Below are positions 1-30,484 of a DNA stretch of 30,484 bases, piece after piece; the first letter of the stretch is position 1, and every line of letters begins with the position of its first letter. The notes under the pieces were generated by a model. That model was not told where the DNA came from, searched no databases, and worked only from the letters and a program-made list of their open reading frames with translations. The translations under genes and the position numbers were made by a program. Location of the stretch: positions 1 through 30,484 of the IMG/VR virus record IMGVR_UViG_3300019881_000005, one strand, 5' to 3'. This stretch comes from a virus.

Positions 1-37
1 TCAGCTCGGCCAGCAGGTCATCGTCGATCCGCCTCAC
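1..37 (-). CDS. 5' end of a small gene running off the left edge
   Basis: A GTG at 37 overlaps the HNH stop codon by the GTGA arrangement used at many junctions in this genome. Twelve codons are visible (M-R-R-I-D-D-D-L-L-A-E-L) before the sequence ends. If the two window ends are adjacent in the phage, the frame would continue for 15 more codons and stop inside the small terminase gene, giving a 27-residue protein. Function unknown; the call rests only on the coupled start. Confidence 0.35.
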   Translation of the reverse strand, partial: MRRIDDDLLAEL

Positions 38-363
38 GCGCCCCAGTTCGTCATGGTGCGATGCGGTGGGTCCTGCTTGGTCGGATCCCCCACCGCCAGG
101 TTGCAACTCTCGCAGCTGGTCACCATCCATGCCGGGTTGTCTCCGGTGACGCCCCGCCCCGCCACGTGGTGCACCTGAATCAGCGGTCGGCCTGTGTCCG
201 GGTGATAGCGCGTGCCTCCCGTACACCCGAGACTGCGGGGCTGACCCTTCCCGATCGAGTGCGCGGGGTCCCCCATCCGGCAACGGTTGCCGTCCCGCAC
301 CACCACGTCCGCCCTGATCTTGAGGTAACCCGTCGTGCTGCCCCCACTCCAACTCTTGCTCAT
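34..363 (-). CDS. HNH endonuclease
   Basis: This 109-residue protein carries an HNH nuclease fold. The His pair at residues 65-66, Asn76 and a C-x2-C-N at 84-88 followed by GDP form the beta-beta-alpha metal core, and Cys28 and Cys47 could complete a structural zinc site. Phage HNH proteins of this size usually lie beside the terminase genes and help terminase cut at cos ends. Here the gene is at the far left on the minus strand, which is directly upstream of the small terminase if the ends are joined. I chose ATG 363 because a GGGAG ribosome site lies 9 bases upstream; an in-frame GTG at 393 would add ten residues and overlap the preceding gene. Confidence 0.85.
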   Translation of the reverse strand: MSKSWSGGSTTGYLKIRADVVVRDGNRCRMGDPAHSIGKGQPRSLGCTGGTRYHPDTGRPLIQVHHVAGRGVTGDNPAWMVTSCESCNLAVGDPTKQDPPHRTMTNWGA

Positions 364-383
364 GCCCGCCCACTCCCGCCCAC

Positions 384-767
384 CTACCCGCACGCCAAGC
401 GGGGCGGCACTGGCGACGGGGTGCCGTTGACCTGGCCCTGATAGGCGTCACTGGCCCCGACGTAGGCGGCCAGGTGCCGACTGAACTCGTCTCGCGCGGT
501 GGGCGTGGGCGCGCTCAGCAGCATGGCCATGGTGCGCCAGAGGTCGTCATTGGCCCCGTCCAGTCCCCGACGCGCCTCCCTGAGCGCCTGAACGCGGGCG
601 TCGGTCTCGTCGGCCCAGCGCGCCACGCACGTGCCGAAGGCGGCCCGTTTGGCGGCCTGGTCGGCCACCACCCAGCCGGACGCACCGACGACGAGCACCA
701 CCATCACCAGGCTGGTCACCCAGGGATGCCCGGACAGCCAGCGCCACGCGCGCCGATGGGGGCTCAT
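384..767 (-). CDS. Membrane-anchored protein with periplasm-facing coiled region
   Basis: The 127-residue product has a basic N-terminus, one strong membrane segment at about residues 20-38, and then a charged helical domain rich in Ala, Arg and Asp, ending in a Pro-rich tail with a Cys next to last. The topology (short cytoplasmic N-terminus, one span, external helix) is like that of Rz-type spanins or other small phage envelope proteins, but no diagnostic motif is present. It is coupled to the 32-residue membrane gene upstream by an ATGA overlap. Function is not known; a lysis-related role is a guess, and the gene sits far from the holin-endolysin pair. Confidence 0.75.
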   Translation of the reverse strand: MSPHRRAWRWLSGHPWVTSLVMVVLVVGASGWVVADQAAKRAAFGTCVARWADETDARVQALREARRGLDGANDDLWRTMAMLLSAPTPTARDEFSRHLAAYVGASDAYQGQVNGTPSPVPPRLACG

Positions 768-862
768 CGCGCACCCCAGAGCGCGAGCACCACCAGCGCC
801 ACCAGCGCGGCGTAGATCCACAGCACGGCCCCTGGTCGCAGGGTCCTAGTCACCAGGCCCAT
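764..862 (-). CDS. Tiny single-span membrane protein (32 aa)
   Basis: The product is almost entirely one hydrophobic helix (about residues 13-30, W-I-Y-A-A-L then Val/Leu/Ala), with Arg on both flanks. Its stop overlaps the next gene's ATG by four bases (ATGA), which supports it being translated. The start is uncertain: ATG 862 overlaps the end of the preceding membrane gene, while GTG 853 would give 29 residues. No known family is recognised. Confidence 0.55.
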   Translation of the reverse strand: MGLVTRTLRPGAVLWIYAALVALVVLALWGAR

Positions 863-1085
863 CACGGTCGGCCTCCCGATTCGCTGCGCGTACCCGGTCC
901 TTCACGGCGTCGTCCACCCTCGCGGCCGCCGGGGCCAGCAGCAACGCCACGGCCGCCGCCACCAGCGCGGGTTGCGCCCCGAGCGCGACGAACGCCTGCT
1001 GGCCCAGTATGGCCAGCCCCAGGCCGAACGTGGACAGGTCTCTGGTGAGGCGCACGCGCCACACCCGTCGCGCTCTCGCGGACAC
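846..1085 (-). CDS. Small two-segment membrane protein
   Basis: The 79-residue product has a basic N-terminus, two hydrophobic stretches (about residues 18-37 and 40-54) and a charged C-terminal tail rich in Arg and Asp. GTG 1085 is preceded by GGAGG with a 6-base gap and lies just after the stop of the helix-turn-helix gene. The shape is that of a small phage holin or inner-membrane accessory protein. The recognised lysis cassette is elsewhere (14974-16010), so this could be a second holin or antiholin; that is inference only. Confidence 0.7.
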   Translation of the reverse strand: MSARARRVWRVRLTRDLSTFGLGLAILGQQAFVALGAQPALVAAAVALLLAPAAARVDDAVKDRVRAANREADRDGPGD

Positions 1086-1097
1086 GTGCCACCTCCA

Positions 1098-1445
1098 TCA
1101 CGACTGAGCCCCCTGATCCTGCTTGCGTCTGCCGATCAGCTCGTCCAGGTCCTCCCGATGGACGTAGGCCCGATTGGTGTGCGCCACCCGCAGGCCACGC
1201 AGGTGTCCCGCTCGCCGGAGCTTGTCGATCATCTTTACCCCGACGCCTAGCTCAGCGGCGGCCCGCTCGCGGCGCACCCAGTGCCGACCGACCAGACCGA
1301 GGCGCTCCCGCCACTGCCGGGCATCTCGCTCGGCAGGCACCTCGGCACCGTGGCTACCGACCACGATGGCCACGTGCCAATCGAGATCCTGGGGGCGTCG
1401 CAGGATCACCACCTCGGCCCGCTCGGGGTCCACTCGCACGTCCAT
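1098..1445 (-). CDS. Helix-turn-helix DNA-binding protein
   Basis: The 115-residue product has a C-terminal region (about 57-112) that reads as an excisionase/MerR-type winged helix-turn-helix: W-V-R-R-E-R-A-A-A-E-L-G-V, a second helix, then R-A-Y-V-H-R-E-D-L-D-E-L-I. The N-terminal half is not recognised. The ATG at 1445 sits exactly 7 bases after a TACCGT -10 element, so it is probably translated from a leaderless transcript. The repeat array at 1493-1679 lies immediately upstream of that promoter, making the protein a good candidate to bind the repeats, either as autoregulator or as origin-binding factor. With no integrase visible, a true excisionase role is unlikely. Confidence 0.8.
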   Translation of the reverse strand: MDVRVDPERAEVVILRRPQDLDWHVAIVVGSHGAEVPAERDARQWRERLGLVGRHWVRRERAAAELGVGVKMIDKLRRAGHLRGLRVAHTNRAYVHREDLDELIGRRKQDQGAQS

Positions 1446-1481
1446 GGGGCAGACGGTAGCAGTGATCTCAGAAACATGCCC
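1446..1481 (-). promoter_or_regulatory. Leaderless promoter for the helix-turn-helix gene
   Basis: On the minus strand CTGCTACCGT is followed by 7 bases and then ATG 1445. TACCGT (1453-1458) fits the actinobacterial -10 pattern TANNNT, and the spacing would put the first transcribed base at or next to the A of ATG. No convincing -35 is present and no ribosome site precedes the ATG. The same ten bases occur before the gene starting at 16684. Confidence 0.55.
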
Positions 1482-1492
1482 CAGAGCACTCT

Positions 1493-1679
1493 CAACCCCA
1501 CTCAACCCCACCTCAACCCCACCTAAAGGTGGTGGGGTTGATGGGGTTGGGGGTCCAACCCCAGGGGTACAACCCCATGGGGTTATCCACAATTCGCAGG
1601 TCACAGCCTTGGGGTTCATGATCCAACCCCATGGGGTTGAGACCTGGGGTTGGATCTTGGTAAACGGTGTTCAACCCCA
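1493..1679. repeat. Iteron-like array of CAACCCCA/TGGGGTTG, probable replication origin
   Basis: This non-coding stretch between the primase-helicase stop (1685) and the helix-turn-helix gene holds eleven exact 8-base units. Units reading CAACCCCA begin at 1493, 1503, 1514, 1556, 1570, 1624 and 1672. Units reading TGGGGTTG begin at 1533, 1542, 1632 and 1645. Two more differ in the last base (1578 and 1610). The first three are spaced 10 and 11 bases apart, about one helical turn. Units at 1624 and 1632 form a perfect 16-base palindrome. A DnaA box lies inside the array. Iterons plus a DnaA box next to a replication primase is the usual make-up of a theta-type origin; an operator array for the adjacent DNA-binding protein is the alternative, and both may hold. 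Confidence 0.8.
1583..1591 (+). promoter_or_regulatory. DnaA box
   Basis: TTATCCACA matches the strict bacterial DnaA-box consensus TTATNCACA. It is the only such site I see in the window and it lies in the middle of the repeat array, overlapping the end of one repeat unit. This suggests recruitment of host DnaA to the phage origin. Confidence 0.7.
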
Positions 1680-1684
1680 CCCCC

Positions 1685-3637
1685 TCAGAGATCATCTTCT
1701 GACCTCCCATCGGGGGTCACATCGACGCCCTGAACGCCTATGGACGCTCGGTAGAGACGACCCACGAGGCCGAGCATTCCGCCCCCCGGGCCGTTCTTGC
1801 TCAGGCCCTGACCGTGCATCTGGGTGAAGGCGTGGTTGACCGCCTCGTTCTTGGAACTGGCCATGCTGCCCCCGGTGCGCAGATAGGTTTCCAGCTCGGC
1901 CAGCAGCGCCTTGGCGCGCACCTCCCGGTCGTCGCTGAAGAACCCCTCACCACCTTGACCAGGTCCGGGCGGGCCGGTGACTACCAGGCCGTCGTGCCGA
2001 CGTTCCAAGCGCAGCGGTATCGGCTTGGACCGCTCGGCGAATCGCTGCTTACGCGTCACCAGCAGCAGGCCGCCACGTACCTCGGCCAATTCCAGCTCGG
2101 TATCGAGTCCGGCGTACATCGCCGAGGCCCCCCGGGCGCGCCCCTCGGCCGCCCACCCGTTGTGGTGCACCAGCAGCACGCACGCGTTGAGCGCGGCGGC
2201 CAGCTCGCGCAGGGCGGCCAGCACGAACGCGGCGTCATCGTTGTCACTTTCCTTGCGACCCACCGTCATGGCGGCCTGGGTGTCCAGCACGACCAGGACC
2301 GGCCCCAGGGCCTCGCAGGCGACCCCGAAGGCATCCCACTGGGGCCCGGCGACGGTCACCGCGTCCGGCCACACCCGCAGCCCGCTGGGACGCCCGTGTT
2401 CCGCGCGCCAGGTGCCGAGGCGGGGCCCCACCGATTGCGCACCCTCGGCATAGACGTACAGCGTTGGGGCCTGCTTAACCTCGCGGTTCTGCCATGGCAT
2501 GCCGCAGCGCACATGCGCCGCGACGTCCAGCCCGACCCACGTCTTTCCCACGGTGCTCGGTCCGAACATCCTGGCCACCGTCCCTCGGTACAGCAGCCCG
2601 GTCACGACAGGCTCAGGAGTCGGGATGGCGGCCAGCGCGTCCTCGTCGTAGAAGTCGAACGCGTCTCGACCGCGCACCAACGCCCCGACCCGGTCGGCGG
2701 GTGACTCAGGCACGAAAGGGGGCACCACCCCTTGACCGGCCCAGAACGCCTCTCCCGGGTCCATCTCCTCGTCCGGGACCACCACGTCGGCCCGATCGCC
2801 GTACTTGTCGACGGCACTCTCAAGCTTGCCCAGGTCGGCCTCGTCCGGTTCGGCCCCGCCCCGCCTAAAAGCCACCCGAAAGCCGACCTCGGCATGCTCG
2901 GGTGAGAGCAGGACCAGGTGCCTGGTCGCCTCTAGCAGCGCGGCGTGCGCCTCCCCGCCCCACCCGTTGGCCACCCAGCCGCGCACCTGCTCGGCCAGCC
3001 GATCGAGGGCTCGATCCCACTCGGCCGCGGCCGCCGACCGGGCCAGCCGGCGTGGGCCGACCTGGTTGTTCTCCCGAGTCTGGCGTAGGTCGAGCACCCG
3101 CTGCTTGACCTCGTGGCCCGTGCTGTCCGGCCCTCCGAGGTGCCCTAGCGCGTTGTCCCGCCACCGGTAGGGAGCCGGCAGGCCCTCGCTCGGCCCCGCC
3201 TTGGCCAATCGAACGGTCGGGGCGATGAAGGCGAACCCGCGGCCCCGGCCCTCCTCGGTGCCCGACTTGAGGTCCACGCCGGGCCAGATGCCGTCCCGGG
3301 ACTCGACCCGCAGCGGCGCCACGAACAGGTGCCGGCCGCCGCTGGGAGTGTCGGCCCAGAGGTAGGTGCTGGGCTGGGTCAGGGTGGGCATCTCACCCCC
3401 GGACCGGGGATCCAGGTCGATCAGGTCGAGCGCATGCCCGGTCACCGCGCAGAGCGCCATCCCGGGGGCCCAGGCGTCCACCACCGACTCGTCGGGCACC
3501 GAGCGTTCCCAGCCAGGGGGCAGCGCGTACCCGGTCGTCCTGGTGGCGTCGGGGTGACCCAGGAACACGGGCACCCCGGCCCGTACGAGCTGTCGAGCTA
3601 CCTGCAGGTCGGCCGCCTGCTGCGCGCTGATGGTCAT
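1685..3637 (-). CDS. Bifunctional primase-polymerase / RepA-like helicase
   Basis: The 650-residue protein has two catalytic halves. The N-terminal 200 residues form an archaeo-eukaryotic primase-polymerase: D-L-D at 74-76, S-G-G-R-H at 99-103 and V-D-L-K-S at 121-125 are the metal- and nucleotide-binding motifs. The C-terminal half is a RecA-fold ATPase of the AAA_25/RepA type, with Walker A GPSTVGKT at about 358-365, Walker B VLVVLDTQ at about 445-452 and V-H-H-N-G at about 486-490. It should make primers and unwind the fork for the family A polymerase in the same operon; no separate DnaG or DnaB homologue is seen. ATG 3637 overlaps the stop of the preceding small gene (ATGA), which fixes the start despite the lack of a ribosome site. 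The gene ends 5 bases from the repeat array. Confidence 0.9.
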   Translation of the reverse strand: MTISAQQAADLQVARQLVRAGVPVFLGHPDATRTTGYALPPGWERSVPDESVVDAWAPGMALCAVTGHALDLIDLDPRSGGEMPTLTQPSTYLWADTPSGGRHLFVAPLRVESRDGIWPGVDLKSGTEEGRGRGFAFIAPTVRLAKAGPSEGLPAPYRWRDNALGHLGGPDSTGHEVKQRVLDLRQTRENNQVGPRRLARSAAAAEWDRALDRLAEQVRGWVANGWGGEAHAALLEATRHLVLLSPEHAEVGFRVAFRRGGAEPDEADLGKLESAVDKYGDRADVVVPDEEMDPGEAFWAGQGVVPPFVPESPADRVGALVRGRDAFDFYDEDALAAIPTPEPVVTGLLYRGTVARMFGPSTVGKTWVGLDVAAHVRCGMPWQNREVKQAPTLYVYAEGAQSVGPRLGTWRAEHGRPSGLRVWPDAVTVAGPQWDAFGVACEALGPVLVVLDTQAAMTVGRKESDNDDAAFVLAALRELAAALNACVLLVHHNGWAAEGRARGASAMYAGLDTELELAEVRGGLLLVTRKQRFAERSKPIPLRLERRHDGLVVTGPPGPGQGGEGFFSDDREVRAKALLAELETYLRTGGSMASSKNEAVNHAFTQMHGQGLSKNGPGGGMLGLVGRLYRASIGVQGVDVTPDGRSEDDL

Positions 3638-3804
3638 CGCGCCACGAAGTGTTGACAGTCGTTCCCGGCACCCTGGCGGCACACGGCGCACTGCGCGACG
3701 ACAACACACAGGCCTATTGGGTGGTTATCGTCGCGCAGGCAGGCACCCAGCACCCCCAGCGTGCCCATGTGCCAGGTGACAATGTCCATCGATCGTGAGT
3801 CCAC
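3634..3804 (-). CDS. Small cysteine/histidine-rich protein (56 aa)
   Basis: A GTG at 3804 has a GGGAGGT ribosome site six bases upstream, and the frame ends in an ATGA overlap with the primase gene. The C-terminal part contains C-A-V-C, then a C-Q-H ten residues on, a possible zinc knuckle. The first half is hydrophobic with W-H-M-G-T-L. It is not recognised. Its position makes it the first gene of the primase transcription unit, and the coupling suggests it sets primase translation. Confidence 0.7.
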   Translation of the reverse strand: MDSRSMDIVTWHMGTLGVLGACLRDDNHPIGLCVVVAQCAVCRQGAGNDCQHFVAR

Positions 3805-3944
3805 GTGCTGACCTCCCGTACGTAACGGGCGGGTCCGGGCCTGTCACTGGTACCGTGACGCTGGCGCCTGACCCGCGCTGCTGCTCGGGCCCGCCCCCTA
3901 CCGTCCTGGGGGCGGGCCTCCTCGTTGTTCCCGGTCCGCCGATG
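3805..3944. promoter_or_regulatory. Intergenic control region upstream of the primase unit
   Basis: This 140-base gap is the only real break inside the minus-strand replication operon. It holds a strong hairpin (3888-3918) and two imperfect palindromes with 5-base arms: CCCGTACGTAACGGG at 3815-3829 and GTCACTGGTACCGTGAC at 3843-3859. These resemble operator sites. No clear -10/-35 pair is visible on the minus strand, so the promoter of the primase unit is not located. Confidence 0.45.
3888..3918. terminator. GC-rich hairpin, possible terminator
   Basis: GGCCCGCCCCC (3888-3898) pairs perfectly with GGGGGCGGGCC (3908-3918) across a 9-base loop. It lies just downstream of the zinc protein gene ending at 3945 on the minus strand. 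There is no T-run on the minus-strand side, so it would be a tailless terminator, a stability element or an attenuator rather than a classic intrinsic terminator. Confidence 0.5.
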
Positions 3945-4262
3945 CTACGCCGGGTTGCCCTCCTCGGGGCACCGGTGCGGCCCGGCGTCCGACGTCCACC
4001 CGCAGTCCAGGCAGGCACCCACCGCAGCCCGATCCCTGCGCAGCCGCTCTGGGCTCATCGGGTGCCGCCGGGTGCGGCAGGCCAGCCGGCCGATCGGCGG
4101 ACCGTCCCAGGTCAGCCCGCGCCGCAGGGCCCGGTTGTACTCGGCGTGACACGCCCGGCACCGGTGCTTGGTCCCGCTGTTCTCCGCGGTCAGCCGATGC
4201 CGGCCCCGGCGGCACAGCGGCACCTCGACCGGCGCCTCGGTAGGCACCCCCGCCGTGGTCAT
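3945..4262 (-). CDS. Protein with two tandem zinc-binding modules (105 aa)
   Basis: Two similar units can be aligned by eye: C17-x4-H22 with C35-x2-C38, and C62-x4-H67 with C84-x2-C87. Both start C-R-x-R-H and continue with Thr/Ser and Glu. This C-x4-H...C-x2-C pattern occurs in small phage zinc proteins, some related to HNH nucleases, but no catalytic H-N-H set is visible. The duplication suggests nucleic-acid binding. ATG 4262 overlaps the previous stop (ATGA). It is the last gene before the hairpin and intergenic region at 3805-3944. Confidence 0.75.
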   Translation of the reverse strand: MTTAGVPTEAPVEVPLCRRGRHRLTAENSGTKHRCRACHAEYNRALRRGLTWDGPPIGRLACRTRRHPMSPERLRRDRAAVGACLDCGWTSDAGPHRCPEEGNPA

Positions 4263-4432
4263 CGCAGGCCCCACAGCAGCGGGGTGCAGGAGAACACCAG
4301 CGACCGGGCGACGGCCTCCGTCCGGGTGAAGCAGGCGCCCTTCTGTCGGCCCCGACCGCGTCTGGACGGCGGCCCGCACGGTTCGGGCGGCAGGTCCTTG
4401 GTCCGCGCGCGTACCTGACCCACGGCGCTCAC
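4259..4432 (-). CDS. Hypothetical basic protein (57 aa)
   Basis: The frame starts at GTG 4432, overlapping the zinc-finger gene stop (GTGA), and ends in an ATGA overlap with the next gene; the two couplings are the main support. The product is Arg-rich in the middle (R-R-G-R-G-R-Q-K) with three scattered cysteines and a short hydrophobic C-terminus. I do not recognise a family. Confidence 0.6.
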   Translation of the reverse strand: MSAVGQVRARTKDLPPEPCGPPSRRGRGRQKGACFTRTEAVARSLVFSCTPLLWGLR

Positions 4433-4575
4433 CTTCCGTTGTCCGGGTAGGGGTGTTTCTTGAACGTGTGCCGGACCAGGCCGGCAACCGTCTTGAACCG
4501 CCTACCGCATCCAGGATGATCACATCGATAAGGCTTGTCCTCGTTGTCTCTTCGGGGTGTGGGGATCCTGGCCAT
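4429..4575 (-). CDS. Miniature C2H2 zinc-finger protein (48 aa)
   Basis: Residues about 18-41 fit the classical eukaryotic-type zinc finger exactly: C-x4-C-x3-F-x5-L-x2-H-x4-H (C-D-H-P-G-C, then R-F, L, H, H). The flanks are basic. Almost the whole protein is the single finger, so it probably binds DNA or RNA with help from its basic tails or as a partner of other proteins. ATG 4575 overlaps the preceding stop as TAATG, and the stop overlaps the next start as GTGA. Such fingers occur in Ros-type bacterial regulators and some actinophage proteins, but this one is minimal. Confidence 0.8.
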   Translation of the reverse strand: MARIPTPRRDNEDKPYRCDHPGCGRRFKTVAGLVRHTFKKHPYPDNGR

Positions 4576-4916
4576 TACTTCAACTTCCTTTTCGCTATTC
4601 GGACGGCGCGTGCACCCTGGCGCTTAACCTGGGAGTCGCTCGCGGTCGGATGGGCGTTTCGGTACGCGTCCATGGCTGCCTTTTTGATACTCGACTTCTG
4701 GCCCCGCTTAAGGACCTGTTTCTTCGCCGCGGCCGGGGCCGGGTTCCTGCGCGCCGCGGCCGACGCCTTCCGGCACCCCGACCGGTTGCAGGGCAGGGTG
4801 GCGCCGCAGTGGTCGCACTGATTTCGAAACTGGGTATCCGGGGTGGCTTTCTTGCCCTTGGCGCCACCGGGACCACCCCACCGGGTTCCTTTCTTCTCGT
4901 AGTCGAATCGGCCCAC
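4575..4916 (-). CDS. Lysine-rich zinc-binding protein (113 aa)
   Basis: The product has a C-D-H-C-G...C...C zinc cluster at about residues 39-52 and a long Lys/Ala-rich C-terminal half (K-K-Q-V-L-K-R, K-R-K-L-K at the end), giving a strongly positive charge. It looks like a nucleic-acid-binding protein. GTG 4916 lies 7 bases after the previous stop with only a weak ribosome site, so the start is provisional; the frame stays open further upstream across the previous gene. Function not known. Confidence 0.65.
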   Translation of the reverse strand: MGRFDYEKKGTRWGGPGGAKGKKATPDTQFRNQCDHCGATLPCNRSGCRKASAAARRNPAPAAAKKQVLKRGQKSSIKKAAMDAYRNAHPTASDSQVKRQGARAVRIAKRKLK

Positions 4917-4923
4917 GGTGCGC

Positions 4924-5094
4924 TTAGCCCCGGCCCATGTACTTGCCGCAGGTGCACCAGACTTTGACGGTTCCATCGCTCTGCTCGGCCTCGCGGCCGG
5001 ACCAGTTGTGCTGGTGCGTGCTGGCCCGGTTCTTGGGGTCCTCCCGCTCGGGTCCTTTGCCGCCCGGAACCTTGCCCTTGCCACTCTTGGCCAT
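4924..5094 (-). CDS. Small CxCG protein (56 aa)
   Basis: ATG 5094 overlaps the stop of the gene upstream (TGATG). The product begins Lys/Gly-rich, then has H-Q-H and ends with W-C-T-C-G-K-Y, so two histidines and two cysteines could hold one zinc. Such short proteins with a terminal C-x-C-G are common in actinophage early operons and have no established function. Confidence 0.7.
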   Translation of the reverse strand: MAKSGKGKVPGGKGPEREDPKNRASTHQHNWSGREAEQSDGTVKVWCTCGKYMGRG

Positions 5095-5255
5095 CACTTG
5101 GCCGCCTCGTTCGGGTTGTACAGATCACCCGAGAACGGGTCGGTCCCCACCATGTGCCGGTACTGGCACTTCCCCTCCTGAGCGCGCGGATCCCAATGAA
5201 TCCACACATCGGTGCCGCAGGTTGGGCATACCGGGATGTCGTCGCCGTCACTCAC
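5094..5255 (-). CDS. Small zinc-ribbon-like protein (53 aa)
   Basis: GTG 5255 follows an AAGGAGGAG ribosome site by 5 bases and overlaps the end of the preceding gene. The protein has C-P-T-C-G near the N-terminus and a Cys about 17 residues later followed by a His, consistent with a small zinc ribbon, plus an acidic N-terminus. It is one of several miniature zinc proteins in a row. No function can be assigned. Confidence 0.7.
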   Translation of the reverse strand: MSDGDDIPVCPTCGTDVWIHWDPRAQEGKCQYRHMVGTDPFSGDLYNPNEAAK

Positions 5256-5430
5256 CGTTACTCCTCCTTGGCGTCGGCGAGACACTATCCCTACCGGCCT
5301 GGTACCCCGCCCGGTAACCGGCTTGCCAGGACGCCTGGCGTGCTGCCTCGGCACCCGCGTTGATCTGGTCGGCCTGGTACTGTGCCCGGCCCTTGTCTCG
5401 GAAGCTGGTCGTCCATTTTCCGCGCGCCAC
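5248..5430 (-). CDS. Hypothetical alanine/glutamine-rich protein (60 aa)
   Basis: GTG 5430 follows a GGGGGAG ribosome site and the sequence TAGCA, an initiation cassette found also at 5669 and 14041. The product has a repeated A-G-Y-x-A-G pattern (Q-A-G-Y-R-A-G-Y-Q-A-G) suggesting a short amphipathic helix with aromatic spacing. No family is recognised. Confidence 0.65.
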   Translation of the reverse strand: MARGKWTTSFRDKGRAQYQADQINAGAEAARQASWQAGYRAGYQAGRDSVSPTPRRSNGE

Positions 5431-5432
5431 TG

Positions 5433-5669
5433 CTACTCCCCCGACTTGGGAATCGACGTGCGCGGCAAGCCGTAAATGATGGTTTTAGATCCCACCGAGT
5501 ACGTGAACGGCGGCGCGTCGATCCCCACCCAGCCGTGCTTATCGCCAGCCTCACGAAGGGCTGCGTACAGACGACCGCGGTCGCCCCCCTCGGTCACCAC
5601 AAACTCCACGGTCACCGTCATCGCGTCACCTACCGGTTTGCGCTCGGTGACACTGCTAACGTGGATCAC
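5433..5669 (-). CDS. Hypothetical protein downstream of DNA polymerase (78 aa)
   Basis: GTG 5669 starts two bases after the polymerase stop and uses the GAGGAG encoded by the polymerase's last Glu codons as its ribosome site, so it is tightly coupled. The product alternates strand-like stretches (T-V-T-V-E-F-V-V) with a short helix (Y-A-A-L-R-E-A), suggesting a small alpha/beta fold. An internal ATG at codon 16 is an alternative start. Unknown function. Confidence 0.7.
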   Translation of the reverse strand: MIHVSSVTERKPVGDAMTVTVEFVVTEGGDRGRLYAALREAGDKHGWVGIDAPPFTYSVGSKTIIYGLPRTSIPKSGE

Positions 5670-5671
5670 TG

Positions 5672-7771
5672 CTACTCCTCCTCGTCTGTCGGCGGAAGCT
5701 CCGCCGGGTCGAACTCACCAGGCTGAGCGGCCCAGGTGCGGCCCACGATCTCGGCCTCGCACCTGATCACCACCCCCCGGTAGGTCACGGTCATGGCCGC
5801 CTCAAGGACCGACCGGAACTTCTCGCCCATCGGCGCCGGCACCTCACCGACCAGCTCGTCGTGCATGAAGAACCGCAGGGCCCAGGCCCAGCGCTGATGG
5901 TTGAGCCGATGCACCGAGAGCTTGAGCAGGTCGGCCTGGGTGCCCTGGGTGGCCGCGTTGAGGCCCAGTCGACTGTTCTTCACGTTGCCGTCCGGCCAGG
6001 TGCGCTGGCGCATCTCGCCGGCCTCGTCCACCCACACCCGGTCCCAGAGCGGCACCACGGCGCCGGAGTCCAGCGCCACCCAGCGCCGGGCGTTCTGCTC
6101 GTCGGCGTAGGCCCACAGCCGTGGCCAGCGTCCCCGCCAGCCACCCAGGATCCGGGCGCCCTCCTCCTCGGGACGACCCAGCAGGGTGGCCACCTTGCGC
6201 GGCGCGGCCCCGTAGAAGGCGGCCAGGATGGCGAACTTTGCCGCCTGACGCATGGTGTAGTGCGCCGTGTCGGCGGTCTTGCCCTGGGCCGGGTCGTAGG
6301 CGTCGCCGTAGACCAGGGCCGCGGTGACGCTGTTGATGTCGCCCTGTTCGAGGTCGGCCAGGTAGGTCTCGTCGCCGGACAGCGCCGCCATCACGAACGG
6401 TTCGGCCTGCCGGTAGTCGGCGGTGACCAGCACCCGACCCCGGCGGGCCCGGACGGCGGCGCGGAGCAGGGTGGTCGCGCGCTTGGGTGCCGAGTGCATC
6501 GGTCCTGAGGTCGGGGTCTTGCGGCAGGTCATCCGGGTGGTCACGGTGCCGATCGCGCGCATGCTCGGGTGCATCGCCCCGTCCGCGTGCTCGGTGGTCC
6601 ACACCATAGGGGCCACCCAGGTGCCCCGGTACTTGGTCGCCTTGCGCGCCTCGCCCACGTTGCTGGCCAGCCGGTAAGCGCGTTCGACCACGTCCCGCCA
6701 GGTGTTCTCCGTGGGATCGTTCAGCGCCCGCTCGGCCTGGTCGCTGATCTCGGCCAGCCGCTCCGCGTCGTAGGACTCGGTCCCCTCCCGGGTCAGGCGG
6801 CCGGGCACCCCCAGCGCACGGAAGGCGGCGGACACCCTCGGTCCCTGGCCGCTCGGGGGCACGTCGTCCGCGGTGAGCACCGTGCCGAGCTCGGCCTGCC
6901 GATCGGCGAGCCGGGCGTCCAGCCAGCGCGCGTACGGCGCGTCCACCTCCATGCCGGCCAGCGTCGCCTGGTCCACCACCCACTGTTCGGTCAGCGCCGC
7001 GCGGGCCCGGCCACCCTGCCCGCGTCGGGTGAGCTCACCTGAAAGCAGGTGCGTCAACCTAGTAGTACAAAGCGGGTCCAGCGCGGCGTAGAGCAGGTAG
7101 GCCGGGTCGTCGATCGGCACGTTGCCGAAACCCCAGGTGACCATTTTCTTGCTGGTCCGGTGCCCGACCGGGGCCAGTTCGTGGAACCGGGCGTACATCG
7201 CGACCTCGGCCGTTTCCAGCGTCGGCGTGAGCAACCTGGTCACGGTCGGCTTGAGGCCCTGGGGCAGTGGAATGCGCTGGTCGATTCGGTCTTTCTTGCT
7301 GTGTGTGGTGACCGTGCGCGGCTCGTACAGGGCCAGCAGCGGTTGCCCGTCCGCGATGTGCGGTTCCACCTCACCGAGGCGCACCGGATCCCGCATCGAC
7401 GGGTCCCGGGTCAGGAACCGCAGCTCGTTCTCGGCGAACCAAGCCACCCAGCGTGGGTGCTCGCGGATGAAGTGCGACACGACCGCGCCGCAGGAGTAGA
7501 GGCCGTCCGCCGACCAGATCGGCACCACCCAGGCCTCGTCCAGGTCGGCCACCTGGACCAGCCGCAGTCGGAACCCCGGCTGGTAGGGGTCGAGCGCGTT
7601 GGTCTCGCAGTCGATGCCGAGGAGCTGGTCATGGCGCTCTCCCAGCCAGTGACCGAGGTCGGCCAGGTCCTCGTTGGTTCGCGCCACCCGCAGCCGGCAC
7701 CCGGGTCGCGGCCAGCCCCCGACCTGGTAGGGCGTCCAGGCGGTTGGCGCGGCGTCCAGGGCGGTGCTCAC
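5672..7771 (-). CDS. DNA polymerase I-like, family A, with 3'-5' exonuclease domain
   Basis: This is the 699-residue replicative polymerase. The N-terminal third is a DnaQ-like proofreading domain: D54-x-E56 (Exo I) and Y-A-A-L-D at about 227-231 (Exo III, Y-x3-D); the Exo II position reads E-N-E-L-R and lacks a clear Asp. The polymerase domain has motif A T-A-D-Y-R-Q-A-E at about 448-455 (usual form D-Y-S-Q-I-E), motif B with K-F-A-I-L-A-A-F-Y-G at about 510 and motif C H-D-E at about 635. The two metal-binding Asp residues are present. It extends primers laid down by the primase-polymerase encoded downstream. GTG 7771 overlaps the stop of the methyltransferase remnant (GTGA), giving translational coupling. 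Confidence 0.95.
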   Translation of the reverse strand: MSTALDAAPTAWTPYQVGGWPRPGCRLRVARTNEDLADLGHWLGERHDQLLGIDCETNALDPYQPGFRLRLVQVADLDEAWVVPIWSADGLYSCGAVVSHFIREHPRWVAWFAENELRFLTRDPSMRDPVRLGEVEPHIADGQPLLALYEPRTVTTHSKKDRIDQRIPLPQGLKPTVTRLLTPTLETAEVAMYARFHELAPVGHRTSKKMVTWGFGNVPIDDPAYLLYAALDPLCTTRLTHLLSGELTRRGQGGRARAALTEQWVVDQATLAGMEVDAPYARWLDARLADRQAELGTVLTADDVPPSGQGPRVSAAFRALGVPGRLTREGTESYDAERLAEISDQAERALNDPTENTWRDVVERAYRLASNVGEARKATKYRGTWVAPMVWTTEHADGAMHPSMRAIGTVTTRMTCRKTPTSGPMHSAPKRATTLLRAAVRARRGRVLVTADYRQAEPFVMAALSGDETYLADLEQGDINSVTAALVYGDAYDPAQGKTADTAHYTMRQAAKFAILAAFYGAAPRKVATLLGRPEEEGARILGGWRGRWPRLWAYADEQNARRWVALDSGAVVPLWDRVWVDEAGEMRQRTWPDGNVKNSRLGLNAATQGTQADLLKLSVHRLNHQRWAWALRFFMHDELVGEVPAPMGEKFRSVLEAAMTVTYRGVVIRCEAEIVGRTWAAQPGEFDPAELPPTDEEE

Positions 7772-7950
7772 AGCGCCGCCAGGAGCTGAAGGCCCACGTG
7801 CTCGGTGTAGGCGGGTGGGATCGCTTCGAACGGGTATCGGGGTTGGGGTTCCACGTCACAGCCCACCACCCGGAACCCGGCCCGGTGGTAGCCCATGCCC
7901 GCGCCGCCGGCCTTGCACGCGGCGTCCAGGAGTATTGGTCGTCTGCTCAC
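7768..7950 (-). CDS. Methyltransferase N-terminal remnant (60 aa)
   Basis: Residues 7-42 match the N-terminus of actinophage DNA methyltransferases: L-L-D then A-G-G-A-G-M-G-Y-H-R-A-G-F, V-V-G-C-D and P-Q-P-R-Y-P-F, i.e. the AdoMet-binding motif I loop and the following acidic strand. The usual F-C-G of motif I reads A-C-K, and the frame stops at 60 residues, with no catalytic motif. It is therefore a remnant or a repurposed small protein. GTG 7950 lies 7 bases from a TAGCGT -10 and is probably leaderless; its stop is coupled to the polymerase start. Alternatively it survives as a translated leader for the polymerase. Confidence 0.7.
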   Translation of the reverse strand: MSRRPILLDAACKAGGAGMGYHRAGFRVVGCDVEPQPRYPFEAIPPAYTEHVGLQLLAAL

Positions 7951-7963
7951 CCCGGCGACGCTA
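7951..7963 (-). promoter_or_regulatory. Leaderless promoter of the replication operon
   Basis: TAGCGT (7958-7963, minus strand) fits TANNNT and is followed by exactly 7 bases and GTG 7950. No ribosome site precedes the GTG. The same 7-base geometry is seen at 1445 and 16684. The -35 region is not convincing. Confidence 0.5.
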
Positions 7964-7972
7964 CCAGGGCGG

Positions 7973-8001
7973 TTGCACTCGCGCCAGCCCGGTGCTACCT
8001 T
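7973..8001 (+). promoter_or_regulatory. Sigma70-type promoter of the rightward operon
   Basis: TTGCAC (7973-7978) and TACCTT (7996-8001) are separated by exactly 17 bases, the best -35/-10 pair in the window. Transcription would begin near 8008, leaving a leader of about 78 bases before the first gene at 8086. It overlaps the divergent minus-strand promoter, so the two may compete or be co-regulated. Confidence 0.7.
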
Positions 8002-8085
8002 TGCACTCCCCGGGTCCGGCGGAAGCGGATCCTTGAACGCCAGCCGGCCCCGGGGCACCAGAGATCCCGAGATCAGGAGCACCAC

Positions 8086-8331
8086 ATGTCTGACACCGCC
8101 ACTGGCGAAACGTGTAGGGATTGCGACGAGCCTTGCCTGAATGGGCGGGTGACGTGCGATCGACACACCGCTGCGCGCCATCGTCGTTCAATGGGTCGCA
8201 TGGCTTGGTTGGAGATCACCGACGTCGGCCGGGCGCGCCTTGCCGAGCACCTGCGGGCCGGGTTGGCCCCGGGCGATGACTCCCAGTTGCGCGGTTTCGT
8301 GGCGTCCTTCGTCGCGTCGTTGGAGGGCTGA
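8086..8331 (+). CDS. Small cysteine-rich protein (81 aa), first gene of rightward operon
   Basis: ATG 8086 is preceded by AGGAG with a 6-base gap. The first third has C-R-D-C...C...C-D-R-H, a likely zinc site, followed by a basic stretch (R-H-R-R) and a helical C-terminal half. As first gene after the main promoter it may be an early regulator or host-takeover protein, but that is inference; no family is recognised. Confidence 0.75.
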   Translation: MSDTATGETCRDCDEPCLNGRVTCDRHTAARHRRSMGRMAWLEITDVGRARLAEHLRAGLAPGDDSQLRGFVASFVASLEG

Positions 8332-8334
8332 CCG

Positions 8335-8571
8335 GTGGACGCCCGCAATCCGTTCCGCTGCGATGCCAAGGAGTACGAGCGGCATGACTGCGACGACCCG
8401 GCCGGCTGTGCCATCGACCGACTGATCAACAGTGACAACCCAACCGAAGCCGAGCTTGAGAGGCTGCACGTTCTCCTCGACGAGATCGAGGCCCTCACCC
8501 ACGGTCGCAAGACCCTCAGTTCCGAGGGCGTGCTGACCATGATCCACGCGAAGCGCGGTGGTCCCCGGTGA
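8335..8571 (+). CDS. Hypothetical acidic protein (78 aa)
   Basis: GTG 8335 lies 3 bases after the previous stop, with GGAGGG inside the end of the previous gene as ribosome site. The N-terminal part has three cysteines and a His (F-R-C-D, H-D-C, G-C-A); the rest is a predicted helix pair rich in Glu and Leu (E-L-E-R-L-H-V-L-L). Its stop starts a chain of GTGA junctions. Unknown function. Confidence 0.7.
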   Translation: MDARNPFRCDAKEYERHDCDDPAGCAIDRLINSDNPTEAELERLHVLLDEIEALTHGRKTLSSEGVLTMIHAKRGGPR

Positions 8572-8651
8572 CCGTGTTCTTCTGGTGTACCTTCGCCGTG
8601 CTCGCCACCGTGTTCGCGGGTGGCTTCCTGCTGGGCCGGTGGTCCCGGTGA
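8568..8651 (+). CDS. Tiny membrane peptide (27 aa)
   Basis: The peptide is one hydrophobic span (V-F-F-W-C-T-F-A-V-L to F-L-L-G) ending in R-W-S-R. Both start and stop are in GTGA overlaps with neighbouring genes, which is the main evidence that it is real. Function unknown. Confidence 0.6.
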   Translation: MTVFFWCTFAVLATVFAGGFLLGRWSR

Positions 8652-8911
8652 CCGCGATCTTCCGGATGCACGAGCTGGACCGCTTCCGCGTGGCCAGTCG
8701 GTACGTCGGCCGCTGGGTGACCGTGCGGTTCAACCCGCTGCGCAGCCAAGCCGTTGACGACCGGGAGTTATCCGGATACCTGGTGTCCGTGGCACGAGTT
8801 CCCGGCGCGGCCGTGCTGATCGTCATCAGCCCGCGTCTGACCGCCGATGGGATCGGGGACGCTGCGCTGCCCCTGTCTCAGGTCCGCACGATCACGGCGG
8901 TGACCCGGTGA
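8648..8911 (+). CDS. Hypothetical beta-rich protein (87 aa)
   Basis: The product starts at GTG 8648 in a GTGA overlap and ends the same way. Strand-like segments (W-V-T-V-R-F, G-Y-L-V-S-V, A-V-L-I-V-I, V-R-T-I) alternate with turns, which suggests a small SH3- or OB-like barrel. It sits between two membrane peptides. No family is recognised. Confidence 0.7.
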   Translation: MTAIFRMHELDRFRVASRYVGRWVTVRFNPLRSQAVDDRELSGYLVSVARVPGAAVLIVISPRLTADGIGDAALPLSQVRTITAVTR

Positions 8912-9057
8912 CCGTGCTGGTCGTGCTGCTGTTCGGCGCGCTGTCCTACTGGCTGGTCGGCCAGGACGTGACCTTCCCACAGGCCCTGTTCGTCTGCTGT
9001 CTGACGGGCTACGTGGCCGCCGACGCGTGGCTGTTCTGGGCGGGTCGGCACCGGTGA
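8908..9057 (+). CDS. Small two-segment membrane protein (49 aa)
   Basis: Two hydrophobic segments (about residues 3-17 and 24-44, the second with adjacent cysteines F-V-C-C-L) and a basic C-terminus R-H-R. It is bounded by GTGA overlaps on both sides. Function unknown. Confidence 0.6.
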   Translation: MTVLVVLLFGALSYWLVGQDVTFPQALFVCCLTGYVAADAWLFWAGRHR

Positions 9058-9179
9058 ACAAGTGCCCGTACTGCCCCCGAGAATTCATCACTCCCGAGGC
9101 CATGCAGCGCCACATGATCAGGTGTCCGAAGCGTCCGGCCGCGACCGGCCGACGCAAACCACGAGGGGGCCCGCGGTGA
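9054..9179 (+). CDS. Miniature C2HC zinc-finger protein (41 aa)
   Basis: The N-terminal half follows C-x2-C-x3-F-x5-M-x2-H-x3-C, a C2H2-type finger in which the last His is replaced by Cys. The C-terminal half is basic and Gly/Pro-rich (R-R-K-P-R-G-G-P-R). Start and stop are both in GTGA overlaps. It parallels the 48-residue C2H2 protein of the leftward operon and could bind nucleic acid. Confidence 0.7.
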   Translation: MNKCPYCPREFITPEAMQRHMIRCPKRPAATGRRKPRGGPR

Positions 9180-9349
9180 CCAGCGATGACCGTCAACCAG
9201 TAGTGGTCACGGTGGAACTGGATCCCACTCAGATGACCGGCTTCCTAGCCAGCGCGAAGCATTCTGTCTCTCAGCTCCGTGCCGAGTACGCGCGTTTGGG
9301 CCTCACCCCCATGATCGGCGACGTGGTGAATTGGATGGTGCAGCCGTGA
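9176..9349 (+). CDS. Hypothetical protein upstream of helicase (57 aa)
   Basis: The product has a short beta stretch (V-V-V-T-V-E-L) and then two helices (A-K-H-S-V-S-Q-L-R-A-E-Y and I-G-D-V-V-N-W-M-V), the second like the recognition part of a small ribbon-helix-helix protein. It overlaps both neighbours by GTGA. A ribbon-helix-helix regulator is possible but unproven. Confidence 0.65.
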   Translation: MTSDDRQPVVVTVELDPTQMTGFLASAKHSVSQLRAEYARLGLTPMIGDVVNWMVQP

Positions 9350-10983
9350 GCGCGCTGCGCGAGTACCAGCAGGAGGCGCACGACGCCCTGTACGCGGGCT
9401 GGCGGGCCGGCACCCGGCGCGGTGGCATCAGCCTGCCCACGGGCGTGGGTAAGACCCACGTGATGGCGCACCTGGCCCGTACCGAGGTACTCGCCCTGGG
9501 AGATGACCGCGGGCAGGGGCAGTCCGTGTTGTTCCTGGTGCACCGCGACACGCTGGTAGAGCAGACCGTGGCCAAGCTGCGCGCCACCCTGCCGGCCACC
9601 ACCTCGATCGGCGTGGTCAAGGGCCCGCGTAACGAGGTGGGCGCGCAGGTGATCGTGGCATCGGTGCACTCGCTGCGCAGGGCCGACCGGCGGCGCACCC
9701 TGCCGCCCGTTCGGTTGGGCGTAGCCGACGAGGCGCACGTCAGTGTCAGCCCCACCTACCGGGCCGTGTACGACCACCTGGGGCCGATCCGGTGGGCCGG
9801 CTTCTCGGCCACCTGGACCCGGTCGGACCAGACCGGACTCGGTGACTGCTGGGACGAGATCGTCTACGCGCGCTCGATCCGCTGGGCCGTGCGGCACGGG
9901 TACCTGGTGCCAGCGGTCGGTGAGCAGGTCGGCGACGGGGTGGACGTGAGCGCCGCTCGGGTTTCCCGGGCGACCGGCGACTACCGCGAGGATGATCTCG
10001 AATCCCTGGTGATGCTGGAAGAGCTGCGCGACGTGGTCACCAGGACCGCCATCGGCCGCGACCCCGGCCGCCCCACCGTGCTGTTCGCCCCGACCGTGGC
10101 CAGCGCGGACTACTTCGGGCGGGCCATCGCCGATGCCGGCCTGGTGGTCGGCGGCTTCTACGGGCATACCCCGCCGGCTGAGCGCCGCCGGCTCGACGCC
10201 GGCCTGCGCGACGGCTCGGTCAACGTGGTGACCACGTGCACGGCGATTGCCGAGGGCTACGACAACCCGCAGTTATCCCGTTGCCTGCTGGTCCGCCCGA
10301 CCCGGCACGAAGGCCTGTTCGTCCAGATGGTCGGCCGGTTCCTGCGGCCCTGGCCGGGCAAGGCCGACGCGCTGGTGCTCGACTTCGTGGGCGCCACCGA
10401 CGAGGTGTCCCTGCGCAACGCGGTGGACCTGTCGATGACCCAGGAGTCCTCCGCCACCGATCCCGAGCTGGACGCTGATGACCTGCTGGATCCGGACGAG
10501 CCACCCGAGGTGCGCGACCGGATGGTCCGCCGGCTGCGCGGCACCCGATCAGTCGAGCTGTACGCCGGCACCCCGGTGCAGTGGAACCTGGGTCCGGCCG
10601 ACACGCCCTACGTCGAGGTCGGGCAGTCGCTCGTGTTCATGCTGGAAGGCCCGGCCGGCTGGTACGTCGGGCACGCGGAGTCCCGGATGAACGGTGGCCG
10701 ACCGGCCGGTCAGTGGGTGGCCGAGGGGCTGTCCCAGGAGGACGCCCTGACCGTGGCCAGCGACTACGCGGAGGAGCAGGGCGGCACCCTGGCCCGGCGG
10801 TCCTCGTCCTGGCGCCGCCAGCCACCCAGCGAACCGCAGGTCGCCTTCGCCCAACGAGTCGGCATCGCCACCGAGGGTCTCACTCGCGGCGCACTCTCCG
10901 ACGAACTGTCCCGCGTGACCACCAGCCGGGTGCTCGGGTACTTCGCGGCCTGGGCCAGCCAGCAGCGGAGCGTGGCGTCGTGA
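9346..10983 (+). CDS. DEAH-type superfamily 2 helicase
   Basis: This 545-residue ATPase has the superfamily 2 helicase core: Walker A P-T-G-V-G-K-T at 31-37, V-H-R-D-T-L (motif Ia) at about 65-70, D-E-A-H at 128-131, S-A-T at 154-156, and motif VI Q-M-V-G-R-F-L-R at about 327-334. The C-terminal 170 residues are a family-specific extension that is not recognised. It should remodel or unwind DNA during replication or recombination along with the RecB-like nuclease, single-strand-binding protein and resolvase that follow. GTG 9346 is used because it overlaps the previous stop; an in-frame TTG at 9331 is less likely. Confidence 0.92.
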   Translation: MSALREYQQEAHDALYAGWRAGTRRGGISLPTGVGKTHVMAHLARTEVLALGDDRGQGQSVLFLVHRDTLVEQTVAKLRATLPATTSIGVVKGPRNEVGAQVIVASVHSLRRADRRRTLPPVRLGVADEAHVSVSPTYRAVYDHLGPIRWAGFSATWTRSDQTGLGDCWDEIVYARSIRWAVRHGYLVPAVGEQVGDGVDVSAARVSRATGDYREDDLESLVMLEELRDVVTRTAIGRDPGRPTVLFAPTVASADYFGRAIADAGLVVGGFYGHTPPAERRRLDAGLRDGSVNVVTTCTAIAEGYDNPQLSRCLLVRPTRHEGLFVQMVGRFLRPWPGKADALVLDFVGATDEVSLRNAVDLSMTQESSATDPELDADDLLDPDEPPEVRDRMVRRLRGTRSVELYAGTPVQWNLGPADTPYVEVGQSLVFMLEGPAGWYVGHAESRMNGGRPAGQWVAEGLSQEDALTVASDYAEEQGGTLARRSSSWRRQPPSEPQVAFAQRVGIATEGLTRGALSDELSRVTTSRVLGYFAAWASQQRSVAS

Positions 10984-11549
10984 GTCGACACGTGTTTGGC
11001 ATCGAGGAAGGTCTGGGTGCCACCGGGGACAACCCGGCGTGGCGCTGGACATGTTCTTGTGGATCTCGCGGTCGTTGGCAGTACCAGGCACCTAGTTGTG
11101 CGTATCCAGCGTGGATAAAGCACGCAATGAAAGGAAGTTCGATCATGACAGAGCAGAACAGCGGGTCATTTGCCAACCCGTTCAGCCACGAGGCAGAGCC
11201 GGAGGAGCCGCCGCGCGGATCGGTGCTGGCCTACCAGCGCCTCGGCCGGGCCGGCCGGATGCTCGACTACGTGAGCTTCCGGGCTGGTGACGGTAAGTGG
11301 TACACCACCGGCAAGTTGGCGGCCCAGGGAGTCGACTGGGCCACCTTCTGGGAGGCCGTTCGGATGCACGCGGCCGGGCCGATCATGTACGCGACGGAGT
11401 GGCAGCCACTGAACATGCCCAGCCGGCCAGCCATCCCGCCCGGCACGACGGACGCCGTCCTGTCCCAGAACCCGGTTTCGTGGCCGGACGTGACCAGTGC
11501 CATCCACCGTGGGCCCACGCGTCCCACCGACGACTACTCGGTCCGATGA
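10980..11549 (+). CDS. 189-residue frame: CxCG leader fused to an NPF-containing protein with an internal start
   Basis: The frame opens at GTG 10980, coupled to the helicase stop, and runs 190 codons. The first 55 residues have C-S-C-G, a later Cys and W-I-K-H, like a stand-alone small zinc protein. At codon 56 there is an ATG (11145) with AAAGGAAG seven bases upstream; from there a 134-residue protein begins with an acidic segment containing N-P-F and continues with a folded part (L-D-Y-V-S-F, K-W-Y-T-T-G). Two genes appear to share one frame with no stop between. Either the long protein, the short one or both may be made. It lies between helicase and nuclease; the role is unknown. Confidence 0.7.
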   Translation: MSRHVFGIEEGLGATGDNPAWRWTCSCGSRGRWQYQAPSCAYPAWIKHAMKGSSIMTEQNSGSFANPFSHEAEPEEPPRGSVLAYQRLGRAGRMLDYVSFRAGDGKWYTTGKLAAQGVDWATFWEAVRMHAAGPIMYATEWQPLNMPSRPAIPPGTTDAVLSQNPVSWPDVTSAIHRGPTRPTDDYSVR

Positions 11550-13240
11550 GCGACGGCGGATTCTGGGACGGGCCGGGCGATCGTGCCGAGGTCGTGGCGG
11601 GCCGCTACCGGATTCCCGACCCGGTCACGGGTGAGGTCCGGTCCTGGACCAGGGCCAGCAACATCGGCGCGGCCGTTGCCGACCGCTGGGCCCTTGAGCG
11701 CTACAACCGCCGCCAGCTCGTACGCGGGCTGGCTGGCCGGGTCGACCTGCTGGACCTGCTCCGCGCGTCGGTCGAACTGGACAACGCGAAGTGCGACGAG
11801 GTGATCGAGACCGCGCTGCAGGTAGCCGGCTCGACTGAGAAGGCCAACCAGGGAACCATGATCCACGAGGTGCAGCAGCGTGTAGACCTCGGCCTACCGA
11901 TCCCTGAGGGGCTGGAACGCTACGCGGACGGCTACCGGGCCGGGCTGGCGCGGGCCGGACTGACCGTGGTGGCCATCGAGGTGCTGCTGTGCAACCGGCC
12001 ACTCGGCGCCATGGGCCGGGCCGACCGCATCTACCGCGAGGCAGACGGCACGCTGATCATTGGTGACACCAAGAGCACGGCGCACCTGGACCTGGCTCAG
12101 CACGAGATCGCGCCGCAGCTCACGGTGTACGCGCACGCGGACTACGTCGACGCCCGCGGGTTCACCGGATCGCGGTACGGCGAAGGCGATCAGCCGAACT
12201 GGATGCGCAGCCAGAGCATCCGGCAGGACTACGCCCTCGCGGTGCACGTCGATCGGGAGAGCGGCGCGGTGAGCTTCTACCGCGTCGACCTCTACCTCGG
12301 TGGTTACGGCGCCAACCTGGCCACCCAGGTGCGCGAGTGGCGCAACGTCAAGGGAATCCTGCTGCCCTACGTCCCGCCGATGCCGGGAGTGCCTGGTGCC
12401 GGCGAGAACGGCGCTCGACCGCTCACCCTGGTGCCGCCCGTCGTCGACAACGCTCCCGGTGACGCCTGGGAGATCGACGGTAGCCAGAAAACCGCTGACT
12501 TGGTCAACGCGCTACCCGAGGTCGGCGGGGCAGGCTATGAAGCTACGGAGCAGGGCATCCCGCAGCCCGATCAGGCGGTCACCGATGAACAGGCGTATGT
12601 CGCCGAGTCGCGGCACGAATCCAGCGCGGCGTTCACCATGGATGCCCTGATGCGGCTTGGCAAGCCTGAGCTGCAGTCCGTGTTGCGCGGCCTCGACCCG
12701 GGCGCCTCGGTGGCGCATCAGCGCAAGATCCTGGCCGAGAAGATCCTGACCCTGCAGTCGGGTGGCATGGTCGCCACCAGCACGCCGGCCGCGTGGCCGA
12801 GGCCCGGCAAGGACCCGGCCGAGCTCGCCGGGTCGATCGGCACCGAGGACCCGACCGACCCGCGCAGTGACGCATTTCGCCGGGCCCGGCTGGCCGAGAT
12901 AGCCGCGGCCGCGACCGTGGGCACGCTGAGCACCATCAACCGCGCGGTCGTGCGGCGCGGCGGTGACCAGGCCTGGACCGAGGAGATGACCGAGGCGGCG
13001 CGGGCCCGGGTGGCCGTGCTCGACGCCGGGCACGACCAGCTTCGCGCCGAGACGCACCGAAACAAGCTCATCGACTGCGGCACCCCGCAGGAGGTGGCCG
13101 AGTTGTGGGACCTCGTGACGGTCGGCGGGTCGGCCCCCGACCGCTGGACCACCGAGCTGCACCAGGCCGCGCAGCAGCGGCTCGAACAGATCAGGCAGGC
13201 GACCCCGCCGGCCCCGGCGAATCCGTTCGCCAACCAGTAA
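11546..13240 (+). CDS. RecB/Cas4-like PD-(D/E)XK nuclease
   Basis: The 564-residue protein has the RecB-family nuclease signature: G-T-M-I-H107, E145, G-R-A-D160, I-I-G-D174-T-K176 and Q191-L-T-V-Y. These would bind two metal ions and cut DNA ends exonucleolytically. Residues after about 290 form an unrecognised C-terminal region, and the extreme C-terminus is N-P-F-A-N-Q. Start ATG 11546 overlaps the previous stop (ATGA). Together with the helicase upstream and the single-strand-binding-like protein downstream it forms a recombination or end-processing module. The C-terminal NPF, shared with the neighbour, may be a docking tag. Confidence 0.88.
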   Translation: MSDGGFWDGPGDRAEVVAGRYRIPDPVTGEVRSWTRASNIGAAVADRWALERYNRRQLVRGLAGRVDLLDLLRASVELDNAKCDEVIETALQVAGSTEKANQGTMIHEVQQRVDLGLPIPEGLERYADGYRAGLARAGLTVVAIEVLLCNRPLGAMGRADRIYREADGTLIIGDTKSTAHLDLAQHEIAPQLTVYAHADYVDARGFTGSRYGEGDQPNWMRSQSIRQDYALAVHVDRESGAVSFYRVDLYLGGYGANLATQVREWRNVKGILLPYVPPMPGVPGAGENGARPLTLVPPVVDNAPGDAWEIDGSQKTADLVNALPEVGGAGYEATEQGIPQPDQAVTDEQAYVAESRHESSAAFTMDALMRLGKPELQSVLRGLDPGASVAHQRKILAEKILTLQSGGMVATSTPAAWPRPGKDPAELAGSIGTEDPTDPRSDAFRRARLAEIAAAATVGTLSTINRAVVRRGGDQAWTEEMTEAARARVAVLDAGHDQLRAETHRNKLIDCGTPQEVAELWDLVTVGGSAPDRWTTELHQAAQQRLEQIRQATPPAPANPFANQ

Positions 13241-13263
13241 CGAGAGATCAGGAGATCCAGGCA

Positions 13264-13974
13264 ATGAGCGACAACTTTTTCGGCGGCGCGCCGAACCTGA
13301 GCTGGGCCCGCAAGACCCCGGACGGCGGGTACGTGGACATCCCCGAGCTGATGGGCGTGATCCGTGGCGGGGTGATCACCCATATCCAGGGCAGCCAGCA
13401 GGCCACCGACATCATGACCGGCAAGCCGGCCTGGTGGGAGGCCCCGACCGCGACCACTCCCGGCCGGCCGAAGATGCAGTACGTGCTCACGCTGCGCTGC
13501 GACGGCAGTCGAGGCGGAGCCCGCGACGAGCGCACCCAGCAGCCCGGCGTGGTGGACAACGGCGACCGCCGGCTGTTCATCCCGGACGGCGACATGCGCA
13601 AGGCGGTGGGATCGGCCTTCCGGACCAACGGCCAGCAGGACCTCAAGGTGGGCGACGAGCTGTACGTATCGCACACGGGTTACCGGCCGAACAAGATCGG
13701 CGTGGGTAAGGCGGCCAAGACCTGGGCCGCCAAGCACGCGGTCGGCATGCCGGCCGAACAGCAGTGGGGCGAGGACCCGGCCAGCGGGCCCACTGGCGGC
13801 CCGGCCGCACCGGTCGGACAGCCGAGTAACCCCTTCGGCGGCGCGCAGCCCCAGCAGGCCGCGCAGGTGCCCGCAGCGGCGGCCCCGGCCCAGTCGGCCA
13901 ACCCATTCGGCGGTCCGTTGCCGACTCAAGAGCAGGTGCCCGCCGGCCAGCCGGTGAGCAACCCGTTCGCCTAA
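13264..13974 (+). CDS. Single-stranded-DNA-binding-like protein with NPF tail
   Basis: The 236-residue product has an N-terminal domain of about 160 residues in which strand patterns (Y-V-L-T-L-R-C-D, D-E-L-Y-V-S-H) fit an OB-type fold of phage single-strand-binding proteins. A disordered Gly/Pro/Gln/Ala tail follows. The tail carries N-P-F at 189-191, 213-215 and 233-235, the last one next to the C-terminus, the place where bacterial SSB carries its partner-binding tip. ATG 13264 has GGAG 9 bases upstream. The SSB assignment rests on fold pattern, tail and position, not on a strict motif. Confidence 0.7.
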   Translation: MSDNFFGGAPNLSWARKTPDGGYVDIPELMGVIRGGVITHIQGSQQATDIMTGKPAWWEAPTATTPGRPKMQYVLTLRCDGSRGGARDERTQQPGVVDNGDRRLFIPDGDMRKAVGSAFRTNGQQDLKVGDELYVSHTGYRPNKIGVGKAAKTWAAKHAVGMPAEQQWGEDPASGPTGGPAAPVGQPSNPFGGAQPQQAAQVPAAAAPAQSANPFGGPLPTQEQVPAGQPVSNPFA

Positions 13975-13982
13975 CCCAACCC

Positions 13983-14022
13983 GAGGTGCCGACCGTCCCG
14001 TGGCGGTGGCGGTCGGCACCTC
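13983..14022 (+). terminator. Perfect 13-bp hairpin between SSB-like and RusA-like genes
   Basis: GAGGTGCCGACCG (13983-13995) and CGGTCGGCACCTC (14010-14022) are exact reverse complements around a 14-base loop. No T-run follows on the plus strand, so it may be a tailless terminator, an mRNA 3'-end stabiliser for the abundant SSB-like message, or a pause site. It ends 18 bases before GTG 14041. Confidence 0.6.
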
Positions 14023-14040
14023 ATTCCCCGAGGAGTAGCA

Positions 14041-14598
14041 GTGGCCAACCTCAACCCGTACGTCACGATTGATCCATACGCGTCGCCGATTCAGCCAGTC
14101 GCCGAGATGCCACGCGAGCCGGCTATGCCGTCTAGTGCACCCGTACGTACCCAGGCCGAGATGCGAAACGGCACCTGGCCCCCGCCTCGTCAAGTCGGGT
14201 TCCTGGTAATCGGCACGCCCCGACCCAAGGGCAGCAAGGACTACAAGGGCAAGCGCCGCAACGGATCGGCCATCCTGACCGAGTCGGCCGACGTGCGGCC
14301 CTGGCAAGCCGCGGTGGCCGCCGCCGCGCACCAGACCGGCATGACGTTCGCCGGCCCGGTCGAGGTACTCACCGAGTTTCGCCTGCCCCGCCCGGCCAAG
14401 GTGCGGGACGCCATGACCGGCCTTGGACAGAACGCGGGTGACGGCGACAAGCTCACCCGTGCGGTCTGGGACGGCCTCAAGGAAGGCGGCATGATCGAAG
14501 ACGACTCCAAGGTGCTGCGCTGGTCAGGTAGCAAGCGGCTGGCCGAGCCGGGAGAACCGACCGGGGCCTACGTGACCGTGAAGGAGTGGCGGAGATGA
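14041..14598 (+). CDS. RusA-like Holliday junction resolvase
   Basis: Of the 185 residues, the first 50 are an unusual Pro-rich extension beginning N-L-N-P-Y. From about 53 on the RusA pattern appears: G-T-P-R-P-K-G-S at 58-65, then G-D-G-D-K-L-T-R at 133-140 (the usual P-D-x-D-N-L-x-K), D144 and E-D-D-S-K-V at 153-158. These acidic residues bind the metal that cuts branched DNA, needed to resolve replication or recombination intermediates before packaging. GTG 14041 is preceded by GAGGAG and the TAGCA spacer. Confidence 0.88.
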   Translation: MANLNPYVTIDPYASPIQPVAEMPREPAMPSSAPVRTQAEMRNGTWPPPRQVGFLVIGTPRPKGSKDYKGKRRNGSAILTESADVRPWQAAVAAAAHQTGMTFAGPVEVLTEFRLPRPAKVRDAMTGLGQNAGDGDKLTRAVWDGLKEGGMIEDDSKVLRWSGSKRLAEPGEPTGAYVTVKEWRR

Positions 14599-14696
14599 GG
14601 TATCGACCGATGTCGCCGATCACGATCGTGCTCACCGTGCTGGTGCCGTTCACCGAGGTCGTGCTGCTGCTGGCCGCCCTGGTCGTGGCCTCGTGA
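14595..14696 (+). CDS. Tiny membrane peptide (33 aa)
   Basis: ATG 14595 overlaps the resolvase stop (ATGA) and the stop overlaps the next GTG (GTGA). The peptide has a basic N-terminus and one hydrophobic span (I-T-I-V-L-T-V-L-V to A-L-V-V-A-S). Function unknown. Confidence 0.6.
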   Translation: MRYRPMSPITIVLTVLVPFTEVVLLLAALVVAS

Positions 14697-14977
14697 GCGC
14701 GCTGGCCGCGCCGGCGGCCCTGGCTGTCGCCCTGGCCTGGGTGAGTCTGGCCTACTGGCTTAGGCTGCACCCCGTGGGGGATGACGTGGCGGCGCGGCTG
14801 GACGCGCTCACACCGAGCTACGACTTCAGGTACCTGCCGGCCGCCAGACAGTCGCAGGAGCGCGACTATTCCGGCGACCGTGGCCAGTACCCGCAGGACC
14901 GACCGCGCTACCCGACGCTCTACGACGAGATCGTGGCGCGCCTCGGCCTGGATCCGCTGAGCGGCCGAACCACCTAG
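14693..14977 (+). CDS. Membrane-anchored protein at end of rightward operon (94 aa)
   Basis: One N-terminal hydrophobic segment (about residues 4-24) is followed by a polar, Tyr- and Arg-rich domain (Y-D-F-R-Y, D-R-P-R-Y, Y-D-E-I-V). GTG 14693 overlaps the preceding stop. Its TAG stop lies inside the CCTAGG that also encodes the stop of the holin gene on the other strand, so the two operons collide here. Unknown function. Confidence 0.7.
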   Translation: MSALAAPAALAVALAWVSLAYWLRLHPVGDDVAARLDALTPSYDFRYLPAARQSQERDYSGDRGQYPQDRPRYPTLYDEIVARLGLDPLSGRTT

Positions 14978-15267
14978 GCGACGGGCCGCAGGGCCTGACC
15001 CTGGTTGTCCCTCGGGTCGGACAGCGGGGTCACCTGCGGTTCGGCCCGGCGCACCACGCCGAACGCGGCCAGCACCGTGGCCACCAGCGTGACCACACCC
15101 GGGATGGCCCCCAGCAGGCCGGTGACGGCGTCGCCCTGCGCGGCGGTGACGATGCCCCAGCCGGCCAGCGCGGTGACCACCGTGCCGACCAGACCGGTCA
15201 CCCTGGCCACCCAGGTGGCCGCGTCGACCAGCGGTCGGGGCCGCTCGTCGATGTCCAGCCTGGTCAC
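14974..15267 (-). CDS. Holin (two membrane segments)
   Basis: The 97-residue protein has a charged N-terminus, two hydrophobic segments at about 22-42 and 46-71 and a polar C-terminus, the standard layout of a class II holin. It directly follows the endolysin gene and starts at GTG 15267 within the endolysin stop (GTGA). It should permeabilise the membrane to let the amidase reach the wall. An internal Gly/Thr/Val-rich composition is typical. The call is by topology and position, since holins share little sequence. Confidence 0.8.
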   Translation of the reverse strand: MTRLDIDERPRPLVDAATWVARVTGLVGTVVTALAGWGIVTAAQGDAVTGLLGAIPGVVTLVATVLAAFGVVRRAEPQVTPLSDPRDNQGQALRPVA

Positions 15268-16010
15268 GCCTGGGCCCCGCTGCCCGCGATGCGGGACGCG
15301 GCGGCGAGCCGATCCCACGTCTGCTCGGTGACCCTGATCTCGGCCACGACGCTCTTGTCGATCGCGGACTGGGCGGACCCCCGCGCGCCCGGGTCATCGG
15401 TGATGTCCAGCAGCATGCCGCCGGACAGGATGCCGGCCCGGTTCGGCGTGGCACACGTGATGATCATGTCGTCGCTACTCCCTCGTATCGGTTCGGGTTC
15501 TGGTGGTCTGAGGATGCCCAGGGCATCGCCGATGGCCCACGCCACCCGGTCGGGCGCCATGACCGATCGGTCGTCGGCGTTGGTGATCGTGCCGCACTCG
15601 ATAATGCACGCGCGGTGGTTTCCCTGGGCCCGGGCCGTCGACACGCCGTAGTACTGGGCCAGGTTGACCGTGTAGTTGTCCGGGTGCCACGGACCGGTGA
15701 AGCCGCGGTGCACGTAGGCACCGGCCCACGAGCTGGCCAGCACCCGGCCCTGGTCGTTCTGGTAGCCGACCGACGCGCCACGCACGGCCGGGTTGGCCGA
15801 ACCGTCCGCGTGCACCGCGATGAACGCGTCACCGCGGTACTGCGCGACCGGCGGGTCGGCCACGATCAGCCGCACCAGCCAGCCACCCCGGCCGTCCAGC
15901 AGCCGCGCGACGGCGGCCCCGACCTCCTGGGTGTAGGCCTGCTCGCCCGGGGCACCGGTCGCACCCTTGGTACGGCCCGCGTGGCCCATCTGCAACACCA
16001 GCGTCGGCAC
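15264..16010 (-). CDS. Endolysin: N-acetylmuramoyl-L-alanine amidase with a separately startable C-terminal module
   Basis: Residues 1-168 are an Amidase_3 catalytic domain: zinc ligands H10, E23 and H67 (A-V-H-A-D), and catalytic E138 in I-I-E-C-G. It cuts the bond between muramic acid and the stem peptide. A Pro/Glu linker (R-P-P-E-P-E-P) leads to a C-terminal module of about 67 residues beginning at M182. That ATG (15467) has GAGGGAG ten bases upstream, so the module may also be made alone, as is known for some endolysins whose wall-binding domain is produced from an internal start. GTG 16010 shares its G with the preceding TAG and has GGAG upstream. Confidence 0.9.
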   Translation of the reverse strand: MPTLVLQMGHAGRTKGATGAPGEQAYTQEVGAAVARLLDGRGGWLVRLIVADPPVAQYRGDAFIAVHADGSANPAVRGASVGYQNDQGRVLASSWAGAYVHRGFTGPWHPDNYTVNLAQYYGVSTARAQGNHRACIIECGTITNADDRSVMAPDRVAWAIGDALGILRPPEPEPIRGSSDDMIITCATPNRAGILSGGMLLDITDDPGARGSAQSAIDKSVVAEIRVTEQTWDRLAAASRIAGSGAQA

Positions 16011-16228
16011 TAGAACCGCACTCCCGAAGACCCGTCGCCGATGTGCCCGGGATCGGATCCGACTACCGCGGCCTGAGCGGCCGCGCGCCACGCGTCCCGG
16101 ACCGCCTCGCCCGTGTCACCCTGGTTGCCCAGCTCGTCCCAGGACGGCATCGGCCGATCGTCGTAGGTACGCCAGTTCCGGCTCACCCCGTACGCCTCGT
16201 AGGCCCACCGGGCCGGCTCCTTGGGCAC
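16010..16228 (-). CDS. Hypothetical protein upstream of endolysin (72 aa)
   Basis: GTG 16228 is chosen because AGAAGG lies 8 bases upstream; a TTG at 16255 would add nine residues overlapping the previous gene. The product has A-Y-E-A-Y-G-V-S-R-N-W and D-D-R-P-M-P-S-W-D-E-L, an aromatic-rich pattern seen in actinophage proteins of unknown function, then an Ala-rich helix. Its stop is fused to the endolysin start (TAGTG). Confidence 0.65.
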   Translation of the reverse strand: MPKEPARWAYEAYGVSRNWRTYDDRPMPSWDELGNQGDTGEAVRDAWRAAAQAAVVGSDPGHIGDGSSGVRF

Positions 16229-16229
16229 G

Positions 16230-16433
16230 TCACTCGCCTTCTGCCGACGCGACAAGGGCGTCCTCGGGCATCTCGGCCGGCGACTCGTCGGCCACCTCGG
16301 GTGCCTCGACCTTGGTAGAGGTCGCGGCCTTCTCCCACACCCGCTGGTCCTGGTCAGCCCAGGGCAGGGCCCCCTCGATGCCAGCCGCGTTTACGTATCC
16401 GATGAACGCGACCAGTCCTGGTGTTGCCGCCAT
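16230..16433 (-). CDS. Hypothetical acidic protein (67 aa)
   Basis: ATG 16433 overlaps the preceding stop (TGATG). The N-terminal third is hydrophobic (G-L-V-A-F-I-G-Y-V), followed by D-Q-D-Q-R-V-W-E-K and a strongly acidic Glu/Ala tail. It could be a small tail-tip or lysis accessory protein; nothing specific is recognised. Confidence 0.65.
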   Translation of the reverse strand: MAATPGLVAFIGYVNAAGIEGALPWADQDQRVWEKAATSTKVEAPEVADESPAEMPEDALVASAEGE

Positions 16434-16684
16434 CACTCGCTCCCGTCTGCTCGGCCCCAGTTGCGGGTAAAGCCGAACTCGTCGTCGGTCCACGTGGTGC
16501 CGAGGCGCTCGTTCCAGGCGACCCGGAAATTGTCCTGGGCCTCTTCCTCGGTAGCCCCCTCGACCCGCACCTCGACCGAATCGCCGGGAGCATGGCCGCC
16601 ACCGTAGGCGCTGCAATCCCAGACGTCGCGGTCCTCGTAGTAGCGGGTTTCGCCGTACACCCGGATGTCGGGAGGTTCGCTCAT
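16433..16684 (-). CDS. Hypothetical protein opening the lysis unit (83 aa)
   Basis: The product is acidic with a strand-rich centre (V-E-V-R-V-E) and several aromatic residues (R-Y-Y-E-D-R-D-V-W-D, W-N-E-R, R-N-W-G-R). ATG 16684 lacks a ribosome site but lies exactly 7 bases after a TACCGT element, so it is probably translated from a leaderless transcript. It would be the first gene of the lysis unit that includes endolysin and holin. Function unknown. Confidence 0.7.
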   Translation of the reverse strand: MSEPPDIRVYGETRYYEDRDVWDCSAYGGGHAPGDSVEVRVEGATEEEAQDNFRVAWNERLGTTWTDDEFGFTRNWGRADGSE

Positions 16685-16697
16685 GGGTGCAACGGTA
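16685..16697 (-). promoter_or_regulatory. Leaderless promoter of the lysis unit
   Basis: On the minus strand CTGCTACCGT is followed by TGCACCC and ATG 16684. The -10 element TACCGT occupies 16692-16697. The ten-base string is identical to that before the helix-turn-helix gene at 1445, with the same 7-base gap. No good -35 is seen. It would let lysis genes be expressed apart from the long structural transcript. Confidence 0.55.
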
Positions 16698-16727
16698 GCA
16701 GCGACCCGACCGGCGTGCGCGCGTGAC

Positions 16728-17168
16728 TCAGATCTGCGGCGCGACGACCAATCGCTTGTTGTAGAAGGTGCCGGTGCCGGAAGCGACCTTGAACAGCTGC
16801 TGGACGTTGTACGTCGATCCCGCCGTGAGGCCGGTAGTCAGCAGGCGCTGCTTGGACATGACCATGTCAGTGGTCAGCTTGTGGTAGACCGCCTCGATGT
16901 CGGATACCGCCAGGACGTCGGTCCCACTGCCCACCGTGCCGCCGGTCCGCACCCGGATAGAGCAGAAGCTGAAGTCGGCCACCGAGTCGTACAGGGCCAG
17001 GTTGTTGAGGATCAGCACGATGCCACTAGGCGGGGCGACGAAGGCCACCCCGCACGCGGTTCCGCTGGTCAGGGTTGAGGTGTAGACCGTCGAGGTCGTG
17101 GTGCCCGACGTGTCCTGGGTGTTCCCGACAGTGGCCATCGCGACGATCTTGTCGCCGGTGAGCGCCAT
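16728..17168 (-). CDS. Small tail or fibre protein (146 aa)
   Basis: The product is almost all beta strands with many Thr, Ser, Gly and Val (T-S-T-V-Y-T-S-T-L-T-S-G; F-V-A-P-P-S-G-I-V-L-I-L-N-N-L) and no charged clusters, typical of a virion surface beta-sandwich. It directly follows the large minor tail gene, and GGGAGG lies 10 bases before ATG 17168. A receptor-binding or tail-tip role is likely by position, but no family is identified. Confidence 0.7.
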   Translation of the reverse strand: MALTGDKIVAMATVGNTQDTSGTTTSTVYTSTLTSGTACGVAFVAPPSGIVLILNNLALYDSVADFSFCSIRVRTGGTVGSGTDVLAVSDIEAVYHKLTTDMVMSKQRLLTTGLTAGSTYNVQQLFKVASGTGTFYNKRLVVAPQI

Positions 17169-17183
17169 GCTCGACCCGCCTCC

Positions 17184-19952
17184 CTAGCCGTAGTAGACGG
17201 GTTGCCAGAGCCGAACCACGGCACCGGCCGCGTGCGCCTTGACGGCACCGTTGACCGACCGAGCGGAGATGGTCATCACCTGCGCGGCCCCGGCGCCAGT
17301 GGTCCCGGACAGGGTGACCCGCTCGCCCTCGATGTCCACATCCAGCGGGTACATCGCGGCGTCCACGGTCCAGCCCAGGCCGACCGAGGTGGTGACGTTG
17401 CGGGCCCCGGTCGCCGTGGTGGTGAGGGACGCGTCGAGCGTGGTGCCGCCCATGTCGGCGTAGCGGGCCTCGGTGTCGCCGAACACCCCGGTGCGGAACT
17501 TCTCATACGGCGAGGTGTTCAGGGTGACCTTGTGCTTCCGGACGTTCCCGTAGGTCTCGGTGAGGCCGCGTACCACCTGGTCCAGGTCCCGGTAGCTGTC
17601 GGCCGCCTGCATGTTCTGCACCAGCAGCCGATCGCCGACGTTGAGCGCCAGCACCGAGGCCGGGATCAGGTAGACGTGCGGATCGATGAACTCATTGGCG
17701 CGCAGGTCCACCGTGACGCGCGGGAACCGCACGTCGGGCACCGTGCCCAGGGCCCTGGCCCAGCCGGCCGCGTTGGGCAGCAGGGCATCGGCTTCCACGT
17801 TCACCTTGACCGAGGCGGGCGCCACCCCGACAGCGTCCGCGTCGGTGCCGGGATCCTTCGTGTTCATCGGCCCGGCGGGCGTGTCCACCACGAAGGTCCC
17901 GCCGTCGAGCCGGGTAGCGGTGACCCTGTTCGCGGTGAGGCGGTCATCGGCGCTCGGGGCCAACGGCGTGGCGACGTGTCCGGCGGCATAGTTCAGGGTG
18001 GCGTCCGGCGCCCGGGCCGACATCGCCGTTCGGGTGCGCATCGCCAGCCCGGCCGTCGACCGCGGCTCGTAGACCACCGCTCCGGCCGCCTCCGCGCACT
18101 CACTGAGATGTTCCAGCAACGACTTGACGCCCTGCGGGCCCATGGCCGGCGTCTGGCTGGGGTCACCCCAGTAGTCGAACAGCACGCCCTCCTCGGCACA
18201 GAGCCGAATCGCCCTGGCCAGCGCACGTTCCCCGACCCGGCCGAACAGGGCGTCACTCCATCCGGGGATGCTGGGGCCGGTCCCGGCGTACATCGCGGTG
18301 TGTCCGAGGCTGCGCGTCATGTGCCCCTCGGCATGCCCGTTCTGCTGGTACTGAACCCGGGTGAGCGTCGGGACGGTGGACGCGACGACAAGGCCGCTCA
18401 TCACCACCAGGCCGTCGACGTAGAGCACCCACGTCCAGTCCGCCCCGACCGGAAGCACCTGCAGGGCCATGTGGTGCAGCTTCTGATCGAACAGCTGCGG
18501 GACGACCACGCTGGACGTACCGAACGAGCCGAAGATCTGCACCGTGTAGGAGTCGGAGAACAGCTGCAGGATGAAGTTTCCGACGAAGGTGAAGGCGTCC
18601 AGGTTGCTGCTGCTGGTGTACCGGCCGCCCACGTGGGAGATGGCGCAATGCCACGTGTAGCCGCCGACGATCGGGACGGCCGGCTCGAACCGGGCGATCG
18701 GCTTGTCGCGGATGTTGGCTATGGGCAGCAGCCACGGCGGCGCGAACCCGGTACCGAGCGGCAGGTGCAGTATCCCGGTCTGATTGGGGTCATCGAGATA
18801 GGCATCGGTGCCCGCGCCGGCGACCACCCGGCCCTCGGTGCTCAACGGCCCGTCGTCCATCGACCAGTAGGCCGCGGGCTGGATGGCGTTGAGCACCACG
18901 TGGCGTTCTATCACGCTGCGCAGGGGAGGAGTCTGCGGTCGGTTGAGGCGCATCGAGATGCCGGCCGCCTTGACCCTGGCCGTCTTGATCCGGTGACCCT
19001 GGTCCCATCCCGGGGTGAGCTTCTGCACCTCGCCAGTGAACCGAGGCAGCCGGAACTCCATGTCGTCGCACTTGAACGTGATGGGCTTGGTGTTGGTGTT
19101 GCCGAACGCCACCCCACATCGAATGCCCGGCGCCCCGATCCGCTGCAGCCGCTCATCGTGGCAGCTCACCTGCCAGCCGAGCGGCTCGTCCCCGGTCGGC
19201 GACCACACCTTGCCGCGCAGCGTCTGCCCCTCGACCATGAAGGCCGCGCGCAGGGCCTTCGCGCTCACCGCGTCGACCAGACCCGGCACCGTGACCGGCC
19301 CGGCCAGGACCGTGCTGTCGCTGTACATGATCGACACGGTGAGCACCTCGGACGCGCTGACCGATACCCGCAACATGTAGTACTGGCCCGCCTGCGGGCC
19401 GCTCGGCTGGTAGCGCAGCATCAGGTTGGCCGGCTCGATCGCGCCACCCAGAATGTCGTTGATGGCCACCGTGCACGTGCCGCGCACCTCGCCATCGAGG
19501 TAGCTGTCCCCGAGCACCGCGAACCCGAACGACAGGGTTCCGTTGACCAGGATGTTGCCGACGCCGGATCCAACCGAGTAGCTGTCGTTGAGGCCGCCGC
19601 CGTTGATCCAGCCGTCGCCGGTATCGGTGAACCCCCAGTCAGTCGGGAGCGTCCGGCCGAACGCGTCCCGCATGATCCTCAGGGCCAGCCGAGCCGGCAC
19701 GTTGCGGCCCTGCAGGTATTGGTAGTAGTCGCTCACGGCGTTGCCGGGCGTCCAGTGCCCGCCCGTGTTGTTCAGGACGCAGTCGAGCGTCTGAGGCGGC
19801 GCGAGGGCCTTGCCCTGTTCATTCGGCAAGCCCCTAGTGATGGTTACCGGCTCGACCTGACGCAGGGCCCGGCCCTCGACCAGCGCGGTGACGTCCACCC
19901 AGCGGCCCAGGTAAGCCTCGAAGACCAGGTCCCGGGGGAAGGCCAGCACCAT
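17184..19952 (-). CDS. Large minor tail protein with LamG-like domain
   Basis: At 922 residues this is the main tail-tip protein. The N-terminal 100 residues (A-Y-L-G-R-W-V-D-V-T, C-V-L-N-N-T-G-G-H-W-T-P-G-N) are typical of actinophage and actinobacterial prophage minor tail proteins. A concanavalin-like jelly roll lies at about 350-530, starting A-A-Y-W-S-M-D-D-G and including W-T-W-V-L-Y-V-D-G, and probably binds host surface glycans. The C-terminal third (V-R-G-L-T-E-T-Y, N-V-R-K-H-K-V-T-L) resembles baseplate-hub-like repeats. ATG 19952 follows the tape-measure stop by four bases. It should act in host recognition at the tail end. Confidence 0.85.
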   Translation of the reverse strand: MVLAFPRDLVFEAYLGRWVDVTALVEGRALRQVEPVTITRGLPNEQGKALAPPQTLDCVLNNTGGHWTPGNAVSDYYQYLQGRNVPARLALRIMRDAFGRTLPTDWGFTDTGDGWINGGGLNDSYSVGSGVGNILVNGTLSFGFAVLGDSYLDGEVRGTCTVAINDILGGAIEPANLMLRYQPSGPQAGQYYMLRVSVSASEVLTVSIMYSDSTVLAGPVTVPGLVDAVSAKALRAAFMVEGQTLRGKVWSPTGDEPLGWQVSCHDERLQRIGAPGIRCGVAFGNTNTKPITFKCDDMEFRLPRFTGEVQKLTPGWDQGHRIKTARVKAAGISMRLNRPQTPPLRSVIERHVVLNAIQPAAYWSMDDGPLSTEGRVVAGAGTDAYLDDPNQTGILHLPLGTGFAPPWLLPIANIRDKPIARFEPAVPIVGGYTWHCAISHVGGRYTSSSNLDAFTFVGNFILQLFSDSYTVQIFGSFGTSSVVVPQLFDQKLHHMALQVLPVGADWTWVLYVDGLVVMSGLVVASTVPTLTRVQYQQNGHAEGHMTRSLGHTAMYAGTGPSIPGWSDALFGRVGERALARAIRLCAEEGVLFDYWGDPSQTPAMGPQGVKSLLEHLSECAEAAGAVVYEPRSTAGLAMRTRTAMSARAPDATLNYAAGHVATPLAPSADDRLTANRVTATRLDGGTFVVDTPAGPMNTKDPGTDADAVGVAPASVKVNVEADALLPNAAGWARALGTVPDVRFPRVTVDLRANEFIDPHVYLIPASVLALNVGDRLLVQNMQAADSYRDLDQVVRGLTETYGNVRKHKVTLNTSPYEKFRTGVFGDTEARYADMGGTTLDASLTTTATGARNVTTSVGLGWTVDAAMYPLDVDIEGERVTLSGTTGAGAAQVMTISARSVNGAVKAHAAGAVVRLWQPVYYG

Positions 19953-19956
19953 CAGG

Positions 19957-21618
19957 TCACCTGCCGACCAGCACGAGCGTGCCGTCGTTGAACCACGCTT
20001 GGATCAGCTCGGCCAGCCCGCCGCTTCCGGTCACCCGCACCTCGGTGCCGCCGCCGTTGCCGACGCCAGAGGAGACGTTTTCGCCGGCCCTGGCCAGGAT
20101 CAGCCGCTCGGTGCCGGGCATGCCGGGCACGGTCCCGCCGGTGTGCATGCGCGCCACCCGCGGCACATCCGGGATACCCGGAATGCCAACCTTGTCGCTG
20201 ATCCAGTTGATCCCGTGGATCAGATCGTTAAGCCGGTTGATGTAGAAGTTTACGTAGTCGATGGCCAGGTTCAGGGCGAACTTGAAGGCCCCGCCGATGA
20301 TCTCTCCCAGGTTGCCCAGGGCCCGACCGATGCGGGTGGGCAACAGGTCGAAGAACGTCTGCGCGGACTCCCAAGCCCCCACGATCCAGCGCACCGTGCC
20401 GATCACCGCGTTGCCCACGGTCTCGAACACGCCGATCACGATCGAGCGGAACCTCTCCGACGTGGTCCAGAAGTAGATCAGCGCGCCGATGGCCACCGCG
20501 ATGGCCGCCACCAGCAACACGATCGGGTTGGCGGCCAGCGCGATGTTCAGCAGCCAGACGGCGGCGGTGACCACGCCGATGGTGATCGCCGCGGCCTGGT
20601 TCTTCGACGCCCAATCGGCGATCCCACCGAGGATCTCCACGAGCTTGGCAAACGCCGGCGCGACGATCGTGGCCAGCTTCTCCGACGACTCGGCCATGGT
20701 CGAGGACAGCCCGTTCTGGGCCTCGGACGCGGCCCTGCCGCCATCGGCCCAGGCCTTCTGCGCATCGGTCGACTTGTCGAGGATGAGCTGCTGCGTGGAC
20801 AGCGCCTTGTCGGTATCGCTGAGCACGGTCTTGCCGCTGGCCATCGTGTTGGACAGGGCCGACTGGGCCTTTTCCAGGTTCAGCGTGGCGTCCCGGGCCT
20901 GGGTGCTGTCCTTGCCGTGCTTGGCGATCGCGTCGGACAGCTTGTTCTGGGCCGCCGTCACGGCGAACGTCTTGACCTTGACCTTGTCCATGTCGACGGT
21001 GGTCTGCCCCAGCCCCATCGACAGCGCCTTGGCCTCGATCTCGGCGGCCGAAATGCTGATGCCCAGACCCTTGAGGCTGTCGGTTTCACCGAGCATCGCG
21101 TCGGCCAGGATCTCACTGACCTCCTTGGCGCTCTTGGTGTTGCCGGTCCAGCGCGACAGGGCCCCGGACAGGTCGAGGATCTTCTTACTCATGTCGGCGG
21201 CCTGGGTTGTGGTAAACCCCATCGGCTTGAGCAGGTCGGCCAGGTTGGCCGCCATCCCCACCACGTTGCGGGTCGACTCGCCAAAGGCCTTGCGGTTGGC
21301 CTCGGCCCAGGCCTGCATGCTCGGTAGCTCACCCTCGAACACGGTCTTGGCCTTGACGTCCAGGGCGTCCATGCTCTTACTCAGGTCGAACAGGTGCTTG
21401 GCCCCGGCGACGGCCAGCCCGGCGACCGCGGCGCCGGCCAGCCCCATCGCCGCACTCATCCGACCGCTGCTCTTCTCGGTCGCGTCGGCCATCTTGGTGG
21501 AATTCTTGGTGGTCTCGTCGCCGAGTCGGTCGATGTCCTTGGTGGCCTGCTCGCGCGCCCGGGTGAGCTTGTCCGCGTCCCCCGCGATGGTGAGCGTGAC
21601 GGCCGGCTTGTTACCCAT
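19957..21618 (-). CDS. Tape measure protein
   Basis: The 553-residue product has the tape-measure pattern: long alpha-helical N-terminal half with Lys/Ala/Thr heptads, two neighbouring hydrophobic segments in the middle (I-T-I-G-V-V-T-A-A-V-W-L-L and I-V-L-L-V-A-A-I-A-V-A-I-G), and a Gly-rich C-terminus. It sets tail length, and using about 0.15 nm per residue would give a tail of roughly 80 nm, rather short for a siphovirus. ATG 21618 overlaps the end of the gp10-like gene by 8 bases, and it follows the chaperone genes as expected. N-terminal residues before G-N-K-P are not part of the protein. Confidence 0.92.
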   Translation of the reverse strand: MGNKPAVTLTIAGDADKLTRAREQATKDIDRLGDETTKNSTKMADATEKSSGRMSAAMGLAGAAVAGLAVAGAKHLFDLSKSMDALDVKAKTVFEGELPSMQAWAEANRKAFGESTRNVVGMAANLADLLKPMGFTTTQAADMSKKILDLSGALSRWTGNTKSAKEVSEILADAMLGETDSLKGLGISISAAEIEAKALSMGLGQTTVDMDKVKVKTFAVTAAQNKLSDAIAKHGKDSTQARDATLNLEKAQSALSNTMASGKTVLSDTDKALSTQQLILDKSTDAQKAWADGGRAASEAQNGLSSTMAESSEKLATIVAPAFAKLVEILGGIADWASKNQAAAITIGVVTAAVWLLNIALAANPIVLLVAAIAVAIGALIYFWTTSERFRSIVIGVFETVGNAVIGTVRWIVGAWESAQTFFDLLPTRIGRALGNLGEIIGGAFKFALNLAIDYVNFYINRLNDLIHGINWISDKVGIPGIPDVPRVARMHTGGTVPGMPGTERLILARAGENVSSGVGNGGGTEVRVTGSGGLAELIQAWFNDGTLVLVGR

Positions 21619-22033
21619 CGGTAACGTCCCAGCCGACCGCGTGCAGGGTGCGCACCAGACCGTCCGCCAGCATCGCCTCGACCTCGACGCGCTTGGCGTC
21701 GTATCCGGGATAGAGGTAACGCCCGCCCGGCAGGAAGGCCCGGTGCACCGCGCGCTTGCGCCCGACGCGGCCACCGAAGTCCAGCCACGGACCGTAGGGC
21801 ACCCGGGCGCCGCCTGAGGTCACCCGGGCGGCGGTGGCGGTGCTGGTGGCCCGGATCGATCGTTGGGCCGCGCCGGTCCGGAACGGGGTGCGCGGCCGGG
21901 CCCAGCCGACCACCAGCCCGGCGGCCTCGTCACCCACGCGCTTAAGGCCCTCGGTGGCCGACCACTCCTTGTCGACGCGCAGCAGGGCCTTGCGGAACTC
22001 GGCCAACCCACGAATCTCAATCGCCTCGGGCAC
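21611..22033 (-). CDS. HK97 gp10-like tail/neck protein
   Basis: The 140-residue product has the HK97 gp10 pattern: I-R-G-L-A-E-F-R-K-A-L, D-E-A-A-G-L-V-V-G-W-A-R-P-R-T-P-F-R-T-G-A (a basic cluster followed by Thr-Gly), Arg-Ser-Ile, then Y-G-P-W-L-D-F-G-G and R-A-F-L-P. Members of this family act in head-tail or tail completion. GTG 22033 has GGGAGG nine bases upstream. Its place between chaperone and tape measure is unusual, since it normally precedes the tail tube gene. Confidence 0.8.
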   Translation of the reverse strand: MPEAIEIRGLAEFRKALLRVDKEWSATEGLKRVGDEAAGLVVGWARPRTPFRTGAAQRSIRATSTATAARVTSGGARVPYGPWLDFGGRVGRKRAVHRAFLPGGRYLYPGYDAKRVEVEAMLADGLVRTLHAVGWDVTDG

Positions 22034-22039
22034 CGCCGA

Positions 22040-22237
22040 TCACCTCCCGCCGTTGGCCAGCTCCCGGCGCTGTTGCTCGCGCCCGAAGTAGATCTTCCAC
22101 CGCTCGTACTCGTCGCTACCCATGCGCGTCCGCAGATCCCCGACCGTCGTGCTCAACCGCTCGGCTAACTGAAACTCGAACTCAAGGTCGGGATTATCCT
22201 GAAACTCCTGGTAGATCACTTTTGTCGTCACCGTCAC
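22040..22237 (-). CDS. Tail assembly chaperone, second frame (gpT-like extension)
   Basis: This frame overlaps the first chaperone gene by 44 bases and has no ribosome site of its own, so it is expected to be made only by frameshift. It contributes an acidic, helical extension (Q-E-F-Q-D-N-P-D-L-E-F-E-F, W-K-I-Y-F-G-R-E-Q-Q-R-R). With a +1 slip at 22220-22223 the fused product has 95 residues from the first frame and 59 from this one, 154 in all. Such extensions recruit the tape measure to the chaperone. Confidence 0.8.
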   Translation of the reverse strand: MTVTTKVIYQEFQDNPDLEFEFQLAERLSTTVGDLRTRMGSDEYERWKIYFGREQQRRELANGGR

Positions 22238-22505
22238 CGAGCTTGGACAACTCCATGATCTTGGCGATCACGCCGTTCAGCTCGCCGGCCGGGCTGGCTT
22301 GCTGCCACAGCAGAACCTCGTCCACGGTCAGCACCGGGTCCACCAGGCAGGCGGCCAGCACCACGCGCTCGCCGGCCCCGGTGTCCTTGTTCTTGGTGGT
22401 GTGCAACTCCTCGCGCGTCATACCGCGCACCCGGATCGTGCCCCGGCCCTCGATCTCCACCTCGCCCTGAGGCAGATTGGGCTTGAACAGCAGCGCCTTA
22501 TCCAT
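22194..22505 (-). CDS. Tail assembly chaperone, first frame (gpG-like)
   Basis: The 103-residue protein (E-I-E-G-R-G-T-I-R-V-R-G-M-T-R-E-E, A-C-L-V-D-P-V-L-T, then a helix L-L-W-Q-Q-A-S-P-A-G-E) is the usual chaperone found between tail tube and tape measure in siphoviruses. ATG 22505 has GGGAGG upstream. Its last codons overlap the second frame, and the run AAAA at 22220-22223 is the probable slip site. The chaperone coats the tape measure during tail assembly and is not in the virion. Confidence 0.87.
   Translation of the reverse strand: MDKALLFKPNLPQGEVEIEGRGTIRVRGMTREELHTTKNKDTGAGERVVLAACLVDPVLTVDEVLLWQQASPAGELNGVIAKIMELSKLGDGDDKSDLPGVSG
22220..22223 (-). other. Predicted +1 programmed frameshift site
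   Basis: On the minus strand the zero frame reads GAC AAA AGT. The second frame continues with GTG ATC, which is reached by a +1 slip of the Lys tRNA from AAA onto the overlapping AAA (A-AAA), or by a -2 slip. A -1 slip does not reach the second frame. The fused junction would read D-D-K-V-I-Y. Confidence 0.65.
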
Positions 22506-22516
22506 GACCCGCCTCC

Positions 22517-22927
22517 CTACTGGTCCACGCGACTGATATCGCCGGACATCTGCATCTCACAGGTCCACTTGCTGAACCCGGCCACCGGGCTGGTGGTGTT
22601 GAATGCCGTGATGATCACGGTCACGATCTTCTGCGGCAACCCGGACCCGGTCCCCTTGGGTCGGAAGGTGAACGTCACCAGGGTGCCAGCGTCCTTGAGC
22701 GGTTCCAGCACCTTGGCCGGGCCGGCGACGCCGTCATCGCTGGTGCCCTGGCAGGTGACCTTGCCGTCACCGAGGCTGGCACCGTAGCTCTTGCGGGTGC
22801 GCGTCGGCCCGTAGGTGGTCACGTCCTCGGCATCGGTGCTGTCGTTCCAGTCTGTGGATTCAGTGAAGGTGCTCAGGTTGACCGCACCCCACAGCACCAC
22901 CGTGTTCTTGCCGTGAATGAAGGCCAT
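22517..22927 (-). CDS. Major tail (tube) protein
   Basis: The 136-residue protein begins A-F-I-H-G-K-N-T-V-V-L-W and has W-N-D-S-T-D-A-E-D-V-T-T-Y-G, a form shared by tail-tube proteins of many actinophages. Beta strands dominate, with a conserved central loop and T-F-R-P-K. It polymerises around the tape measure to form the tail tube. ATG 22927 has GAGGA upstream and the gene directly precedes the chaperone pair, as expected. It is small for its class, lacking an added Ig domain. Confidence 0.88.
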   Translation of the reverse strand: MAFIHGKNTVVLWGAVNLSTFTESTDWNDSTDAEDVTTYGPTRTRKSYGASLGDGKVTCQGTSDDGVAGPAKVLEPLKDAGTLVTFTFRPKGTGSGLPQKIVTVIITAFNTTSPVAGFSKWTCEMQMSGDISRVDQ

Positions 22928-22939
22928 GGTCCGGTCCTC

Positions 22940-23455
22940 TCAGGCGCTCGCGCCAATGATCACGATGTCGTAGGTGACCGAGGTGCCGGCCCCGCTGTTG
23001 GCCACCCGCAGGAAGTCCGAGGCCCCGCCGACAACCGCGTAGCCGGTCGCGTCGGCCACCCCGGCCCAGGCGATGAACCCGGCGTCGGGTCGCAGGGTCA
23101 CGGTGCCGGTGGCGTTGAGCAGGGTGGCCCACTGGGTGGCCGCCGCGGCACCAACGACCACGTTGTTCGTGTTGGCCAGCGCCGCCTGGACGAACAGGGC
23201 CTTGACCCGCAGCAGGCTGATGGCCACACCAAACTCGTCCAGCAGCACGCCGGCTAGGTCGAGATCCTCGTTCGTGCTGGGTGCGATGGTTCGGGTGGCC
23301 GCGTACAGCCGGTCGGCCTGCCCGGCCGCCGTGCCGGTGGTCAGGGCCACCCGCTGGGCCTTGCTGTACAGCGCGCTGTCGATCACACTCAGGTTGGTCG
23401 GGGCCTTGGTGAGCGCGGCTTGCACGCTCAAGTTGATTACGGTATCGAGGGCCAT
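22940..23455 (-). CDS. Structural protein before tail tube, unknown (171 aa)
   Basis: ATG 23455 overlaps the preceding stop (TGATG). The product is Ala/Val/Thr-rich with D-L-D-L-A-G-V-L-L-D-E-F-G-V-A-I-S and L-R-V-K-A-L-F-V-Q-A, followed by N-T-N-N-V-V-V-G, a pattern I associate with virion proteins near the tail-tube gene in actinophages. A tail tube-like, neck or minor tail role is plausible. It has no charged clusters and looks like a secreted-type beta fold in its C-terminal half (T-V-T-L-R-P-D-A-G-F). Confidence 0.65.
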   Translation of the reverse strand: MALDTVINLSVQAALTKAPTNLSVIDSALYSKAQRVALTTGTAAGQADRLYAATRTIAPSTNEDLDLAGVLLDEFGVAISLLRVKALFVQAALANTNNVVVGAAAATQWATLLNATGTVTLRPDAGFIAWAGVADATGYAVVGGASDFLRVANSGAGTSVTYDIVIIGASA

Positions 23456-23865
23456 CAGGCACCCCTTCCCACTACCTCGGAGGTAAACGTGGCGCCGAGT
23501 AGCGGGACCCCGGCGAAGGTCATGGCCATCATCTCGAACCCGGTCACGGTCAGGTCGTCGAAGGCGGTATACGGGTAGCTCTCGACCCGGGCCACCACGC
23601 TGCGCGGGCCGGACCCATCGAGGTACTCCGATAGCTGATCCTCGCTGGCCTGCGCATCGACGGCCCCAACGACCACGGTGAACGGCACGACCCACAGCGC
23701 CATGCCGCGCCCGTAGGCCTCGTGCGGCCCGCCGCGCTCGGGGAGCTCGACTATCGAACCCGGCGGGACCACCTTGCGCGCCGTGTAGTGGTAGCTGCGT
23801 CCGCGCAGCCGATCGATGGATTCCAAGGCCTGCTCGATCTGCTTGCGCACGTCCTTGAGGATCAC
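23455..23865 (-). CDS. Tail terminator or neck protein (136 aa)
   Basis: GTG 23865 overlaps the adaptor stop (GTGA). The N-terminal helix (R-K-Q-I-E-Q-A-L-E-S-I-D-R-L) and following beta region (A-L-W-V-V-P-F-T-V-V-V-G, Y-P-Y-T-A-F-D-D-L-T-V-T) match the fold pattern of tail terminator and head-completion proteins of HK97-type phages. Its position just after the adaptor and before the tail proteins supports a head-tail joining role. The exact member of the neck complex cannot be fixed from sequence alone. Confidence 0.7.
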   Translation of the reverse strand: MILKDVRKQIEQALESIDRLRGRSYHYTARKVVPPGSIVELPERGGPHEAYGRGMALWVVPFTVVVGAVDAQASEDQLSEYLDGSGPRSVVARVESYPYTAFDDLTVTGFEMMAMTFAGVPLLGATFTSEVVGRGA

Positions 23866-24497
23866 CGCAGCATCACCCGCCGCCGGTAGTCCTTGAGCAT
23901 CACGGCCACGTCCGGATCCACCTTGGCCAGCAGCCGCAGCTCGCTGCCCTGATCGGGTGAGCCGGCGATCCCGAACGGCGAGTCGCGCCGCGACAGGAAC
24001 CGCGATCCCTGCAGCTTGGCGGCCAGCTTCACCGTGCGCGGTGCCGAGGTCCAACCGAACCCGCCGGCGGCGGCGCTCAGTCGCACCTCATCGGCGATAC
24101 CCCGTACGACCACCCCGCTGGGCACGGCGAGCAACAGCCCCTCCCACGGCTTGCCGTGCTTGTCGGCGTTGGCCGGTCGCGGCAGGTAGCTGGTAATCGC
24201 CGTGGCGAACGTGCCGTCTCGCGCCGTGTCCAGGTGCACCGTGAGTCCGACCGTGGTTGGCAGGTCATCGGTGGCCACCAGCCAGCCGTTACGCGTCTTG
24301 GACCAGCGCGGAACGTAGTAGCGCACCTCGACCGCGTCGGTCTTGCCGAACTGGCGCTGGCACTCGCCGTCAACCGCCCGGCTGGCCCCCGTCGCCGCGT
24401 CCTGGATCTGCTCGTCGTCGAGGTCGTCCGCGCCGGATTCGATGCGGACGTACTCGCGAAGCTCTACCAGCGACACGTAGTCGGGGGCCCAGGCCAC
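23862..24497 (-). CDS. Head-tail adaptor (HK97 gp6/SPP1 gp15 type)
   Basis: The 211-residue protein starts with a helical region typical of the adaptor fold: S-L-V-E-L-R-E-Y-V-R-I, then D-D-L-D-D-E-Q-I-Q-D-A-A-T-G-A-S-R-A-V-D, which forms the ring binding the portal. A long beta-rich insertion follows, and the C-terminus (L-L-A-K-V-D-P-D-V-A-V-M-L-K-D-Y-R-R-R) is the basic helix that contacts the portal. ATG 24497 lies next to the previous stop. Its order after capsid and before neck and tail genes fits. Confidence 0.82.
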   Translation of the reverse strand: MAWAPDYVSLVELREYVRIESGADDLDDEQIQDAATGASRAVDGECQRQFGKTDAVEVRYYVPRWSKTRNGWLVATDDLPTTVGLTVHLDTARDGTFATAITSYLPRPANADKHGKPWEGLLLAVPSGVVVRGIADEVRLSAAAGGFGWTSAPRTVKLAAKLQGSRFLSRRDSPFGIAGSPDQGSELRLLAKVDPDVAVMLKDYRRRVMLR

Positions 24498-24788
24498 TCA
24501 GGCCTCGCTACCCGCGGGTTCGACGCCGTGCTCCTGCGCGTCGCGGTCGGCCTGCCGCCTCTTGGCGGCCTCGTACTCGACGGCCTGGGGGAAGCTGTTG
24601 GGCAGCGAGGCCAGCGTGCGCCGGTCCTTCTCCTCCTGGCTGATCTCGGCGACCTTGCCGGACAGCAGGCCCTGCAAGGCCTTCTCCAATCGGGCCACGC
24701 GCGGTTCCAGGTCGGAATCGCCCGTGCCGACCGGCCGCTCCTCGACGGCACGCAGCCGCGCGTCCAGCTCGTTCATGGTCAGGGCCAT
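24498..24788 (-). CDS. Coiled-coil protein, unknown role in head region (96 aa)
   Basis: ATG 24788 overlaps the preceding stop (TGATG) and has GGAGG nine bases upstream. The protein is strongly helical: L-D-A-R-L-R-A-V-E-E-R, then R-V-A-R-L-E-K-A-L-Q-G-L-L and a charged C-terminus (E-Y-E-A-A-K-R-R-Q-A-D-R-D). Heptad spacing suggests a coiled coil. It could be a scaffolding or minor head protein; the capsid frame upstream lacks an obvious separate scaffold, which makes this an interesting possibility. Confidence 0.65.
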   Translation of the reverse strand: MALTMNELDARLRAVEERPVGTGDSDLEPRVARLEKALQGLLSGKVAEISQEEKDRRTLASLPNSFPQAVEYEAAKRRQADRDAQEHGVEPAGSEA

Positions 24789-25117
24789 CAGTAAGCACCT
24801 CCGATGCGGACGCAGGCCACGGTGATGCCGGTGGCGCTGGCCATCGTGCACAGCACGCTGGCGTCGTTGATCCCCTCATCGGGGACCGGGATAACCGAGA
24901 TGCCGGTGGTGCCCGCGATGGTGACGGGCGCCAGACTGCCGACCGTGATGTCCTCGGTGGACGCGTCGGTGTTTCGGTAGATCAGCACCAACTCGTGCAA
25001 CGCGTACCCGGCCATGCTCTTGCGGCCGCCGGCTACCGTGTCGCTGGTGCTCGCGGCGGCGAAGGTGACCGTAGCCAGCCCGCCGACCGGTACTTCCTGA
25101 ATAGCAATGGCTGCCAT
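24788..25117 (-). CDS. Small beta-rich head protein, possible decoration protein
   Basis: The 109-residue product is Ala/Thr/Val/Gly-rich with repeated strands (A-T-V-T-F-A-A-A, A-P-V-T-I-A-G-T-T, G-I-T-V-A-C-V-R-I-G-G) and no helix-forming charged runs. It directly follows the major capsid gene, the usual place of head decoration proteins. GAAGGGAAG precedes ATG 25117. A head-fibre or decoration function is inferred from place and composition only. Confidence 0.65.
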   Translation of the reverse strand: MAAIAIQEVPVGGLATVTFAAASTSDTVAGGRKSMAGYALHELVLIYRNTDASTEDITVGSLAPVTIAGTTGISVIPVPDEGINDASVLCTMASATGITVACVRIGGAY

Positions 25118-25160
25118 GGTCGCAACTTCCCTTCAAGTGGTTGCTAGTAACCGTGGGTGA

Positions 25161-26495
25161 TTACGCGACCGGGTTGTTGCGAACGCCCACCAGGCCGACC
25201 GGACGCAGGATGCGCACGGCGAAGTAGCCGAACAGGGCCAGCTCGACGAACGCCGGGCCGGACCGCTCCTCGAACCGGAACGTGAGCACCGGGGATTCCC
25301 AGCACCACACGTCATTGCGATTGCCCATGATCGCGTCCGCGTCGCCGGCCGCGTTGCCGGACATGGACCAGGCCTTCTGAAGGATCACGCCATCGACGTC
25401 GTAGCCGCGCTGGGCCATCGTGCCGAGGGGGTTCATGCTGTTGACCCAGGGCACCAGGGGCCGCCCGGTGGTGTCAACGGCGGCGGCGAACTCAGATACG
25501 CCCGGCTGGGACAGGAAACCGAAATCGATCTCGGCGAACCGCCGGAAGTCGTAGATACCGACCGCGCTGCGGATGCCCTGCAGAAACACTCGGCCGGTGG
25601 TGCCGTCCGAGATGTCGCCGGCAGTCAGATCGGTGGCCTGGGCACCCGAGGGAACAAACCCCGAGGTGATGGTGCCGCCAACACCGTTGGTGCCGTTCAG
25701 CTCGGTATAGACCATGGTCTCGGTCTGCTGGCTGAACGACTCGCTCATGGCCTGCGTAGCGATGGCGTCGATGGCCGGGTTCGCCGAGTCGGCCATTTCT
25801 CGGGTGATCTTGTACAGGCCGCTGATCCCGCCGGGGGTGATCGTGACCGGCTCGACGGCGAGACTGGCCTCGCTCGGGTTGACGCCCTCGACGTGGGTCG
25901 CCGTGGCGCCCGTACTGGACACGAACCGCGGCACCGTGAACGGAGTGGCATCCGCGATGGTGCCTCGACTGATCGCGTTAGTGAGCGGCCGCCCCTTCAG
26001 GAGCTGGGACACGTACAAGTCAGGCCGGTAACCAGGCGGAACGACTGCCGAGGCGTTGCCCGTGTTGATCGCGAACGTGGGATCCGCCATGGACTCCTCA
26101 AGCAGCTCGGTCGTCTGGGCCTCGAACTTGCGCAGCCGGGCCCGCGCGGCGCCATCGCCGTCCGATCCGGTCTGCACCCGCCGGGCGTCCCGCACGAAGC
26201 TGGGGCCCTGACCGTTCATCGCGTAGACGAGCGGCTCCTTGACCGACTGGATGCCCCGACCTGCGGCCACCACCTGGCGCTGTGGGGCCGGCAGGGCCGC
26301 GATCAGGTCGGTCAGCATGGCCTTGTTCGCCTCGGTCAGTGCCGAAGTCAAGCCACTGGTGAACTGCGTGGCGAAAGCCGCCGCATCGAACGCGACGGGC
26401 GCGGCCGGCTGGTCGGTGGCCGCGACGGCTGGCGGGGTAGCGGTTGGGCACGCCAATGCTGGCGCGTGCTCCTGGCCGCACTTGGCGCACCTCAT
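25161..26495 (-). CDS. Major capsid protein from internal start (444 aa)
   Basis: This is the last part of the 1099-codon frame, listed separately because ATG 26495 has the strongest ribosome site in the region (AGAGGAGA, 8 bases upstream). The product opens M-R-C-A-K-C-G-Q-E-H with a further Cys at 16, then a Pro/Ala segment and helices of the delta (scaffold) region, and from about residue 155 the HK97 capsid fold. A protease normally removes the delta region, here probably near the helical end at about 110-150. Capsid protein needs hundreds of copies, so independent initiation here is expected. Confidence 0.75.
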   Translation of the reverse strand: MRCAKCGQEHAPALACPTATPPAVAATDQPAAPVAFDAAAFATQFTSGLTSALTEANKAMLTDLIAALPAPQRQVVAAGRGIQSVKEPLVYAMNGQGPSFVRDARRVQTGSDGDGAARARLRKFEAQTTELLEESMADPTFAINTGNASAVVPPGYRPDLYVSQLLKGRPLTNAISRGTIADATPFTVPRFVSSTGATATHVEGVNPSEASLAVEPVTITPGGISGLYKITREMADSANPAIDAIATQAMSESFSQQTETMVYTELNGTNGVGGTITSGFVPSGAQATDLTAGDISDGTTGRVFLQGIRSAVGIYDFRRFAEIDFGFLSQPGVSEFAAAVDTTGRPLVPWVNSMNPLGTMAQRGYDVDGVILQKAWSMSGNAAGDADAIMGNRNDVWCWESPVLTFRFEERSGPAFVELALFGYFAVRILRPVGLVGVRNNPVA

Positions 26496-28460
26496 GAGTT
26501 GATCTCCTCTGGTTGCCGCGACGTGCTGGACTCGCGCGTCGTCGAAAGCGGGCATGGCAGTTAGCGCGACCTTGCGCAGGGTGGCCGACTGCACGTAGCG
26601 GACCGTGTCATCGTCCGGGTGTGGGATGTACCCGTCGCCCTCGCCCTCAAAGTTGACGTAGATCGACAGCCCGTCGTAGACCCCGTCCTCGGCCAGCGCA
26701 AGGGCATCGTCCCCGCTGGCACCCCGAGCCACCTTGAACGAACTGAACAGCCCGGTCTCGGTGCTGGTCAGGGCACTGGCCTTGCCGAACTCGGTGCCGT
26801 AGCCGTGGTCCTTGTCAAGCTTCACGCGGCCGGGGTCGGACCAGTGCAGGCTCCCAGGCGCGAACGCCCACTTGAATCCCCCAGACTTGGCTACCGCGTT
26901 CCACGGGACGGCCACCCCCGAGATCGTGCGCTTAACGGAATCGGCCTTGAACTGAGCGATGCCGGGATCCATCTCGAACACGAAACCGATCTCAGCCTCG
27001 GAATCGCTGAACCGCGCCCCGATGGGCGTGAGCGTGTTGGTCACGGTGCCTCCGACTGGTGCGGGGGTCGATGGTGGGCCGATTGGGGCAGCCGCGGCCC
27101 TCTCGGGTGCGGGACCGGTCAGCCGCGCCCCGGCCCGGTTCAGGATGGCCCGGCACTCCTCGGGCGTCATGATCACACCCGAGGCCAGGTAGATCTTCTG
27201 GGCGAGCTCGGCCACCGCGCGGGCCGCATCCGCATCGCTCAGGGCCCCGCCAGCAAGCGCACGATCTGCAGGCTTGCCGGCCGTGAGGGCGGCCCGCACG
27301 CGGGCCACCGGGATGCGCTCAGCGCGAGAGATCCGTTCGTCGTCGTAGGCCCCGACCTTGCGGCCCTTGTCGTAAACGTCCATCCGAGACGGGGTATCGG
27401 AGCGCAGGAAGCCATCGAACTCGAAGTAGACCCGCCGGCCGGGCACCGTGACGTCGTTCATCGACAGCCGATCCTCGATCGCGGTCACGTAGGCCTTGAG
27501 CGTGAAGTCGAGCAGGTCCAGCCGTCGCTGTTCGGCGTTGGCGTAAGTCCGGCTGGTGGTCGATACCCCCAGCTCCTCGGGATCCACCCCGCCGATGCGG
27601 GCGATTTCCAGCACCGCGTAGTCGCGCTGGCTCATGAATTGAAGTTGCTCGGGCGAGAAGGTGAGCTGATGGACGTCCAGGGCCCCGCCGACCCAGCCCC
27701 AGGACCGGCGCCGCCGGGAATCCTCCATGTCGTCGAGGGCCTCATCGACGTCGAAGTCAGGATCTAGCTCAACGTCGGCCTTCGGAGTCACGTAGCCAAC
27801 CTGCTGCGGGTCGTCGGCCAACCGGTCGGCGGCCGCGTTGAGGGCCAGCGCGGTGCGAATCGCGCGGGCCCCGGCGACCAGCAGTGGGTCATTCGGGGAG
27901 TCGATCCGAATCAGCAGGTCATCCGGCTGGTAGCCGATGCTGATGCCCTCGGCCTGACCGGTATCGGACACCCACACCCGGCCGCTCTTCATCACGCTAA
28001 CCGAGTCGGCTTCCAACCGTACGATCCGATCGGGGAAGCCGTCCGCGCCAAACCCCACAACGCGCCACCAGGCCCGGCCCTCGAACAGCATGTCCTCGAC
28101 GGTTCGGGTCATGGTGACCGATCGGGCGATATCGTCCTCAGGCTGTTCGAGCAAGGCGCTGTAGACCTCGCTGTAGCCCGGTTTGGTGAGCTGACACAGG
28201 TCCAGCGTGCCGAGCGTGCCCGCGGTCAGATCCCGCACCCGCTTGACGGCCGGCACCTGGATGGCCTGCTCCCGGCTCACCCGGGGCGCGATGGCGTTAG
28301 GCGAGATCAGGTCGCCGGTCATCTCAGGCGGCAGGGTGATCGAAAACTGGGCGGAGGTCGGACGGCCCCGGTACCGTCCCGTGCGCGTCGGGGGACGCCG
28401 GGGCGGGGCCGGGGCAGGGGGCGGCGCGATCATGCTCAACACCCGCGTCCATGCCGTCAC
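25161..28460 (-). CDS. Portal-protease-major capsid fused frame (1099 aa)
   Basis: One uninterrupted frame holds three head proteins. Residues 1 to about 450 are an HK97-type portal (N-A-I-A-P-R-V-S-R-E-Q-A-I-Q-V-P-A-V, G-V-D-P-E-E-L-G). Residues about 490-650 are a prohead serine protease with H552 in D-K-D-H-G and S599 in D-G-L-S-I. From M656 comes a zinc-like C-A-K-C-G...C segment, a helical delta-like region and an HK97-fold capsid (P-P-G-Y-R-P-D, E-F-A-A-A-V-D, F-R-F-E-E-R). Two internal starts have ribosome sites: GTG 27044 (codon 473, GGAGG 4 bases upstream) and ATG 26495 (codon 656, AGAGGAGA 8 bases upstream). The latter would yield a 444-residue capsid protein, needed in far more copies than the 12 portals. 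Confidence 0.9.
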   Translation of the reverse strand: MTAWTRVLSMIAPPPAPAPPRRPPTRTGRYRGRPTSAQFSITLPPEMTGDLISPNAIAPRVSREQAIQVPAVKRVRDLTAGTLGTLDLCQLTKPGYSEVYSALLEQPEDDIARSVTMTRTVEDMLFEGRAWWRVVGFGADGFPDRIVRLEADSVSVMKSGRVWVSDTGQAEGISIGYQPDDLLIRIDSPNDPLLVAGARAIRTALALNAAADRLADDPQQVGYVTPKADVELDPDFDVDEALDDMEDSRRRRSWGWVGGALDVHQLTFSPEQLQFMSQRDYAVLEIARIGGVDPEELGVSTTSRTYANAEQRRLDLLDFTLKAYVTAIEDRLSMNDVTVPGRRVYFEFDGFLRSDTPSRMDVYDKGRKVGAYDDERISRAERIPVARVRAALTAGKPADRALAGGALSDADAARAVAELAQKIYLASGVIMTPEECRAILNRAGARLTGPAPERAAAAPIGPPSTPAPVGGTVTNTLTPIGARFSDSEAEIGFVFEMDPGIAQFKADSVKRTISGVAVPWNAVAKSGGFKWAFAPGSLHWSDPGRVKLDKDHGYGTEFGKASALTSTETGLFSSFKVARGASGDDALALAEDGVYDGLSIYVNFEGEGDGYIPHPDDDTVRYVQSATLRKVALTAMPAFDDARVQHVAATRGDQLMRCAKCGQEHAPALACPTATPPAVAATDQPAAPVAFDAAAFATQFTSGLTSALTEANKAMLTDLIAALPAPQRQVVAAGRGIQSVKEPLVYAMNGQGPSFVRDARRVQTGSDGDGAARARLRKFEAQTTELLEESMADPTFAINTGNASAVVPPGYRPDLYVSQLLKGRPLTNAISRGTIADATPFTVPRFVSSTGATATHVEGVNPSEASLAVEPVTITPGGISGLYKITREMADSANPAIDAIATQAMSESFSQQTETMVYTELNGTNGVGGTITSGFVPSGAQATDLTAGDISDGTTGRVFLQGIRSAVGIYDFRRFAEIDFGFLSQPGVSEFAAAVDTTGRPLVPWVNSMNPLGTMAQRGYDVDGVILQKAWSMSGNAAGDADAIMGNRNDVWCWESPVLTFRFEERSGPAFVELALFGYFAVRILRPVGLVGVRNNPVA
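26496..27044 (-). CDS. Prohead protease segment with possible internal GTG start
   Basis: Codons 473-655 of the fused frame encode a HK97-type (S78/U35 class) assembly protease: T-I-S-G-V-A-V-P-W-N, then H552 (D-K-D-H-G), S599 (D-G-L-S-I-Y-V) and L-R-K-V-A-L-T-A-M-P-A-F. GTG 27044 has GGAGG 4 bases upstream, so a protease-capsid product without portal could be made. There is no stop codon before the capsid segment; the coordinates end where the capsid ATG starts. Autocleavage may separate the parts. Confidence 0.65.
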
Positions 28461-28496
28461 GTGCGCAGTATGGCACGGACGGGGCCCCGGTCCGCC

Positions 28497-30134
28497 TCAT
28501 GACTCGTTCTCGGCGGCCTCGGTCCGATCGCGATCGCGCTGGGCCCGCGATCCGGGGTTGACCGGCTGCGGCATGATCAGCGCCAGGTGCGCGGCCCCGG
28601 CGACCGCGTAGGCCGCGTCGCAGTGCCCGGCACCCTTGCGCACGAACCGCCACTGGTCGCCCTGCCAGAGCCGCTCCGCGCCGGCCACGTGCGCGTTGAT
28701 CAGCCCGTCGTCGCTATGTGCGACCTCGGCCGAGGACACCAGCGCCGAGAACCCCATGCAGACCGCGGTGGCTTCCTGGCGAATCTCCTCGACCCGCAGG
28801 CCCACCGGCAGTCGGGCCGCTCGACGGCGGCCCTTCGGGGTCTTCAGGTCCGCTGCGACCGAGGCGGCCGGCCCGCCCGGTAGCCACCCGAGCACCCGGG
28901 GGCGGGCCGCGGTCAGCACGCCCGGCAGGTCGCGGCGCAGCTGACCGGTGCAGTCCGGACCACTCCACTGCCGAACGGTCTCGACCCGCACCCGGCCGTC
29001 ACCCAGCACGGCGGCGGCGGCCAGCGTGGCATGCAACCCGTCCATGGACACGTCCAGGCAGAACGCCACCCGGCGACGCAACTCGTCGGGGATCGGACCC
29101 GGGTCGCGGCACCGCTCGGCCCAGGCCACCGGGTCGACGGCGGGGTCCACCGTGGGCACCCGCACGCACATCGACTCGGTCAGGAACCCGGTCAGGGCCT
29201 TGCCGCCCTTCTCCTTGGCCCGGATGGCCCGGCCGATCAACGCGTCGAGGGGGTTGCGACCGCTCGGGTGGTTGAGGTTGGGGTTGGCGCGGGCGAGCTG
29301 CGCGACGTCGGTCGGGTCCGGGAGCTTGCCGGGGGCGTACTCGGCCGACCACTCGAACAGACCGAGGCGTGGGTCTCCCGCACCGGTGCGGATGAAGGCC
29401 AGGGCCGACTCGCGCAGGTCGTTGAGCACCACCGCGCGGTCCCCGCCCTGGTTGCTGATCCCCCACACCTGCGCGTCCGGCACCGCGTCGGTGGCCGGCA
29501 CGGCCGCGTCGTGGGCCGAGTAGTCGTCGTGTTGCCGAAGCTCGTCGAGGACCAGCCGGTTGATGGTCAGCGACCGGCCGCCCTCCTCGTTTGAGGCCGC
29601 GACCTTGTAGCGGGCCCCCTCGGCCGTGACCAGCTCCTCCTCGCCGTGCGAGCGACGTACCCCGCTGCGCGGCAAGTAGAGCGCCAGATCGGTCTTCTGG
29701 ATGACCTTGAGGGCCTTTTCCCAAGATTCCTTGGCATATTCCAATTTGGTCGAGGTGCCGAGCACCAGGAAGTCATCGACCACGTGCTCGATGCCGAACA
29801 GCCAGTAGACCGTGAGCAACACCAACAGCTCGGTCTTGCCGTTCTGCCGACTCACCAGCAGCAGCACGAACCGGAATCGGGGCCGGCCATCCGGCAGCAA
29901 CTCGCCCCCGTGGATCGCGGCCCAGCGCTGCCAGTCGTCCAGCGGTCGGCGGGCCACGGTGGCCGCGAAGTCGGCGGCCTCGAACCCGTAGCTGGTCTCC
30001 GGGGTGAGCGGGCACCCGCAGCCGCAGGGCCCCGGCGGGCCGGTCACCAGCGGCGGGGTCCAGATCCTAGGAAGAGTTGATCCGCGCGTTGCGCTGGGCT
30101 CGCCACTCGGCGACGTCGTTTCGAGGGGGTGCAT
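28497..30134 (-). CDS. terL: Terminase large subunit
   Basis: The 545-residue DNA-packaging motor has the ATPase with Walker A S-R-Q-N-G-K-T at 95-101 and Walker B L-V-L-D-E at 194-198, then a nuclease domain with its first catalytic Asp in C-L-D-V-S-M-D at 361. An N-terminal C-G-C-G-C at about 37-41 is a possible metal-binding decoration. It pumps DNA into the head through the portal and cuts the concatemer. ATG 30134 is preferred because AAGGGAGG lies 11 bases upstream; an in-frame GTG at 30146 overlaps that site. It overlaps the small subunit gene by 68 bases. Confidence 0.95.
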   Translation of the reverse strand: MHPLETTSPSGEPSATRGSTLPRIWTPPLVTGPPGPCGCGCPLTPETSYGFEAADFAATVARRPLDDWQRWAAIHGGELLPDGRPRFRFVLLLVSRQNGKTELLVLLTVYWLFGIEHVVDDFLVLGTSTKLEYAKESWEKALKVIQKTDLALYLPRSGVRRSHGEEELVTAEGARYKVAASNEEGGRSLTINRLVLDELRQHDDYSAHDAAVPATDAVPDAQVWGISNQGGDRAVVLNDLRESALAFIRTGAGDPRLGLFEWSAEYAPGKLPDPTDVAQLARANPNLNHPSGRNPLDALIGRAIRAKEKGGKALTGFLTESMCVRVPTVDPAVDPVAWAERCRDPGPIPDELRRRVAFCLDVSMDGLHATLAAAAVLGDGRVRVETVRQWSGPDCTGQLRRDLPGVLTAARPRVLGWLPGGPAASVAADLKTPKGRRRAARLPVGLRVEEIRQEATAVCMGFSALVSSAEVAHSDDGLINAHVAGAERLWQGDQWRFVRKGAGHCDAAYAVAGAAHLALIMPQPVNPGSRAQRDRDRTEAAENES

Positions 30135-30468
30135 TGCGGCCGCCACCTCCCTTGCTCACCGTGTCGGCCCTGGCCCGGGGGGTCAGGCCCAGCTCAGCGA
30201 GCACCGTGACCAGCTTGGGGCCGAGGAGGGCCAGCACGGTGGTTTCCTCGATCCGCGCGACCTGCGCGGCCAACCGGTCGTAGGTGGCCGGCTCGAGCCA
30301 CGCGCGGCACTCGCGCAACAGCTTGTCCGCCGCCACCGAGAGCACCGTGGCCTCGTCGATGTCCGAGGCGTACCGGCGGGCCAGCGCCACCGCGGCCGCG
30401 TCCAGCTTGCCGGCGTCCAGCTCCCCGAGGGAGATCTCTAGCGCGAACCGCGCGGTGCGCTCAGCCAT
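30067..30468 (-). CDS. terS: Terminase small subunit
   Basis: The 133-residue protein is helical throughout: L-A-R-R-Y-A-S-D-I-D-E-A and L-A-A-Q-V-A-R-I-E-E-T-T are typical of the actinophage small terminase family, followed by L-G-L-T-P-R-A-R-A-D and a basic disordered C-terminus that contacts the large subunit. It recognises the packaging site in the phage DNA. ATG 30468 has only a weak GGGGG ribosome site. It directly precedes the large subunit and its reading frame overlaps it by 68 bases. Confidence 0.85.
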   Translation of the reverse strand: MAERTARFALEISLGELDAGKLDAAAVALARRYASDIDEATVLSVAADKLLRECRAWLEPATYDRLAAQVARIEETTVLALLGPKLVTVLAELGLTPRARADTVSKGGGGRNAPPRNDVAEWRAQRNARINSS

Positions 30469-30484
30469 GGATGTGACCCCCAGT

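Follow-up and report, generated by a model that had tools for sequence, protein, structure and literature searches.

A repeat array directly 3′ of a RepA-type helicase-primase gene as a probable iteron-type replication origin in a tailed phage

The helicase-primase locus and its repeats

The window analysed here is IMG/VR record IMGVR_UViG_3300019881_000005, taken whole (30,484 bases). It contains a dense array of short repeats that is bordered on one side by the stop codon of a helicase-primase gene (1685) and on the other by the start of a gene for a small helix-turn-helix (HTH) protein (1445), the placement that the initial annotation had given when it proposed a phage replication origin at this site. 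The features of the locus are the following.

1098 to 1445, minus strand: gene next after the array, for a small HTH_17/excisionase-like protein (Pfam HTH_17 at 1.4e-4, below the cut-off; PHROG 66 at 5e-6)
1453 to 1458, minus strand: possible -10 element TACCGT, read from the sequence, 7 nt upstream of the HTH start codon ATG
1493 to 1679, no strand: candidate iteron array of mixed orientation, with 11 exact CAACCCCA/TGGGGTTG units and two near-copies (AACCCCA)
1503 to 1549, no strand: core dyad, in which units at 1503 and 1514 (+) face units at 1533 and 1542 (-) around a hairpin
1519 to 1532, coding (minus) strand: core hairpin CCACC-TTTA-GGTGG, on the plus strand CCACC-TAAA-GGTGG, without a T-run
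1571 to 1584: palindrome, a 14-bp version of CAACCCCATGGGGTTG
1583 to 1591, plus strand: perfect DnaA box TTATCCACA, at +93 from the helicase-primase stop codon
1624 to 1639, no strand: perfect 16-bp palindrome CAACCCCATGGGGTTG, two units head to head
1685 to 3634, minus strand: helicase-primase gene (649 aa; RepA-type helicase domain at aa 330-496), its 3′ end 6 bp from the array
1688 to 1942, minus strand: proposed iteron-binding C-terminal region of the helicase-primase (about aa 565-649), three helices predicted with low confidence

The product of 1685-3634 matches Pfam AAA_25 (1.7e-27) and, through its helicase part, PHROG 906, DNA polymerase/primase (1.3e-33). RepA of RSF1010 (1g8y, 2.4e-5) is the only solved structure that it matched by sequence. 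Judged by eye, the N-terminus looks like an AEP-like primase-polymerase; the Prim-Pol domain PF09250 gave no Pfam match in this protein and a match of 4.9e-9 in that of a relative, L133. The full-length model is poor (pLDDT 54.6). For the HTH protein we found neither a solved structure nor a phage match, and the spacing of the TACCGT element to its gene is as expected for a leaderless actinobacterial promoter, which it may be. Further genes of the window encode a family-A DNA polymerase (5672-7771), a ResIII/DEAD-type helicase and RusA. At 25161-28460 (minus strand), a single 1099-aa open reading frame has, in succession, matches to a portal protein, to a capsid maturation protease and to a major capsid protein, and looks like a portal-protease-capsid fusion. 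A small protein at 384-770 (minus strand) matches Ntox28 at 8.4e-4, below the Pfam cut-off and probably not meaningful.

The 11 exact units and two near-copies counted in 187 bases by the initial annotation were borne out by a recount. Exact units start at 1493, 1503, 1514, 1533(-), 1542(-), 1556, 1570, 1624, 1632(-), 1645(-) and 1672, and the near-copies at 1578(-) and 1610(-) bring AACCCCA to 13 occurrences in 187 bp. A single further exact unit lies elsewhere in the window (29279). The expectation for CAACCCCA over the whole window is 1.07, and 60 order-2 simulated genomes reached at most 3-4 copies of any 8-mer per 200 bp; the density of the array is far beyond chance. The 16-base palindrome and the DnaA box were likewise found as described. 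Of the helical spacing, only part stood: start-to-start distances are about 8-14 within clusters, and gaps of 19-32 split the clusters from each other.

The core hairpin and its flanking inverted unit pairs go beyond what had been noted before. The folding z-score of the array is -5.2, a value to which inverted repeats of any kind would contribute, and an Rfam search returned no match. Its GC content is 58% versus 69% window-wide, among the lowest 1% of windows. A check for an AT-rich unwinding element gave only 52.5% AT in the best 40 bp, which is not strongly AT-rich. The GC skew, proposed as a check on the origin, has its detrended minimum at 6169; it follows gene strand and is therefore uninformative on where the origin lies.

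Arrays and core hairpins behind related helicase genes

Protein scans found no close relatives of the primase in viral contigs or bacterial genomes and none of the window's DNA polymerase in viral contigs. In a DNA scan for three direct copies of CAACCCCA, the matches listed were mostly tandem or coding-type repeats. A mixed-orientation pattern scan matched three contigs. L133 carries a Prim-Pol/RepA-type helicase gene whose stop codon is followed immediately by the first of 17 AACCCCA units. L130 has TGGGGTTGGATTCTGCAACCCCA units at 34-131, within a replication-initiator gene that directly precedes dnaB, an arrangement reminiscent of lambda O/ori. The third, IMGVR_UViG_3300036713_000669 (L131/L132), is an AT-rich phage with TGGGGTTG/CAACCCCA clusters in two separate places, beside which no RepA-type helicase gene was seen. 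The word common to the window and L133 is no evidence, because the scan sought that word; the apparent place of units next to replication genes in the scan matches does count as evidence.

The survey that follows covered annotated phages picked by helicase or polymerase homology alone, plus IMG/VR loci; the two large scans found 500+ loci each, of which 80 per scan were listed. Repeats start within about 1-20 bp of the helicase stop codon in Roseobacter phages CRP-821 (GTATAAA) and CRP-811 (CTACAAA), Alteromonas phage XX1924 (TGAACCA), Salicola phage CGphi29 (GGGGACA), Idiomarinaceae phage 1N2-2 (GGTACA) and EBPR siphovirus 5 (GGAAGTA). CAACCAA repeats surround the stop codon in Edwardsiella phage eiAU. 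Among the 52 non-redundant loci of the first set (below 80% identity), 20 carry a phage-specific 6-8 bp repeat array no more than 270 bp 3′ of the gene, two of these positives (the window and L133) having been ascertained by their repeats; none of 178 control windows does. A second set, seeded from relatives of XX1924 and CRP-821 and judged by criteria fixed beforehand, was array-positive at 11 of 17 loci versus 1 of 347 controls. Phages that are not related to each other thus have the layout in common, each with a word of its own.

The array does not accompany every such gene. Actinophages Sour, Mariokart, Acadian, Baka and NBR1 have the helicase and no array, and all of these except Baka are the nearest annotated actinophage relatives of the window phage. 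The large Caulobacter RW-like group (L161 to L226) has the RepA-type helicase without an array 3′ of the gene; a similar RDTRRQ motif occurs in the C-terminal domain of this group. L151 has, besides the array, a second cluster of seven CGGTGAC/CACCGTA copies (6017-6174), about 510-667 bp past the helicase gene.

The relatives' arrays have the same core-dyad layout as positions 1503-1549 of the window. Common to them is a hairpin whose loop is TTTA (or TATA) and whose stem is mostly C/G-rich, with inverted repeat units on either side. In the first set, a hairpin with a stem of 5 or more and a TTTA, TATA or TAAA loop was present in 9/22 array-positive 3′ regions, 0/30 array-negative ones and 0/668 control windows; the second set gave 9/17 loci against 2/347 controls. 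The loop on the coding strand reads TTTA 17 times and TAAA once (related sequences counted too), and the element is therefore polar. Since an ungapped search for the 26-bp dyad recovered the core in only 3 of 29 loci, we claim the core through the hairpin test only.

The DnaA box had been taken as a mark of the origin. It is the sole exact copy of TTATCCACA in the window, and three related arrays (L162, L164 and L170) carry the same box at +88, nearly the same offset. It is missing from about 20 other arrays examined. The box is thus real but not a defining feature, standing outside the arrays' common design, and host DnaA may help in some of these phages.

Which protein domain reads the repeats

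Four Roseobacter phages bear on this question. CRP-821 and CRP-831 share the repeat GTATAAA, with C-termini that are 98-100% identical and N-termini only 74-88%; CRP-811 and CRP-823 share CTACAAA, with C-termini 96-100% identical. Between CRP-821 and CRP-823, the N-termini are 92-100% identical and the helicase is shared, while the C-terminus and the repeat both differ. At the DNA level these two are 91-97% identical upstream, 65-81% in the C-terminal domain, 54% in the array and 86-99% just downstream. The pattern points to exchange of the C-terminal domain and array as one block of about 570 bp, in which at least 10 units changed together and the array geometry was kept. Sister phages thus appear to exchange the repeat word jointly with its probable reader, the C-terminal part of the protein.

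Individual residues follow the repeats in other relatives. Loci with GGTGCA have QHxKRA in helix 3, and six loci with GTTGCA, L176 among them, have Q[R/K]xRRA. The helicase of L176 is 88-95% identical to those of the GGTGCA loci, yet this locus has R..R in helix 3 and GTTGCA repeats. Three further GTTGCA loci (L151, L152 and L179) have other helix-3 residues. Repeat similarity correlated with C-terminal identity at 0.44 given helicase identity, and the reverse gave 0.13, both without phylogenetic correction. Together, the co-exchange in the Roseobacter phages and the helix-3 residues lend support, in these relatives, to the proposal that the C-terminal domain sets iteron specificity. Some co-inheritance of domain and array is expected from linkage because the two are adjacent, and the swap evidence comes from distant relatives, no close relative of the window phage having been found.

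For L133, AlphaFold2 gave the C-terminus a winged-helix topology (H-b-H-H-b-b; block pLDDT about 76-88 in the domain). A PDB fold search with the C-terminal model returned no match at E <= 0.001; the weak ones that it did give include several winged-helix or DNA-binding domains. The C-termini of the window and L133 proteins are 17% identical. Because the model of the window C-terminus is weak, the HTH protein of 1098-1445 is a possible binder too. The likeliest reader of the repeats is nevertheless the C-terminal domain of the helicase-primase, because the arrays of relatives lie behind the helicase gene irrespective of which gene is the next one and because the repeat sequence tracks this domain.

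The same comparison bears on the operator reading, in which the array would be an operator or enhancer of the downstream gene, autoregulated by the HTH protein, and not an origin. The array does lie just upstream of that gene with its possible leaderless promoter, and the protein is excisionase-like. In L133 and the Roseobacter and Idiomarinaceae phages, however, the arrays follow a helicase gene, and the gene after them has no HTH annotation and was not recognised as HTH. Where Gordonia phages have an HTH or DNA-binding gene at that place, the array is missing, and these proteins are not detectably related to the one at 1098-1445. Thirteen units in mixed orientation over 187 bp would also be unusual for an operator. 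We reject this reading as improbable; the earlier preference for an iteron-type origin over promoter operators has gained support from the comparative survey, the core hairpin and the block exchange.

The repeats could instead be single-stranded start sites for the primase domain, which would still make the array an origin. NrS-1 PrimPol initiates at TTTGGTTA (PMC8718748), and GGTT occurs inside several of the repeats. Against this, the Roseobacter repeat goes with the C-terminal domain and not the N-terminal half, and an array is likewise found with a type that is annotated as TOPRIM primase, which makes start sites a decidedly unlikely account.

In plasmids, iteron arrays can also govern copy number or partition, and the array might serve partition or incompatibility, or have some other regulatory role beside a replication gene, without being the start site. 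This we regard as very unlikely: no partition ATPase was seen among the window genes examined, and the array goes with one replication gene family across many phages. A terminator region of the leftward early operon would fit a position 3′ of a gene and hairpins within, but a T-rich tract follows only 4 of 23 core hairpins, the window's not among them, and 13 copies of a phage-specific word would be left unexplained; this reading is rejected as scarcely credible.

A proposed origin class and its meaning

The recurrent arrays, the core hairpin, the block exchange and the winged helix of L133 together lead us to conclude that the array is probably the phage's iteron-type replication origin, placed immediately 3′ of its initiator's gene and probably read by that initiator's C-terminus. 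Computation shows the array, similar arrays behind other genes of this family, the common hairpin core and the co-exchange in relatives; from these we infer binding, melting, priming and replication in the window phage. The C-terminal DNA-binding domain of the helicase-primase would bind the 8-bp units, and several molecules would assemble, the inverted unit pairs setting opposite orientations around the TTTA hairpin. The RepA-type helicase ring would then load and unwind; synthesis of the first strand would be started by the fused primase domain, perhaps at the polar TTTA hairpin, and continued by the phage family-A polymerase (5672-7771).

The principle is already known from SaPI Rep, P4 alpha and pRN1. 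In SaPI Rep, the C-terminus recognises iterons directly downstream of its own gene (Ubeda 2007, as cited in PMC7581432). SaPI Rep/ori and SCCmec Cch2 share with our proposal the iterons directly downstream of an initiator-helicase gene and C-terminal recognition; their helicases are D5/SF3-like AAA+, whereas that of the window is of the AAA_25/RepA type, fused to a primase, in tailed phages. The passages of PMC7581432 consulted make no mention of a TTTA core hairpin like that of the phage arrays for SaPI or SCCmec. In plasmid pRN1, the single protein ORF904 likewise unites a primase-polymerase, a helicase and a C-terminal winged helix, and an essential region with a required stem-loop lies just 3′ of the gene for this primase-helicase; the plasmid differs in having an SF3 helicase and a 100-nt stem-loop without iterons in place of iterons and short hairpins (PMC4234260). 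The P4 alpha protein, described in the same source, is a primase-helicase too and binds the repeats of the P4 origin through its winged helix; unlike the window protein, it has a TOPRIM-type primase and another helicase family. RSF1010 resembles the window in its RepA-type helicase and iterons and adds ssi stem-loops for its primase; RepA, RepB′ and RepC are separate there, RepC being a dedicated iteron binder, whereas the window has one fused protein. NrS-1 PrimPol is also a phage primase-polymerase with a helicase domain and an 8-nt recognition site, which its primase reads as template (PMC8718748), whereas for the window we propose binding by the C-terminal domain.

In the paper on the CRP phages (PMC12629253), the words repeat, iteron and primase are absent. 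Literature searches, mostly of openly accessible sources, turned up no account of such a layout for phages with RepA-type helicases. The TTTA core, the swap of the cassette and the application of the principle to RepA helicases of tailed phages look new. More tentatively than for the window itself, we favour a widespread, undescribed class of tailed-phage origins in which the C-terminal winged helix of a RepA-type helicase-primase and the adjacent array would act as one specificity cassette, open to exchange and built around a polar, conserved CC-TTTA-GG hairpin, the putative melting or priming point, and in which a cassette swap would change origin specificity.

For most tailed phages, we know of no identified origin. 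If the proposal is right, many phage origins could be located in sequence data, immediately 3′ of the RepA-type helicase gene, and C-terminal domains paired with their repeats would amount to a natural experiment on initiator-origin recognition. The cassette swap between sister phages would suggest selection for changed origin specificity, for example in escaping satellites or co-infecting relatives.
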